Program-made: the position numbers and the translations under genes
In this document: positions 1 through 64,000 of the stretch, one piece after another
How positions within the stretch are numbered: position 1 is the first letter of the stretch
Layout of the letters: each line of letters opens with the position of its first letter
Assembly: GCA_036322835.1 (NCBI GenBank)
Contig: AP027304.1
Span: forward strand, 3,348,001-3,412,000
Reading direction: 5' to 3'
From: Tenuifilaceae bacterium CYCD
GTDB lineage: Bacteria; Bacteroidota; Bacteroidia; Bacteroidales; Tenuifilaceae
Length of the DNA stretch: 64,000 nucleotides
The notes under the pieces: generated by a model
Databases searched by the model: none
Told to the model about the DNA's origin: nothing
Seen by the model: the letters and a program-made list of their open reading frames with translations, nothing else

Positions 1-389
1 AACTGACGCTGAGTTGCAGCGCTATCGGCCATCAAGCGTTTAACCCTATCGAGTTCAACTTTAATCACCTTAACCTGCTCCTCCTGTACTGCCACCTGGG
101 CATTAATACTCTGTAACTTTGCTTTGGCAGCATCGGACTGAGCGTATAGCTGATTTAACTTAAGTTGAAGCTGAACGGTGTCAACCAGCGCGATTGGTTG
201 ATTTTTCACAACAATATCACCCTCATCTACTTTAAGTTGTACCAACTTACCACTAACCTCCGACGAAACAGTAACATCATCGGTTTCAATATTTCCATAT
301 GCATCGGATTCACCATTCTTGCTACCGCACGATGAAATAACCACAACTGCAAGCAACATCGACAAATATTTAATTCTACTGAAAATCAT
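1..389 (-). CDS. HlyD-family efflux periplasmic adaptor, N-terminal part
   Basis: This is the N-terminal 129 or so codons of a membrane-fusion (adaptor) protein; the rest lies left of the window. The ATG is at 387-389 and the frame stays open to base 1. The product begins with a hydrophobic signal ending in SSCGS, a lipoprotein-type cleavage site. A biotinyl-lipoyl-like stretch follows (VSSEVSGKLVQLKVDEGDIV, then QPIALVD), and then the start of a coiled-coil hairpin rich in Q, K and A. This order is typical of HlyD/AcrA adaptors that bridge an inner-membrane pump and a TolC channel. It starts 12 bp after the TolC-like gene, downstream of a TetR gene on the same strand, so an efflux operon is very likely. 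The pump itself is not in view and its substrate is unknown. Confidence 0.9.
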   Translation of the reverse strand, partial: MIFSRIKYLSMLLAVVVISSCGSKNGESDAYGNIETDDVTVSSEVSGKLVQLKVDEGDIVVKNQPIALVDTVQLQLKLNQLYAQSDAAKAKLQSINAQVAVQEEQVKVIKVELDRVKRLMADSAATQRQ

Positions 390-401
390 ATCCTTATATT
401 T

Positions 402-1682
402 TTATTCGTTAATATCTAAACCCATTGTAAAATAAAGTTTCACCTTCTCGTGCGAGAGTTTTACTTTTCGCAAACTCATATCTATTCTTGCTCGCAAAAG
501 GCTATTAAAATCTGACAGATAAGTGGCAGATGTTATTGTTCCGTTCTTCAACTGCGATGCAGAGACCTGAACAGATTTCTCAAGGAGTTGAACAATCTTT
601 TCATCGCTTAATATTTGCTTCTCCAAAGAGTTGATTTGCGCTATTGAAGATTTTACCTGCGAATTGTAATTGTCATCGAATACATCGCGACGGTACTCCA
701 TAATATTCTGCTGTATTTTGATGTTCTGGCGCTCACGCGATGTACTATTCCAATCCCATATATTCCACGATAAGCGTGCTCCCAGTATTGCGTAGGTATC
801 GAACTCGCTCGAAAGCATATTTAATCCTGGTTTCCCATAACCAGCCTTGGCAAATGCAGCAAGCGTTGGCATTCGTTTACTCGACAATATTTTTGATGTT
901 GAAGCGAGATAGCCCTTCTGTAAATCGAAAGTTTTATAATCGGGTCTATTACACTGGTTGTTGGTTGGAACAACTAAGTTGGGAAGTTTTAACTCCGTTT
1001 GTTCTCCAATATTTACTCCAGTAATGGCGTAAATAGATTCTAACAAGTTAGTGCGTTGAGCCAAATTTGCATCAATGCTCTGCCCTAGCCTTAACTTTTC
1101 GGCCTGCAACGAAATCAAAGATGATTCCAGAATTGCCCCAGCATTCACTCCCGACTGAATTTCAGCAATACGCTTGTCCAGTTCGCCCTCCATAATTCTT
1201 AATTGCTGAATAGCAATATCGATGGATGATACACCGAAGTACAGGGTTGAAACCCTATCTTTAAGGGTATATAACTCATTATCCACCTTATTCTGCTCAA
1301 GCATACGTGCGTTCTCCTCCGATTTCAAGCGCGAACTAGTAACTCCTCCATCCCATATTAACTGGCTCACATCAACTGTCAACTTATAGTTATCCTTATC
1401 GGGCGATGGCATTGAAATGGTTGGAATAGGAATGTTAACGGAGGTAACATCGGACTGCCAGGTTGCCTCTGCATTAAAATCTACCCTTGGTAAATAGTTT
1501 ACTTTAATATTTGATTTGCGCAGAGCGTAAACCGAATCCGTTGCAGAGGATACTCTATAAAGAGAGTTGTTCTGCTGCATACCTTTTAGCAAAAACTGCA
1601 AGGAAAGTGTATCCTGAGAGTAAACCGTAGCAGGAATCACTATAACAAGCATAAATGCGCATTTAAAAATTAACCTTTTCAT
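402..1682 (-). CDS. TolC-family outer-membrane efflux protein
   Basis: This 426-residue outer-membrane channel protein has a signal peptide (about residues 1-22, ending VYSQ). The rest has the long alternating alpha-helical layout of the OEP/TolC family, with heptad-rich segments around residues 110-240 and 330-425 and beta-strand segments between them (for example YKLTVDVSQLIWDGG). It would form the outer-membrane exit duct for the adaptor encoded next to it. It sits 2 bp downstream of the TetR gene and 12 bp upstream of the HlyD-like gene, so the three are probably co-transcribed. Length and layout are normal for the family. The exported substrate cannot be read from the sequence. Confidence 0.93.
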   Translation of the reverse strand: MKRLIFKCAFMLVIVIPATVYSQDTLSLQFLLKGMQQNNSLYRVSSATDSVYALRKSNIKVNYLPRVDFNAEATWQSDVTSVNIPIPTISMPSPDKDNYKLTVDVSQLIWDGGVTSSRLKSEENARMLEQNKVDNELYTLKDRVSTLYFGVSSIDIAIQQLRIMEGELDKRIAEIQSGVNAGAILESSLISLQAEKLRLGQSIDANLAQRTNLLESIYAITGVNIGEQTELKLPNLVVPTNNQCNRPDYKTFDLQKGYLASTSKILSSKRMPTLAAFAKAGYGKPGLNMLSSEFDTYAILGARLSWNIWDWNSTSRERQNIKIQQNIMEYRRDVFDDNYNSQVKSSIAQINSLEKQILSDEKIVQLLEKSVQVSASQLKNGTITSATYLSDFNSLLRARIDMSLRKVKLSHEKVKLYFTMGLDINE

Positions 1683-1684
1683 CG

Positions 1685-2320
1685 TTATACATTATTAATC
1701 ATTCTACCCTTAATTGAACTAATCACAAAATCAGCAACAAACTTTTTGCGTTCCTCCAGGAAGAGGTTATACTCATCAGAATTCCCATCAAAAAAAACCT
1801 GCTCAATAATTGGTCTAACTGCAAATGGGAAAATACAAGCGCTTACAGTATTAATAATAAGGTGAAATGCCTCTTTTGGATTCATACCCAACTCAGCAGC
1901 AAACCCTGCAATTATTAACTTAAAGTTGCTTGATTCAATACCTGCCTCCTTAAAAAACTGCGCAACCATTTGTGGATTGCGGTTTATTTCTCGAATAATA
2001 AAGGTTGGAAGGAATGGATTCTTCAGAAACAAATCGATGTAACTCTCCACAAAATGCCTGATTTTCTCATCAAAACCCATATCTTTCGAAAGAAGAACGG
2101 GAATCAATCGGGGAAAAAAGGTCCCAATCTCAACCTTAAAAATCATCATAAAAAGCTGATCCTTCGATCTGAAGTAGTAATGCAGTAATGCTTTATTTAT
2201 GCCTGCTTCGTCGGCAATTTCTTGCATACGTGCACCATCCAATCCCTTCAGAATAAACACCTTTTTGGCGGCTTCAAGGATCTTAATCTCAGTGTCTTTC
2301 TCTATTTTCTTCGGTGTCAT
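1685..2320 (-). CDS. TetR/AcrR-family transcriptional regulator
   Basis: This 211-residue repressor-type protein has an N-terminal TetR helix-turn-helix: residues about 8-55 contain IKILEAAKKVFILKGLDG, then MQEIADEAGINKALLHYYF, which is the family recognition-helix signature (LLHYYFRSKDQLF). The C-terminal domain is helical and variable, as expected for ligand binding. It is the first gene of a minus-strand operon with a TolC-like channel and a HlyD-like adaptor, so it most likely represses its own efflux operon. A long perfect palindrome 73 bp upstream of the start codon is a good operator candidate. The inducer is unknown. Confidence 0.93.
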   Translation of the reverse strand: MTPKKIEKDTEIKILEAAKKVFILKGLDGARMQEIADEAGINKALLHYYFRSKDQLFMMIFKVEIGTFFPRLIPVLLSKDMGFDEKIRHFVESYIDLFLKNPFLPTFIIREINRNPQMVAQFFKEAGIESSNFKLIIAGFAAELGMNPKEAFHLIINTVSACIFPFAVRPIIEQVFFDGNSDEYNLFLEERKKFVADFVISSIKGRMINNV

Positions 2321-2392
2321 ATTTAATTAATCATTTGGTTAAACTATTTGGCAAATATATAGTGCGGATTTTCAGATTACAAATTTTTAACC

Positions 2393-2422
2393 AATTATTT
2401 TAACCGTTTGGTTAAAATAATT
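2393..2422. promoter_or_regulatory. 30-bp palindrome upstream of the TetR gene, probable operator
   Basis: Two perfect 13-bp arms, AATTATTTTAACC and GGTTAAAATAATT, are separated by GTTT. A related half-site TTGGTTAAA lies at 2335-2343, closer to the TetR start codon. TetR proteins bind such palindromes next to their own gene, so autoregulation of the efflux operon is inferred. The palindrome also lies beside the terminator of the DUF2807 gene, but it has no G+C-rich stem and is not itself terminator-like. Confidence 0.6.
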
Positions 2423-2430
2423 TTAAAAAA

Positions 2431-2451
2431 GTTCCGAGACAAGCCCGGAAC
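2431..2451 (-). terminator. Rho-independent terminator of the DUF2807 gene
   Basis: Inverted repeat GTTCCG / CGGAAC with a 9-nt loop, followed on the minus strand by a run of T (the A-run at 2424-2430). It lies 26 bp after the stop codon of the minus-strand gene that ends at 2478. Confidence 0.7.
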
Positions 2452-2477
2452 ATAGGTTCTATAGTAACTGCAGGAAA

Positions 2478-3155
2478 TTACTCTTCTCTAACGGAAGACC
2501 CTATTGAGGTTTTAATATTCTTTTGCATGGGATTGCCAGTATATGTTAAGTTACCTGCAGGGCGAACATTTGCCTCAATTAGTTCTTTAGCATAAATCTT
2601 AGCAATGGCCCCAGTTCCAACTGTAACAAAAGCACTATCGGTCTTTAGTTCCAAGGCCGATAAAATACCTTTTGTATTAACAGTTGCTTCATAATTCTGA
2701 ACAGTTCCGCGTAAACGAACGGAAGACCCCTGTCCTACCTTAACATCAATGGTATTGGCAATAATATCGCTATCGAACTCTGAATTGGTAATTACACTTA
2801 GTTGCAGATTATCAACCTTTAAGGTGTCGTTAAGGCTGACGTAAGCGGCCGCTGCAACCGAAATACTTTTTAAATCAGTATATTTCACATAAACCTCGGC
2901 CTTTGCTTTCTTCTGGGAATTCTTCTTGAGTTTTATTTCAAGAATACTATCGGCAACTTCAAGAATAACATCCGATGCTAGGATCTCGCTTACATTAACA
3001 GTGGCCATTTCCCTATCGCCTTTTTCAAGAAAAACTTTGATTTCACCAGATACTTTTACCTTGTTGAAAAAGGGAAGTTCGCGTTGATCTGCGTTTTGGG
3101 CAGTTACAATAACTGCGAGAAGAACTCCAGCAATAGTTAAACTCAGTTGCTTCAT
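2478..3155 (-). CDS. Head GIN-domain protein (DUF2807), exported
   Basis: A 225-residue protein with a signal peptide (about 1-19, ending VTAQ) and a repetitive beta-helix-like body with many D-V-x-V / S-V-x-L strands, for example FNKVKVSGEIKVFLEKGD near residue 30. This matches the 'putative auto-transporter adhesin head GIN domain' (DUF2807) family common in Bacteroidota. The family is predicted to be extracytoplasmic and its function is not established. It is monocistronic: a terminator follows it and the divergent msrB gene starts 127 bp upstream. Confidence 0.85.
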   Translation of the reverse strand: MKQLSLTIAGVLLAVIVTAQNADQRELPFFNKVKVSGEIKVFLEKGDREMATVNVSEILASDVILEVADSILEIKLKKNSQKKAKAEVYVKYTDLKSISVAAAAYVSLNDTLKVDNLQLSVITNSEFDSDIIANTIDVKVGQGSSVRLRGTVQNYEATVNTKGILSALELKTDSAFVTVGTGAIAKIYAKELIEANVRPAGNLTYTGNPMQKNIKTSIGSSVREE

Positions 3156-3281
3156 GATAATCAGATTTTATTGGTTACAAAGTTAATAGCCTAAAAATTC
3201 TATATATAATAGTTAACAAAAAATAACCTTTTGAACAATTTAAGGTGATACACGTTTACCATCAATAGAAACTCAATAAAT

Positions 3282-3758
3282 ATGGTTAATTATAAATACT
3301 TTACTATTGCAGTGATTATAATGCTATATGGCTTTTCGGCAAAATGCCAAACCGACACATCTAAAAAAATGGATAACAATAATTTAAAAAGCAAACTTAC
3401 AGAACTTCAGTTCTACGTTACCCAACAGAAAGGAACAGAGCGACCATTCACTGGTGAGTTCTGGGATAATTTTGAGAAAGGGAAATACCTATGCATTTGC
3501 TGTGGTGCAGAACTATTTGAGTCTGACACCAAATTCAACTCCAGCTGTGGCTGGCCTAGTTTCTTCGACTCAAAGTTTATTGATAATATAAAATTTGCCA
3601 AGGATACAAGCCACGGGATGATAAGAACAGAGGTACTATGTAAAAAATGCGGAGCACATCTTGGCCATGTTTTCGAAGATGGCCCTGAACCCACAGGTTT
3701 AAGATACTGTATTAATTCTGCTTCATTAAAATTTGTTCCATCAAACACTAAACACTAA
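3282..3758 (+). CDS. msrB: Peptide-methionine (R)-S-oxide reductase, exported MsrB
   Basis: Reduces methionine-R-sulfoxide in proteins. In the 158-residue product the MsrB domain spans about residues 35-154. The four zinc cysteines are C71/C74 (CICC) and C120/C123 (CKKC), and the catalytic cysteine is C143 in RYCINSASL. The SCGWPSF motif is at 88-94. A hydrophobic signal (about 5-22, ending AKC) suggests export to the periplasm or lipoprotein anchoring, so it would repair oxidised envelope proteins; this is inferred from the leader only. No MsrA is encoded next to it. The following LON-domain gene starts 22 bp downstream on the same strand and may share the transcript. Confidence 0.95.
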
Positions 3759-3780
3759 AAAAATTACATTGAAAGAAATT

Positions 3781-4377
3781 ATGAGTTTTTCAACAAAGTC
3801 GATGGCAATGTTTCCTCTAGGAGTTTTCCTATTACCTGGAGAAGAGATGCCATTACGCATATTTGAACCAAGGTATAAACAGCTAATTAATGAATGTGAG
3901 AACAATGGAAATACATTCGGAATACCATTTACCACAGGCAACGAAATAAAAACATACGGCACCGAGGTGGAACTCCTTAATGTTGTTGCAAAAAATAGCA
4001 AAGGCGAAATGGTTATTTTAATAAAAGGTATAAGAAATTTCCATTTACTCGATTTTACAGAAACTTTACCCGGTAAACTTTATGGTGGAGGAGTAATTGA
4101 GTATGTGGATGACATCTATACAACGACTAATCCTGAACTATCAGTCCTAGTAAAAAAACTAAACCTCGATCCAGTTTTAGGCTCACTCCTAACAAACGAT
4201 TCAATAAATTTAACGTCAGTGGCCAAAGCGATGATGCTTAACTCAAACGAAAAGTTCTCGTTTTACTCCCTGCGCGATAATTACAAAATGGAAAAGTATC
4301 TTATTAAACGATTGAGGTTTATTGAGCAAATGCAGGTACAGGAAAAACTTCTGGAAAACAATTTTAGCCTAAACTAA
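3781..4377 (+). CDS. LON N-terminal substrate-binding domain protein
   Basis: A protein of about 198 residues made only of the Lon N-terminal (PUA-like, substrate-binding) domain: it begins MAMFPLGVFLLPGEEMPLRIFEPRYKQL, the classic opening of the family, and has no ATPase or protease domain. Such stand-alone proteins are widespread and of uncertain function. I chose the ATG at 3781 because a purine-rich GAAAG lies just upstream and because the upstream in-frame ATG at 3733 would overlap the end of msrB with an unconserved 16-residue extension. It overlaps the convergent serine-hydrolase gene by 4 bp. Confidence 0.85.
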   Translation: MSFSTKSMAMFPLGVFLLPGEEMPLRIFEPRYKQLINECENNGNTFGIPFTTGNEIKTYGTEVELLNVVAKNSKGEMVILIKGIRNFHLLDFTETLPGKLYGGGVIEYVDDIYTTTNPELSVLVKKLNLDPVLGSLLTNDSINLTSVAKAMMLNSNEKFSFYSLRDNYKMEKYLIKRLRFIEQMQVQEKLLENNFSLN

Positions 4378-5684
4378 TTTTTGCTGGCTAATCCATAGTA
4401 GAACAAATCCTTCTTAGGCAATTTATCAACTTTGGGTAAGTTTTTATCCATGAATCTATCTATAATATAGGGAAAACGAGCACCCTTCCAAGGACTGCAA
4501 TTGGCAATAAAAGCGTAGGTATAACCATTACTAGTAGAAACAGCTAACGCAGTAGTGCCAGGCAACGAACCCGAGCGCCATAACTTTCCGTTTGGCATAA
4601 TCCAGCGCCATCCTAAGGGCTGAAACTTTTTATCCGTAACAGCCATTTGGGCGATAGATCTTTTTGATAGAATATCAGGAAAACTATCGTCACCATCAAT
4701 GGCCAATAGGAATTTGGTTAAATTGATTGACGATATAACCCAACCTCCAGCAGCACCTAAGGTTCTGATATCGTTTCCGCCTCTACACTTAAGCACATTA
4801 TCCTTGGACCCATCGAAGGCAACTATTCTCTCAGCCTCAGGAACCTCGTAGTACCGCGCCTCGTTTTTCAACCTAAGGCTATCCCAATTCTGCGATAAAT
4901 ACGCATCGTGAATGTTTAGAGGCTCAAATATGTTTTCCTTGACGTACTTTTCGTAACCTTCGCCAGAAGCCCTCTCAACTACTAACTGAAGGATACCATA
5001 CCCCAAATTGCTATACGAGCTATGATCGCCTGGTTTAAAATGCAATTTTTTGGAAAGCGCAAAAACAACAATATCATTCAACGATATTGGCAATTCTTTA
5101 TCCAGTTCTTTAGCAATAACATCCTTAATAAACATGTGATCGCCCCATCGCGAGGTCCATCCCCCTGAGTGATTCAAAAGATTATTGACAGTAATATCCT
5201 CTACCCTTTTATCCTTGTAGTTCAGAAATATTGAATCTTTCAGGATTCCACTAGGGCCAAACACTCTATCGGTAAGTTTCAACTTATCATCTTCAACCAA
5301 TTTCATTACAGCCGTGGCAGTAATCAACTTCGATACACTAGCAACTCGCATTAAATTGTAGGGCTGCATCCGCAACTTTTCCTCCTTATTGGCATAACCA
5401 AAGCCATGGGCGTAAATCAACTTTCCGTCCTTAGCAATTGCAACGCTTGCTCCACTTAATCCCCACTTATCAACAAATTGATCAAATGATTTATTGATCA
5501 AATCGTACTGCGAAGAATCCGTAATAGCATTTGAAAGCTTTACAGTATTTAGGTTTGGATATACGTTAGTTTTAATTGATTTTAAGCCAACAATTGCACT
5601 TGATTTATCGCGAAAAGCAACAAAAACAACTACTAGCAAAATGAATATGACGGATACCGATAAAACTTTAACATGCTTGCTCAT
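4374..5684 (-). CDS. Serine hydrolase, beta-lactamase class C family
   Basis: A 436-residue member of the penicillin-binding-protein-like serine hydrolases (Beta-lactamase/PBP4* fold). An N-terminal membrane anchor or uncleaved signal spans about residues 6-24. The active-site SxxK is S116-V-S-K119, a YSN triad (SSYSNLGYG) follows about 100 residues later, and the third motif is SGSLPG near residue 390, where class C enzymes have KTG. The family includes peptidases and esterases as well as beta-lactamases, so the substrate is open. The gene stands alone; its 3' end overlaps the LON-domain gene by 4 bp. Confidence 0.88.
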   Translation of the reverse strand: MSKHVKVLSVSVIFILLVVVFVAFRDKSSAIVGLKSIKTNVYPNLNTVKLSNAITDSSQYDLINKSFDQFVDKWGLSGASVAIAKDGKLIYAHGFGYANKEEKLRMQPYNLMRVASVSKLITATAVMKLVEDDKLKLTDRVFGPSGILKDSIFLNYKDKRVEDITVNNLLNHSGGWTSRWGDHMFIKDVIAKELDKELPISLNDIVVFALSKKLHFKPGDHSSYSNLGYGILQLVVERASGEGYEKYVKENIFEPLNIHDAYLSQNWDSLRLKNEARYYEVPEAERIVAFDGSKDNVLKCRGGNDIRTLGAAGGWVISSINLTKFLLAIDGDDSFPDILSKRSIAQMAVTDKKFQPLGWRWIMPNGKLWRSGSLPGTTALAVSTSNGYTYAFIANCSPWKGARFPYIIDRFMDKNLPKVDKLPKKDLFYYGLASKN

Positions 5685-5872
5685 AGTAAACCACCCTCAC
5701 CAACAAATTCGATGGCAAAACTAGAAACAAGTTATGAAAAAACAAACTAGATTTTGAGTTTAGTTTTAGTGTATAGTGTTTAAGCAGTTTAAAGTTTAAA
5801 ATCAAGAAACTTACCTCTAATCAACTTCTAAAGTATTAACTTCTACAACCTAATAGCCATAAAGTATATAAA

Positions 5873-6910
5873 CTAGAGCAACTCTTGGATCTTAGCCACA
5901 AACTTTTCGATATCTTCCTCGGTGGTATCCCAAGAAGTCATCCAGCGAACCTCGGATTTATCCTCATCCCAAACGTAAAAGAAGTACTCCTCCTGTAACT
6001 TTGGAATAATGCGTTCTGGAACAATGGCAAACACAGCATTCGATTCAACTGGCTGGGTAATTGTAATGGCACTGATCTGCCTTACCTTTGACTCTAGTAT
6101 TTTTGCCATGCTATTGGAATGCTTTGCCGTATTAAACCATTGATTATTGCTCAGGTACGCCAAGAATTGAGCGGATATATATCGCATCTTCGATGCGAGT
6201 TGCAACCCCTGCTTACGGGTATACATAAAATCTTGAGCCAACTGCTTATTAAAGAAAACAATGGCTTCGCCATACATCATACCATTCTTTGTACCGCCAA
6301 ACGATAAAACGTCAACGCCAGCATCGCAGGTGAATTTTTTAAAATCCATACCCAACGAAACAGCAGCATTGCCTAAGCGGGCACCATCCATGTGCAGCAG
6401 CAACCCATTGCTATGAGCATAATCGGCAAGCGCCTTTACTTCCTCAGGTCTATAAAGAGTTCCCAACTCCGAAGTTTGGGAAATAGATATTACCTTGGGT
6501 TGAGCATGGTGCTGAAATCCGAACCCATGCATGTGCTTCTTAACCAAATCAACGGTTAACTTTCCATTGGGAGTTGAAACAGTTAATAGCTTACAGTTAG
6601 TAAACCGCTCCGGAGCTCCACACTCATCAACATTGATATGAGCAGTATCGGAACAGATTATGGCATTATGACGCTGAGTAATGGACTGCAATCCTAGAAC
6701 ATTAGCCGCCGATCCTATAAAAACAAAGAACACCTCAATATCTTCGCCAAAAATCTCCTTGAATTTATGAACAGCTTGCTGAGTATAGGTATCGTCGCCA
6801 TAAGCAATTGCATGGCCTTTGTTTACCAGCTCAAATGCTTTCAAAATATTTGGGTGTACACCCGAGTTATTATCGCTTGCAAAACCGCGTTTTATTGATT
6901 CCATTACCAT
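5873..6910 (-). CDS. Low-specificity L-threonine aldolase
   Basis: A PLP enzyme cleaving L-threonine or allo-threonine to glycine and acetaldehyde. The 345-residue product aligns along its whole length with the beta-eliminating lyase/threonine aldolase fold: FASDNNSGVHP at the start, HINVDECGAPE, LHMDGARLGNAAVSLG, and the PLP lysine K208 in SFGGTKNGMMYGEA. The start codon could be the ATG at 6908-6910 or two codons further in (ESIKRGFASDN). No linked pathway genes are present; it is a monocistronic housekeeping gene. Confidence 0.93.
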   Translation of the reverse strand: MVMESIKRGFASDNNSGVHPNILKAFELVNKGHAIAYGDDTYTQQAVHKFKEIFGEDIEVFFVFIGSAANVLGLQSITQRHNAIICSDTAHINVDECGAPERFTNCKLLTVSTPNGKLTVDLVKKHMHGFGFQHHAQPKVISISQTSELGTLYRPEEVKALADYAHSNGLLLHMDGARLGNAAVSLGMDFKKFTCDAGVDVLSFGGTKNGMMYGEAIVFFNKQLAQDFMYTRKQGLQLASKMRYISAQFLAYLSNNQWFNTAKHSNSMAKILESKVRQISAITITQPVESNAVFAIVPERIIPKLQEEYFFYVWDEDKSEVRWMTSWDTTEEDIEKFVAKIQELL

Positions 6911-6978
6911 AAATTTAAATAAGGTGCTAAACTAGCACAAATGAAACAAAATTACACCAGCAATTCCTAAAAATATTT

Positions 6979-9411
6979 CTATCCTCTTCGTCGGCGAAGC
7001 ATCTGATAGTCGATATAGTATAACACCCTTAACGATATGCTGTTATACTGAGGACTCGACAATACCTCATTGGCATTATCGAAGTAGTTGCAAATGGGAT
7101 CTTCGCGGCTATCCTCAATAGAGTTTTTCCAAACAATGGACAACTCACTTCCCGGGGCAAAGTTCCATTGGTAAAGCAAATCAACATTGAATAAATTATA
7201 GTTTTTATTTGAGTACGATGTAACAACAGCAGATGTTAACGAACCATCGTTATTTAGGGTATAAAAACTATCATACTCATAATGCCTGATATAGTGCCGA
7301 ACCTTTAAATTGATAAACGACTTTGCATTGAAAGTATACTGCAAATTTACTGTTCCCGTAATAGTTTGAATATCACGCCTCCCCATTGTGATGTTGATAT
7401 TATCATAATTGTAGTAACCAATATTATTATAATCAAAGGACTGGGTCCAGCTAAGGATTAGGAGAACCTTATCGCTAAAGCGTATTCGTGGAGTAATCGT
7501 ATACGAAAAGGCCTGCTGATTGTAACCATCTGACTTCCGGTACGCAATGCTATGGTCGATAGCCAGTACCTTCCTGTAATCGGGCGAACCAAACCAGCTT
7601 ACATAAAATTTCCGGGGAAGCATAAGTTTATAACCATCGACCCTAGGTTCAAAGTAATCATACATTTTACGCGGAGTGTACTCCATATAAATATTTCCAG
7701 TAAACTGCTTGCGAGTTGTAAAATAGGTATTGGAGGTAATATACTGCGATGTAAAATTTCTAGGAGAATAAAGCATTTGATGAATAAACTCCATTTCGGT
7801 TTCGAATTGGACTAAATTCCAGATCGGCTTAAAAATCCTATACGACAATTCCACACCCGATGAAAACTCATTGGGACTCTGCAAATAGCCCATTCCATTA
7901 GGATTGTAGTGTTTGCTTTCGATATTAGTCCATACATCACCCTGAAAATTTCCGCTGGTTTTCAGAACAGCGAAATAGGCTTTGTACCCCTTAGTTGTTG
8001 AATCGTTATATATTTGGCTAACAGCAGCAGTTCCCTCCACCCCAATTTTATTTTTCTTATCCCTTACCATAAACTGACTAGCAGTAACATTGGCAATGTA
8101 ACTATTGTTGGGTCGATATAAATTGGTATTAGCAATACTCACAAATGAGTTATGGGGCAATGTTTGATCGAACACCACCATATTATAGTTAGTGAAACCT
8201 TGCGTTAAAAAACGTCGTTTTTTCCCAGTAATAGTATTTTTAATTTCAGCATATGTATTCTGAGTCATGGCATTAAAAAAGCCCACGCCTAAACCTCCAG
8301 ATGTTCTTCCCGATAGTTTAGTTGCATTAATCATTTTTGTTTCCAACGGATTATCCACTATCACTTCATTATCTTTTAGGCTATCTTCCACCATATCATG
8401 ACCAGCGGGAGTTGACCCAATTCTGCGAGAATAGAAAATGCCACCTTTATTAAATAACTCGGTACCTTCGGTAAAAAACTGACGAGCCTCATCGTACTGA
8501 ACCTCGAAAGGTGTTAGGTTTAGTATCTTCTCGTCGGACTGCACCTGGCCAAAATCAGGAATAAGGGCCATATCTAAGGTAAAACTCTCACTCAACCCCA
8601 ACTTAAAATCCATACCACCATTTAACTTAAAATCGAGATTTTTATCGGGCGATTTATTTGCATATACCGAGAAATACGGACTAAACGATAATCGAACAGG
8701 TGGTTTAATATCATTTATCCCAGTTAGCACTCCAGCCTGAGTAGTTACGCCCTGCTTCGATTTATCGACAAAACTCCAGGAACTAATCTCATTGTATCGC
8801 TTAATTAGGCGATAAAAATTGACACCCCACTTAGAATTATTGCTATTATTAGAGAAACGAAGGGCTGAGTATGGTATTCTCATCTCAACGCACCAACCCA
8901 AACTATCTATTTTAACACCACTTGTCCACACGGCATTCCAAGACCGCTCCTCTTCGTCCGAGGTCAATTTAATATCGGTTTGAACACCCGAAGCGGAAAC
9001 TATAAACTGTAAAAAGTTTATGCCATCATTGTAAGTGCTAATGACAACTGCAAATGCGTCCGATTTAAGTTTATCGCTATTATCGCGTTGCCCCAACTCT
9101 TTATAAATGCTATCCGGACGATTATCATATAATCTTGCACCAATGTAGAGGGCATCATCATCGTACAAAACTTTCACCTCAGACTCCTGATATGGTTTCA
9201 TTCCATTATACTGCTCGTACTGAGTAAAATCGGAGGCCACTACAGCATCGTTCCATGCATCTTCATTCAGCAATCCATCAACATGCATGGTACTCTGAAT
9301 TCGAAAAGCAGATAATTCCCGTTTAACAATTAACGAATCTGAACTTTTTGATGCTAACAAAATTGTTGGCACAAACAGGAAATAAAACAATAGGTTAATT
9401 GTTCTCGCCAT
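6979..9411 (-). CDS. DUF5916 outer-membrane protein with N-terminal CBM9-like domain
   Basis: An 810-residue exported protein (signal about 1-20). Residues about 30-230 form a carbohydrate-binding family 9-like beta-sandwich (MHVDGLLNEDAWNDA, DDDALYIGARLYD). The rest has the aromatic, alternating strand pattern of an outer-membrane beta-barrel and ends with YYIDYQMLRRRRG. This architecture is DUF5916, which is abundant in Bacteroidota; its function is unknown. It sits 116 bp downstream of the lacI-type gene on the same strand, but a terminator separates them, so it is probably not part of the sugar locus. Confidence 0.85.
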   Translation of the reverse strand: MARTINLLFYFLFVPTILLASKSSDSLIVKRELSAFRIQSTMHVDGLLNEDAWNDAVVASDFTQYEQYNGMKPYQESEVKVLYDDDALYIGARLYDNRPDSIYKELGQRDNSDKLKSDAFAVVISTYNDGINFLQFIVSASGVQTDIKLTSDEEERSWNAVWTSGVKIDSLGWCVEMRIPYSALRFSNNSNNSKWGVNFYRLIKRYNEISSWSFVDKSKQGVTTQAGVLTGINDIKPPVRLSFSPYFSVYANKSPDKNLDFKLNGGMDFKLGLSESFTLDMALIPDFGQVQSDEKILNLTPFEVQYDEARQFFTEGTELFNKGGIFYSRRIGSTPAGHDMVEDSLKDNEVIVDNPLETKMINATKLSGRTSGGLGVGFFNAMTQNTYAEIKNTITGKKRRFLTQGFTNYNMVVFDQTLPHNSFVSIANTNLYRPNNSYIANVTASQFMVRDKKNKIGVEGTAAVSQIYNDSTTKGYKAYFAVLKTSGNFQGDVWTNIESKHYNPNGMGYLQSPNEFSSGVELSYRIFKPIWNLVQFETEMEFIHQMLYSPRNFTSQYITSNTYFTTRKQFTGNIYMEYTPRKMYDYFEPRVDGYKLMLPRKFYVSWFGSPDYRKVLAIDHSIAYRKSDGYNQQAFSYTITPRIRFSDKVLLILSWTQSFDYNNIGYYNYDNINITMGRRDIQTITGTVNLQYTFNAKSFINLKVRHYIRHYEYDSFYTLNNDGSLTSAVVTSYSNKNYNLFNVDLLYQWNFAPGSELSIVWKNSIEDSREDPICNYFDNANEVLSSPQYNSISLRVLYYIDYQMLRRRRG

Positions 9412-9484
9412 AAACTTAAAAGGGAATTTAAATTTTAGGTATGAATCGAAAAAGGGGGAATGGTTTAAATATTGTCACAAAAAA

Positions 9485-9510
9485 AGGATACCTTATATAA
9501 AAGGTATCCT
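9485..9510 (-). terminator. Terminator of the LacI-type regulator gene
   Basis: Perfect 10-bp stem AGGATACCTT / AAGGTATCCT with a 6-nt loop, followed on the minus strand by a T-run (A-run ending at 9485). It lies 17 bp past the regulator's stop codon. Confidence 0.8.
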
Positions 9511-9527
9511 AAACTTATCTATTATTT

Positions 9528-10544
9528 CTATCGGATCCTAGATGATTCCCTCACTATTAACTGTGTTTTTAAGATTTCGGTAACAGGAGGATCTTGCCGG
9601 GTTTGAGTTATACGACGGATTAACTGCTCCATGGCCTTTTTGCCCATTTCGTAACCGGGCTGACTTACAGTGGTAAGTGTAGGTTCAACCATCATGGATG
9701 TTTGGTCATCGCCAAATCCCACAACCGAAATATCCTGAGGAATCTTTACACCGTTCCGAGTTAAAATCTTAATTGCACCAGCTGCCGTGAAATCGTTTAC
9801 AGTAAATATAGAATCAAATTTCATCCCGCTATCAATCAATTTCTGTGTTTCAACAATTGCCGATTGAAACGTATCGCATGGAATAATAAGTTTCTCATCT
9901 ATTACCACACCATTATCTCGCATCGCCTTAAGGTATCCATTCAAACGGTTTTGTCCAATGAGTCTATTTTGAGGTCCAGCAAAATGCACAATCTTTCGGC
10001 GCCCCTGAATAATCAAATGCTCAGTAGCCTGATATGCCCCATCAAAGTCATCTATAACAATTCTATCTGCCTGAACTTCATCAATAACCCTATCAAAAAA
10101 AACTATAGGAATACCTTCATCCTCAAATCTGTGGAAATGACTATAGTCATTGGTTTCCTTGGAAACTGATATGATTAATCCATCAATAATCCCATTCAGA
10201 AAAATATCGCAAGCCGAAACCTCACGGTTAAAATCCTCACCGGATTGGCTAATCATAACGCTATACCCATGCGCCTTGGCTACTTCTTCAATACCACTAA
10301 TCACTGAAGAGAAAAAATAGTGAACGAATTCAGGGATAACTACTCCAATCACATTGCTACGCTGACTTCTAAGGCTTAATGCAATAATATTGGGCTTATA
10401 GTTATACTTTGTGGCAAGCTCATTAACCAAGCGTTTTGTTTCCTGACTGATGTCGGGATGATCCTTTAAAGCCCTTGACACAGTTGATGGACTAATCCCT
10501 AACTCTCTAGCAATATCCTTAATGGTAATTTGGCTCGATTTCAT
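9528..10544 (-). CDS. LacI-family transcriptional regulator of the glucan locus
   Basis: A 338-residue regulator with an N-terminal LacI helix-turn-helix (about residues 6-55: TIKDIARELGISPSTVSRAL, then a hinge at NYKPNIIALSLRS) and a periplasmic-binding-protein-like effector domain (SNVIGVVIPEFVHYFFS to the end). It is divergently transcribed from the SusC-SusD operon across a 429-bp gap that contains LacI-type half-sites (CGTTTG). This places it as the likely regulator of that operon, responding to a sugar or oligosaccharide; the ligand is inferred only from the GH13 enzyme in the operon. Confidence 0.92.
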   Translation of the reverse strand: MKSSQITIKDIARELGISPSTVSRALKDHPDISQETKRLVNELATKYNYKPNIIALSLRSQRSNVIGVVIPEFVHYFFSSVISGIEEVAKAHGYSVMISQSGEDFNREVSACDIFLNGIIDGLIISVSKETNDYSHFHRFEDEGIPIVFFDRVIDEVQADRIVIDDFDGAYQATEHLIIQGRRKIVHFAGPQNRLIGQNRLNGYLKAMRDNGVVIDEKLIIPCDTFQSAIVETQKLIDSGMKFDSIFTVNDFTAAGAIKILTRNGVKIPQDISVVGFGDDQTSMMVEPTLTTVSQPGYEMGKKAMEQLIRRITQTRQDPPVTEILKTQLIVRESSRIR

Positions 10545-10618
10545 CCGTACAAAAATTTTAATATTATTAAATACCGGTAAGTTATATTTTAGCTTTTAGC
10601 ACCCACTAACGTTCGGAT

Positions 10619-10707
10619 GGAACACCCATTCTTTGTTCATCCGTGTTTACCTTCGGTGAACTCGCATAAAACGCTCGGTTGCGCAAACTGCCTTACATGG
10701 GTGTTTC
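10619..10707. repeat. Intergenic inverted-repeat element
   Basis: About 90 bp bounded by near-perfect inverted ends: GGAACACCCAT at 10619-10629 and ATGGGTGTTTC at 10697-10707 match at 10 of 11 positions. A second, nested inverted pair (CGGATGGAAC / GTTCATCCG) covers the left end. Composition is more GC-rich than the surrounding AT-rich spacer. No reading frame of note. It resembles a small non-autonomous or REP-like repeat; only one copy is visible here. Confidence 0.45.
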
Positions 10708-10853
10708 ATAAAAAATTATCTATTTAACTACTTAAATATCAAACTAATAATAATATACAATATTGATAAATCGCATTAATAATGGCTTTTAAAAATAGTA
10801 AAACAAAAACTGAAAGCCTACTCGGATAAATGTAAAAAAATTAATTCAGATTT

Positions 10854-10878
10854 CAAACGTTTGCGGTTTCGTTTGCGG
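10854..10878. promoter_or_regulatory. Probable LacI-type operator upstream of susC
   Basis: CAAACGTTTG at 10854-10863 is a perfect 10-bp palindrome centred on CG, the form typical of LacI-family operators. The half-site CGTTTGCGG occurs at 10858-10866 and again, in direct orientation, at 10870-10878, giving two sites 12 bp apart. They lie about 100 bp upstream of the susC ATG and are the best target for the divergent LacI-type regulator. Confidence 0.55.
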
Positions 10879-10973
10879 ATTTTTTCAGGGCTTAGTGCTT
10901 GATTTCTAAGGCAAATAGTATTAAATTTTGTTAATTGTGCTGTAATTTTTAACCTAATCCTAATTAAAAAAAT

Positions 10974-13937
10974 ATGAAGAAAATTAATTGTTTCAGGAGT
11001 TTTTTAGTCCTGTTAGCTTTAATTTCGTATGGCAGTTTCGCCTACGGGCAGAGGATTACAGTTAGTGGTACGATTACAGATGCCGCTAATGGTGATCCTA
11101 TTCCTGGCGTTACGGTACTCATTAAAGGTACAACACAGGGAACGTCCACTGATATGGATGGAAAGTACTCTATCCAGGCAGAGACAAACAGTTTATTGGT
11201 TATTAGCTTTGTGGGATACGAAACCCAAGAAGTACCAGTGAACGGTCGCGCTATTGTTGATGTTGCGTTAAAAACTGCAACACAAGCAATTGATGAAGTT
11301 GTTGTTATTGGTTACGGTTCGGTGAAGAAAACCGATGCAACAGGATCGGTAGTTGCCGTTAGTTCCAAAGACTTTAACAAAGGAGCAGTTGCCTCTCCTC
11401 AGGATCTGTTAGTTGGTAAAAGTGCAGGTGTGGTTATTACTACTGCTGGTGGAGCCCCAGGTAGCGGCGCAACTATACGTATTCGTGGAGGATCATCACT
11501 TAATGCATCAAACGATCCATTAATCGTTATTGACGGAGTTCCTATAGATAACAACAACGTTTCGGGAAGTTCAAACATTCTTTCGATTGTAAATCCTAAC
11601 GATATTGAAAACTTTACAGTTTTAAAAGACGCTTCAGCCACTGCAATTTATGGCTCAAGAGCTTCGAACGGGGTTATAATTATCACCACAAAAAAAGGAC
11701 AAACAGGTAAGCCAATGACGATTTCGTACGATGGAAAACTATCCATCTCTAACGCAATCAAATTCATGGATGTATACTCCGGCGATGAACTCCGCCAAAT
11801 TGCTTATGAGCATCCGGAACTATACGATGCCGCCAACTACAGCCGACTAGGTAGCCAAAACACCAATTGGCAAAAAGAGATTTTCCGCACATCGGTATCA
11901 CAGGATCACAACGTTAGCGTGATGGGCTCATATAAAACAATGCCCTACCGCGCATCTATTGGACACACCGATCAAAATGGTATATTGAAAAATACTGGCA
12001 TGAAAAGACTTACCGGGGCTATTAGCTTAGATCCCTCATTTCTGAATAATAGTTTAAAGGTTAATATCAATGCCAAAGGGATGTACTCCAAGCATAACTT
12101 TGGGGACGATGGAGCTATAGGTTCGGCCATTAACATGGATCCTACCCAGGTTGAAAAGGATGGAAACGCCGCTTCGGCTGGTTATTTTCAATGGGTAAAC
12201 TATGGTGCTGGTCTTGGAACGCCCAACCCTGTAGAACAGATTCTGGAAGCAGACAACGAATCGGAAGTTAAGCGATTCATCGGCAACATTCAGCTCGACT
12301 ATACCCTTCCATTCCTAAAAGATTTAAGGGTTAACCTAAACTTAGCTACAGACTACAATAAGAGTGACGGTCACAACAATAGACCTACAACATCCCCATC
12401 GGTTCTCACCAACCCACTTTGGGGACGTTTAACTGACTATAGTAGCGAAAACAAGAATAAACTATTAGATTTTTACTTAAACTACAAGAAGGACATCTCC
12501 GAAATTCAAAGTAAAATTGACGTTACTGGTGGTTACTCATGGCAACATGTTGAAAGGGAACGCGACAATTATGCCCGTGGATATGTTGATGCTACCCACC
12601 CCTACCAAAAATCGGATAGTTCTTCGTATATAACAGAGAATTATCTGGTTTCGTTTTTCGGTAGAGTTAACTACTCGCTAATGGATAGATACTTAGTAAC
12701 CTTTACTACCCGTTACGATGGCTCTTCGCGTTTCTCCGAAGATAACAGATGGGGCTTGTTCCCTTCTGTTGCCCTTGCATGGAAAGTTAAAGAAGAATCG
12801 TTCCTAAAAGATATTACATTAATTTCCGACTTAAAACTACGTGCAGGCTGGGGTATTACAGGTCAACAGGATATTATGAACGACAACGATTATCCATATC
12901 AAGCATTGTATAGAGTGGCCTCTGAAGGCTCATACTACTACATTGATGGAGAGTATATCCCTACATTACGCCCAGATGCTTACGATCCAAATATTAAATG
13001 GGAAGAAACCACAACCCAGAATATCGGTATTGACTTTGGCTTATTCAACGATCGCATTACGGGATCAGTTGACCTATACAAACGTGAAACCAAGGATCTT
13101 CTAAACGAGGTGACTATACCCACAGGTAGTAACTTCTCCAACACTCTACTTACCAACGTTGGTAGTTTAGAGAATAAAGGGGTGGAAGTATCGTTAAACC
13201 TTGTTCCTCTCTCAAAGAAAGATATGTCGTTAAACCTTGGCTTCAACCTAACCTACAACCAAAATGAAGTTACCAAGTTGTTACTATCCAATGATCCCGA
13301 TTACATAGGTGTTCTATATGGAGACGCCATGACAGGACAGAAACAGGTTACCAGAGTTGGCTATGCTGCTAAATCATTTTTCGTAAACAAGCAGGTTTAT
13401 GACACAAATGGCAATCCAATAGAAGGTTTATATGTTGATCTTTCTGGTAAAGGAGGTACTGTCAATGGTGATAACGAGGACAAGTACATCTACAAGAATC
13501 CGGCGCCAGACTATTTACTTGGCTTTTCGGCTCGTTTCAACTATAAGAATTTTGACTTTGCTGCATCATCGCGCGGAAGTATAGGCAACTATGTTTATAA
13601 CCAAGTTGCAGCAGGTGCATCGTACGACCAAATGAGCCAAATTGGATACTGGAAAAACTTTACCCGTCAGCTGAACGACACTAAGTTTGTTAAACGTCAA
13701 TTTACCAGTGATTATTTTGTACAAAACGCATCGTTCTTTAAATTGGATAACATTAGCGCAGGCTACTCCTTTAATAATGTGTACGATAAAATTAACATTC
13801 GCGTGAGCTTTGCCGTACAAAATGTGTTAACTATTACAAAATATAAAGGATTGGATCCTGAAATTGATGGTGGTATTGACAACAATATCTACCCCAGGCC
13901 TAGAACCTTTATGTTTGGAATTAATATAACCTATTAA
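10974..13937 (+). CDS. SusC/RagA-family TonB-linked outer-membrane transporter
   Basis: A 987-residue TonB-dependent importer. Signal peptide about 1-25 (ending AYGQ); carboxypeptidase-regulatory-like beta-sandwich about 26-105 (VSGTITDAANGDPIPGVTVLI); TonB-box-like IDEVVVIGYGSVKK about 107-120; plug domain to about residue 245 (GGAPGSGATIRIRGGSS, DPLIVIDGVPID); and a 22-strand type barrel to the C-terminus, which ends in an aromatic-rich strand (TFMFGINITY). It imports oligosaccharides bound by the SusD lipoprotein encoded 14 bp downstream. The GH13 enzyme further down indicates alpha-glucans (starch, glycogen or maltodextrins) as substrate. Confidence 0.96.
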   Translation: MKKINCFRSFLVLLALISYGSFAYGQRITVSGTITDAANGDPIPGVTVLIKGTTQGTSTDMDGKYSIQAETNSLLVISFVGYETQEVPVNGRAIVDVALKTATQAIDEVVVIGYGSVKKTDATGSVVAVSSKDFNKGAVASPQDLLVGKSAGVVITTAGGAPGSGATIRIRGGSSLNASNDPLIVIDGVPIDNNNVSGSSNILSIVNPNDIENFTVLKDASATAIYGSRASNGVIIITTKKGQTGKPMTISYDGKLSISNAIKFMDVYSGDELRQIAYEHPELYDAANYSRLGSQNTNWQKEIFRTSVSQDHNVSVMGSYKTMPYRASIGHTDQNGILKNTGMKRLTGAISLDPSFLNNSLKVNINAKGMYSKHNFGDDGAIGSAINMDPTQVEKDGNAASAGYFQWVNYGAGLGTPNPVEQILEADNESEVKRFIGNIQLDYTLPFLKDLRVNLNLATDYNKSDGHNNRPTTSPSVLTNPLWGRLTDYSSENKNKLLDFYLNYKKDISEIQSKIDVTGGYSWQHVERERDNYARGYVDATHPYQKSDSSSYITENYLVSFFGRVNYSLMDRYLVTFTTRYDGSSRFSEDNRWGLFPSVALAWKVKEESFLKDITLISDLKLRAGWGITGQQDIMNDNDYPYQALYRVASEGSYYYIDGEYIPTLRPDAYDPNIKWEETTTQNIGIDFGLFNDRITGSVDLYKRETKDLLNEVTIPTGSNFSNTLLTNVGSLENKGVEVSLNLVPLSKKDMSLNLGFNLTYNQNEVTKLLLSNDPDYIGVLYGDAMTGQKQVTRVGYAAKSFFVNKQVYDTNGNPIEGLYVDLSGKGGTVNGDNEDKYIYKNPAPDYLLGFSARFNYKNFDFAASSRGSIGNYVYNQVAAGASYDQMSQIGYWKNFTRQLNDTKFVKRQFTSDYFVQNASFFKLDNISAGYSFNNVYDKINIRVSFAVQNVLTITKYKGLDPEIDGGIDNNIYPRPRTFMFGINITY

Positions 13938-13951
13938 TACAATAGACCAAT

Positions 13952-15577
13952 ATGAAAAGAAAAATAACCTTAGGAATTGCGCTTTCTGCACTGATCATAA
14001 CATCGTGCGTGAAAGACTTGGATGTAACCCCGAAGGATCCCAACACAATTCTTTCCGGTAATGTTAATGGCAATCCCGTATACATGAAGCAAGTATTAGC
14101 AAAAATATATGCTAGTTTCGTTATATATGGGCAATCCCTAAACTCATCCGATGCTGATATAACATCATCAAATGATGGATTCTTCACCACGGCAAGAGCG
14201 CTGTGGAATTTACAAGAAATTACAACTGATGAAGCAATATGCGGATGGACCGATGCAGGAATTTCAGATCTTAATACACAAACATGGAGCCCAAGCAATC
14301 CTTTTTTAACGGCACTTTACCAACGCTTAGGTCTAAGTATTACTTACGCTAATGACTTCATCAAAATGACTAACGGAAGTAGCGATCCTGATATTCAACG
14401 CTACAACGCCGAAGCTCGTTTTCTCAGGGCACTAGCATACTACTGGCATATGGATCTTTTTGGCAATCCTCCTTTTACAACGGATAATGATGGCGTTGGT
14501 AAATTCTATCCAGAACAAATTAATCGAGCAGATCTATTTAATTACATCGTAAGTGAACTAAAGGATATTCAAAATAAATTAGGAGCACCAAAATCGCACT
14601 ATCCCCAGGCAGACAAAGCTGCGGCATGGATGCTTCTGGCAAGAGCGTACTTAAATGCAGAGGTTTATACAGGAACTGCAAAATGGGATAGCTGCAAAAT
14701 GTACTGCGATTCAGTAATTGAACATGGCGGATATGCCCTAGCTCAAAACTACCGTCAAAATTTCTGTGCCGATAACGACCAAAGCCCGGAAATGATCTTT
14801 GCTTTTGCGATGGATGGAATAAACACCCAAGGACCTGTTGCTACTACATTTATAATAGAATCTAGTAGCGATCCAGAATATATTCCTTCAAAAAAATTTC
14901 ATGGTATAACCTCAAATCCTGACTGGAATGGGAATCGTGCTCGTAAGGATTTCTTGAACGTAATGATTGATACCGTTGCAACCTATGGTAATGTTACAAT
15001 CCCTACCAGCGATTCCTTATTTGCAACTAGCAAGGATACTCGAGTTTTCTTAAAAAGAAAGGAAAGACTAGATATTCCAAGCGCATCATCAAGTGGGGAT
15101 TATGGTGTTGGCGTATATAAGTTCACCGCAAAAAACTCGGATGGAAGTTTACCCGCTAACTTCAACACAGCTTATGCTTGTACCGATTTTCCAATATTCC
15201 GCTTAGCAGACGCTTACCTAATGAGAGCCGAGGCCAAATTCCACATTGATGGTTCAGGTTTAGATGATTTGAATTATGTTCGAGACAGAGCATTCCAAGC
15301 TGGAGATTTTGATCTAACGGGAACTACGATCCCAAATCGTTTAGCAACTATTTCAGAACAAGCTATATTAGATGAACGTGGCCGTGAATTCTACTATGAA
15401 GGTCAACGACGTACAGACCTAGTTCGTTTTGGAAAATTTACCGATGGCAATTACAACTGGCAATGGAAAGGTGGCGTATATAATGGAACCAATACTGACA
15501 GCCACTTAAATATATTCCCAATTCCTGGCGACGAGGTATCAGCAAATCCTAATATACATCAAAACACAGGCTACTAA
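13952..15577 (+). CDS. SusD/RagB-family nutrient-binding lipoprotein
   Basis: A 541-residue outer-membrane lipoprotein (signal ending IITSCVKD) that caps the SusC transporter and delivers glycan to it. SusD features: an N-terminal helical TPR-like region with YNAEARFLRALAYYWHMDLFGNPPF, and a C-terminal ILDERGREFYYEGQRRTDLVRFGKF followed by FPIPGDEVSANPNIHQNTGY, which is the family's standard ending. It follows susC by 14 bp and precedes the susE-like gene by 20 bp. Confidence 0.96.
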   Translation: MKRKITLGIALSALIITSCVKDLDVTPKDPNTILSGNVNGNPVYMKQVLAKIYASFVIYGQSLNSSDADITSSNDGFFTTARALWNLQEITTDEAICGWTDAGISDLNTQTWSPSNPFLTALYQRLGLSITYANDFIKMTNGSSDPDIQRYNAEARFLRALAYYWHMDLFGNPPFTTDNDGVGKFYPEQINRADLFNYIVSELKDIQNKLGAPKSHYPQADKAAAWMLLARAYLNAEVYTGTAKWDSCKMYCDSVIEHGGYALAQNYRQNFCADNDQSPEMIFAFAMDGINTQGPVATTFIIESSSDPEYIPSKKFHGITSNPDWNGNRARKDFLNVMIDTVATYGNVTIPTSDSLFATSKDTRVFLKRKERLDIPSASSSGDYGVGVYKFTAKNSDGSLPANFNTAYACTDFPIFRLADAYLMRAEAKFHIDGSGLDDLNYVRDRAFQAGDFDLTGTTIPNRLATISEQAILDERGREFYYEGQRRTDLVRFGKFTDGNYNWQWKGGVYNGTNTDSHLNIFPIPGDEVSANPNIHQNTGY

Positions 15578-15597
15578 CCTCAATAAACTATTAAGCA

Positions 15598-16659
15598 ATG
15601 AATAAAAAAATATATTTACTACTAGCATTCATTGGGATGATTGGTCTTTTCTCCAACTGTGAGAAAGATGAAGATAAAGTGACAATGCCAATCGACCCAG
15701 TAGTACCAATAATCAAAACGATGCCAGATCTTACTCTATTAAGATCTAACGCTACTGATACCATTGAATTTGTTGGGACACCCGTTGATCTAGGATTTAA
15801 TGCTTCGGCAACCTATTTTCTAGAGGTAACTTCTACCACTGATGTATCTTTTGACAACGCTCTTATTCTATATTCTGGCGTTCAAGATACTTTAATTCGA
15901 TTTACAATTAGCGATTTAAACTCTATGTTACTGCAAAAATTCACCGCAGATCAAACTTCTTCTGCTAATTTTAGAATTAGAGCCGCATTAGTTGTAGATG
16001 CTGGAACGGGAGCTATGGGAACAAGTACCAATCCCATTGAATATAATTCAACAACGACAACTACAGATATTACAATTTATGGGCTCCCTCGCCTAGATGT
16101 AATTGTTAATTCCTCAGTTATTGGCAAAGTTGAATCTGCTCTCGGAAATGGAGATTATCTTGGTTACATCAAATTCACTAATAATTCCACATTTACCTTA
16201 AAAGATCCTGACAATGACATTATTTATGGTGATAATGCTGGTGCTTTAGAAATTGATGGAACTGGCATTGCTGTCACCGATGATAATGGATGGCATAAAC
16301 TTCAAGTTAATACAAATGAACTTACATATGAATTAAAACTATTCCAAATAGGATTAATTGGAGATGCAACTCCAAATGGATGGTCTGCCCCAGATCAAAA
16401 AATGGATTACGACTCCCAATCCGGAGCTTGGATTATTACGCTTAATCTAACAGTTGGTGGTGTTAAGTTCAGAGTTAATGATGATTGGAGCGGTGGAATT
16501 AATCTAGGAATTGGAGATGCCGACCATCCCGAATACACAATAAATAATTTGTGGAACAATGGTGGAAGTCAAAATATTCCTATTACTACTGCTGGAAACT
16601 ATACTGTTAAGTTATACATAGGAACAAGTACATATAAATGTACTTTTACAAAGAATTAG
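15598..16659 (+). CDS. SusE-like outer-membrane lipoprotein
   Basis: A 353-residue lipoprotein (signal ending LFSNCEKDEDK). It starts with a SusE-type immunoglobulin-like domain (about 40-155, with DLTLLRSNATDTIEFVGTPVD) and ends with beta-sandwich, carbohydrate-binding-like modules (GDATPNGWSAPDQKMDYDSQ and NYTVKLYIGTSTYKCTF near the C-terminus). Surface starch-binding proteins of the SusE/SusF class have this architecture. Being third in a SusC-SusD operon supports a glycan-capturing role at the cell surface; the polysaccharide is inferred. Confidence 0.85.
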   Translation: MNKKIYLLLAFIGMIGLFSNCEKDEDKVTMPIDPVVPIIKTMPDLTLLRSNATDTIEFVGTPVDLGFNASATYFLEVTSTTDVSFDNALILYSGVQDTLIRFTISDLNSMLLQKFTADQTSSANFRIRAALVVDAGTGAMGTSTNPIEYNSTTTTTDITIYGLPRLDVIVNSSVIGKVESALGNGDYLGYIKFTNNSTFTLKDPDNDIIYGDNAGALEIDGTGIAVTDDNGWHKLQVNTNELTYELKLFQIGLIGDATPNGWSAPDQKMDYDSQSGAWIITLNLTVGGVKFRVNDDWSGGINLGIGDADHPEYTINNLWNNGGSQNIPITTAGNYTVKLYIGTSTYKCTFTKN

Positions 16660-16683
16660 TGTAAACTAATAAACTAATTATCC

Positions 16684-18309
16684 ATGAAAAATACTTTCTT
16701 AATCAAATTAATAGGCATCCTAGCAATTGTTGCAACAGTTTTTGTGGCATGTACTGAGGATGTATCGGATAAAAGGCTCGATCCCAAGCTATCTACATCA
16801 TTGGTGCAAAATCTTACCTCTGATTCAGTAATAGTTGAAGGTTTTGTAGTAGCGGCTGGCGATGGATTTATTGAGCGCGGTATTTGCTACAGCAATACAG
16901 AGAGCCCAACAACCGCAGACAACAAGGTTGTTTATGAAGGTGATTCTAAATCCGCAACATTCGCGGTTATGCTCCGTGGACTAACCCGCTTAACCACATA
17001 CCATGTCCGTGCCTATGCAATAAACGAAAGCAACACTATTTACGGTGAGGATATTACGATTAATACTCCTGCAGCATTGCCCACTCTTGCAGATATAGTT
17101 GTTCCAACCATTGCATATACTGCCAATAATGGTGTTACAGCAACTACTGCTATTGACATTACAGATGATGGAGGCGACGGAAGTGGTCCTGACGAAACTG
17201 CGAATATCACCTCTCGCGGTGTGGTGTATGGGTATTATCAAAACCCAACCATCGATAGCAGTAAGACACAGGAAGGTACTGGTGCTGGCGCATTTAACAG
17301 TTTACTAACAGGCTTAAAAGGTGTAAAAACATACTACCTAAGAGCTTATGCACAAAATAAAATTGGAGTTGTCTATAGTAACCAAGTTTCTTTTACTACA
17401 GAAATCGCATATCCAATTGTTATAACGAGCGATGCCAATGTAATCAGTGGTAGCGAAGTTGCATTTGGTGGTATTGTTGAGGATAATGGAGGTGCAGAGA
17501 TAACTAGCCGTGGTATTTGCTGGAGCCTTAACGCAAACCCAACTCTTGCTGACAATGTTGTTGCAGGAACGGCTATAGACACATTTAAAACAGATACCAT
17601 TGCAGGTTTTACTGCTAGTACCACTTACCATGTAAGAGCGTTTGCAACAAATAGCAGAGGAACTTCCTACGGCGAAGATAAAACATTTACACCATTCCCT
17701 CCCGAGTTATATATGACAGGAAGCGGTGTTGGTTTAGATGCTGAAAGTTGGAATTGGTACGAACCACTTAAGTTAATTCCAGTACATTCACACCCCGAAT
17801 TATTCTGGAAAATAGTGTGGATGAAAGGTTCTGGAGAATTTAAGTTTGCACCTCAACCTGCCTGGAGTGGTGATTTTGGGAAAACTGGCGATGCTACAAA
17901 TGGAGTATACAGCATAGGTGGAAGTAACATTCCTGTTCCTACTACTGCTGGCTACTATATGGTTGTAGTTGATCTTAAGAATAAAACTATAGAAATTGCT
18001 GAACCCAAGGTATATGGAATGGGTGTTGTATTTGGTGGTTGGACTACAGGTGTTGCGGCTAATTTATTTACAGTCGATAATACTAATCAAGTAATCAAAT
18101 ATACAGGAGTTCCTAATTCTGGAGAATTACGCATGTACGTTTCTGCTTCAACTTTAGTATGCGATTGGTGGCAAGCTGAATTTATCATCCTTAATGATAA
18201 AATTGAATTTAGAGGAAAAGGAAATGATCAAACTAGTGTTAACGTAACTGCTGGTCAAAATATTTCTCTAAACTTTAAACTAGGTACGGGTACTATATCT
18301 AGTAAATAA
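16684..18309 (+). CDS. SusF-like surface glycan-binding lipoprotein with Fn3-like repeats
   Basis: A 541-residue lipoprotein (signal ending FVACTEDVSD). Residues about 35-335 hold three fibronectin-like repeats, each with an RGICY/RGVVY/RGICW core, a NPT, and a closing TxYHVRAYA or TYYLRAYA strand. The C-terminal 200 residues resemble SusE/SusF starch-binding modules (LFWKIVWMKGSGEFKFAPQPAW, with surface tryptophans). Such proteins project above the SusCD complex. It is the last gene before a strong terminator, so the four membrane components form one transcription unit that is probably expressed more strongly than the enzymes behind it. Confidence 0.82.
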   Translation: MKNTFLIKLIGILAIVATVFVACTEDVSDKRLDPKLSTSLVQNLTSDSVIVEGFVVAAGDGFIERGICYSNTESPTTADNKVVYEGDSKSATFAVMLRGLTRLTTYHVRAYAINESNTIYGEDITINTPAALPTLADIVVPTIAYTANNGVTATTAIDITDDGGDGSGPDETANITSRGVVYGYYQNPTIDSSKTQEGTGAGAFNSLLTGLKGVKTYYLRAYAQNKIGVVYSNQVSFTTEIAYPIVITSDANVISGSEVAFGGIVEDNGGAEITSRGICWSLNANPTLADNVVAGTAIDTFKTDTIAGFTASTTYHVRAFATNSRGTSYGEDKTFTPFPPELYMTGSGVGLDAESWNWYEPLKLIPVHSHPELFWKIVWMKGSGEFKFAPQPAWSGDFGKTGDATNGVYSIGGSNIPVPTTAGYYMVVVDLKNKTIEIAEPKVYGMGVVFGGWTTGVAANLFTVDNTNQVIKYTGVPNSGELRMYVSASTLVCDWWQAEFIILNDKIEFRGKGNDQTSVNVTAGQNISLNFKLGTGTISSK

Positions 18310-18320
18310 TTTTATTCAAT

Positions 18321-18348
18321 AAAGGCTGTCTCTAACGAGGCAGCCTTT
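18321..18348 (+). terminator. Terminator between the SusF-like gene and the esterase
   Basis: Stem AAAGGCTGTCTC / GAGGCAGCCTTT (12 bp with one G-U pair), loop TAAC, then ATTTTT. It lies 11 bp after the SusF-like stop and only 12 bp before the esterase ATG, so it probably sets different expression levels for membrane components and enzymes by partial read-through. Confidence 0.85.
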
Positions 18349-18360
18349 ATTTTTAACACT

Positions 18361-19260
18361 ATGAGAATTTCTTTTCTTTCACTCCTACTAGTAATTCTAT
18401 CGAGTAGTAAACCGCAGCCCGCTACTGGAAAGATAATCCGTTACGAAAGCTTTAAATCGGACTATGTTAATGCAAGAAATGTTGATATTTGGATTCCGGA
18501 TGATTACTCTACGAATAGAAAATATGCCGTATTATACATGCACGATGGACAAATGCTGTACGACAGCACTCTAACATGGAATAAACAGGAATGGAAAGTT
18601 GATGAATCGCTGAATGAACTGATCAAAAGTAAACAAGCAAAGGAATGTATTGTTGTTGGAATATGGAATGATGGGAATAATCGTTTTATAGACTATTTGC
18701 CTCAAAAACCAGTTGAATTGATAGACACAATTGAACTTAAAGCCCTATTCAATATTCCAACAATGATTACGTTTAATGCCGATAAATACTTACTATTCAT
18801 AACAAAAGAGCTAAAACCATTCGTCGATAAAGAATTCTCAACTTACACTGATGCTGATAATACATTCATCATGGGATCCAGTATGGGCGGATTAATATCG
18901 TTATATGCAATCTGCGAATACCCCGATATCTTTGGAGGAGCAGCCTGTCTATCAACACACTGGACTGGAATTATGAATCACAATAATATCATTCCTAATG
19001 CTTTCAAAAAATACATCTCTGAGAACCTTCCAAGCCCCACGACTCATAAAATATATTTTGATTATGGCACGGAAACTCTTGATATACTTTACAAACCCTA
19101 CCAAATGATGATAGATAGCGTTATGCGCGAAAAAGGTTATAACATTAATAATTGGACAACAGTTGAGTATGCCGGGCATGATCATTCCGAAAACTCATGG
19201 GCCAGTAGGCTTGAGGTTCCCTTAAAATTTTTACTCGGGAGTAATAAAACTAATCAATAA
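18361..19260 (+). CDS. Alpha/beta-hydrolase esterase (esterase D-like), exported
   Basis: A 299-residue protein with a short N-terminal hydrophobic leader (about 1-22). Esterase D/putative-esterase fold: YAVLYMHDGQMLYD (oxyanion region, 55-68), nucleophile S174 in GSSMGG (172-177), and a C-terminal histidine in AGHDHSENSW near residue 276. Enzymes of this class in Sus-type loci are often called carbohydrate esterases, but the substrate is not evident. It lies between a terminator and the GH13 amylase gene (20-bp gap), so it is co-expressed with the amylase. Confidence 0.85.
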   Translation: MRISFLSLLLVILSSSKPQPATGKIIRYESFKSDYVNARNVDIWIPDDYSTNRKYAVLYMHDGQMLYDSTLTWNKQEWKVDESLNELIKSKQAKECIVVGIWNDGNNRFIDYLPQKPVELIDTIELKALFNIPTMITFNADKYLLFITKELKPFVDKEFSTYTDADNTFIMGSSMGGLISLYAICEYPDIFGGAACLSTHWTGIMNHNNIIPNAFKKYISENLPSPTTHKIYFDYGTETLDILYKPYQMMIDSVMREKGYNINNWTTVEYAGHDHSENSWASRLEVPLKFLLGSNKTNQ

Positions 19261-19280
19261 CAATCAATATTAGCTGTATC

Positions 19281-22058
19281 ATGAATGCTAAAAGAATAAT
19301 CATTTTGCTTGCGTTTATTTTACCAACCACATTGCTATCGCAAGTAATAACAGTATCGCCGACTCTACCCACAGCCTCCAGTTCAGTTGTGGTTACCTTT
19401 GATGCGACAAAAGCATCAAATCAATCATTGCTAAACTACACCGGAGAAGTGTATGCACACACTGGTGTTAAAGTTGAAGGCTCTGACAAATGGCAATATG
19501 TAATTGAATCATGGGGTAATAACACCACCCAACCAAAACTCACGAGAACTGGAACAAACACATATACGCTTACTATCTCGCCAAGTATCAGAGAATTTTA
19601 TAGCGTACCTTCCGATATAAAAATCACTCAGCTTTGTTTTGTTTTCCGTAGTAGCGATGGATCAAAGCAAACCGAGGATATTTTCTATACTGTATATGAG
19701 CAGGGCCTTACTGTAGGCTTCACCAATCCCTCCCAGACTAAACCTATATATGAACTAAACGATAACTTCAACATAACTCTTGAGGCTAATAACGCCACCA
19801 ACCTGAAACTCCTAATAGATGGAGCCGAAGTTCAGAGCACTGCTGAGACCTCTATAACATACAACTACACCGCGTCAACCTACGGCAAGCACTGGTTTAA
19901 GGCCATTGCCACTGATGGAACCACAACCGTGTCCGATTCCGTTTACATCTTAGTAAGAACCAGCATTACCGAAGAAGATCTACCATCGGGTTTAAAACTT
20001 GGAGTTAATATCGTTGATGAAAATACTGTAACACTTGTTCTTAACGATCCCCCTGCCCTAAAAGAATATGTTTACATTATAGGAAGTTTCAATAATTGGC
20101 TTCCCGATGAGCAATATTACATGAAACGCACTCCCGATGGCAAATATTACTGGATAACTGTAACCAATTTAAGCCCCGATACAGAGTATGCTTTCCAATT
20201 TCTAATTGATGGATACCTTCGCATTGCCGATCCTTATACAAATAAAACACTTGACCCTAACGACCAGTACATACCATCAACCACGTACCCAAACTTACTT
20301 GCCTATCCATCGGAATCTACAAACGGAATTGCATCAGTATTCAGCACAAATCCAGAAAATTACACATGGCAAGTAACCAAATTCACTCCACCTTCAAACG
20401 AAAAGTTGGTAATATACGAACTCCACATTCGAGACTTTGTATCCGAAAGCTATATCAAAACAGTTAAGGACACCTTAAACTACTTAGAAAGACTTGGAAT
20501 AAATGCCATAGAATTAATGCCAATTAGCGAATTCGAAGGGAACGATAGTTGGGGATACAATCCATCGTTCTACTTTACAACCGATAAAGCCTATGGAAAG
20601 CCTAACGATTATAAAGCATTTATTGATGATTGTCATAGCCGTGGAATTGCGGTAATCATGGACATGGTACTCAATCACTCTTATGGTCAATCGCCACTTG
20701 TGCAAATGTACTCCACCTCTGATGGAACAACCCTTGGAACACCAACATCAGACAATCCATGGTATAATGTAACAAGCCCTAATACAAGTTACTCCTGGGG
20801 ATATGACTTCAACCACGAGAGTCCAAGCACTCAGCAGCTTGTCGATAGCATTACCAGCTATTGGTTAACCGAGTATAAAGTTGACGGTTTTAGGTTTGAT
20901 TTTACCAAAGGTTTCACAAATACAGCTGGCGATGGTTGGGCATACGATGCTTCAAGAATTGCCATCCTTAAACGTATGGCCAACAAAATTTGGAATGTTA
21001 ATCCGAATGCTTATGTTATACTGGAGCACTTTACCGATAACTCAGAGGAAAAAGAACTAGCCAACTACGGAATGATGGTATGGGGAAACATGAACTACAA
21101 CTATAACCAAGCAACTATGGGCTATGTAAGTAATTCTAACATTTCAAATATTACTTACACAATACGAGGATGGGATAACCCAAATCTGGTTGGCTACATG
21201 GAAAGCCATGATGAAGAAAGGCTCATGTACAACAATCTGACATCAGGAAGCACTGCCAATCCAAACCATAATGTTACACAGTTACCTATTGCACTAAAAA
21301 GAGTTGAGTTAGCGGCTAACTTCTTCATACCAATTCCTGGACCCAAAATGATATGGCAGTTTGGCGAATTGGGATACGATGTTAGCATTGAATATAATGG
21401 CCGAACGGGTAAGAAACCACAACATTGGGAATACTATGATGTTGCTGAACGAAAAAGGCTTTATCAGATATTCTCTCATTTAAATAAACTCAAAAAGGAA
21501 TACGAAGTTTTCTCAACAGTTAATTTTGATTATAGCCTTTCAGGTGCTCAAAAATACATCAAACTGGATGGAGCAGACATGGACGTTGTAATTGTTGGAA
21601 ATTTTGACGTTAACTATGCAAATTACACTATCGATTTTCCTTCTACCGGCAAATGGTACGAATACTATACAAGAGATTCGATTGACTTGGCATCCACATC
21701 AAAAACAATTAATATGGCACCCGCAGAGTACCGACTCTACACTTCAAAAAAGATAGACAGAGATAACTTTGTAGGTATCGATGAAATTATTAACTCAAAA
21801 AATACAATAACGACTACATGGCCAAACCCAAGTAATGGTAAGTTCCAAATCTTGTTCAACCTTTCAAAGCCTTCAAATATTAGAGTTGAAGTTTTCAACA
21901 TGCTAGGGCAAACAGTGTACTCAAAAACGGAGAGTGGGTATTCTGGAAATAATACAATAGATATTAAACTCCCATCGAACACTAGTAATGGAATATACAT
22001 CTATAAACTATATGGTGGCGAAATCAGCAGTTCAGGAAAGATATCTGTATTAAAGTAG
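19281..22058 (+). CDS. Secreted GH13 alpha-amylase-family enzyme with T9SS sorting domain
   Basis: A 925-residue alpha-glucan hydrolase. Signal 1-20 (ending LLSQ); two N-terminal beta-sandwich domains (about 21-145 and 146-228); a CBM48-like domain about 238-330 (VYIIGSFNNWLPDE); GH13 barrel about 370-800 with region I DMVLNH (461-466), nucleophile D540 in GFRFDF, acid/base E582 in VILEHF and D644 in ESHDEER. All three catalytic carboxylates are present. The C-terminal 85 residues are a T9SS type A sorting domain (TTWPNPSNGKFQILF ... VFNMLGQTVY ... NGIYIYKLYGG ... GKISVLK), so the enzyme is exported across the outer membrane and displayed or released. It should feed oligosaccharides to the SusCD importer encoded upstream. 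Confidence 0.95.
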   Translation: MNAKRIIILLAFILPTTLLSQVITVSPTLPTASSSVVVTFDATKASNQSLLNYTGEVYAHTGVKVEGSDKWQYVIESWGNNTTQPKLTRTGTNTYTLTISPSIREFYSVPSDIKITQLCFVFRSSDGSKQTEDIFYTVYEQGLTVGFTNPSQTKPIYELNDNFNITLEANNATNLKLLIDGAEVQSTAETSITYNYTASTYGKHWFKAIATDGTTTVSDSVYILVRTSITEEDLPSGLKLGVNIVDENTVTLVLNDPPALKEYVYIIGSFNNWLPDEQYYMKRTPDGKYYWITVTNLSPDTEYAFQFLIDGYLRIADPYTNKTLDPNDQYIPSTTYPNLLAYPSESTNGIASVFSTNPENYTWQVTKFTPPSNEKLVIYELHIRDFVSESYIKTVKDTLNYLERLGINAIELMPISEFEGNDSWGYNPSFYFTTDKAYGKPNDYKAFIDDCHSRGIAVIMDMVLNHSYGQSPLVQMYSTSDGTTLGTPTSDNPWYNVTSPNTSYSWGYDFNHESPSTQQLVDSITSYWLTEYKVDGFRFDFTKGFTNTAGDGWAYDASRIAILKRMANKIWNVNPNAYVILEHFTDNSEEKELANYGMMVWGNMNYNYNQATMGYVSNSNISNITYTIRGWDNPNLVGYMESHDEERLMYNNLTSGSTANPNHNVTQLPIALKRVELAANFFIPIPGPKMIWQFGELGYDVSIEYNGRTGKKPQHWEYYDVAERKRLYQIFSHLNKLKKEYEVFSTVNFDYSLSGAQKYIKLDGADMDVVIVGNFDVNYANYTIDFPSTGKWYEYYTRDSIDLASTSKTINMAPAEYRLYTSKKIDRDNFVGIDEIINSKNTITTTWPNPSNGKFQILFNLSKPSNIRVEVFNMLGQTVYSKTESGYSGNNTIDIKLPSNTSNGIYIYKLYGGEISSSGKISVLK

Positions 22059-22078
22059 TCTTGCTCATTCAATATTAC

Positions 22079-22108
22079 AAAACCTGTCCAAATTTAAGGA
22101 CAGGTTTT
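22079..22108 (+). terminator. Terminator at the end of the glucan locus
   Basis: Perfect 11-bp stem AAAACCTGTCC / GGACAGGTTTT with an 8-nt AT loop, followed by CTTTTTT. It lies 21 bp after the amylase stop codon. The convergent repeat-protein gene ends 37 bp further on and may also use it. Confidence 0.88.
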
Positions 22109-22144
22109 CTTTTTTAAATTATAATCATTTGAAAAAATTGACAT

Positions 22145-25100
22145 TTAGTACTTTACATAATGCCCAAATAATTTGCCATTAGAGTACTGAACCCAAACAG
22201 TGCAGTATCCATTATTGTACTCATCGCCAAAACTTATTTGGTAAGCCCAAGAATTCGATGTAATTGTTATTATGGTTGAGGGAGTTCCAGGAATAAGTGC
22301 ATAAGCATTTCCAACAAAAGTAGAACCTTGCTGTCCTTGCCACCATACATGGCTGTAATTTGTAGTGGTATTTCGAGCCGTAATGGTTTTTGCACTTGCA
22401 TCCCAGTACAAATCGTATGCACCACCATAGGTCGATGCAATAATCCCTGATGTTGTTAAGTATATTTTTTCCATGGAAGTACCGCTTCCACTAACCTTTG
22501 TAGCCAAACCATCAGATAATGCTTTCTCAGTTGTGGCCAACACTTGGCTTGTACCTACATACGAATTGCTCAGCTGTACCGCCCCCTTAGTCGATGTTGA
22601 TGCATCAGATATTGAAATAACTGCATCACCACCAATAACTTGTCGAGTAGTAGATACTGCAATAGGGCTAGTTGCTGTTAAATTTCCTTTTGTTAATGAA
22701 GGTTCAGCACCCAGAATGGATGCCGTAAGATTAACACCATTAATCTTATAGTTACTTCCAGAACTAATATTAACATCACCCACCACATCTAGTTTATACG
22801 CTGGGGTAATTGTGCCCAACCCAATCCTTGCCAACGTAAAATCGCCATAAATTAACGGAGGATTAACATAGGTATTCGATATATACAACTTCCCCGATCC
22901 TGTTTCGTAATAACCAGCTCTATAACCTATAAATACATTTCCCAACCCCGATGAAAGACTGCTTCCAGCTTGGTAACCAATAAATACATTATTGTTTCCG
23001 GTTGAGTTATTATTCCCTGCCAAATGTCCAATGGCAACATTGCTACTGCCGGAATACAACCCATTACCGGCATAGTTTCCAATCATAACATTATAATCTC
23101 CATTATAGATTGATCCACCGGCATAAAATCCCATAAATACATTACCTGAAGCGGACTCTGGGTCCGATGGATTCGGAACATACCCATCACCACCACCTCT
23201 ACCACAATCGCTACCCACAAATGTGTTTTGAGATCCTTTACCTAAACGGTAGGCAGAGTTAACACCAATAAAAGTATTGCTAGACCCCGAATTAATAAAC
23301 CTTCCCGAATTAGTTCCCATCATAGTATTAAATGATGAATTCAATTCATAAGCAACTGCCGCACCGATATATGTATTGAAATTTCCCGAAGTATTTTTAT
23401 ACCCAGCATCGTTTCCAATAAATACATTACAAATACCAATTGAGTTTAAACGTCCCGCAGAAACTCCCATTCCAATATTATACGTACCGCTTGAGTTGCT
23501 AAAGCCCGCAAAATTTCCTAAAAACACATTGCTATTTCCAGTACTATTGGTAAATCCAGTACTATCGCCAATAAATATGTTGTTACTTCCCGAAACATTT
23601 GAGTATCCAGATTTATAGCCCATAAACGAATTGTAGTTTCCAATAGTATTAAGTATGCCAGCCTGATAACCAAAGAACGAATTGTATAATCCTGTGGATG
23701 TACTACTCCCACTCTGATGACCAATAAAATAATTATCGGGGGTTAACTGCATAAAATTACTCGGACTTACCTTTGTTTGAGTAGATAATCCGCCAACTGC
23801 AAAACCACCCCTTGCTCCTTTTGTTTGAGAATCATCCACATAAATCCTAGCACTATCGGGTGCAATAAATAACAAATTTCTAGAAACAACTGCTTTTGTT
23901 TGAGTAGAAAGACCTCCAATGGCAAAGCCACCCTTCGCTCCTTTTGCTAAGGCATCCTCCTTTACATAAATTCGTGCGCTGTCTGGCGTAATCCTAAAAT
24001 ACTCTAAAGGTAATCCCTTTGTTTGGGTGGATAACCCGCCAATCGCAAAACCGCCTTTTGAACCTTTGGTCAACACTGCATCCTTAATATTAATCCGGAC
24101 ACCCTCCTGATAAACGCCAAAAATGACTTCCCCAGCACTATTCTTAACCTCAAAAATAGGATCATCTGGATTAGTTGTTTCGTTACCAACCACCTCCAAA
24201 CTATTTACAAACGACAGATTAGGCAACTGCGTTAATGATGATGCTCCATTCCAAATTGCCATTTTACCGCTTGCTCCGCTACCAGAAATAATTGGACTTT
24301 GCCACAAAGTACCTGTAGCATCACGTGTTAAAACCTGACCTATTGTTCCTGGTAGATTCTGACCATCATATAGTGTACCTCGTAACCGCAACGAACCATT
24401 AATATCGAGAGATGCTGTGGGGGTTTTTGTGAGAATGCCATACCGCGAATTGGCTAAATCGTTAAAAAATTTATCGCTCGACACCCATGTTGTACCATTG
24501 TTAACAAGGCTTTCTCCGATATTACCATCAACGAGAGGCCCTGCGGGGCCCAGCTCTCCATCCTTTGCCATAACAGACCACACTGCTCCACTCCACACGT
24601 AAGATTTTTTATCTATCGTATTATAGTATGCCTGATTGATTTCAGGGTTAATAGGATTAGAATCAAACTCCCCTAGCCAGACAATTGATTTTCCATCCTG
24701 ACCAGCAGGTGCTTCAAACTCAACCCAAAAATCGGTAGCCTCAAAGGGATGTGTTGCCGAAGGACCAACGGTATCTTCGCAAATCCACATTGAATTTGTT
24801 AAAGGATCAGTACTTGATCTATCGAAAACATAATAGCCTGGATAATAAACACTATCGGCAGACCAACTTCCTTTAAGAACTAATCCAACCCCAGCCGGCC
24901 CCTGCGGTCCAGCAACACCCTGAACACCCTGTATACCCTGAATACCCTGTAGCCCGATGTCACCCTTAGGGCCAACGTCTCCATCCTTTGCAATTATTTC
25001 CCAAGAATCGCCATCCCATACGTACGAAATCATATCGATGGTATTGTAATAACAGTCGTTTAAACTTTTAACATCGGGAGCACCGGCAAATGAACCCAAC

Positions 25101-25972
25101 CAATTAATTGAAACGCCATCTTCGCCCGTATCGCCCTTTGGCCCTATTATCGAAATAGTAGTCATACTACTACCATTAGTATAATTAATTGTAAGGGTAC
25201 CATCAACATTTGAAACAACTGAGGAAATCCCATTTCCTGTTGTGCCAGTAAGTCCTTGCAATCCTTGAATGCCCTGATCACCCTTATCGCCTTTTCGTCC
25301 AACAATTCTTATTGGAGTTGTATAGCTGGTGCTATTGGTAAACGTTAATGTTAATGTACTATCGGAATTCAAAACTGCACTTTCAACACCAGTACCGGAT
25401 TCTCCTTGTAAGCCTGTTAAACCAATTTCTCCTTGGATTCCAGGATCTCCCTTATCTCCTTTCCGGCCAATAATACCAATTGGAGTTGTATAACTTGTAC
25501 TATTAGTAAAGTTAAAAGTAAGAGTACTGTCAGAGTTTAGGACAGCACTCTCAATTCCAACGCCTGGTTCTCCCTGTACCGAATTGGCAGCGTATAGGGC
25601 ATATGGAACCGAAATTAAACTCACAAGCCCCATCTCTACCCATGAACTACTTTTTTCAATTTCTACCCGAAGTTTTATATTACCCGAAGCCCAATTAATC
25701 GAAACAAAACTTCCTATTTGCTGAGTTCCACCGCCAAGTTCAACAGAAATGATTCCCTGACTTGAAGTTTGTACTGTATGCTCCTCGGAGTAGTAACTCG
25801 TACTACTTACTCCATCAATAAAAGAAATTCGTATATGAACACTTGAATTTGAAACTATTGCACCATTGGAGTCTCTTATTACAGCCTGATAGGCAATCTT
25901 CTCAGGTACCTGAGATTTAAGAAATGCAACAATAATGCCTAGCATTATCGTTACAATAGTTTTCTTGTACAT
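22145..25972 (-). CDS. Giant secreted protein with collagen-like and YadA-head-like repeats
   Basis: A 1275-residue protein of unknown function with a tail-fibre-like layout. Signal about 1-20. A compact N-terminal domain (to about 135: KIAYQAVIRDSNGAIVSNSS, ending SVPYALYAANSV) is common at the start of such Bacteroidota proteins. Four Gly-X-Y collagen-like tracts follow (GRKGDKGDPGIQGEIGLTG and similar) within about 140-480. Three near-identical GGFAIGGLSTQTK modules lie around 640-740. About fourteen 22-24-residue repeats of the FIGxxAGxxNxTGxxN type resemble trimeric autotransporter heads. The C-terminal segment is beta-rich and tail-fibre-like (KATTEKALSDGLATKV-like, then SYGDEYNNGY-like). 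No T9SS domain is visible at the C-terminus. It is probably a surface or extracellular trimeric fibre. Confidence 0.85.
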   Translation of the reverse strand: MYKKTIVTIMLGIIVAFLKSQVPEKIAYQAVIRDSNGAIVSNSSVHIRISFIDGVSSTSYYSEEHTVQTSSQGIISVELGGGTQQIGSFVSINWASGNIKLRVEIEKSSSWVEMGLVSLISVPYALYAANSVQGEPGVGIESAVLNSDSTLTFNFTNSTSYTTPIGIIGRKGDKGDPGIQGEIGLTGLQGESGTGVESAVLNSDSTLTLTFTNSTSYTTPIRIVGRKGDKGDQGIQGLQGLTGTTGNGISSVVSNVDGTLTINYTNGSSMTTISIIGPKGDTGEDGVSINWLGSFAGAPDVKSLNDCYYNTIDMISYVWDGDSWEIIAKDGDVGPKGDIGLQGIQGIQGVQGVAGPQGPAGVGLVLKGSWSADSVYYPGYYVFDRSSTDPLTNSMWICEDTVGPSATHPFEATDFWVEFEAPAGQDGKSIVWLGEFDSNPINPEINQAYYNTIDKKSYVWSGAVWSVMAKDGELGPAGPLVDGNIGESLVNNGTTWVSSDKFFNDLANSRYGILTKTPTASLDINGSLRLRGTLYDGQNLPGTIGQVLTRDATGTLWQSPIISGSGASGKMAIWNGASSLTQLPNLSFVNSLEVVGNETTNPDDPIFEVKNSAGEVIFGVYQEGVRINIKDAVLTKGSKGGFAIGGLSTQTKGLPLEYFRITPDSARIYVKEDALAKGAKGGFAIGGLSTQTKAVVSRNLLFIAPDSARIYVDDSQTKGARGGFAVGGLSTQTKVSPSNFMQLTPDNYFIGHQSGSSTSTGLYNSFFGYQAGILNTIGNYNSFMGYKSGYSNVSGSNNIFIGDSTGFTNSTGNSNVFLGNFAGFSNSSGTYNIGMGVSAGRLNSIGICNVFIGNDAGYKNTSGNFNTYIGAAVAYELNSSFNTMMGTNSGRFINSGSSNTFIGVNSAYRLGKGSQNTFVGSDCGRGGGDGYVPNPSDPESASGNVFMGFYAGGSIYNGDYNVMIGNYAGNGLYSGSSNVAIGHLAGNNNSTGNNNVFIGYQAGSSLSSGLGNVFIGYRAGYYETGSGKLYISNTYVNPPLIYGDFTLARIGLGTITPAYKLDVVGDVNISSGSNYKINGVNLTASILGAEPSLTKGNLTATSPIAVSTTRQVIGGDAVISISDASTSTKGAVQLSNSYVGTSQVLATTEKALSDGLATKVSGSGTSMEKIYLTTSGIIASTYGGAYDLYWDASAKTITARNTTTNYSHVWWQGQQGSTFVGNAYALIPGTPSTIITITSNSWAYQISFGDEYNNGYCTVWVQYSNGKLFGHYVKY

Positions 25973-26127
25973 ATATCGATTTTTATTGTTTTAAATGCTT
26001 GGATAAAAATTGCCAAAACACTAAACACAATAAGCCTCAAAACATTTACAATTTAACCTATAAATAGATAAAAATCAACCGAATTGGTAATTAGTTGACG
26101 AAATGAACTAAAGGTAAAGGTAATGCA

Positions 26128-27099
26128 TTACAACCCCAACTTTTGTCTTAAAACTTCTTCTTCGCTCTCTTTCTTGATGGTAATCCGTTCAAGTAGTACA
26201 ATTAAGACAACACCTAATAAAGTAAAAACTATAGCCCAAAACACATGCGGTTCAAGGCCGTTAGTATATTTAAAAGTTTCGGGTAAAACATTCCTCTCAA
26301 TTAATGGTTTAACAGTACCATTTTCATCAATAAATGTCTGTATGGCAACCTTCCATGGCCAGACCTTATTTAAAGCCCCAAGCATAAAGCCCATTAAGAA
26401 AGCAATTGTAAGATTATGAAATCGATGAAGTAGTTCCGACAATAACTTGGAAAACAAAATAATACCAATAATTGTTCCTAGTATAAAAACACCAATAACC
26501 TGGAGATTAATAGACGATAAAGCGCCCATCATAAAAGCGTATTTACCTAAAAGCAGAAGGATGAAACTACCCGATATGCCAGGTAAGATCATGGCACAAA
26601 TGGCTAAAGCTCCACATAAAAAAATAAACCAAAGCTCATTGGTTGTTTCGGTTGGAGAAATAATAGTAATCCAAAATCCAATTACTATACCCACCGCTAA
26701 ACTATAATATGTTGAAATTTTCCACTTCGGAATACTTTTGCCCACAAACCATACAGATGCCAAAATTAACCCGAAAAAGAACGCCCAAACAAAAATGGGA
26801 TGATATATAAGCAAATACTGCATCAGTCTTGCCAATGAAAGAAAACTAATAACGATACCAAGTATTACCGAAAATAAAAATCGGGCATTTATTGCTTCAA
26901 GGAAATGCACTATTCCATTTTTCTTGAATAGAAGCAAAAGAGCCTTTGAACCGATCGACTTGATTGAATCGATTAACTCCTCATAAATTCTTGCTATAAA
27001 GGCAATAGTTCCACCCGAAACTCCCGGTATCACATCGGCAGCACCCATTGCAATACCCTTTAATACTAATATGATGTACTCAATTGGTCGTCTTTTCAT
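26128..27099 (-). CDS. DUF368 polytopic membrane protein, probable undecaprenyl-phosphate transporter
   Basis: A 323-residue inner-membrane protein with about eight or nine hydrophobic helices. The N-terminus carries the DUF368 signature GIAMGAADVIPGVSGGTIAFI (about 15-35), and a second, pseudo-symmetric copy occurs at ICAMILPGISGSFILLLLGKY (about 191-211). DUF368 (PopT) proteins have been implicated in recycling the lipid carrier undecaprenyl phosphate across the membrane. It lies 27 bp downstream of the phosphosulfolactate-synthase gene and is probably co-transcribed with it; a functional link is not obvious. Confidence 0.88.
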   Translation of the reverse strand: MKRRPIEYIILVLKGIAMGAADVIPGVSGGTIAFIARIYEELIDSIKSIGSKALLLLFKKNGIVHFLEAINARFLFSVILGIVISFLSLARLMQYLLIYHPIFVWAFFFGLILASVWFVGKSIPKWKISTYYSLAVGIVIGFWITIISPTETTNELWFIFLCGALAICAMILPGISGSFILLLLGKYAFMMGALSSINLQVIGVFILGTIIGIILFSKLLSELLHRFHNLTIAFLMGFMLGALNKVWPWKVAIQTFIDENGTVKPLIERNVLPETFKYTNGLEPHVFWAIVFTLLGVVLIVLLERITIKKESEEEVLRQKLGL

Positions 27100-27126
27100 T
27101 TTAATTTTACCGATGCATGGAATCGC

Positions 27127-27900
27127 TTACTTCTTTATTTCTTTTGGGAGAAACTGAAAAAATGTATCACCGCGCAATCCCAACCTTAGGGTTTCAAGCG
27201 CTAACGCCTCGTTAGTAGCAATATTACCTAAATTTACATTTGCACCTAACTGCTTAATAAACCATGCCTGTTGGCTTTTTAATGGAGCTTCCCAAATTAC
27301 ATTCTCTATTTTGATATGCTCAATAATATCGTCAATCAGTTTAACATTGGCCGAGTGATCCTGGTTATAGATACCAATATTTCCACTCTCGCGAGCCTCC
27401 GCAATAACTTTCCAACTACCAGCGTCTATTTCAGTTTTCATCATGGCAACCCACTTATCATCCGGAATATGAACATCAGCCTGCTTGGAACCAACCTCTG
27501 AGATGACGGTATACTTTTTAGCTAAGCGCGATATGTAGTCACACTTTACCCCATGATCCATCTCCATAGAACCATCGGATACTTCAACCAAATCCAGGTT
27601 CAACTCATCAATAAATTTCACGAAATCATTATACATATCCCGTATAATAAAGAGTTCAAATAGAGTTCCGCCCAAATATGGTCTTAATCCCGACTTTTTA
27701 TATAGTTTTATTTTTTCTTTTAGCTGTGGTGTTACCAAAGAAGTTCCAAACCCAAATTTCACAAAATCGATATAATCTGCGCTGGAATCAACCATGTTAG
27801 ATGCTTCCGATAAACTTAAGCCCTTATCCATAACCATGGTTAATCCATGGTTACGAGGTTTTGCTGCTCGTTCTGGTATAAAAGGTAAACTATAGTTCAT
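27127..27900 (-). CDS. comA: Phosphosulfolactate synthase (ComA family)
   Basis: Adds sulfite to phosphoenolpyruvate to give (R)-phosphosulfolactate. The product of about 257 residues is a TIM barrel of the PF02679 type: KPRNHGLTMVMDKGLSL at the start, DYIDFVKFGFGTS, LRPYLGGTLFELF, VEVSDGSMEM and VISEVGSK. I use the ATG at 27898-27900 (MNYSLPFIPERAAKPR); the longer frame to 27981 adds 27 non-family residues. In methanogens the enzyme starts coenzyme M synthesis and in Bacillus it leads to sulfolactate; in this phylum a role in sulfonate or sulfonolipid precursors is possible but only inferred. Followed by the DUF368 gene. Confidence 0.9.
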   Translation of the reverse strand: MNYSLPFIPERAAKPRNHGLTMVMDKGLSLSEASNMVDSSADYIDFVKFGFGTSLVTPQLKEKIKLYKKSGLRPYLGGTLFELFIIRDMYNDFVKFIDELNLDLVEVSDGSMEMDHGVKCDYISRLAKKYTVISEVGSKQADVHIPDDKWVAMMKTEIDAGSWKVIAEARESGNIGIYNQDHSANVKLIDDIIEHIKIENVIWEAPLKSQQAWFIKQLGANVNLGNIATNEALALETLRLGLRGDTFFQFLPKEIKK

Positions 27901-27993
27901 AACTCTTGTATTTTGACATTTAGGCCAAATGTATTCTTTTTTTGTAAATATTGATACTAAAACATAGTGCCAACATAGCAATTGTTAATAAAA

Positions 27994-28018
27994 AAACCAC
28001 CCCAACTAGAGGTGGTTT
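27994..28018 (-). terminator. Terminator of the TPR-protein gene
   Basis: Stem AAACCACC / GGTGGTTT with a 9-nt loop and, on the minus strand, a following T-run (A-run 27990-27996). It lies 18 bp after the minus-strand stop codon at 28036. Confidence 0.8.
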
Positions 28019-28035
28019 ATATTTAAACTATTATT

Positions 28036-29436
28036 TTACAATAACTTAACATTCTCCACAAAATCATCATCGTTAACAATTGATACTAGGCTAAAGAAAT
28101 CGTCAATAGATGAAGGATCTATTCTTTTGGCATCGCGCAGCATCTCAAGCGCTTCCTTTTGATGATGGGTTAAATATAGTGCAGCGGCATTAATAACTTT
28201 TATAGATGCATTGGTGTCAAATTTATTACCAAGTTCATCAACCAAACTCTCAACCTCCTGAAATTTTTCTTGATATAAAAGCACCTCGGCCAAAGCAAGG
28301 TAAGCGTCAGGGTCATCTGGGTTAAGGGTTGTTGCCTCGCGATACGCGTTAATGGCTTCGGGGATATTATTCATATCGTAGTATACCCGTCCAATGCCCA
28401 ACCAAAAATCATACTGTTCGGGATCAAGCGTGATTGCCCGTTTTATAAAGTTCAAACTGATGTCGAACTTCTGGCGAGCCGCCATTACAATTCCAATTCC
28501 ATAGTAACCCTCGGCATACTCCGGGTCTATAACGATCGATTTGTTATAGCTATCCATAGCTAAATCTAAACGATTGGTTTTTTCATAGCATTCGCCAAGC
28601 AGAGCAAATACCCTCGGGTTTTCAGGCTCTAATTCGGACAATTCAGCAAATACTTTTGCAGCGTCCTCATATTTTTCAATCGATGCAAGCGTATTCCCTT
28701 TGTTATGGTATGCTGATGAATAGTTGGGATCTACTGCCATACAAAAATCGTAGGCATCAATGGCTTCGTCAAACTTGCCCTGTTTGGTATAAACTATGCC
28801 TAAATTATACCAAGCGCTAGCCGAAAATGGATTCAAATCAAGATATTCGTTATAATACCTTATGCTTTTTTCCATCTCATTATTGCGCTCATAGCAATAT
28901 CCTAAATCAAAAAGAACAGCGATGCTAGTCCTATCTATCTGATAGGATTTAAGCAAGTAGCGTAAAGCAAGATTTATCTCATCGGATTCAAGGAAGAAAC
29001 TAGATACTCGGTAGAGTAAATCAACAATATCATCGGAGCAAACCTCAATAGCCCGATCAAAACTTTCCATCGATTTAAGAATGTTGCCAGTTTCGTAATG
29101 GGTTTGTCCCTTCAGAAAATAAATTTCCTGATTCTGAGTATCAATTTTTTCCAACAAGTCAAGAATTTGCAAAGCCTCGCCATGTAAACCATTAACAATA
29201 AAATACTCTGCTTTTTTTAGATTTATTTCCGAGGAGTTGGGATATATTCTCTCGGCAAGGTCTATTGCTTGTTTAGCTTTGAAGTTATTGTCGTCGGAGA
29301 GATAAAAGTCAATTATACTTTCAAACTCATAGACATCAAAAAAAACTCCTTTACTTTGAGTCAACTTCTCCTCATACCGTCTAACAATTTCAGTGGTATT
29401 ATCTTCTTCCAAATAATTTTCGTTTTCTTCTTTCAT
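28036..29436 (-). CDS. Tetratricopeptide-repeat protein
   Basis: A 466-residue soluble protein made almost entirely of TPR helices: about 11-12 repeats with the W/L-G-Y-A-F-P pattern, for example ASAWYNLGIVYTKQGKFDEAIDAY and PEYAEGYYGIGIVMAARQKFDISLNF. No signal peptide or transmembrane helix and no catalytic domain, so it is a cytoplasmic scaffold or interaction protein of unknown partner. The acidic N-terminus (KEENENYLEEDNTTEI) precedes the first repeat. Monocistronic, with its own terminator. Confidence 0.9.
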   Translation of the reverse strand: MKEENENYLEEDNTTEIVRRYEEKLTQSKGVFFDVYEFESIIDFYLSDDNNFKAKQAIDLAERIYPNSSEINLKKAEYFIVNGLHGEALQILDLLEKIDTQNQEIYFLKGQTHYETGNILKSMESFDRAIEVCSDDIVDLLYRVSSFFLESDEINLALRYLLKSYQIDRTSIAVLFDLGYCYERNNEMEKSIRYYNEYLDLNPFSASAWYNLGIVYTKQGKFDEAIDAYDFCMAVDPNYSSAYHNKGNTLASIEKYEDAAKVFAELSELEPENPRVFALLGECYEKTNRLDLAMDSYNKSIVIDPEYAEGYYGIGIVMAARQKFDISLNFIKRAITLDPEQYDFWLGIGRVYYDMNNIPEAINAYREATTLNPDDPDAYLALAEVLLYQEKFQEVESLVDELGNKFDTNASIKVINAAALYLTHHQKEALEMLRDAKRIDPSSIDDFFSLVSIVNDDDFVENVKLL

Positions 29437-29602
29437 TGTTCTTTCTTTCCCACCACAAACTTAGGTATAATTTTATACTTTTCTTCAGCCAAAGAGTTTC
29501 GAAAAACTCTGATGAAAGATACAATTTGTTTAAAATATTAATAGTCAATTCCAATTAACTTTATTAACAAATGCTAAATTTTATTAACTATTTATTCTTT
29601 GC

Positions 29603-30589
29603 CTAACGATCGTGAAAATATTTCATGAACTGAACTCTTTCAAATGCGGCAGGATTGTATGTTTTAACCTGGCTCATTTTACCTCTAAACTCATCCAAAC
29701 TACTGTATCCATTGGTATCCATCCATTGTTCGAGTTGCTTAATCATAAAAGTAACATGTTCCTTTCCATTACGGTATACCGCAGAGCAAACCTGAACGGC
29801 ATTAGCACCGGCCAAAAGCTGCTTAACAATGGCATAGCCATCATGTATTCCGGTTGAGGCCGCTAAATCGCATTGAACCCGACCCGACATAATTGCAATC
29901 CATCGAAGAGAAGTTGATATTTCGGCAGGTGTACTAAACACGCTTGTTGACGCAAATTGTAAGGTATTCACATCAAAATCTGGGTTGTAAAACCGATTGA
30001 AAAGAACTATCCCCTTAATTGGAGTTTCACTTAATCGCTGAATAAAATTGGCCAAACTAGCATTATAGTATCCTATTTTCAACGAAATAGGTAGTTGGGT
30101 TGCTGCCGTAACCTTATCAATTATATCAAAATAAACCTGCTCATTTTCCTGAGAGGATCTTTTAAAATCCGATGGTAATGAAAAAACGTTTAACTCAAGG
30201 GCATCAACACCTGTATCCTCTATCCTTTTAGCAAAATCTATCCAACCGCCAGCAGATATACAATTTATGCTTGCAAAAATCGGAATATTTACGCTGGACT
30301 TGGCATCCTTAAGCAATTTTAAATAGTTGCCCAAGGGATCAGCCATTTGATCATAATCAAAGTATTCCATCGTTTCAGGATATATAAATCCTGAGGCATT
30401 CATCCTATTAATGTTGTCCTGGGTTTCGGCAACAATTTCCTCCTCAAAAAGCGATTTCACTACAACTCCAGCAGCTCCACGCGCCTCGAGTTCTGCAATT
30501 TCTGAAACGGAATCCGTTAATCCAGAACTTCCAATTATTAGCGGGTTTTTCAGCGGTAAACCCATGTAGGTAGTCGATAAGTTTGCCAT
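29603..30589 (-). CDS. Dihydroorotate-dehydrogenase-like flavoprotein
   Basis: A 328-residue TIM-barrel protein of the DHOD/PyrD-like class (LSTTYMGLPLKNPLIIGSSGLT at the N-terminus; SINCISAGGWIDFAKRIED; ISLKIGYY; DLAASTGIHDGYAIVKQLLAGANAVQVCSAVYRNG near residue 280, the FMN-phosphate-binding end). The family is annotated as 'dihydroorotate dehydrogenase-like' because it diverges from true PyrD; it may act on another dihydropyrimidine-type substrate. No pyrimidine-pathway neighbours are present. Confidence 0.85.
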   Translation of the reverse strand: MANLSTTYMGLPLKNPLIIGSSGLTDSVSEIAELEARGAAGVVVKSLFEEEIVAETQDNINRMNASGFIYPETMEYFDYDQMADPLGNYLKLLKDAKSSVNIPIFASINCISAGGWIDFAKRIEDTGVDALELNVFSLPSDFKRSSQENEQVYFDIIDKVTAATQLPISLKIGYYNASLANFIQRLSETPIKGIVLFNRFYNPDFDVNTLQFASTSVFSTPAEISTSLRWIAIMSGRVQCDLAASTGIHDGYAIVKQLLAGANAVQVCSAVYRNGKEHVTFMIKQLEQWMDTNGYSSLDEFRGKMSQVKTYNPAAFERVQFMKYFHDR

Positions 30590-30630
30590 GGAGGTATGTT
30601 TTAGTTACTTAAATATAACAAAATAAAATC

Positions 30631-30659
30631 AAAAAAGGCTCTAAGTAAGAGCCTTTTTT
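30631..30659. terminator. Terminator between dapA and the DHOD-like gene
   Basis: Perfect 12-bp stem AAAAAAGGCTCT / AGAGCCTTTTTT with a 5-nt loop. It lies 21 bp downstream of the dapA stop codon (minus strand) and has A and T tracts on both sides, so it can act in either direction; it ends the ligA-side transcripts. Confidence 0.88.
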
Positions 30660-30679
30660 ATATCGGTATAAAAATTTTC

Positions 30680-31564
30680 CTAATGAAAGTTTTGTAAAAG
30701 TAAAGACAACTTATAGTACGCCGATTCACTAATGGGGGCAAGTGGTAATCTTAGGTTATTCTCAATCAAACCTAAAACTGACAATGCGGCTTTAATGCCT
30801 CCCGGATTGCCTTCCACAAACAAAGAATCAATAATTTCAATTAACTCAAGATGAATTTTACTGGCTTCTGCAAAGTTGTGCTGTTGGGCCAACTTAACCA
30901 TCTCGGAAAACCTTTTAGGTAATGCATTTCCTACAACAGAAATAACGCCATCGGCACCCATCGACATTTGAGGGAGAGTCAAGCCATCATCGCCCGATAG
31001 AACCAAAAAATTCTCAGGCCTATCTCTCAAAATGTAACTCATTTGGTTTAAATTTCCAGAAGCTTCCTTTATTCCAATAATATTGGGAACCTCGTGAGCT
31101 AATTTTAGCGTGGTTTCGGCAGTCATATTAACACCAGTTCGTCCTGGAACATTGTAAAGCACAATTGGCAATGAACTTTGGGCTGCAATGGCTTTAAAAT
31201 GCAACTCAAGGCCTTTTTGGGTAGGCTTATTGTAGTATGGAGTAACCGATAGTATAGCATCGATTCCATCAAAATCGTAATCGTCAATTAATTCAATTAT
31301 ATGATCAGTATCGTTTCCGCCAATTCCAAGCATTATTGGCAAACGACCATCATTTTTCTTAATAACAAATTTAATAAGGGAGCGTTTTTCCTTATCGGTA
31401 AGAGTTGCCGATTCACCTGTGGTTCCCAATACTACAAGAAAATCAGTACCGCCTACAATTAAATGCTCAATTAAACGCTCTGTTGCATCATAATCAATTT
31501 CCTTATCCTGATCAAAAGGGGTAACCATAGCTACTCCTAGTCCTCGGAATTTTTCAGTAATCAT
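30680..31564 (-). CDS. dapA: 4-hydroxy-tetrahydrodipicolinate synthase
   Basis: Condenses pyruvate and aspartate semialdehyde in the lysine/diaminopimelate pathway, which supplies peptidoglycan. The 294-residue product has all DapA hallmarks: VAMVTPFD at the start, GTTGESATLTDKEK (T48, T49), YYNKPTQKGL, Y137 in LYNVPGRTG, and Schiff-base K166 in GIKEASGN. It follows a DUF6913-like gene (21-bp gap) and ligA on the same strand. Confidence 0.96.
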   Translation of the reverse strand: MITEKFRGLGVAMVTPFDQDKEIDYDATERLIEHLIVGGTDFLVVLGTTGESATLTDKEKRSLIKFVIKKNDGRLPIMLGIGGNDTDHIIELIDDYDFDGIDAILSVTPYYNKPTQKGLELHFKAIAAQSSLPIVLYNVPGRTGVNMTAETTLKLAHEVPNIIGIKEASGNLNQMSYILRDRPENFLVLSGDDGLTLPQMSMGADGVISVVGNALPKRFSEMVKLAQQHNFAEASKIHLELIEIIDSLFVEGNPGGIKAALSVLGLIENNLRLPLAPISESAYYKLSLLLQNFH

Positions 31565-31585
31565 ATAGTTAGTTAAGTTGATGTT

Positions 31586-32158
31586 CTATAAAGTTGAGAT
31601 GGATTCCTGAGCAAAACGATTATTGAGTTTATAGAGAATCTCCTTCATCTGCTCAATAAGATAGTTTAGGCCTTTAGACTTATCTACGGTGATAATTAGA
31701 TCGAATGGATTATTGAAGTAGTTTAAAGCACCAACTCTGAATTTTGCCTTCGATAAGGATACAATCCATCGCATAGGCATTGTTTCATCAAAGTTTAGAT
31801 CAATTAGTATATCAAACTCGGTAGATGTAAATGAATCGACAATGGCGGATTCTGGCTTTCCATACCAATTAACATGACTCTTATCAATAATATTCACCCG
31901 ATTGTGCATTGTGTAATACTGCGGGGTTTCCTTCTCTGAAACATAGCCTAGAGCCTGAACACTAATATTCTGCCCCTCGAAATACTTTTTTAAATTAAGA
32001 ACTTCTTCCAATGTAGATTGGCTGGGAATATTGAATACAATACCAACAGTTCTTGCCGTGGTAAGATTCTGAACCATCTTATGGCGCTTGAAATCTATCA
32101 AAGACCGATTTAAGGCTTTTACAGATTTTTTATACTTGAGATCATCAAATGCTTTCAC
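31586..32158 (-). CDS. Uncharacterised DUF6913-like protein
   Basis: A 190-residue cytoplasmic protein of the kind found near dapA and ligA in many Bacteroidota. Seen in it: a basic N-terminal helix, a Rossmann-like central part (RTVGIVFNIPSQSTLEEVLNLKKYFEGQ), and TSTEFDILIDLNFDETMPMRWIVSLSKAKFRVGALNYFNNPFDLIITVD, which recalls a glycosyltransferase-like or flavodoxin-like fold. I recognise the family only as a conserved unknown. It lies between ligA (84-bp gap) and dapA (21-bp gap), so it is probably co-transcribed with dapA. Confidence 0.78.
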   Translation of the reverse strand: MKAFDDLKYKKSVKALNRSLIDFKRHKMVQNLTTARTVGIVFNIPSQSTLEEVLNLKKYFEGQNISVQALGYVSEKETPQYYTMHNRVNIIDKSHVNWYGKPESAIVDSFTSTEFDILIDLNFDETMPMRWIVSLSKAKFRVGALNYFNNPFDLIITVDKSKGLNYLIEQMKEILYKLNNRFAQESISTL

Positions 32159-32242
32159 AGCGTGTGCGTATTTATTCTACTATCCAATCCTATCAAACTC
32201 CAAAATGCAATTTTATTAAAAATACAGCATATTTCAAAAATA

Positions 32243-36564
<4,322 letters not shown>

Positions 36565-36701
36565 AAAAGTTGATCGCTGATAGAAATTTTTTTTGAAATA
36601 AAACTTGTTACGAGGAACAAAACGTAAAACAATGTCAAACTAAATACTGTTAAAACGTTGGTAATAAAAGTTAAAGTATTGTGTTTTAATTAATCGATTA
36701 C

Positions 36702-36709
36702 TATTTTTG
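36702..36709 (+). promoter_or_regulatory. TAnnTTTG-type -7 promoter box
   Basis: TATTTTTG matches the Bacteroidota -7 consensus TAnnTTTG at all positions. Transcription would begin at about 36716, almost on the ATG at 36720, which favours the second ATG at 36732 as the true start of the outer-membrane protein gene. Confidence 0.5.
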
Positions 36710-36731
36710 AGTTAATAAAATGATTGGACTT

Positions 36732-37364
36732 ATGATAAAAAGATCATTGTTATTCATCATGTTAGGATTAGGTGGTTTATCATCTTCCGCCCAACTAGTA
36801 CAGGATTTATACAAAATCTATGATCCTATTTATAACAGTACATCAAACTACGATTCTTCTGCTATTATATCCCCGTTTGGCGTAATAAAGCCAGGCGTAA
36901 ACTATAGTTTATCGATGGGAACAGGGTACTCATCTTTTGGAAAGGGTACTGGAATATCGGGGTCGTACATCGCGCCCAGTGTATCCTACTCTCCTAACGC
37001 AAAATTACAGGTAATTGCAGGAGTTAGCCTTTCGAGGACAAACATGCATGGTTTCGACACGCCAAAAGGTTTTAACGGTAATCAACTCCAAACTTCAGCA
37101 AACCCTTACCAAGCATGGGCTTATTCTCAATACAATTTCAGCAACAGATTTAGTGTTTACGCAATGGGAGCTGTATCGCAAAATCAATCCTACTTTTCGG
37201 CATATTCAAATAGCCTAGGAACATACAACAGCCAAATGTTTGGTGTAGGTTTTAACTACAAAATCAGCAGTAAGGCAAGTATTGGTGCAAGCTTTAACTT
37301 TGTAAAAGCAAATTCGCTTCAGAATCCATTTAGTGCATTTAACAACAACTTATTTAACTATTAA
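36732..37364 (+). CDS. Small exported beta-barrel-like protein, function unknown
   Basis: A protein of about 210 residues with a signal peptide (MIKRSLLFIMLGLGGLSSSAQ). The mature part is rich in S, Y, N and G with alternating hydrophobic strands (VNYSLSMGTGYSSFGKGTG; KLQVIAGVSLSRTNM; MFGVGFNYKISSKASIGASFNFVKA), as expected for an eight-stranded outer-membrane barrel. I do not recognise a named family. An in-frame ATG lies 12 bp upstream (36720), but the promoter box ends only 11 bp before it. Followed by a terminator; monocistronic. Confidence 0.75.
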   Translation: MIKRSLLFIMLGLGGLSSSAQLVQDLYKIYDPIYNSTSNYDSSAIISPFGVIKPGVNYSLSMGTGYSSFGKGTGISGSYIAPSVSYSPNAKLQVIAGVSLSRTNMHGFDTPKGFNGNQLQTSANPYQAWAYSQYNFSNRFSVYAMGAVSQNQSYFSAYSNSLGTYNSQMFGVGFNYKISSKASIGASFNFVKANSLQNPFSAFNNNLFNY

Positions 37365-37386
37365 AACACAATTTCTACATAAACAA

Positions 37387-37407
37387 AAAGGGGCTAAAAG
37401 CCCCTTT
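37387..37407. terminator. Terminator between the beta-barrel gene and the M3 peptidase gene
   Basis: Perfect 9-bp stem AAAGGGGCT / AGCCCCTTT with a 3-nt loop, 23 bp after the plus-strand stop and 37 bp after the minus-strand peptidase stop; serves both convergent genes. Confidence 0.8.
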
Positions 37408-37443
37408 AATCATTTGCACTAAGTATTTTTAATTGTCTAAAGA

Positions 37444-39552
37444 CTACTTTTTCAATCCGCTCCTCCTCAACAAAGCATCTATAGTTGGTTCTTGTCCACG
37501 GAATCTCTTGTACAACTCCATAGGATGCTCGCTTCCGCCTTTAGATAGAATGTTATCGCGGAACGATTGCGCGGTTGCCTTATCGAAAATGCCATGCTGT
37601 TTAAATACGTCAAAAGCATCAGCATCCAAAACTTCAGCCCATTTATATCCGTAATAGCCAGCAGCATAGCCCCCATCAAAAATGTGACTAAAGCCTACAC
37701 TTTGGTTTGTTCCTTTCACTGCAGGTAGAATATCTAACTGATTAATTGCCATTTTTTCGAACTCATCAACCGTCATATTTACATCTTTATCGATACTATG
37801 CCAAGCCATATCGAGAACACCAAAGGTAACTTGCCTAATTGAGTAATAACCAGCTTGGAAATTTCTACTATCAACTATCTTTTGTACCAATTCCTGAGGG
37901 ATTTTCTCACCTGTCTTATAGTTTACAGCAAACAAATCTAGATAGTCTTTCTCTAAAGCCCAGTTTTCAAAAATCTGTGAAGGTAACTCAACAAAATCGC
38001 GGTAAACACTAGTTCCACTCAACGAAGAATAGGTACACTCGGTTAGCATACCGTGTAATGCATGACCAAACTCATGAAGAAATGTAGTAACCTCATCAAA
38101 AGTTAATAAGGAGGGTTCTTTATCGGTAGGCTTTGTAAAGTTGGTTACAATTGAAATAAACGGACGAACATCGTCATTTCCTTTCTTGTACTGGGAGCGG
38201 AATGATGTCATCCAAGCACCACCACTTTTCCCTGGACGTGGGAAAAAGTCAAGGTATAAAATTGCCTGAAATTTTCCTGCAGCATCGTAAACCTCGTAAG
38301 CTTTAACATCGGGATGGTAAACTGGAATGGATGCATTAGGTTTATAAGTTAAGCCGTAAAGTTTGTTCGATAGCAAGAATACTCCATCAATAACTTTTTC
38401 GAGCTGGAAATACGGTTTAACCTCTTCCTCGTTGTAACTATACTTGTTGTTTTTTAACTTCTCGGAATAATATGCCCAATCCCAACGTTCGAGAGTGCCG
38501 TTAAAACCTTGCTGTGCTGCAAAAGCCTTTAATTCTTCAACCTCGCTTTTAGCCGCAGGCATAGATGCATCTATTAATTGCTGTAAAAATTGATTAACCT
38601 TTTGAGGGTTCTCGGCCATGCGCTCCTGCAATACCATGGTGGCATAATTAGAATAGCCAAGAAGATTTGCCAATTTTAATCTTAAGTCGGCAATTCGAAT
38701 AGCAATTTTCTGGTTGTCATACTTATTCCCCTTAAAGCATCGATTGCCATAAGCCATATACAGTTCCTTACGCAACTCTCTATTATCAGCATATTTCATG
38801 AATGGGCCATACATAGGGTAGTCTAGAGTAATAACCCATCCTTCCATACCCTTTTCCTTAGCGGTATATGCAGCTGCATCTTTTAAACTTTGGGGTAGTC
38901 CTGCTAAATCTTTTTCATCCTTTATATTTAAAGTGTACTCGTTTGTCTCGGCAAGCAAATTCTCGCTAAACTGCAAACTTAGATCCGCCAGTTCCTTACT
39001 AATCTCACGGAATTTATCCTTATCGCCATCAACTAAATTTGCTCCATTCCGAACAAAACCCTTATAAGAGTTATCAAGTAATGTTCTCTGTTCTGCAGTT
39101 AAACTCAATGAATCGCGCATATTCCAAACATGTTTAACCCTCTGGAATAACTTTGGATTCAAATTGATATCGTTACTAAAATCGGTTAACTTCGGTGAAA
39201 CCTCACGCACTATTCTTTGTAACGCGGTATCGGTTTCTGCTCCATTTAGATTGAATAGAATGTTAGAAACCATACTTAACCTACGACCACTTGCGTCAAG
39301 GGCTGCAATAGTATTCTCGAAGGTCGGTTCTTCGGTGCTATTAATAATTTTTTCCACTTCACCTTTTGCCTCAGCAATTGCAGAATCAATTGCTGGCGCA
39401 TAGTGCTCATGCTTAATTTTATCGAACGGAGGAGTTTGAAATGGTGTATTGAACTCCGCCAACAATGGGTTGCCAATCTCCTTTTTCTGATTGCACGACA
39501 CTACTGATAGTACAATAATCATCGCAGTAATTGTTTTACGAAAATTTGTCAT
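37444..39552 (-). CDS. dcp: M3-family peptidyl-dipeptidase (Dcp-like), lipoprotein
   Basis: A 702-residue zinc metallopeptidase that removes dipeptides from peptide C-termini. Lipoprotein signal (about 1-20, ending VVSCNQKK), so it works in the periplasm or at a membrane. M3 features: N-terminal helical domain (NPLLAEFNTPFQTPPFDKIKHEHYAPAID, the family opening) and the catalytic FLHEFGHALHGML (zinc HExGH) about 490, with the third ligand E in the following DFVELPSQIFENW. Length is normal for Dcp. It is the first of three exported peptidase genes within 7 kb. Confidence 0.93.
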   Translation of the reverse strand: MTNFRKTITAMIIVLSVVSCNQKKEIGNPLLAEFNTPFQTPPFDKIKHEHYAPAIDSAIAEAKGEVEKIINSTEEPTFENTIAALDASGRRLSMVSNILFNLNGAETDTALQRIVREVSPKLTDFSNDINLNPKLFQRVKHVWNMRDSLSLTAEQRTLLDNSYKGFVRNGANLVDGDKDKFREISKELADLSLQFSENLLAETNEYTLNIKDEKDLAGLPQSLKDAAAYTAKEKGMEGWVITLDYPMYGPFMKYADNRELRKELYMAYGNRCFKGNKYDNQKIAIRIADLRLKLANLLGYSNYATMVLQERMAENPQKVNQFLQQLIDASMPAAKSEVEELKAFAAQQGFNGTLERWDWAYYSEKLKNNKYSYNEEEVKPYFQLEKVIDGVFLLSNKLYGLTYKPNASIPVYHPDVKAYEVYDAAGKFQAILYLDFFPRPGKSGGAWMTSFRSQYKKGNDDVRPFISIVTNFTKPTDKEPSLLTFDEVTTFLHEFGHALHGMLTECTYSSLSGTSVYRDFVELPSQIFENWALEKDYLDLFAVNYKTGEKIPQELVQKIVDSRNFQAGYYSIRQVTFGVLDMAWHSIDKDVNMTVDEFEKMAINQLDILPAVKGTNQSVGFSHIFDGGYAAGYYGYKWAEVLDADAFDVFKQHGIFDKATAQSFRDNILSKGGSEHPMELYKRFRGQEPTIDALLRRSGLKK

Positions 39553-39663
39553 TTTTTAATGATTTTAAAGAAGCAACAAAAGTAATTGCTTTATTGTTTA
39601 TAGAAAATCTGTTAATGTTAAAACTATATTGCATTCAGACCTTACTTTTCAGAGAAGGTTTAA

Positions 39664-40149
39664 CTACTCAATATCGGCTATTCGAGATGAAATTGTTCCG
39701 AGCATTCTATTTAACTCCATCAGCTCAATAGGTTTTAAATCTTTTAAGGATGAAGAAACCACCTCTCGGATAATTTCCTCGGCCTTAACCTTAAACTCGA
39801 AAGCAAATTTGGTAGATAAGATCAGTTCGGATCGTTTATTGCTTGGATTATTAACCCTTCGAATTAAATCGAGTCGTTCCATACATCCCAGCGAACGGGA
39901 TATTGAAGCCCGATCTCTGCCTGTTACATCCGCCAGCATTGCACTTGAAATGGGTTCGTTATTGATTATCGTATTTAAAATATACCAATAATCAGCTGTA
40001 AATTCTTCCTTATACTCATCGGTCAGCCTCCGGGTAATTTCGCTCCTTATTGAAATTGCCGAACGGTAGAGGTTGTATGGTAGGTTTAGAATTTCGTTGT
40101 CAAAATCATTCATCGATATTGTATTGGAGTTAATCGATTTATTAACCAA
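39664..40149 (-). CDS. MarR-family winged-helix transcriptional regulator
   Basis: A 161-residue regulator with a central winged helix-turn-helix (about residues 50-125: FTADYWYILNTIINNEPISSAMLADVTGRDRASISRSLGCMERLDLIRRVNNPSNKRSELI), the MarR pattern of helix, recognition helix and basic wing. It may start at 40149 or at the internal ATG at 40113 (MNDFDNEIL). It is divergent from the M1 aminopeptidase gene with a 33-bp gap, so control of that gene is possible; the ligand is unknown. Confidence 0.88.
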   Translation of the reverse strand: MVNKSINSNTISMNDFDNEILNLPYNLYRSAISIRSEITRRLTDEYKEEFTADYWYILNTIINNEPISSAMLADVTGRDRASISRSLGCMERLDLIRRVNNPSNKRSELILSTKFAFEFKVKAEEIIREVVSSSLKDLKPIELMELNRMLGTISSRIADIE

Positions 40150-40182
40150 GACAAAGATAGAACATTAGTTTTTATCCGCTAA

Positions 40183-42777
40183 ATGTATATTTTTATGGTG
40201 ATAAAATTTCATAGTATGGCAATTGCTAAATTTAAAGTTCTGATTTTCATTTCGTGTGCAATAATTCTCGCAACGGGCTGCAGTAAATCTCCTGAATTTG
40301 GAGTATCGAGGGAACTTGCCACCGAACGTAAGAATAACCTCTCCAATATTGAGTATGCAATATACCTGTCCGTGCCTTCATCCAAAAGCGATTCAGTTCC
40401 CGGAAGAGTCGAAATGAACTTTGAGCTAAAGGAACGGCAACGAGTTATTGTTGATTATAGACTAAGTGACTCAAGCCTACTATCTATAACTATAAATAGC
40501 AGAGTTTTTTCCACTAAACCAGAGAATGGACACATCGTAATACCGGCAAGATTTTTATGCCAAGGTGCGAATAAAGTTGACATTGACTTTTATGCAGGCA
40601 AGGCATCGCTGAATCGAAAAGATGATTTTATGTACAGTTTACTCGTCCCAGATAGAGCCTCAACAGTATTTCCATGCTTCGATCAGCCCGATCTAAAAGC
40701 ATGCTTCGATCTCACCATCGAAGTGCCCAAAACATGGATTGCTGTAACTAACTCTGCAACGGCTAACTCAATGGAAACCGATACCTCCAAAATTTTCATG
40801 TTCGATAAAACTAAACCAATCAGCACATACCTATTTGCTTTTGCTGCAGGAAAATTCGACACTTTAAGCAGAACTGAAAACGGAAGAAAAATAATTCTAT
40901 ACCATCGCGAAAGTGATTCTAAAAAAGTTGAGCGTAACCTTGATGCAATCTTCTCAAGCCATTTTCACGCTTTAAACTGGCTCGAGAACTATACAGGAAT
41001 TGTTTATCCTTTCGAAAAATTAGATATAGTGCTAATCCCCGATTTCCAGTACAGTGGAATGGAACATCCTGGTGCAATTTTCTACCGCGATTCAAAGTTA
41101 TTCCTTGATGAAAATCCATCGGAAAACCAAAGGCTGAACCAGGCAAACCTAATTGCTCACGAAGTTTCGCATCAGTGGTTTGGGAATTTAGTGACTATGT
41201 GCTGGTTCAACGATGTGTGGATGAAGGAAGTTTTCGCAGGCTTAATGGCCGACAAAATAGTCAACCCGCAATTTCCTCAAATCAACCACCAGCTAGCATT
41301 TCTTTTATCGCATTACCCAAAAGCCTACTCTGTTGATAGAACAAAAGGTAGCAATCCAATTCAGCAAAATCTTGATAATTTACTTCTAGCAGGAACACTT
41401 TATGGCGATATTATATACCACAAAGCCCCCATCGCCATGATGCAACTAGAGCAAACCATTGGGCCTGATTTATTCCAACAGGGCATACAGAATTATCTGA
41501 ATACATACAAAATGGGCAATGCCAACTGGGATCAATTAATTGGGATATTGGACACATTAACTCCCCTTGACTTAAAATCTTGGAGTAAATCGTGGATAGA
41601 GCAAGCCGAGATGCCAACCATCACTGCAACCCAAATTAACCATAAAAACGAAGGGCATCATGTTGAACTCCGTCAAAAAACAAAAAATCTTTTTATTCCA
41701 ATGGTCTACAACATTTCACTTTACAATGAAAAGAAAACCAAAATCGAACTAAAAGTTGACCAGAACAAGCCACTGGTAGAAGTTTTTGAGAATCCTGACG
41801 TTGAATTTACCACTAGTTCCTTACAACCTAATTCTGATGGACTTGGTTATGGTTTATTTATCCCGGATTCCACATCATTAATCATGCTATTCAACACCAG
41901 TAATTATATCGAAAACGCTGTGTCAAGGGCTTCAAATTTAGTCTCCATGCATGAACTATTTCTGAGCAGAATGTTAAAGTGTGAGCCCTACTTCAAATTT
42001 CTACTGGCATCCTTAACTAGGGAAAAAGAGCCCCAAACTCGAAACTATATACTTGGAAATATAGAGATGCTCTGGTGGCAATTCATGAGTGAAAACGAAA
42101 GGCTTAATCAATCGCAATCGCTGGAATTTACGCTATACAAACTCTTCAATTCAAAAAAGATTTCGGCCGATGAACGTAAACCCATTTTTCAAACCTACAG
42201 CAAGGTGGCAATAAGCAACGAATCCGTTGAGAGTTTGGTTGATTACTGGAGTGGCAAGAACAAGATTGATGAAATTACCCTGAGTGAACAGGATTTCACC
42301 AATTTGGCCTACGAAATTGCCGTTAGGGGAGTTCACGAATCGGACAGCATTCTTGATATCCAGCAACAGCGAATAGCAAATCCCGACAGGCTAGCAAAAT
42401 TCCGATTTATTAAACGGGCTGTAAGTAGCGATGAAGCTGTCCGCGATGATTTTTTCCACAGCTTATTCAATGCAGAAAATAGGCGACCCGAACCTTGGGT
42501 TTCGGAAGCGCTGAAGTATTTCAACCATCCTTTACGCTCATCCTATTCAATTCATTATCTTACCGCATCGCTCGATTTATTACCCGAAATACAGCAAACT
42601 GGCGATATATTCTTCCCCAAAATTTGGCTCGATGCTATTTTGTGGGGACATCAAAGCCCTCAGTCTGCAAAAATTGTATTAGATTGGTTAAATATCCATC
42701 CGGATGTATCGGACAATTTAAAGAATAAACTAAAACAATCTGCTGATTTACTATTTAGAGCAAGCGATATACATTAA
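40183..42777 (+). CDS. M1-family aminopeptidase, lipoprotein
   Basis: A zinc aminopeptidase of up to 864 residues. Lipoprotein signal ending ATGCSKSP; the most credible start may be the ATG at 40216 (MAIAKFKVLIFISC), 11 codons inside the longest frame. M1 features: exopeptidase motif GMEHP (292-296, usually GAMEN), zinc site H326-E-V-S-H330 with the third ligand E349 (HExxH-18-E), and a long helical C-terminal domain. It removes N-terminal residues from peptides in the periplasm. Divergent from the MarR-type gene and followed by a strong terminator. Confidence 0.92.
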   Translation: MYIFMVIKFHSMAIAKFKVLIFISCAIILATGCSKSPEFGVSRELATERKNNLSNIEYAIYLSVPSSKSDSVPGRVEMNFELKERQRVIVDYRLSDSSLLSITINSRVFSTKPENGHIVIPARFLCQGANKVDIDFYAGKASLNRKDDFMYSLLVPDRASTVFPCFDQPDLKACFDLTIEVPKTWIAVTNSATANSMETDTSKIFMFDKTKPISTYLFAFAAGKFDTLSRTENGRKIILYHRESDSKKVERNLDAIFSSHFHALNWLENYTGIVYPFEKLDIVLIPDFQYSGMEHPGAIFYRDSKLFLDENPSENQRLNQANLIAHEVSHQWFGNLVTMCWFNDVWMKEVFAGLMADKIVNPQFPQINHQLAFLLSHYPKAYSVDRTKGSNPIQQNLDNLLLAGTLYGDIIYHKAPIAMMQLEQTIGPDLFQQGIQNYLNTYKMGNANWDQLIGILDTLTPLDLKSWSKSWIEQAEMPTITATQINHKNEGHHVELRQKTKNLFIPMVYNISLYNEKKTKIELKVDQNKPLVEVFENPDVEFTTSSLQPNSDGLGYGLFIPDSTSLIMLFNTSNYIENAVSRASNLVSMHELFLSRMLKCEPYFKFLLASLTREKEPQTRNYILGNIEMLWWQFMSENERLNQSQSLEFTLYKLFNSKKISADERKPIFQTYSKVAISNESVESLVDYWSGKNKIDEITLSEQDFTNLAYEIAVRGVHESDSILDIQQQRIANPDRLAKFRFIKRAVSSDEAVRDDFFHSLFNAENRRPEPWVSEALKYFNHPLRSSYSIHYLTASLDLLPEIQQTGDIFFPKIWLDAILWGHQSPQSAKIVLDWLNIHPDVSDNLKNKLKQSADLLFRASDIH

Positions 42778-42780
42778 AAA

Positions 42781-42809
42781 AGAAAAAGCACCATTTGGGT
42801 GCTTTTTCT
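42781..42809. terminator. Terminator between the M1 and M2/M3-type peptidase genes
   Basis: Perfect 12-bp stem AGAAAAAGCACC / GGTGCTTTTTCT with loop ATTTG, directly after the M1 stop codon and 19 bp from the minus-strand stop of the next peptidase; can serve both convergent genes. Confidence 0.88.
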
Positions 42810-42827
42810 TACTATATGTATATATTT

Positions 42828-44516
42828 CTAGTCAACAAATTGTTTTGCATAGTACTTAGCAGTAAGTTTCTCGCCCGTTGCCCGTTCAATCATATCGTTC
42901 CATTCATATAAACAGCCAGGCTTAAATACTTTCTCCTCTAAATATGATCCAACCTCAGGTTTATTAACAAAACTAACGGTGGAAATATCGCTATTTTTTA
43001 GAATATTGTTAGCAATGTAGTAATTCAATTGCGAAGCAAGCATCTCGCCCATCAAGTAATTATGGTAGTAGCAAGGATATAGAGCTACGTGAACCTTTGT
43101 TGCCCAATCGGGTTCATTCCTATCGGTAGGCTTTTTCAACATTTGGTATTTCTCAACCAATTGCCACCACAATGCGTTCAAATCCTGATCGGGGTTAGCA
43201 TACATCTCCTTCTCGAATCGGTACATTACCTGAGCCCAACGGCTAAATGTCAATTGTTCTAAGCGCAACGATTTAAAGCAATCACCTTCAATCTCAGCTT
43301 TTTGCTCTGGAGTTATAATTCCCATATCGAGCATCCATTGTGGGTTACTTGCCAAACGTCCCATTATCATTGCAATTGCCTCGGTTGTAAAACTGTGAGC
43401 TGCATCACGGAGAATATAAGGTTTCTCCATATCGTTGAATTTTGAATACACCCCATGACCAAATTCATGAAGCATTGTATTCATCCAACTATACGAAGGC
43501 TTTACGTTACAGAGCGCACGAACATCACCAGCCCTATCAATATCGGTACAGTACGCATGCTGGTTCTTGCCAGGTTTCTCGAACAGGTCGGAATGAGCAA
43601 TGATATCGTCAACGCTAAGGTTAATTCCATTATAGAATTTTGCAGTTAAAGCCACCAAATCCTGATTTACGTAAAACTTATCTAAATCTACACTGTAAAT
43701 CTTTGGAGCTTCCTGAAAATAACGATTCTGATAATGCCAAGGCATCAACTTATCTGCAGCTATTTTATAGCGTTTCGACAAGTAAGTATCTATATCATTC
43801 TTTAGCTGAGCAAAAGCACCGCTAGTTAAACTATCCAATTCGTTGAAAAGAGCGAGAATAACCTCAGGATTTTGTTCGGACAAAGTCATGTTCATGGCAT
43901 GGTAGTTCTCATAACCTAACTTCTGCGCAATTTGATTACGCACTTTTACCAATGCTATAACATCTTCGGCAACCTCACGTCCAATCATCTTATGAGCCTT
44001 CCATGCCTGCTCTAATTCTTTACTATTCGTAGATGTTGCCAAAATTCCCTCAATTTCATTATCTGTAAGCATTTTTTCACCTACCTGAGCACGGAAGTTT
44101 GAGTATTTTTTCTCTAGGTTTGCCTCCATTTTAATTTTCTGCTCAAGCAACTGAGGATCAACCTGATTTCTCAAGAACATGGGGTAATACAACTCCATCT
44201 GACGTTTCAGAACAGAATCCTTAACCAAACCCGATTCGCGAATTTCTTTCAATTCTGAAAATAGCAACGAATCAGCATAGATTTTAACAAGTTTAATCTG
44301 GGCTTCTTCCGAACGGGTATAATCTTCAGTTTTTCCCGATATAGATGCATCCCAAGATGCAATTGCAGCCTCTTTCGAAAGCGGGACAATTTGTTGTTCC
44401 AGCTTTGCGATATAATCGGCCAAACGCTTTTCCATTTTTTCCTGTTTTGATGCACAAGATACTAATACGGCAGCCCCTAGCAATAAGGAAACCGTAAACG
44501 ATAGTAGTTTATTCAT
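42828..44516 (-). CDS. M2/M3-like zinc peptidyl-dipeptidase, lipoprotein
   Basis: A 562-residue gluzincin. Lipoprotein signal ending VLVSCASKQ, then an all-helical fold typical of ACE-like (M2) and M3 peptidases. Zinc motif HEFGH in NTMLHEFGHGVYSKF (about 352-356), with the third ligand E in the downstream HSFTTEAIAMIMGR. The stretch QVMYRFEKEMYANPDQDLNALWWQLVEKYQ fits M2-family members. Assignment to M2 rather than M3 is tentative; either way it trims peptides outside the cytoplasm. It faces the M1 gene across a shared terminator. Confidence 0.85.
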   Translation of the reverse strand: MNKLLSFTVSLLLGAAVLVSCASKQEKMEKRLADYIAKLEQQIVPLSKEAAIASWDASISGKTEDYTRSEEAQIKLVKIYADSLLFSELKEIRESGLVKDSVLKRQMELYYPMFLRNQVDPQLLEQKIKMEANLEKKYSNFRAQVGEKMLTDNEIEGILATSTNSKELEQAWKAHKMIGREVAEDVIALVKVRNQIAQKLGYENYHAMNMTLSEQNPEVILALFNELDSLTSGAFAQLKNDIDTYLSKRYKIAADKLMPWHYQNRYFQEAPKIYSVDLDKFYVNQDLVALTAKFYNGINLSVDDIIAHSDLFEKPGKNQHAYCTDIDRAGDVRALCNVKPSYSWMNTMLHEFGHGVYSKFNDMEKPYILRDAAHSFTTEAIAMIMGRLASNPQWMLDMGIITPEQKAEIEGDCFKSLRLEQLTFSRWAQVMYRFEKEMYANPDQDLNALWWQLVEKYQMLKKPTDRNEPDWATKVHVALYPCYYHNYLMGEMLASQLNYYIANNILKNSDISTVSFVNKPEVGSYLEEKVFKPGCLYEWNDMIERATGEKLTAKYYAKQFVD

Positions 44517-44632
44517 AGGTTTATTTAGTTTTAAATTACCTCAAAATTAAAAAGCTTTGCCGATATTGCTAAAATAAAATTCCGAATATTTATACTTCTG
44601 CAAATGCTTTTTATATATTTTCGAATACCATA

Positions 44633-44640
44633 TAACTTTA
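44633..44640 (+). promoter_or_regulatory. Possible -7 box for the AlkD-like gene
   Basis: TAACTTTA matches TAnnTTTG at 7 of 8 positions and lies 28 bp upstream of the ATG, with a T-rich stretch about 21 bp further upstream where the -33 TTTG element is expected. Confidence 0.35.
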
Positions 44641-44668
44641 CTTAAAATATAAAACCGCTTTATAAAGT

Positions 44669-45376
44669 ATGAAAAATATTGTGGAAATACTCCGCAAGGA
44701 ATTAGAGAATATTTCAAGCGAAGAAGTTAGATCAAGCGGTCAAAAATTCTTCAAAGAAGAAATTTCGTCGTACGGAGTAAAATCCGCCGATGTGGCACGA
44801 ATTGGCAAAATTCATTTTGAATCTATCGCAGGTTTATCAAAAAAAGAAGTCTTTGATATCTGCGAAAAACTTTGGCAATCGGGAAACCTTGAGGAATCGT
44901 TTATTGCCTGCAATTGGTCATACAACCTTCATAAAAAGTTTGAAATTGAAGATTTCAAAGTATTTGAACTATGGGTTAATAGATATGTTAACAATTGGGC
45001 CTCGTGCGACACGCTCTGTAACCATACCGTTGGTGAAATTGTAGAGATGCACCCACAGCTAATAAACGGGCTAAAGGAATGGACAAAATCTGAAAACCGC
45101 TGGGTAAAGCGTGCGGCAGCAGTTTCGCTAATTATTCCAGCCCGCAAAGGATTATTCCTCAACGACATTTTTGAAATTGCCAACGCCCTTTTAGTGGACA
45201 AGGATGATATGGTTCAAAAGGGATATGGATGGATGCTAAAAGCAGCAAGTCAGGCTTACCAAAACGAAGTGTTCCAATTTGTTATGTCAAAAAAAACCAT
45301 AATGCCCCGCACGGCGTTGCGCTACGCCATTGAAAAAATGCCAAAAGAACTGAAAGCATTGGCCATGGAAAAATAA
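44669..45376 (+). CDS. DNA alkylation repair protein (AlkD-like HEAT-repeat)
   Basis: A 235-residue all-helical protein of the AlkC/AlkD HEAT-like repeat DNA-glycosylase family: YGVKSADVARIGK near residue 35, SFIACNWSYNLHKKF, NWASCDTLCNHTVGE (the conserved W-D active-site-type segment, about 110-125), ENRWVKRAAAVSLIIPARK (about 145-163) and YGWMLKAASQAY. Related enzymes remove alkylated purines. The start at 44669 is the only ATG with a suitable leader. Monocistronic. Confidence 0.9.
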   Translation: MKNIVEILRKELENISSEEVRSSGQKFFKEEISSYGVKSADVARIGKIHFESIAGLSKKEVFDICEKLWQSGNLEESFIACNWSYNLHKKFEIEDFKVFELWVNRYVNNWASCDTLCNHTVGEIVEMHPQLINGLKEWTKSENRWVKRAAAVSLIIPARKGLFLNDIFEIANALLVDKDDMVQKGYGWMLKAASQAYQNEVFQFVMSKKTIMPRTALRYAIEKMPKELKALAMEK

Positions 45377-45513
45377 TTAAGCATAAAATTTGATCAACCT
45401 GTAAAAATTGATCCATCGGATAATTTTTCTTTCAACGAAAAATTACTCTCGAATGAAATATAAATCATCTTTTTATATGGGATTAATCAATTATGCCCTT
45501 AACATGCTTTTTA

Positions 45514-45544
45514 TTTATTGTTTTAACTTGCAATAAACAATAAA
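45514..45544. promoter_or_regulatory. 10-bp inverted repeat in the leader of the porin-like gene
   Basis: TTTATTGTTT / AAACAATAAA, perfect arms with an 11-nt spacer, end 10 bp before the ATG at 45555. A second AT-rich inverted repeat (TAATTTTTC / GAAAAATTA, 45421-45445) lies further upstream. Either could be an operator or an mRNA hairpin controlling translation; neither has a terminator-like T-tract. Confidence 0.45.
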
Positions 45545-45554
45545 TTAGAAACTT

Positions 45555-46805
45555 ATGAAATCAATAACAAAATATGTAATTTTTGTATCCATTGGCTGCC
45601 TATGGTCTTTGGCTGTAAAAGCCCAAGAACCCGAAAAGCCCAAAGTCGAAATCAAACCTTACGGTTATGTGGCATACGAATTACTATTTGATACTTATAA
45701 ATCACTCGACTCAAGAGATGGAGAGCTGTACTTTTATCCTCTAAAGGAGCAACTCGATAAAAATGGTAAAAACATAAATGAAAGGAACCAGCTGCAAATG
45801 CTCAGCATTTCCACACGACTTGGCGGAAAAATTAGTGGTCCCAATGTTCTCGGTGCAAAAATGTCGGGAATGGTAGAAGCAGACTTCTATGCTACAAGCA
45901 ACGACTACATATACCTACTAAGGATTAGGCATGCCATGATAAATTTAAAATGGCAATCCTCTGAATTAATGATGGGGCATTATTGGCATCCAGTTATTGT
46001 GAACGAGGTTATTCCTTCATGTGTATCCTTTGGAGGCGGAGCACCATTCCATTCATTAAACCGTTCACCACAAATTCGATATACATATTACCCATCCGAA
46101 ATAATAAGACTATCGGCAACAGCATTAGCTCAGGGATACCATAGATCCACTGGGCCTACCGATGCTCAACGCAATTCTGGAAAACCAGAATTAATGGCTC
46201 AGCTAACAGTAGGCAACAGAAAAACTTTTCTGATTGGCGCTTCGGCGGGTTACAAATGGCTAACTCCAAGGCTTGTAACCAGCGATACAATTAAAACCGA
46301 TGAAACAATCGGTCAATATTTACTAAGTGCCTTCGTTATGGGCAAAATTGGAACAACAGTAATTAAATCGGAAGTGGTATATGGCGAAAATCTAACACAT
46401 TTACAGATGATTGGGGGCTACGGCATGAAAAAAACGGCAACTGTTGTGGACGATTATGAATACACCAATCTGATTACCTTAAGTTCGTGGTTAGATGTTC
46501 AGCATACAGCAGGGAAAATTGGAATAGGTGCTTTTATTGGATACTCAAAATTATATGGTGCTAACGATGATTACACCAGTCTTGAAATAAACAAAGTAAA
46601 ATATTTCCGTAACGATGATCTAAACTATATTTACAGAATTGCACCCCGCATAACATACAAGGAAGAAAACTTTACACTTGGCCTTGAATACATGCTCACA
46701 GCGGCAATTTATGGAAAAGATTGGAATTCAAAACATGAAGTAACCTCATCAATGGATCCAGTTTATAACAATCGTATATTATTCATGGCAAAATATGAAT
46801 TCTAG
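45555..46805 (+). CDS. Porin-like outer-membrane beta-barrel protein
   Basis: A 416-residue exported protein (signal about 1-23, ending AVKAQ) whose mature part begins KVEIKPYGYVAYELLFDTYK and continues as alternating strands (LQMLSISTRLGGKISG; GMVEADFYATSNDY; RIRHAMINLKW; LGLEYMLTAAIYG), ending in the aromatic strand ILFMAKYEF. This resembles 16-stranded porins of the DcaP or phosphate-porin type. The transported solute is unknown. The long AT-rich leader contains inverted repeats, and a terminator follows the gene. Confidence 0.8.
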   Translation: MKSITKYVIFVSIGCLWSLAVKAQEPEKPKVEIKPYGYVAYELLFDTYKSLDSRDGELYFYPLKEQLDKNGKNINERNQLQMLSISTRLGGKISGPNVLGAKMSGMVEADFYATSNDYIYLLRIRHAMINLKWQSSELMMGHYWHPVIVNEVIPSCVSFGGGAPFHSLNRSPQIRYTYYPSEIIRLSATALAQGYHRSTGPTDAQRNSGKPELMAQLTVGNRKTFLIGASAGYKWLTPRLVTSDTIKTDETIGQYLLSAFVMGKIGTTVIKSEVVYGENLTHLQMIGGYGMKKTATVVDDYEYTNLITLSSWLDVQHTAGKIGIGAFIGYSKLYGANDDYTSLEINKVKYFRNDDLNYIYRIAPRITYKEENFTLGLEYMLTAAIYGKDWNSKHEVTSSMDPVYNNRILFMAKYEF

Positions 46806-46823
46806 GTGAATTAAAACCTAAAC

Positions 46824-46853
46824 AAAAGGCATCGAGTAATTTCGATGCTTTTT
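46824..46853 (+). terminator. Terminator of the porin-like gene
   Basis: Stem AAAAGGCATCGA / TCGATGCTTTTT (one G-U pair) with a 6-nt loop and trailing T residues, 19 bp after the stop codon. Confidence 0.8.
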
Positions 46854-46908
46854 GTATTTTTTAAAACTCCTTTTCTCCTAAAAAATCATCTTTACAGAAT
46901 TGATTGCA

Positions 46909-46916
46909 TAACTTTG
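46909..46916 (+). promoter_or_regulatory. TAnnTTTG-type -7 promoter box
   Basis: TAACTTTG, a full match to the Bacteroidota -7 consensus, 17 bp upstream of the transglycosylase ATG; the -33 element is not clear. Confidence 0.45.
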
Positions 46917-46933
46917 CACATCAAATTTGAGCC

Positions 46934-48877
46934 ATGAAATTGATTACCAGGAAAATATTAAAATACACGTTCGTTTCCCTTATCGTTTTAATAATCCTAG
47001 GATTTTCACTTAAAGGAATTATAGCACGTGCATTCTTCGATTATGAAACTAAAAAACTAAGCAAAAACTACCATATTGAGGTTTCTGCCGAAGAACTAAA
47101 ATTTAAAGGTATTCGCACTCTAAGTTTCAAAGGATTAACAGTAGCCTCCGAGGAAAAGGACACCATTGCTTTCTTTAACGCTATTGAAACTGAACTTGGC
47201 ATAGCAAATTTACTTTCACTAAAAATTAATCCGCTTGAAGTTAAGATAGATAACTCAACCATTAAAATTCAAAATATTTTAAAATACTATAATTCATTTT
47301 CAAAAGTCGGCAAGCAAGTTTCAAGTTTACCTGAGTATTCTGAAAGTAGGTCTATTACTCGAATCAACAATATTATTCGAAAATTCTTTGGTCTTTCAAC
47401 TGCCCGGTTTAGTATTCACAGCCTTGCTATTAACTATAAAGATTCGTCATACGCTGGGTCATTGCTTATCCAGAAATGGAAGTACACAGGCAATCGTTTT
47501 AAGGCGAATGTTGATTTTATTGATAGCACAGGGCTCTATAAACTGGATATTGATGGTATAGCCAGCAAAAAAAACAACTCGTTGTCTATAGCCATTAAGG
47601 GAATAAATGGGCAAGCAAAAATTCCTTTTATTGAACCCATTCTGGGCATATCATCCTATATAGATTCATCAAAATTGGAACTACAAGCCAAAGATCTTTC
47701 CAATAATCATATTTCGCTGGTACTAAATGCCCGAGTAAACAATTTGCAATTACTGGGACAAAGAATTGCCGAAACTCCTGTAAAAATAGATAGCGCATCG
47801 TCACATATACTAGTTAACCTTACTCCTCATGCCTACAGCATTGACACCCTGTCGACAATTAAACTTAATAAACTAGAAGCAAACATAGGAGCTAGCTATA
47901 GTACCTACCCTGATTCGTTGATTAGCATCAACCTCAAAACCATAGAAAATTCGTGGCAGGAATTGATTGAATCGTTACCACAAGGGCTATTTCATAATCT
48001 ATCGGGAATAAAGGTTGTAGGAAAATATCAATATAGCCTAAACATTAATATCAACCCCAATAGAATAGATAGCCTTACTATTGAGCCCAAACTAAAGTCT
48101 AAAGGATTCTACATAGATTCCTACGGAAATGCCAACTTTACCGAATTAAACGACACATTTACCTACAAAGTATATTTAGAAGGGATTTTCATCCGCTCCA
48201 TTTTTATAGGAAAGGCCAACAAAAACTTTACACCGCTAGAGAATATATCGCCCTATCTACGCTGGGCTGTAATTACTAGCGAGGATGGAGGCTTTTACAA
48301 CCATCGCGGTTTTGATTTGGATGGAATCCAGTATGCAATGGCATGCAACATTAAAGAAAGACGATTCGCAAGAGGCGGAAGCACAATATCACAACAACTG
48401 ATAAAAAACCTATACCTCAACAAGAATAAGAATATAACAAGAAAGTTTGAGGAATTCTTGATTGTATGGATGATTGAAAATGGAGGGATTGTTAGCAAAG
48501 ACAGAATGCTGGAGATATACCTGAACATTATTGAATGGGGTCCAAATATTTACGGAGTAAAAGAAGCCAGCAACTACTATTTTAAGAAGGATCCCAATGC
48601 ACTCACTCTTCAGGAAGCACTATTCCTTGCGTATATAATTCCTCGTCCCACTAAGTTTAAATATGTTTTCGAGGATGAAAGCCATCTAAAGCCTTTCATG
48701 ATAAACAATTTCGATTTTGTATCGCAAAAAATGCTGGAAAAAGGCTACATCACTTCAGAGGACTATAGTTCAATTCATGAAAGTGAAGAATTTAAACTGA
48801 AAGGAGAAGCCTTGAACATCATAAAAAAAGATACTTTTAAAATGGACTCCACTCAAATGGTTGACTTTGCCGAGTAA
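46934..48877 (+). CDS. Monofunctional GT51 peptidoglycan transglycosylase with long N-terminal domain
   Basis: A 647-residue inner-membrane enzyme polymerising lipid II into glycan strands. One transmembrane anchor (about 12-34); then about 390 residues of periplasmic, AsmA-like beta-rich sequence without a known catalytic motif; then the GT51 domain (about 430-620) with catalytic E450 in SEDGGFYNHRGFD, RGGSTISQQLIKN (480-492), RKFEEFLIVWMIE and EIYLNIIEWGPNIYGV. No penicillin-binding transpeptidase domain follows, so it is a monofunctional glycosyltransferase. The large N-terminal extension is unusual beside MtgA (about 240 residues) and may tether it to partners. Confidence 0.92.
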   Translation: MKLITRKILKYTFVSLIVLIILGFSLKGIIARAFFDYETKKLSKNYHIEVSAEELKFKGIRTLSFKGLTVASEEKDTIAFFNAIETELGIANLLSLKINPLEVKIDNSTIKIQNILKYYNSFSKVGKQVSSLPEYSESRSITRINNIIRKFFGLSTARFSIHSLAINYKDSSYAGSLLIQKWKYTGNRFKANVDFIDSTGLYKLDIDGIASKKNNSLSIAIKGINGQAKIPFIEPILGISSYIDSSKLELQAKDLSNNHISLVLNARVNNLQLLGQRIAETPVKIDSASSHILVNLTPHAYSIDTLSTIKLNKLEANIGASYSTYPDSLISINLKTIENSWQELIESLPQGLFHNLSGIKVVGKYQYSLNININPNRIDSLTIEPKLKSKGFYIDSYGNANFTELNDTFTYKVYLEGIFIRSIFIGKANKNFTPLENISPYLRWAVITSEDGGFYNHRGFDLDGIQYAMACNIKERRFARGGSTISQQLIKNLYLNKNKNITRKFEEFLIVWMIENGGIVSKDRMLEIYLNIIEWGPNIYGVKEASNYYFKKDPNALTLQEALFLAYIIPRPTKFKYVFEDESHLKPFMINNFDFVSQKMLEKGYITSEDYSSIHESEEFKLKGEALNIIKKDTFKMDSTQMVDFAE

Positions 48878-48943
48878 TTTTACTATTTACTTTTGCACTA
48901 TAATTTCGTAATTTAGTAGAACGAACCAACTAATACATTACTT

Positions 48944-49612
48944 ATGAATACTCAAGCAACAAAGAACATTGAAGCGGTAGCCGAGAGTATCCAATGGTTT
49001 GGTCAGTCCGCTGTAAAAATCCAGAATTGTGGAAAAACCATCTATATAGACCCTTTTAAACTAAAACAACCCGATAAGGCAGACCTAATCCTAATCACAC
49101 ACTCACATTTCGATCATTTCTCTCCTGATGATATAAAAATGATCGTGTCTGCTGACTCCTGGATCTTTTGCCCCTCGGAATTAGTATCACAAACCGAAGT
49201 TTTTGGCGCAGCCAAGGTTATTCCCGTAAAACCAGGATACGAAACGGAGTGGAAGGGTATCAATATAAAAACCATTCCAATGTATAATCTCATAAAAAAG
49301 GATAAACATCCAAAAGAAAAAGGCTGGGTTGGTTACATGCTAAACCTTTGCCATGTTTGGCTCTACCATACGGGCGATACAGAAAGAATCCCTGAAATGA
49401 AGAACATTAAGTGCGATATTATGATGCTACCTCTTGGTCAAACCTACACCATGAACTCGCTTGAAGAAGCAACTAATGCTGTTTACGACACTGGAGCATC
49501 CATTGCAATTCCTATGCATTATGGAATGTACGAAGGAAGTATGGAGGATGCCATTAAATTCAAGGAATTGCTGAAGAACAAAGTTGAAGTAATTATACTA
49601 CCTCATAACTAA
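48944..49612 (+). CDS. MBL-fold metal-dependent hydrolase
   Basis: A 222-residue cytoplasmic metallo-beta-lactamase-fold protein of the UlaG-like type: HSHFDHFSP (the metal-binding HxHxDH, about 51-57), HTGDTE (about 137-142) and a closing IPMHYGMYEGS (about 180-190). It lacks a signal peptide. Family members hydrolyse varied substrates including lactones and phosphodiesters, so the reaction cannot be named. It ends 12 bp from the convergent phosphoesterase gene. Confidence 0.9.
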   Translation: MNTQATKNIEAVAESIQWFGQSAVKIQNCGKTIYIDPFKLKQPDKADLILITHSHFDHFSPDDIKMIVSADSWIFCPSELVSQTEVFGAAKVIPVKPGYETEWKGINIKTIPMYNLIKKDKHPKEKGWVGYMLNLCHVWLYHTGDTERIPEMKNIKCDIMMLPLGQTYTMNSLEEATNAVYDTGASIAIPMHYGMYEGSMEDAIKFKELLKNKVEVIILPHN

Positions 49613-49624
49613 GAAATACAACCA

Positions 49625-50320
49625 TCAATCAATACACTCCACAAAGTCGAGTTTCCACTTATCTATATTGAGTGCGGTTAGGTAGCCTGTACCAGGAAGT
49701 TGGCCTTTGTAAACACAACCCGCATCAATCCCAATCAAACGGTTCTCCCTCAGCATTACGTCCCTAATTATAAAATCAATAGGCGTTGGTGTATGACCAT
49801 GAATAATTGTGTATCCGGGCATAAAATCGGACGGTACTTGAGCAGGACGGTTCCAGAGCATTGCATCGGTATCAGCAAAAGGATTCATAGAATGGTAGTT
49901 TATCCCACCATGAACTAGAATGAACTTGTCATCAACTATTAAGTGAGATTTTAACGATTGGAAAAAAAACAAATGCTTAGGTGGAATGCTTTCGTAAATA
50001 TTCAATCTATATTTTGACTTAATACCATAACTCTTTAAAGTGCTCTGGCCAGAGTTTATCATCCAAAGATTTAAATCGGATTTGCTCATGAATGAGTTAA
50101 GCATCATATGCTCATGGTTTCCCAATAGACCTTCAATGCCAATCCCCACATCCTTAAGACCCAAAATATAATCAATTACACCAGCACTATCGGGTCCCCG
50201 ATCAATAAAATCGCCCAAAAAGTAAATGGTATCTGATGCCGTGATGTTAAGGCGATCCTCAACCAAACTTCGCAGCGTTTTGATGCAACCATGAATATCG
50301 GGGATAATATATGTCGACAC
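49625..50320 (-). CDS. Serine/threonine-phosphatase-like metallophosphoesterase
   Basis: A 231-residue calcineurin-like phosphatase with the PPP-family metal motifs in order: PDIHGCIKTL (about 8), GDFIDRGPDS (about 36), GNHEHMML (about 66), plus histidines in LVHGGINYH and IIHGHTPTPID. Related PrpA/ApaH-type proteins dephosphorylate proteins or nucleotides; the substrate here is unknown. Divergent from the ttcA-like gene, with 63 bp between starts if the GTG start of that gene is right. Confidence 0.9.
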   Translation of the reverse strand: MSTYIIPDIHGCIKTLRSLVEDRLNITASDTIYFLGDFIDRGPDSAGVIDYILGLKDVGIGIEGLLGNHEHMMLNSFMSKSDLNLWMINSGQSTLKSYGIKSKYRLNIYESIPPKHLFFFQSLKSHLIVDDKFILVHGGINYHSMNPFADTDAMLWNRPAQVPSDFMPGYTIIHGHTPTPIDFIIRDVMLRENRLIGIDAGCVYKGQLPGTGYLTALNIDKWKLDFVECID

Positions 50321-50355
50321 AGCGAATACTTTTTATTAAAATTACGATTTCGTGC

Positions 50356-50363
50356 TATTTTTG
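50356..50363 (+). promoter_or_regulatory. -7 promoter box that argues for the GTG start of the ttcA-like gene
   Basis: TATTTTTG is a full match to TAnnTTTG and is followed by GC, as is common. A transcript starting here (about 50370) excludes an ATG at 50291 as the start and fits the GTG at 50384. Confidence 0.5.
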
Positions 50364-50383
50364 CAAACAATAATCCAAGAAAA

Positions 50384-51130
50384 GTGTCGACTCCATCCAT
50401 AATAAAGAAACTCGAAGGGAAAGTAAACCAAACACTATTCAACTATAACCTTATCAACAACGGCGATAAAGTTATGGTGGGGCTATCTGGCGGCAAGGAT
50501 AGTTACGCCCTACTCGATTTGCTTATTAGTAGACGTAGGGTTTTACCCATCGACTTTGAACTACACGCATGCCATGTAATGGCTACCGATATGGATTACA
50601 GGGCCGATGTTGGCTTTATGCAACAATTTTGCTCGGAAAACCAAGTTACATTTCACCTTCGGGAGATAACCGTTGAGTATAACCCATCAGATCGAAAACC
50701 GGCCTGTTTCATCTGTAGCTGGAAACGACGTAAAATGCTTTTTACTACCACACGAGAGTTTGGCTGCAATAAACTGGCACTAGGGCATCATTTGGATGAT
50801 GCCATCGAGACACTGCTGATGAATATGATTAATCACTCATCAATCAGTTCCTTGCCGCCAATACTATCGATGTTTGATGGCGATATTAACCTTATTCGGC
50901 CACTGTCTATTTGCCTTGATAGAGAACTAGAATTATACGCTTCCGTAAAAGAATTTCCATGCGAAATAAAAAAATGTATTTATGAGAAGGACACACATCG
51001 AGAATCGATCCGCCAAATAATTGCAGAAATGGAAAAGATAAACCGCGATGCCCGAAAAAATATCTACACATCTATGCAAAATATCTTTGATGAATATATT
51101 GTTAAAAAACCTGATTTAATATCTAAATAA
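50384..51130 (+). CDS. TtcA-like PP-loop tRNA 2-thiolation protein
   Basis: A protein of about 248 residues in the TtcA/TtuA-like PP-loop ATPase family, which thiolates tRNA bases (C32 in TtcA). PP-loop SGGKDSYALLDLL; a CFIC pair in PACFICSWKRRKML; GHHLDDAIETLLMNM; and RPLSIC followed by PCEIKKC, where TtcA has a third cluster cysteine. These cysteines suit a [4Fe-4S] cluster. I choose the in-frame GTG at 50384 (VSTPSIIKKLEGKVNQTLF) because a promoter box sits at 50356-50363 and because the ATG at 50291 would lie inside the divergent phosphoesterase gene. Confidence 0.82.
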   Translation: MSTPSIIKKLEGKVNQTLFNYNLINNGDKVMVGLSGGKDSYALLDLLISRRRVLPIDFELHACHVMATDMDYRADVGFMQQFCSENQVTFHLREITVEYNPSDRKPACFICSWKRRKMLFTTTREFGCNKLALGHHLDDAIETLLMNMINHSSISSLPPILSMFDGDINLIRPLSICLDRELELYASVKEFPCEIKKCIYEKDTHRESIRQIIAEMEKINRDARKNIYTSMQNIFDEYIVKKPDLISK

Positions 51131-51174
51131 TAAAAACAAATATTTCATAATCAAAATATTATACATAACTTAGT

Positions 51175-51432
51175 ATGAGTAATTTAAAAACTACAGTTAT
51201 GACAAATAGCGAAAACTGCCCCAAATTAGGGAAATGCCCTATATACATTAACAATGTATTCTTCAACCCCAAAGCAGGCGAAACCTATCGTAAGCTGTAC
51301 TGTAATGCAGGATTTGCAATTTATTCAACCTGCAAACGCTATATAGTATCGGAGAAAACAGGGAAACCTGTTCCTGAATCCGTAATGCCAAACTCCGCTT
51401 TATCCGTAGACGAAATAATAAGTAAAATGTAA
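51175..51432 (+). CDS. Small cysteine-rich protein, function unknown
   Basis: An 85-residue protein with five cysteines spaced CPKLGKCPIY (C-x5-C), YRKLYC, then STCKRY. It has no signal peptide; a second ATG at residue 9 (MTNSENCPKLG) is possible. The C-x5-C-P ... Y-C ... C-x-R-Y pattern recalls short metal- or redox-binding domains found at the N-terminus of some signalling proteins, but I cannot name a family. It follows the ttcA-like gene by 44 bp on the same strand. Confidence 0.7.
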   Translation: MSNLKTTVMTNSENCPKLGKCPIYINNVFFNPKAGETYRKLYCNAGFAIYSTCKRYIVSEKTGKPVPESVMPNSALSVDEIISKM

Positions 51433-51539
51433 CTTAAGGTTTGATTAATTAATTGAAAAAAACCTCGTTAGTTAGTCTTAGGGCATGTTTTGCTATTGAC
51501 ATTAAATGAAAAATGGCTTAACTTGATACAAAAAAAGAC

Positions 51540-52265
51540 ATGACAACTGTAGCAAAAATAATTGAAACCAGAGGAGTAATGATGAAAGAGGAGAAGGTAC
51601 AATCCCTTTCCGAAAAAATCTTCTCAAACTCTATGGTTCTAGAAAATTATGAACCCTACCCTGGATATTACGGAAAAAACATTCCTAACGATGTAATACC
51701 CCGCTCAATTTTTCTGATACTTGTTAGGGAATACGAGCACATGTTCCTTGCCAGAACCCTGCAGAAAATAAGCCGTGCTATAAACCATAAATGCAATGGA
51801 ACCTATGGTTATCTGGATATCGGTGAGCATCGTTATTATTGTATCAGAATAAAGAATCTGAAATGCTTCGAAGAAATTCCCCTGTTACAGGAAAAATTAA
51901 TTTCGCATGGAATCGACTTCCGAAGAAGTAAACCCATCAACGATGTAGCATTAATCACCATAGAAAAAACATTTCTTTTAGAACGGCATATTGAAGGTAT
52001 ATATTTCGACCTTGCTGGAGAACATAAAAACTACTTCGATATTCCAGCTCCACTTACGTGGGAGGAGTTTAAAGAGGTTACTAAATCTGTTAAAAATAAC
52101 ATCAGCAATAACTTTTTTGATGCGGCAATGGGTTACTTTTGGACAACCGAAGGCCCTCAGGATATGGTTAGAATCTATGACCAAAAAATTGATCTCGATA
52201 GAATAAAGGAAATACGAAGAGCCTACCTCAACGAAATTGAACGTAGAGGTTTAGTTTCGTTTTAA
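51540..52265 (+). CDS. Conserved-looking hypothetical protein
   Basis: A 241-residue soluble protein that I do not recognise. It has no signal peptide or membrane segment. Visible are an N-terminal ENYEPYPGYYGKN, a basic amphipathic stretch (LQKISRAINHKCNGTYGYLDIGEHRYYCIRIK), and a C-terminal helical region ending RIKEIRRAYLNEIERRG. An alternative start is the ATG at 51579 or 51582 (MKEEKVQSL). Codon use is like its neighbours. It ends 2 bp from the convergent ung gene. Confidence 0.7.
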   Translation: MTTVAKIIETRGVMMKEEKVQSLSEKIFSNSMVLENYEPYPGYYGKNIPNDVIPRSIFLILVREYEHMFLARTLQKISRAINHKCNGTYGYLDIGEHRYYCIRIKNLKCFEEIPLLQEKLISHGIDFRRSKPINDVALITIEKTFLLERHIEGIYFDLAGEHKNYFDIPAPLTWEEFKEVTKSVKNNISNNFFDAAMGYFWTTEGPQDMVRIYDQKIDLDRIKEIRRAYLNEIERRGLVSF

Positions 52266-52267
52266 GG

Positions 52268-52951
52268 TTAGTACAGACTCCAGTCAATCGGCTCTTTACC
52301 CATAGCGGTAAGGAGCTGATTGGTTTTTGAGAAATGCTTGCAGCCAAAGAATCCGCGATGAACTGATAATGGCGATGGATGAGGCCCCAATAAAATATGA
52401 TGTTTGGATTTATCGATTATTTGAGCCTTAGCCTGTGCATACGCCCCCCAGAGAATAAAAACTAACCCTGCCCTTTTCTCCGATAAGGCCATAATTGCCG
52501 CATCAGTAAAGTTTTCCCAACCTTGCCTCTGATGCGAACCCGCCTGATTTGCCCGAACAGTTAAGGTAGCATTTAAAAGTAACACGCCCTGCTTTGCCCA
52601 TTTCTCCAAATTTCCATGGTTAGGAGTTGGAATGCCAAGATCATCGTTCAACTCCTTGAATATATTTATAAGCGATGGAGGCTTAGGAATGCCTACCGGA
52701 ACCGAAAAGCACAACCCATGCGCTTGCCCCGGACCATGATAAGGATCCTGACCAAGAAGAACAACCTTAACATCATGGAATGGTGTAAGGTTAAAAGCCG
52801 AAAATATTTGCGAACCGGGAGGGTAAACCGAATAATGCTTTTTTTCTTCAACAAGGAATTCCTTTAATTTAACAAAATAATCTTTGCGGAACTCGTCCAT
52901 TAAAACAGTTTTCCAACTTTCCTCAATCTGAGGGTTGACCTCCATGCTCAT
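52268..52951 (-). CDS. ung: Uracil-DNA glycosylase, family 1
   Basis: Excises uracil from DNA. The 227-residue product carries the family-1 motifs: VVLLGQDPYHGPGQAHGLCFSV (catalytic D in GQDPYHG, about 65-90), LLLNATLTVRANQAGSH, and HPSPLSVHRGFFGCKHFSKTN (H in the leucine loop, about 190-210). Start may be the ATG at 52949-52951 or two codons inside. Stand-alone housekeeping gene. Confidence 0.96.
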   Translation of the reverse strand: MSMEVNPQIEESWKTVLMDEFRKDYFVKLKEFLVEEKKHYSVYPPGSQIFSAFNLTPFHDVKVVLLGQDPYHGPGQAHGLCFSVPVGIPKPPSLINIFKELNDDLGIPTPNHGNLEKWAKQGVLLLNATLTVRANQAGSHQRQGWENFTDAAIMALSEKRAGLVFILWGAYAQAKAQIIDKSKHHILLGPHPSPLSVHRGFFGCKHFSKTNQLLTAMGKEPIDWSLY

Positions 52952-53062
52952 AATTTAAATCATTTAAAAGTTAAAAGTATTGATAATTTCCGAAAGAATA
53001 CTTAAATTTCAATTGATGATTAAAATCAAACATTTTTTTTAACCAACCAATACAATAAACAT

Positions 53063-53070
53063 TAAATTTG
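53063..53070 (+). promoter_or_regulatory. TAnnTTTG-type -7 promoter box
   Basis: TAAATTTG (full consensus match) with a T-run ending about 22 bp upstream, in the position of the -33 element; 30 bp before the ATG at 53100. Confidence 0.5.
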
Positions 53071-53099
53071 CAAATAACTAGACACTAAAGATATTGGCC

Positions 53100-53405
53100 A
53101 TGAAAAATCTAGTAATCTCAAAAAGTAGGATTCGTAACTACCTTTCCGAAAAACTAGCAAAAAATATACTGAAATCAGATGAGGAGGATCTTATTCTAGT
53201 TTTAAGGTACAATGCACTAGGCGGCTTTGAGTTTTTATCGGACGATGATCTTTTTGAGAATTTTTCTGCATCGTTACCCGAAATGGACTTTGTTGAAATG
53301 GTCGGTTCAGATGATTCTCATATACATCTTGCGGTAAAATCTCAGCATCGCGATGAAGAAGACGCCATCTTAATTGATGTAAAGAGGACGCTACAGATAA
53401 TTTAA
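53100..53405 (+). CDS. Small acidic hypothetical protein
   Basis: A 101-residue soluble, acidic protein (SDEEDLILVL; LSDDDLFENF; SQHRDEEDAILID). I recognise no domain. The ATG at 53100 is a better start than the TTG two codons upstream, and a good promoter box lies 30 bp before it. A modest inverted repeat (ACCCATCG / CGATGGGT, 53428-53456) follows and may end the transcript before the alcohol-dehydrogenase gene. Confidence 0.68.
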   Translation: MKNLVISKSRIRNYLSEKLAKNILKSDEEDLILVLRYNALGGFEFLSDDDLFENFSASLPEMDFVEMVGSDDSHIHLAVKSQHRDEEDAILIDVKRTLQII

Positions 53406-53427
53406 ACTAAAATAGCAATAAATGTAG

Positions 53428-53456
53428 ACCCATCGCTGAACATTCTGCCGATGGGT
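53428..53456 (+). terminator. Weak terminator-like hairpin
   Basis: ACCCATCG / CGATGGGT, perfect 8-bp stem with a 13-nt loop, followed by TGTTTAT. The T-tract is short, so termination may be partial. Confidence 0.5.
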
Positions 53457-53490
53457 TGTTTATATGTAGAAACAACATAAATTAATTTAT

Positions 53491-54648
53491 ATGAAGAATT
53501 TTGATTACTATAACCCAGTAAAAATCCTTTTTGGAGAGGGAAAAATTGAACAAATCTCAACCGAACTAAATCGTGGCAATAAAATCCTTCTAACCTATGG
53601 AGGGGGAAGCATCAAAAAAAATGGCACATACGATAAAGTGATTAAAGCACTAAGTTCCTTTCAGGTTATTGAATTTGGGGGAATTGAAGCAAATCCAAAG
53701 TACGAAACACTAATAAAAGCCGTTCAGATTGTAAAGGAACGAAAAATTGATTTTATTCTTGCAGTTGGAGGAGGCTCCGTAATTGATGGCACAAAATTTA
53801 TTGCAGCGGCATCTCTTTACGAAGGTGCAGACCCGTGGGATATTCTTGTAAAAGGCGTAAAAATTGAAAAAGCAATTCCATTTGGGACTATACTAACCCT
53901 CCCCGCAACTGGTAGCGAAATGAACTCTGGTGCGGTTATTAGCCGATTATCAACAAAAGAAAAATATGCATTTGGCAGCCCTGTTTTATTCCCAAAGTTC
54001 TCAGTGCTTGACCCAACGACTACCCTATCGCTTCCTCCAAACCAAATTGCCAACGGAATTGTTGATGCTTACATTCACACTGTAGAACAGTACCTAACCT
54101 ACCCTAGCAACTCTCCTATTCAGGATAAGTTTGCAGAATCAATCCTTAAAACATTAATAGAAGTTGGCCCAAAAACCTTGAGCAATCCAAACGATTTGGC
54201 CCATAGGGCTAACTTTATGTGGAGTTGCACAATGGCCCTGAATGGGCTTATTGCAACAGGCGTTCCAACCGATTGGGCTACTCATATGATTGGTCACGAA
54301 CTTACTGCTTTTTTTGGACTGGATCACGGTGTTACGTTAGCAATTGTATATCCAGCCCTACTACGCGAAATGGTTGAATTCAAAAAGGATAAACTTTACC
54401 AGTACGGCGAGGAAGTTTGGGGAATCAAAAACGATGGTAGCCCCGAAACTATTGAAAAGATTATAAATAGGACTGAAGAATTCTTCCAGTCACTAGGTGT
54501 AAAAACAAAACTTAATGAATACGGAGTAACCAAAGAGCAAACAAAACCTATTGTGGAACGCTTTAAGAATAGAGACTGGAAACTCGGCGAACAAAAAAAC
54601 ATCACTCATGATGTTGTTGAACGAATTTTCAGCAGAACATTCAATTAA
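53491..54648 (+). CDS. Iron-containing alcohol dehydrogenase (butanol-dehydrogenase-like)
   Basis: A 385-residue NAD(P)H-dependent group III alcohol dehydrogenase that reduces aldehydes to alcohols. Features: FGEGKIEQI at the N-terminus, nucleotide-binding GGGSVIDGTKFIA (about 91-103), TLPATGSEMN, and metal ligands D and H in NGIVDAYIHTVEQY and H, H in GHELTAFFGLDHG. Resembles BdhA/YqhD types used in fermentation or aldehyde detoxification. Stands alone and is followed by a strong terminator. Confidence 0.93.
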   Translation: MKNFDYYNPVKILFGEGKIEQISTELNRGNKILLTYGGGSIKKNGTYDKVIKALSSFQVIEFGGIEANPKYETLIKAVQIVKERKIDFILAVGGGSVIDGTKFIAAASLYEGADPWDILVKGVKIEKAIPFGTILTLPATGSEMNSGAVISRLSTKEKYAFGSPVLFPKFSVLDPTTTLSLPPNQIANGIVDAYIHTVEQYLTYPSNSPIQDKFAESILKTLIEVGPKTLSNPNDLAHRANFMWSCTMALNGLIATGVPTDWATHMIGHELTAFFGLDHGVTLAIVYPALLREMVEFKKDKLYQYGEEVWGIKNDGSPETIEKIINRTEEFFQSLGVKTKLNEYGVTKEQTKPIVERFKNRDWKLGEQKNITHDVVERIFSRTFN

Positions 54649-54653
54649 AAATC

Positions 54654-54676
54654 AAGAGGCGCTTAAAGCGCCTCTT
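54654..54676. terminator. Terminator shared by the alcohol dehydrogenase and the small minus-strand gene
   Basis: Perfect 10-bp stem AAGAGGCGCT / AGCGCCTCTT with a 3-nt loop and T-tract on the plus side, 5 bp after one stop codon and 3 bp from the other. Confidence 0.85.
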
Positions 54677-54679
54677 TTC

Positions 54680-54877
54680 CTAGTATTTCTTGAAATATTC
54701 GTTAAAATGCTTTATATTAAAATTCTCGCTAAGGTTTTCTGATGTACTAAAAACCCTGTAATACGAAGGGTTATCCTTTATTGGAGGAATGTAATCAAAC
54801 TCATAGTAGTTGTTAACCTTAAATTTAGATTCACCAACTCCTGCTGATGGATCTTTAATACACTTACACTTATTCAT
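54680..54877 (-). CDS. Small hypothetical protein of 65 residues
   Basis: Begins MNKCKCIKDPSAGVGESKFK and ends NIKHFNEYFKKY. The pattern (CxCIKD, FKVNNYYEFDY, YRVF, FNxxxFNEYF) resembles many short Bacteroidota proteins with an SH3-like or phage-associated look, and the gene ends precisely at a terminator, which supports it being real. Function unknown. It is convergent with the alcohol-dehydrogenase gene and lies downstream of agmatinase on the same strand. Confidence 0.6.
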   Translation of the reverse strand: MNKCKCIKDPSAGVGESKFKVNNYYEFDYIPPIKDNPSYYRVFSTSENLSENFNIKHFNEYFKKY

Positions 54878-54916
54878 TGGTTTATATTTAGGTTTGGGTA
54901 GGCTAGTTAATTAGTA

Positions 54917-55768
54917 TCAGAGTTGATTTAAATACTTATAAGTTAATATTTTATAAAGGAGTTTAGATGCCAAGAAATCGGATGCCTTATCGCTCGAATT
55001 AGGGCACAACTCAACTATATCAAAACCAACAAGATTTTTCCGTTCAATAAGTTTTCTTAAAAACTTTAGCGTGGGATACCATTGCAAACCACCGGGCTCA
55101 GGAGTTCCTGTACTAGGTACTATTGATGGATCAAAACCATCCAAATCGATTGTTAAGTATACATTATCGGTTAATAGATCTATGGCTTTATCCATCCAAT
55201 CCTCATTTCCAACAATGTTATGTGCCCAAAATACCCTTGAAGAATCAACATTAGGCTTTTCGCCAATGTCCATGCTTCGAATTCCTACCTGCACAATTGG
55301 GCAAATCTCCTTGGCACGTGCCATTATACAAGCATGATTATTTTTACTTCCCTCGTACGATTCGCGCAAATCGGTATGAGCATCAATCTGGATTACACTC
55401 ATATTCTTAAACTTCTCAGCATGAGCCTGAATGGTTCCTATACTAACGGAATGCTCTCCACCAATAATGACAACGAACTTGCCCTCATCGAGTAAGCCCT
55501 TTGTCCTTGAGTACACCGCCTCTACCATCTTCTCAGGACTTTTCGATTCCGAAACGGGCTTGTCGGTATAAATTCCTACTTTATATACTTCAGTATCTGT
55601 TTCAATATCATACACCTCCATATTGGCCGATGCGTCTAGTAAGGCCTTGGGGCCTTTATCGGCACCCTTAACCCAGGTGCTTGTACCATCGTACGGTACT
55701 GGTAAAATTGCAACCTTCGAGGTATTTCTTTCTGTAAATGGCTTTGGTAAATCTCCGTAATTAATCAT
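54917..55768 (-). CDS. speB: Agmatinase (ureohydrolase)
   Basis: Hydrolyses agmatine to putrescine and urea in polyamine synthesis. The 283-residue protein has the binuclear-Mn motifs GGEHSVSIG (about 102), DAHTDLRESYEGSKNNHAC (about 126) and DLDGFDPSIVPSTGTPEPGGL (about 208-228), all ligands present. Arginine decarboxylase is not adjacent in this window. Agmatinase rather than arginase is preferred because of the overall spacing and length. Confidence 0.93.
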   Translation of the reverse strand: MINYGDLPKPFTERNTSKVAILPVPYDGTSTWVKGADKGPKALLDASANMEVYDIETDTEVYKVGIYTDKPVSESKSPEKMVEAVYSRTKGLLDEGKFVVIIGGEHSVSIGTIQAHAEKFKNMSVIQIDAHTDLRESYEGSKNNHACIMARAKEICPIVQVGIRSMDIGEKPNVDSSRVFWAHNIVGNEDWMDKAIDLLTDNVYLTIDLDGFDPSIVPSTGTPEPGGLQWYPTLKFLRKLIERKNLVGFDIVELCPNSSDKASDFLASKLLYKILTYKYLNQL

Positions 55769-55852
55769 ATTTGTTCCGATAAATTCGCTGCAATTTTACA
55801 AAAAAAATAGAACATTAGTTTGATTTAATTTACGGCTTGAAGAATAAATAAA

Positions 55853-55889
55853 AAAACAAAAGACCCTTTTACCAAGAGTCTTTTGTTTT
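55853..55889 (-). terminator. Terminator of the ECF sigma operon
   Basis: Perfect 12-bp stem AAAACAAAAGAC / GTCTTTTGTTTT with a 13-nt loop, followed on the minus strand by T residues; 18 bp after the last gene of the operon. Confidence 0.8.
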
Positions 55890-55906
55890 GAAGAATAAAA
55901 TAACTA

Positions 55907-56419
55907 TCAATCCTGAGCATTCATTCCGTTGCAATTTCTCATTCCTCCCATCATTTGTCTTTCAGAACTGCTACGTTTACCATGCATCATCCCTTTTTTT
56001 AACCCCTTTCCATGGTGAGCATTAAAGAACACCTTTTGTTCATCGGTAAGTAATGATGCCACTTCGATCCTGTGCGCTGCGCTTTTCTTCATGATCTGAG
56101 CACGAATTGCCGACATCTCATCAATAGTTTTATTGATTGCGTTCAAATCGGGCTTTTCTGCTGATTCAAGAGTACGCAAATGGGCTCTTTTTTCGCCCAA
56201 TTCATTCTTTAAGGGTGTAATTTCTTTAATATGCTGAACCCTCAATTCCTGAATTTTCTTTTGCTGCTCATCGGTTAAATTAGGAATACGGCACTCAAAA
56301 TTTCCAACCTGATCTGAATTTTGCCCCATTCCTCCTTTGAACTGTGGACCTTGTTGCGAATATGCCGATACTCCAGCCAACATCAATACTACAAGTACAA
56401 TACTACCAATTCTTTTCAT
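55907..56419 (-). CDS. Spy/CpxP-like periplasmic LTxxQ-motif protein
   Basis: A 170-residue exported protein (signal about 1-21, ending SAYSQ). It has two LTxEQ-type motifs (PNLTDEQQKKIQELRVQH and ASLLTDEQKVFFNAHH) and a long charged helix between them: the Spy/CpxP/ZraP fold of periplasmic chaperones and metal sensors. The C-terminus is rich in H, M and G (GKGLKKGMMHGKRS; MMGGMRN), which could bind metal. Last gene of the sigma / anti-sigma operon, 33 bp after a related membrane-anchored paralogue. Confidence 0.87.
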   Translation of the reverse strand: MKRIGSIVLVVLMLAGVSAYSQQGPQFKGGMGQNSDQVGNFECRIPNLTDEQQKKIQELRVQHIKEITPLKNELGEKRAHLRTLESAEKPDLNAINKTIDEMSAIRAQIMKKSAAHRIEVASLLTDEQKVFFNAHHGKGLKKGMMHGKRSSSERQMMGGMRNCNGMNAQD

Positions 56420-56452
56420 AACAATTTGTTTTTAAGTTATTAATTCTGTTTC

Positions 56453-56992
56453 TTATCTATTTCGAGGTCCTCGTTCTGGGCCTCTACGCATGCGCCCTGC
56501 ATTCCTATGCTGCCTTTGCTGATACTCATCCATTTGAATGATCATTCTATTGAAACGTTCGCACTGTCCGGGAGTGCAAAAACTCTTCATTTCAATAAAG
56601 TGCTCAACCATTGCTTTTTTCTGAAGTTTTTGTATATCGCCAAACCTATCAATCAAACTATCAATAACAGCCTTGTTGGGTTTATCCTCTACCACCTCGT
56701 CAGTTATTTGTTTTGAAATAACTTGCATTTGAGCATCGAGAGAATCGAAAGTTCTATGAAAATTATCCCTTAACATCGAGAAATCATCACGCTGCTCCGG
56801 CGTTAATTGAAGCGACCTCGATATAAAATCGCCGGGTTGAGGCGGTCTATTGCCCATATTGTTGAGCGGCTCATTCCGAACTTGCCTAAAGCTGTAGTAC
56901 CTGTACCCTATAGTTGCCAATATGGATATAAGAAGTACTGCTTGAATAACTATTACGATTACTAGAAACCGTGTTTTAGCGAGAAAGTCCAT
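56453..56992 (-). CDS. Membrane-anchored Spy/CpxP-like (heavy-metal sensor type) protein
   Basis: A 179-residue protein with one N-terminal transmembrane helix (about 9-31) and a periplasmic helical domain of the Spy/CpxP type: RSLQLTPEQRDDFSMLRDNFHRTF (about 54-77) and FCTPGQCERFNRMI. A Cys pair (FCTPGQC) and a C-terminal tail rich in R, G and N follow. CnrX-type sensors in other bacteria share this fold and sit beside an ECF sigma/anti-sigma pair, as here: the gene lies 2 bp from the anti-sigma gene. A sensor role is inferred from context. Confidence 0.85.
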   Translation of the reverse strand: MDFLAKTRFLVIVIVIQAVLLISILATIGYRYYSFRQVRNEPLNNMGNRPPQPGDFISRSLQLTPEQRDDFSMLRDNFHRTFDSLDAQMQVISKQITDEVVEDKPNKAVIDSLIDRFGDIQKLQKKAMVEHFIEMKSFCTPGQCERFNRMIIQMDEYQQRQHRNAGRMRRGPERGPRNR

Positions 56993-56994
56993 AA

Positions 56995-57444
56995 CTACTT
57001 ATCATTTTCATTTTCATCAATCTGAATATCGTAGATATTATTAACCGAAGAAGAGTAGTAATCTTCCGCCAAAAGCCCTATGGAATCATTCGAATTTACC
57101 GAGATATAATCAGCGGAGTAAAAGAATGAGCCTAATAAAACTCCTGCAAAAACAGCGGCTGCTGATAGCGTTGTAACCAATATATACCTTTTGGGCGATA
57201 GTAATATTCTATGATGCTCGTGCTTATTGTTAATTTTTGCAATAACTCTTGCAGACATAAAAGCATCGTAAGAATACTCCTTCTTCTCCATGTCAATTAG
57301 TCTATAAACACGACCAACATCTACAAAATCACTTTTACATTTGCTGCAACCCGATAAATGCTCCTCTACTCCCGACAATTCGGCTTTACCAAGCGTACCA
57401 TCGATATACTGAAGCATTAATTGTTTTGTTTTCTTGCAGTTCAT
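56995..57444 (-). CDS. Zinc-finger anti-sigma factor (zf-HC2)
   Basis: A 149-residue inner-membrane protein. The cytoplasmic N-terminus holds the ZAS motif H29-x3-C33-x2-C36 plus C3 (EEHLSGCSKCKSDF), which binds ECF sigma factors. A transmembrane helix follows (about 87-109: YILVTTLSAAAVFAGVLLGSFFY) and then a short periplasmic tail that is acidic and rich in N, D and S. It lies 55 bp after the sigma gene and 2 bp before the Spy-like gene. Confidence 0.9.
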   Translation of the reverse strand: MNCKKTKQLMLQYIDGTLGKAELSGVEEHLSGCSKCKSDFVDVGRVYRLIDMEKKEYSYDAFMSARVIAKINNKHEHHRILLSPKRYILVTTLSAAAVFAGVLLGSFFYSADYISVNSNDSIGLLAEDYYSSSVNNIYDIQIDENENDK

Positions 57445-57499
57445 TTTATGATTGTTTTATGGTTTGACAATAATTTGTATAAAAACTTGCGCTGTTTGT

Positions 57500-58078
57500 C
57501 TATTTTTTTTGGGAATCAACTAAATATGCTCGAAGATTAGATTTAGCCCTGAAAAGTAATGATTCAACCGATGATATGCTCACCTCCATCACTTCCGCAA
57601 TTTCCTTGTATGATAAATCCTGATACTTGCTCAATATCAGAGCAGCCTTTTGGTTTTGTGGAAGTTTATTGATAGCATCCTTAAGCATTTTCTTTTCCTC
57701 GGCCAACACAATTCCATGATCGGCCTCACTACCAACAAAAGATGTTAACGGAGTGTCACATTCTCCCTTGTTATCTTTGGAACCAAAACCAAAGTTAAGG
57801 AGTAACTTTTCCCGCTTTTTCTTTCTTACATAGTTAAGCGATTTATTAACCGCAATGCGATATATCCATGTAGATAATTTTGATTCTTTTCTAAAACTTG
57901 GCAATGATTCATACAGTTCCACAAAAACATCCTGAGCAAGATCTTCAGCCTCATGGTACGAACCGACAAATCCACGGCAAGTAACTATAACCATTCGTTG
58001 ATACTTGTCCACGAACTCGGCAAACGCTTTATGATCGTTATCATCTATAATCCTTTGGATAAGAATACTATCTTCCAT
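57500..58078 (-). CDS. ECF-type RNA polymerase sigma factor
   Basis: A 192-residue sigma-70-family ECF factor: region 2 (about 20-90: HKAFAEFVDKYQRMVIVTCRGFVG, AEDLAQDVFVELYESLPSF, STWIYRIAVNKSLNYVRKKKR) and region 4 (about 133-185: INKLPQNQKAALILSKYQDLSYKEIAEVMEVSISSVESLLFRAKSNLRAYL). First gene of a four-gene operon with its zinc-finger anti-sigma factor and two Spy/CpxP-like proteins, which suggests control of an envelope or metal stress response. Its target promoters are not known. Confidence 0.94.
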   Translation of the reverse strand: MEDSILIQRIIDDNDHKAFAEFVDKYQRMVIVTCRGFVGSYHEAEDLAQDVFVELYESLPSFRKESKLSTWIYRIAVNKSLNYVRKKKREKLLLNFGFGSKDNKGECDTPLTSFVGSEADHGIVLAEEKKMLKDAINKLPQNQKAALILSKYQDLSYKEIAEVMEVSISSVESLLFRAKSNLRAYLVDSQKK

Positions 58079-58250
58079 TTAATAAGAGTAAGATGGTATT
58101 TTGACACCGCCAATTGCAAATCCTTGCGCTATATTTTATTTTTTACTAAAAATAGTAAATATTCGTTGGAATGTTTAAAAATATATGATCCTTTGATAAC
58201 TTCGCATTTAGATTCTACTCTAACAATAACCATACTTTAACACTTTAGTG

Positions 58251-58258
58251 TACTTTTG
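58251..58258 (+). promoter_or_regulatory. TAnnTTTG-type -7 promoter box
   Basis: TACTTTTG, a full match to the Bacteroidota consensus, 17 bp upstream of the HAMP-protein ATG; probably drives the HAMP-trkH operon. Confidence 0.5.
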
Positions 58259-58275
58259 TATAAAATTAAATAACC

Positions 58276-59028
58276 ATGGGAATTCGTTTGAAGATAATCG
58301 CAGGATTCATAATTCTAGCGTCGCTGCTTGTGATATCCGGCTTGATATCAATATATGAACTAACAAAACTTGGGAACTCCGTAAATCAACTTCTGAATGA
58401 CAACTACAGGAGTATAGACTACTCAAAAGAAATGTCGAAATGCTTAGAGAAGCAAAAAAAAGCATTCATTTTGTCCATTAATGGGGAAAATGATAAAGCA
58501 ATATCGTTATTTAATACATCGAAAGCGGAGTTTGAGGAAAACATCAGAAAAGCAGCCAATAACCTTACTGTTCCCGGAGAAATTAATTTTGTTGATTCAA
58601 TTGCCATTGCTTTCTCCAACTATGCTCCAATTGCTACGGATTTCATTGCAAATCAGAGTCACGATATAGACATATACTTAAACGTGATTCAACCTAAGGT
58701 ATGGTTAGTTCAAACCAAGGTTGACGATTTATTGACAATAAACCAGCAAAACCTAGTGCAAACAGCCTCATTACTTAAAAAGAGCCCTTATCGTACAATT
58801 TTGCCAGGACTACTGGTTGTTATCACAAGTATTTTATTCTCAATTATTTTCAACTACATGATATCCCACTACCTTTTAAAGCCAATTATTAAAATCACAA
58901 AAAGTGTCAATGATTTTGTAAAGTATAAAAAACCTTTCGAGGTAAGTATCGAATCCAAAGATGAAGTTAACGACCTCAAGGAATCCATTAAGAATTTGAT
59001 CACAACAAAGAATTTGCAAAAGAATTGA
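58276..59028 (+). CDS. Membrane sensor with HAMP domain and no output domain
   Basis: A 250-residue inner-membrane protein shaped like the front half of a chemoreceptor or histidine kinase. TM1 about 5-27; periplasmic four-helix-bundle-like sensor about 28-172 (IDYSKEMSKCLEKQKKAF); TM2 about 178-198; HAMP about 199-245 (LLKPIIKITKSVNDFVKYKKPFEV ... SKDEVNDLKESIKNL). It stops right after HAMP: no kinase, methyl-accepting or cyclase domain follows, because trkH starts 1 bp later. The tight spacing suggests it modulates TrkH-type potassium uptake; that is inference. A truncated kinase is possible, but no remnant is seen. Confidence 0.85.
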   Translation: MGIRLKIIAGFIILASLLVISGLISIYELTKLGNSVNQLLNDNYRSIDYSKEMSKCLEKQKKAFILSINGENDKAISLFNTSKAEFEENIRKAANNLTVPGEINFVDSIAIAFSNYAPIATDFIANQSHDIDIYLNVIQPKVWLVQTKVDDLLTINQQNLVQTASLLKKSPYRTILPGLLVVITSILFSIIFNYMISHYLLKPIIKITKSVNDFVKYKKPFEVSIESKDEVNDLKESIKNLITTKNLQKN

Positions 59029-59029
59029 T

Positions 59030-60469
59030 ATGAGACCTCATGTAATAATAAGGTATATTGGTTTAGTAATGCTGCTTAACTCGGCATTCATTTTAATATC
59101 ATATTTTATATCGCTTTACAATAACGATAGCGGGCAACTACCGCTTCTATACACATTCCTGATTACAACCTTAATGGGATTATTTCCTCTAGTATTTGTA
59201 CCAAAAGTTGAAAATTTATCGAATAAAGAAGGCTATTTTATTGTGGTGTTGAGTTGGATAATATCCTGTTTTATAGGAATGCTCCCCCTTCTCCTATGGG
59301 GTGGAGAATTTACCTTAGTAAAAGCCCTTTTTGAAAGTGTTTCGGGGTATACTACCACAGGAGCTACCATTCTAAATAATGTTGAAGCATTGCCTAACGG
59401 ATTACTTTTCTGGCGATCATCCATGCACTTTATTGGAGGAATTGGAATTGTAGTTTTTATGCTTGTGATTTTGCCCTCACTAGGCAAAGCGCAAATGACG
59501 TTATCAAAAATGGAGATTTCTCCTTTGGCTCAAGAAAATTTCAAGTACAGAACCCGCAAAATGCTAAATATCATATTATTAGTATACATTGGATTAAATG
59601 TGCTTCAAATTATTCTACTAATGGTATTTGGCATGAGCCTATTTGATGCAACAAATCATGCCTTTGCCACAATTGCCACTGGAGGTTTTTCAACCAAAAA
59701 TGCAAGTTTGGCATATTACAATAGCGTTCCAATCGACATAATTATAATTGTATTCATGTTTATATCGGGAATGCATTTCGGGTTAATATTCTCAACATTA
59801 ACTTTAAAAAAGAATAATGTGTTCAATTCCCCAATCGCTAAGTATTATTTCTTTGTAACTATAATAGGAATTACAGCTGTTGCAATTAACCTACACGGCA
59901 AAATATACAATGACTGGGGCGATTGCTTCCGGTATTCAGCATTTCAAGTAGTATCGCTCTCAACTACCACGGGGTTTGCTAATGCCGATTCATCAATATG
60001 GCCTCCTTTCTCAATTGGAGTTGTCATCTTTTTTACAATCCAATGTGCATGCTCTGGCTCTACGGCAGGAGGTATGAAACTTGATAGAGTTGTTATTTTC
60101 TTTCAAGCTCTAAAAAGCCAGGTATTAAAGGTTCAACACCCTCAAGCAGTGATTCCTGTAAAACTAGGAAAATCGGTAATAAGTGATGAAGTGGTTAACT
60201 CTGTAATCATTTTTATTGTATTATACATTCTTGTTTTGCTGATTAGCACCTTACTTATAGCAACTATGGGAGTAGATTTACTCACTGGTTTTTCGGCATC
60301 GGCCGCAACTATGGGAAATGCAGGACCCGGATTTGGCTTAGTGGGATCAATGAGCAACTACTCTACCCTCCCCGATGCGGCTATCGCAATTCTTTCGTTT
60401 GATATGCTACTGGGTCGATTGGAAATATTTGGATTAATTATGCTCTTCATGATTAAATCGTGGAAGTAA
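59030..60469 (+). CDS. trkH: TrkH-family potassium uptake channel subunit
   Basis: A 479-residue K+ transporter with the four-fold repeated M1-P-M2 layout. Selectivity-filter segments are visible: SVSGYTTTGATIL (about 105-117), FATIATGGFSTKN (about 210-222), SLSTTTGFANAD (about 310) and ASAATMGNAGPGF (about 424-436). It needs a cytosolic TrkA/KtrA-type gate, which is not in this window. The gene starts 1 bp after the HAMP-sensor gene, so the two are translationally coupled, and a strong terminator follows. Confidence 0.95.
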   Translation: MRPHVIIRYIGLVMLLNSAFILISYFISLYNNDSGQLPLLYTFLITTLMGLFPLVFVPKVENLSNKEGYFIVVLSWIISCFIGMLPLLLWGGEFTLVKALFESVSGYTTTGATILNNVEALPNGLLFWRSSMHFIGGIGIVVFMLVILPSLGKAQMTLSKMEISPLAQENFKYRTRKMLNIILLVYIGLNVLQIILLMVFGMSLFDATNHAFATIATGGFSTKNASLAYYNSVPIDIIIIVFMFISGMHFGLIFSTLTLKKNNVFNSPIAKYYFFVTIIGITAVAINLHGKIYNDWGDCFRYSAFQVVSLSTTTGFANADSSIWPPFSIGVVIFFTIQCACSGSTAGGMKLDRVVIFFQALKSQVLKVQHPQAVIPVKLGKSVISDEVVNSVIIFIVLYILVLLISTLLIATMGVDLLTGFSASAATMGNAGPGFGLVGSMSNYSTLPDAAIAILSFDMLLGRLEIFGLIMLFMIKSWK

Positions 60470-60480
60470 TCATACAAATA

Positions 60481-60514
60481 AATAAGAGCCTTTGATAAAT
60501 CGAAGGCTCTTATT
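60481..60514 (+). terminator. Terminator of the HAMP-trkH operon
   Basis: 15-bp stem with one G-U pair (AATAAGAGCCTTTGA / TCGAAGGCTCTTATT), loop TAAA, then TTT; 12 bp after the trkH stop codon. Confidence 0.9.
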
Positions 60515-60631
60515 TTTGATTTAGACAAACCCCAACCTCTCTCCACTTGCAATGCATTCAGTCCATTCCTATTCAATATTGAATAAACTTTTCAGCAGAC
60601 AACTCAAAAAACTGAGTCTAGTTCAAATAAA
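60515..60631. other. Short host-side spacer next to the tRNA-Asp remnant
   Basis: No gene. It contains a perfect 16-bp palindrome (TATTCAATATTGAATA, 60570-60585) and a small inverted repeat ACTCA / TGAGT (60602-60617). Nothing else recognisable. Confidence 0.6.
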
Positions 60632-60656
60632 AAAGCCCCCGACACTCGGAGGCTTT
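60632..60656 (-). terminator. Terminator belonging to a minus-strand tRNA gene
   Basis: Stem AAAGCCCCCGA / TCGGAGGCTTT (one mismatch) with loop CAC, followed on the minus strand by TTTTTTATTTG. It sits 8 bp past the tRNA-Asp 3' end, in the arrangement usual for tRNA genes of this phylum, although the body of the tRNA is gone. Confidence 0.75.
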
Positions 60657-60664
60657 ATTTTCTT

Positions 60665-60682
60665 GCGGTCTGGACGAGACTT
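60665..60682 (-). other. Truncated tRNA-Asp 3' end, probable attachment site
   Basis: Read on the minus strand the bases give AAGT-CTCGT-CCAGACC-G-C: the end of a T-loop, the 3' half of a T-stem, the seven 3' acceptor-stem bases and discriminator G, followed by a terminator. CCAGACC pairs with GGTCTGG, the 5' acceptor end of many tRNA-Asp genes. Upstream (higher coordinates) the sequence is AT-rich and has no anticodon or D arm. An element inserted in the 3' end of tRNA-Asp leaves exactly this remnant; the intact tRNA would then lie beyond the right edge of the window. Confidence 0.7.
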
Positions 60683-60740
60683 ATTTTTTTATTGATATAT
60701 AATTAATTTACAACTAATTATATACAATTAAAAGTACATC

Positions 60741-60904
60741 GGTAGAAATATGGTAGAATGTGTATAATGTAAATATTTTATCATAAACCCAAGTAAAATC
60801 AATGGTTTCAAGATATTTCATTTATTTTTTTCTACCCTTAACAACAATACAAAATACTGATTATCAATATTAACACAAATATAAGTTCATTTAATTTTCT
60901 ACCT
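60741..60904. repeat. TTTTCTACC-type motif cluster left of the array
   Basis: Four copies of a CTACC-containing motif lie between the att remnant and the array: GGTAGAAAT (60741-60749) and GGTAGAAT (60752-60759) on one strand, TTTTTTTCTACCC (60825-60837) and TTTTCTACCT (60895-60904) on the other. The third is followed by AAAATACTGATTATCA (60851-60866), whose core TGATTATCA is a palindrome. The arrangement could be integrase arm sites, operators or promoters. The rest of 60683-60963 is plain AT-rich sequence. Confidence 0.5.
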
Positions 60905-60963
60905 AATAAAAATTACAAAAATAGTATCCATTTAAATGCTACTAAAATACCTCTGCAATTTAA

Positions 60964-62718
60964 TCATTTTTACCCAACAAATCGATTGGGGCTTGATCCG
61001 GGGCTTGGATCTCGGATCTCGAGGGAGCGGCCAAACTATTCAGCCGTTCATCCACACCCAACAAACAGACTGGGGGTTGATCCTGGGCTTGGATCTCGGA
61101 TCTCGAGGGAGCGGCCAAACTATTCAGCCGTTCATTTTTACCCAACAAATCGATTGGGGCTTGATCCGGGGCTTGGATCTCGGATCTCGAGGGAGCGGCC
61201 AAACGATTCAGCCGTTCATCCACACCTAACAAATCGATTGGGCGGGTGATCCGGGGCTTGGATCTGAGATCTCGAGGGAGCGGCCAAACGATTCAGCCGT
61301 TCATCCACACCCAACAAACAGACTGGGGGTTGATCCTGGGCTTGGATCTCGGATCTCGAGGGAGCGGCCAAACTATTCAGCCGTTCATTTTTACCCAACA
61401 AATCGATTGGGGCTTGATCCGGGGCTTGGATCTGAGATCTCGAGGGAGCGGCCAAACGATTCAGCCGTTCATCCACACCTAACAAATCGATTGGGCGGGT
61501 GATCCGGGGCTTGGATCTGAGATCTCGAGGGAGCGGCCAAACGATTCAGCCGTTCATCCACACCTAACAAACCGACTGGGGGTTGATCCTGGGCTTGGAT
61601 CTCGGATCTCGAGGGAGCGGCCAAACTATTCAGCCGTTCATTTTTACCCAACAAATCGATTGGGGCTTGATCCGGGGCTTGGATCTGAGATCTCGAGGGA
61701 GCGGCCAAACGATTCAGCCGTTCATCCACACCTAACAAATCGATTGGGCGGGTGATCCGGGGCTTGGATCTGAGATCTCGAGGGAGCGGCCAAACGATTC
61801 AGCCGTTCATCCACACCCAACAAACAGACTGGGGGTTGATCCGGGGCTTGGATCTCGGATCTCGAGGGAGCGGCCAAACGATTCAGCCGTTCATCCACAC
61901 CCAACAAACAGACTGGGGGTTGATCCTGGGCTTGGATCTGAGATCTCGAGGGAGCGTCCAAACGATTCAGCCGTTCATCCACACCTAACAAACCGACTGG
62001 GGGTTGATCCGGGGCTTGGATCTTGGATCTCGAGGGAGCGGCCAAACGATTCAGCCGTTCATCCACACCTAACAAATCGATTGGGGGTTGATCCGGGGCT
62101 TGGATCTCGGATCTCGAGGGAGCGGCCAAACGATTCAGCCGTTCATCCACACCCAACAAACAGACTGGGGGTTGATCCTGGGCTTGGATCTGAGATCTCG
62201 AGGGAGCGGCCAAACGATTCAGCCGTTCATCCACACCTAACAAACCGACTGGGGGTTGATCCGGGGCTTGGATCTTGGATCTCGAGGGAGCGGCCAAACG
62301 ATTCAGCCGTTCATCCACACCTAACAAATCGATTGGGGGTTGATCCGGGGCTTGGATCTGAGATCTCGAGGGAGCGGCCAAACGATTCAGCCGTTCATCC
62401 ACACCTAACAAATCGATTGGGCGGGTGATCCGGGGCTTGGATCTGAGATCTCGAGGGAGCGGCCAAACGATTCAGCCGTTCATCCACACCCAACAAACAG
62501 ACTGGGGGTTGATCCGGGGCTTGGATCTCGGATCTCGAGGGAGCGGCCAAACGATTCAGCCGTTCATCCACACCCAACAAACAGACTGGGGGTTGATCCG
62601 GGGCTTGGATCTGAGATCTCGAGGGAGCGGCCAAACGATTCAGCCGTTCATCCACACCTAACAAACCGACTGGGGGTTGATCCGGGGCTTGGATCTCGGA
62701 TCTCGAGGGAGCGGCCAA
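60964..62718. repeat. Satellite-like tandem array: 21 units of 84/85 bp
   Basis: GATCTCGAGG recurs 21 times, at 61015, 61099, 61183, 61268 and so on to 62699, with a step of 84 bp, or 85 bp before units 4, 7, 10 and 18. Each unit holds a near-invariant core (CTCGAGGGAGCGGCCAAAC ... TTCAGCCGTTCAT) and five or six positions where two to four alternative words are mixed: TTTTACCC, CCACACCC or CCACACCT; ATCGATT, ACAGACT or ACCGACT; CCGGGG or CCTGGG; CTCGG, CTGAG or CTTGG; CTATTC or CGATTC. A unit counted by hand has 55% GC, far above the flanks. Each unit contains the inverted repeat GATCC-N7-GGATC. No unique spacers, so it is not CRISPR. Long open frames exist on both strands simply because the units lack stop codons. 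Confidence 0.9.
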
Positions 62719-62802
62719 CCGTTTAAATCAAGTGTTTTTGTTTTTGAATTTGAATCTTAAAAAAGAGCGTTTTTATTAAAATTTCATTATTTTTTCTACT
62801 AA

Positions 62803-62836
62803 TTTTCTACCCAAATTTGTAAAATACTGATAATCA
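62803..62836. repeat. Right-flank copy of the TTTTCTACCC / TGATWATCA module
   Basis: TTTTCTACCC, 8 bp, then AAAATACTGATAATCA: the same two words, in the same order and orientation, as at 60825-60866 on the left of the array (there with a 13-bp spacer). A further TTTTTCTACT lies at 62791-62800. The array is therefore bracketed by a directly repeated module. Confidence 0.6.
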
Positions 62837-62870
62837 TAATTAAGTTATAGTCCTACAAAGACTAACACTA

Positions 62871-63599
62871 TTATTTTTCAGTAGAAAATGACTTCTTATA
62901 GTCATTCCAACTTTTTAAAATTTGTCGTTTGCTTTTCGACCTTTCCAAATAGCCTAATTCACTTAATACACCGTTTTGCTTATCTGTAATGACCTCTTTT
63001 GACAAATTGTTAATAAAATCATTAATAATAGCCCTGCAATCCCTTACGGTTAAATTAAATTTTAATGAACATTCTTTTACATTTAGCCCTGAAAGATAAC
63101 TTTCTATTAGTCTAGTGTTTTCTTTACCTAATAGCCCTCTTTTTTCAACAATATGAGTTAAGTAAACCCTAGTTAACACAGCATTTCTAACATTATACCT
63201 TTTACTTACGTGAAAATAGCACCTAATCGCTTCCGATAAAGAGTCTTTGTCAATCCTTTCTAGTTGTACTGTTGACAAACGGCTTGAATACTTTAAGTTG
63301 TCTACATTTAAGTTTCTTTTATTCCCATCAACATACTCTATTTGGCCGTTTCTAATAGGTTGATTGCCGAAAGTTGCTAATACTAGTTTAGGGAGGTTTA
63401 AACGCTTGCTTTCGGCAAAAATATAGTTTCGACTATCGGGTTTCAAAATCTCACCTCTATTTAAACCATAAACAACACCCGACTTATTTAGATACAAAAA
63501 AGGGTATGTTTTAGCCCTTTTAAACCCTTTTGCAACTAAATCCCTTATTATGCTGTTTCTGATATCCCTTTTCATACTCTTTTTTGATTTATTTGGCAC
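62871..63599 (-). CDS. Mobile-element protein with degenerate HNH-like domain and C-terminal HTH
   Basis: Up to 242 residues. Residues about 34-108 follow the NUMOD/HNH homing-endonuclease layout (FLYLNKSGVVYGLNRGEILKP; LPKLVLATFGNQP; YVDGNKRNLNVDNLKYSSR), but the usual histidines of the NH-DG box are replaced (EYVDGN), so cleavage activity is doubtful. Residues about 160-200 (RLIESYLSGLNVKECSLKFNLTVRDCRAII) look like a helix-turn-helix. This suggests a DNA-binding regulator derived from an endonuclease. Start is GTG at 63597-63599, or the ATG eight codons inside (MKRDIRNS). It lies 35 bp beyond the right-flank repeat of the array. Confidence 0.72.
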   Translation of the reverse strand: MPNKSKKSMKRDIRNSIIRDLVAKGFKRAKTYPFLYLNKSGVVYGLNRGEILKPDSRNYIFAESKRLNLPKLVLATFGNQPIRNGQIEYVDGNKRNLNVDNLKYSSRLSTVQLERIDKDSLSEAIRCYFHVSKRYNVRNAVLTRVYLTHIVEKRGLLGKENTRLIESYLSGLNVKECSLKFNLTVRDCRAIINDFINNLSKEVITDKQNGVLSELGYLERSKSKRQILKSWNDYKKSFSTEK

Positions 63600-63688
63600 A
63601 ACATTCAGTCTGAACGATTCTAAATTTATTGTTTTGAACTTGCCTTACTGCTATTTCCTTCCATTTTCTGCCTGTATATAAACTTACA

Positions 63689-64000
63689 TCATACATTGCT
63701 CAACTTAGCATCTTTTATGTACCTCCATACAGTAACTTCACTTATTTTCAACATTTCGCCTATTTCATTATAGGTTTTACCGTTGTGTTTCAGTTCTAAT
63801 GCTCTTAATTTGATGTTTTTATGTTTTTTAATGTCAGCCCATTTCTCCGCTTGTTGCCATTTTTCAATAGTTCTAACTGGACAGCCATCTAACAACTTAG
63901 ATATTTCCGCAAGGTTTAAACCCATTAAATAATATTTTCTGGCTTTTTCCTTATGTTCGATTGTGTACTTATTTCGATGAGTAACAACCTTATTTTTTAC
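63689..64000 (-). CDS. Phage-type helix-turn-helix protein, C-terminal part
   Basis: The frame is open to the window edge, so the N-terminus is missing. The visible 103 codons contain two HTH units: KARKYYLMGLNLAEISKLLDGCPVRTIEKWQQAEKW, the pattern of terminase-small-subunit and related phage HTH proteins, and ALELKHNGKTYNEIGEMLKISEVTVWRYI. The ATG at 63923-63925 is probably internal, because the first HTH begins upstream of it. It precedes the HNH-like gene on the same strand (89-bp gap), so both may form one regulatory operon of the element. Role in packaging or in regulation is open. Confidence 0.68.
   Translation of the reverse strand, partial: VKNKVVTHRNKYTIEHKEKARKYYLMGLNLAEISKLLDGCPVRTIEKWQQAEKWADIKKHKNIKLRALELKHNGKTYNEIGEMLKISEVTVWRYIKDAKLSNV

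Follow-up and report, generated by a model that had tools for sequence, protein, structure and literature searches.

A satellite-type tandem array in a variable slot of phage-satellite-like, tRNA-integrated islands of Bacteroidota

What is a block of G+C-rich head-to-tail repeats doing at the end of a mobile element in a bacterial chromosome, and is it a peculiarity of one genome? The block lies in a stretch of 64,000 nucleotides of Tenuifilaceae bacterium CYCD (contig AP027304.1, positions 3,348,001 to 3,412,000; the whole stretch is referred to as the window), where it has the surroundings listed in Table 1. The locus was extended beyond the window (L009, whose positions become window positions on addition of 58500), and the present element is labelled G000 among the islands with which it was compared. 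The answer that is well supported by what was observed of anatomy, family, slot, composition and turnover is that the array is an accessory, fast-turnover block of satellite type, placed in a variable slot of tRNA-integrated, phage-satellite-like islands of Bacteroidota.

Table 1. Features at the array-bearing end of the island (window positions)
Feature	Position	Strand	Remarks
attL core TTGCGGTCTGGACGAGACT	60663..60681	+	identical 19 bp form the tRNA-Asp 3' end, L009:14774-14792
att-side TTTCTACC / TTCTACC words	60741..60903	.	at 60741, 60752 (-) and 60829, 60896 (+); TGATTATCA at 60858
tandem array	60972..62718	.	21 units of 84/85 bp, 56% GC, 253-bp trimer higher-order structure
HNH-side arm-type-like module TTCTACTAATTTTCTACCC...TGATAATCA	62794..62836	+	resembles the att-side module
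I-HmuI-like HNH-fold protein	62871..63599	-	242 aa, without catalytic histidine; conserved gene directly before the array slot
two-HTH DNA-binding protein	63689..64000	-	110 aa, reaches 64021 beyond the window

The array occurs once in the complete, one-contig genome of 3.92 Mb. TRF reported a single array of period 84 with 20.8 copies, and a period of 253 fitted it better (96% versus 91% match). Splitting the sequence at ACC[CT]AACAAA yielded 20 full units and a 21st that degenerates past 62718; units 4, 7, 10 and 18 measure 85 bp and all others 84 bp. The head-to-tail arrangement of 21 units described in the initial annotation was thus borne out, and so were the triplet blocks, which are evident from the unit differences: units 4-6 differ from units 7-9 at 0, 2 and 0 positions, units 12-14 from 15-17 at 1, 0 and 2, and units 10-12 from 18-20 at 0, 0 and 2. 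Moreover, the mean difference at lag 3 was 3.24 versus 6.44 for permuted unit orders, a value as low being reached in none of 5000 permutations; the other lags were without significance in this test. Direct reading likewise returned the GATCC-N7-GGATC and CTCGAG words in each unit. The selection on the hairpin that had been read from them did not stand: neither as DNA nor as RNA do the units fold better than dinucleotide-shuffled sequences (z between -1.2 and +1.3), and since the copies have recently been homogenised the invariance of the words is not in itself evidence of selection. The location in a mobile element, the non-coding nature and the turnover via exchange of unit blocks were all supported. 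Indeed, there is good support for arrays of this kind gaining units and changing their order through slippage or unequal exchange, the blocks involved frequently comprising three units. The units are contiguous and lack unique spacers, which sets the array apart from a CRISPR.

The element that carries the array is an island of 12.6 kb integrated in tRNA-Asp and flanked by a 19-bp att repeat, the tRNA-Asp copy of TTGCGGTCTGGACGAGACT marking its other end beyond the window. Its main genes all lie on the minus strand and encode an integrase, an excisionase-like HTH_17 protein, a tape-measure protein, small proteins, an initiator-like protein (Rep), a two-HTH protein and an HNH-like protein; at the present end the HNH-like gene is followed by the array and then by attL. 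The integrase is of the tyrosine type (394 aa; PF00589, E 1e-21) and the tape-measure protein matches PF10145 (E 1e-18), and among the island ORFs tested none was recognised as a capsid, portal or large terminase gene. A specific attachment site with its own integrase, together with a phage-derived gene in the absence of a full set of virion genes, is what characterises phage satellites. The island is probably such a satellite and would depend on a helper. It resembles the PICIs (including SaPIs) in its similar size, specific att site, integrase, replication gene, lack of detected capsid genes and terminase-small-subunit-like DNA-binding protein; it differs from them in the RepDE-like replication gene, the single tail genes (tape measure or baseplate hub) and the slot for a tandem array.

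Three of the proteins bear on what the array might be used for. In the two-HTH protein the N-terminal half matches Terminase_5 (PF06056) and the C-terminal half HTH_23, and both matches are found in all 12 homologues (12/12). The protein thus resembles a terminase small subunit, HTH similarity alone being no proof of TerS; a profile search found no homologues of it in Mu-like phage loci. The model of the HNH-like protein matches the I-HmuI fold (1u3e, E 5e-4), and because that fold is kept while the catalytic histidine of the HNH motif is missing in 11 of 11 homologues, the protein is probably a DNA-binding remnant. The Rep protein (333 aa) is by sequence without a Pfam or PDB match; RepDE was the best of the Foldseek candidates (Z 5.5), tied with unrelated entries and obtained with a low-confidence model.

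Relatives of the island were retrieved with HTH and Rep protein profiles. These are mostly located in Flavobacterium, with more distant ones in genomes on the side of the Bacteroidales, the order to which the window itself belongs. The gene order int-xis-Rep-HTH-HNH is syntenic across the homologous islands, and tRNA att repeats were found in most of them; for L031 and L032 the exact repeat was not found and the element limits are approximate. In 7 of the 11 complete islands, the present one included, an array follows the HNH gene. Its units measure 84/85 bp in G000, 50 bp in L030 (29 copies) and L046, 51 bp in L031, 68 bp in L032, 84/63/21 bp in L035 (over 3.6 kb) and 60 bp in L037 (21.6 copies). 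Array lengths range from 0.45 to 3.6 kb, those of four draft relatives with N gaps inside their arrays being uncertain. L027, L034, L038 and L047 are complete and free of arrays, and 79 kb of sequence flanking the islands held no array with a score of at least 150. The initial finding is therefore real and more general than first noted: the present array belongs to a family of dissimilar arrays that share a slot in homologous islands, and is a recurrent part of the island family instead of a one-off. The open-access papers searched gave no description of these islands.

The slot extends from the HTH and HNH gene pair to the attachment end, or to the integrase in rearranged islands. In the islands checked it is bracketed by TTTCTACC arm-type modules, one behind the HNH gene and one beside att, which in most relatives are oppositely oriented; the 11-bp spacing of the att-side words and their position in homologous elements suggest that these serve as arm sites of the integrase. 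Compared with L030 and G000, two islands (L031 and L035) have the integrase/att end turned round with respect to the remainder of the island, possibly through inversion between the oppositely oriented modules, and here too the array lies behind the HNH gene. The slot may hold an array, cargo genes or both. More specifically, L027 and L038 contain the same three cargo genes, one of which matches the candidate defence family PDC-S02 (L027:13290-14953, L038:11568-13231), and L047 contains several genes, one of them DrmA-like (L047:5589-6461); the slot of L034 comprises 425 bp without any gene of at least 60 aa. Candidate defence cargo is thus present in the slot of 3 of the 4 array-free islands, and since these islands hold cargo genes at that very place, the array can be said to occupy a cargo slot. 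The dissimilar arrays of this slot, in some islands supplanted by candidate defence genes, amount to a natural experiment that allows islands with and without an array to be directly compared while their proteins are nearly the same.

That comparison is instructive with respect to function. The HTH proteins of L034, which lacks an array, and L035, which has one of 3.6 kb, are 92% identical, and the Rep proteins of the array-free L027 and L038 are 81-84% identical to that of the array-bearing L030. As near-identical partner proteins occur both with and without arrays, the array is dispensable and turns over rapidly. It follows from the L034/L035 pair that the array is not an obligatory site for the HTH protein and does not behave as a pac site of the SaPI type. 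Similarly, the initial annotation had considered a centromere-like or transfer site, and an indispensable one is unlikely given the close relatives without any array.

The arrays have a composition of their own. Their GC content is 56% in an element of 33% in the present case and 0.48-0.56 versus 0.30-0.33 for the islands as a whole, and as all of them are G+C-rich they are not simple slippage copies of the local AT-rich DNA. The units (50-85 bp) differ between islands and can mostly not be aligned, and their orientation relative to the HNH gene varies. Homology is clear for L030/L046 (z 15) and L032/L035 (z 19), and the weak similarity of the L032/L035 units to those of L046 (z about 6) indicates that these are probably homologous as well; the G000 unit is homologous to none of the others. 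Nevertheless, TGGATC is common to the consensus sequences of all 5 unit groups (0 of 1000 shuffled sets) and TTGGATC to 4 of the 5 (p 0.003). The common motif may reflect descent, being short and shared among groups some of which are probably homologous. Five of the 7 arrays are enriched in GATC, a word that is scarce in the remainder of several islands. Outside the islands the arrays appear to have no counterpart: the G000 array had no match in phage records, in plasmids or, outside the locus, in 59 relatives; its 29-base core had no exact match outside the locus in 84,980 species genomes and IMG/VR; and the L030 and L035 arrays had no match in phage records. In the genomes searched, no G000 or L035 unit was seen away from its own island, the homologous L032 array excepted.

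On the basis of these observations we tentatively prefer the reading of the array as an accessory DNA target (a cluster of binding sites or a decoy) that occupies the cargo slot in a family of phage-satellite-like islands, over a junk minisatellite, an accessory of replication, a stuffer, an RNA or a gene, at a confidence that stays somewhat short of even; the anatomy taken by itself is much surer. The array would be used as DNA, offering many closely packed sites to a DNA-binding protein, which is the less sure step. The binder would most likely be the island's own terminase-small-subunit-like HTH protein or HNH-like protein, or else a protein of the helper or of a competing phage. The array could then be an accessory packaging-bias site or a decoy that aids the island in the competition during helper infection, and it would not act as gene, RNA or main origin. 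In line with this reading are the att limits, the synteny, the single slot in 7 of 11 islands, the G+C-richness, the TGGATC motif, the adjoining proteins of DNA-binding type, the units restricted to their locus and the defence cargo in 3 of the 4 array-free slots. What counts against it is that the HTH proteins of L034 and L035 are so alike although only one of these islands has an array, that array similarity tracks Rep and not HTH or HNH, that the common motif is short and may stem from descent, that folding is ordinary and that no helper phage was identified. For the neighbouring HTH and HNH-like proteins as candidate binders, position is favourable; presence/absence and co-variation are not. 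If the arrays bind a helper protein, they would represent a DNA-only device for anti-phage action or competition for packaging. The wider proposition, that Bacteroidota phage satellites carry G+C-rich, fast-evolving binding-site arrays as cargo in a dedicated slot, in the form of DNA decoys or packaging baits directed at a helper or rival phage and as an alternative to the protein defence genes found there, is speculative and we consider it unlikely.

The main rival is a minisatellite without function, in a slot that tolerates junk, generated by slippage or recombination during replication of the island and owing its GC content to imported seeds or a recombination-linked bias. The gain and loss of arrays without change in the proteins, the spread in length, the dissimilarity of units between islands and the lack of a folding signal would all fit this explanation. 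Yet it does not readily account for arrays in one slot of 7 of the 11 islands and none in the flanks, nor for a G+C-richness unlike the surrounding DNA in every array together with a short motif in common, and we regard it as rather unlikely, if less so than the other alternatives.

A role in replication was also considered, with iterons, a crr-like second region or a copy-control array being bound by the island Rep. Array similarity follows Rep identity (rho 0.53, Mantel p 0.008, about 0.04 corrected for five genes, n=6 islands) and in the same six islands not that of integrase, xis, HTH (Mantel p 0.18) or HNH (0.31), a co-variation that with six islands is suggestive, a hint only. The weak resemblance of the Rep fold to RepDE points in the same direction, as does the precedent of PLE, the phage satellite of Vibrio cholerae, which is integrated, encodes its own replication initiator and contains a 2.7-kb non-coding region with several repeat types that holds the RepA iterons and of which some parts are dispensable for replication (PMC7145576). 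In being an integrated satellite with its own initiator and kilobase-scale, repeat-rich non-coding DNA the present island is PLE-like. However, PLE has a RepA_N initiator with iterons inside the non-coding region, whereas the present array forms one uniform, G+C-rich tandem block at 2.4 kb from rep, with 84-bp units far longer than iterons, and it is absent from close relatives such as L027 and L038 despite the Rep identity given above. In addition, and again unlike PLE, separate origin-like hairpins lie beside rep. The spacer between rep and HTH has a hairpin with a 20-bp stem in the present element, and the hairpin CTCCCGATAGGGAG at that place is common to L030, L027, L038, L046 and L026, with a variant in L047. 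Such hairpins thus occur in array-bearing (L030, L046) and array-free (L027, L038, L047) islands alike, L026 being assigned to neither class. By these sequence features the rep-HTH spacer is likely the replication origin and a better candidate than the array, for which the origin function raised initially is unlikely; the broader replication role is improbable. Conserved inverted repeats (AGTTACACTTNTGTAACT, CTCCCGATAGGGAG) can be seen in the spacers L009:5522-6370, L030:9492-9982 and L027:10812-11442.

Three further explanations carry less weight. A stuffer by which the length of the island is adjusted to headful packaging would agree with the negative correlation between array length and remaining length (r -0.60, n=11), but total lengths run from 10.1 to 12.8 kb and are more variable than the non-array part (SD 839 versus 669 bp), which makes it very unlikely. 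Hardly more can be said for transcription into a repetitive non-coding RNA, a sponge or antisense, and we rate it slightly lower still: Rfam gave no match above or near the gathering score, the folding is no better than that of shuffles, a simple scan found no Bacteroidota-type promoter beside the G000 array and the orientation relative to HNH differs between islands. Finally, 84 bp correspond to 28 codons and open runs reach up to 249 codons, as in a repetitive protein-coding gene; the frame is nevertheless shifted four times by the 85-bp units and the arrays with 50- and 68-bp periods in homologous islands contain stops, so that this is the least probable of all.

The likeness to satellite DNA also deserves consideration. 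Eukaryotic satellites and minisatellites show trimer higher-order repeats and can be G+C-rich and rapidly evolving with a short common motif. The present array shares these features, but it is 1.7 kb long, belongs to a bacterial island and gives no indication of a centromere role. In a survey of prokaryotic satellites most were found to be short and many to be coding, with families rarely transposed (Subirana and Messeguer 2019, PMC6749651). The array is like them in consisting of head-to-tail non-coding repeats of tens of bp, and unlike those surveyed in its trimer higher-order structure and in the repeated presence of dissimilar arrays at one place within a mobile island. The finding links phage satellites to satellite DNA that has a higher-order structure, a pairing rarely seen.

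Some minor observations concern base composition, the helper and distant islands. The array holds 63 GATC in 1.75 kb, and in positions 1-60600 of the window the host under-uses both AGCT (111 versus 208 expected) and GATC (153 versus 236 expected); a restriction-based reading of the GATC richness was dropped because the host itself also under-uses the word. Three of the islands have a single phage tail gene each: the tape measure in G000 (L009:9005-10750), in place of which L030 (5587-6204) and L027 (7114-7728) have a baseplate hub (DUF6046). With the tape measure of L016, an IMG/VR contig of Mu-like appearance, the G000 protein shares 42% identity; this likeness and the tail genes may hint at interference with tails or at a helper of the Mu type. 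A 68-aa island protein (MAYNKRN..., L009:5889-6095) has homologues of 42-52% in Mu-like contigs (L016:4705-4902, L029:13307-13507), and small proteins that look like it come after HNH in L027 and L038. Among the more distant islands, the contig of L059 ends within another array. L058 (25% GC) has a 66-bp tandem array of 8.8 copies with hairpins (AGCACCTTCGGTGCT) at 3526-4105, adjoining the integrase and on the opposite side from the HTH gene. In L062, a distant island of the Flavobacteriaceae, TGTTCCGG repeats are scattered over 891-933, 1916-1956 and 4627-4925, one cluster lying directly behind the HTH gene.
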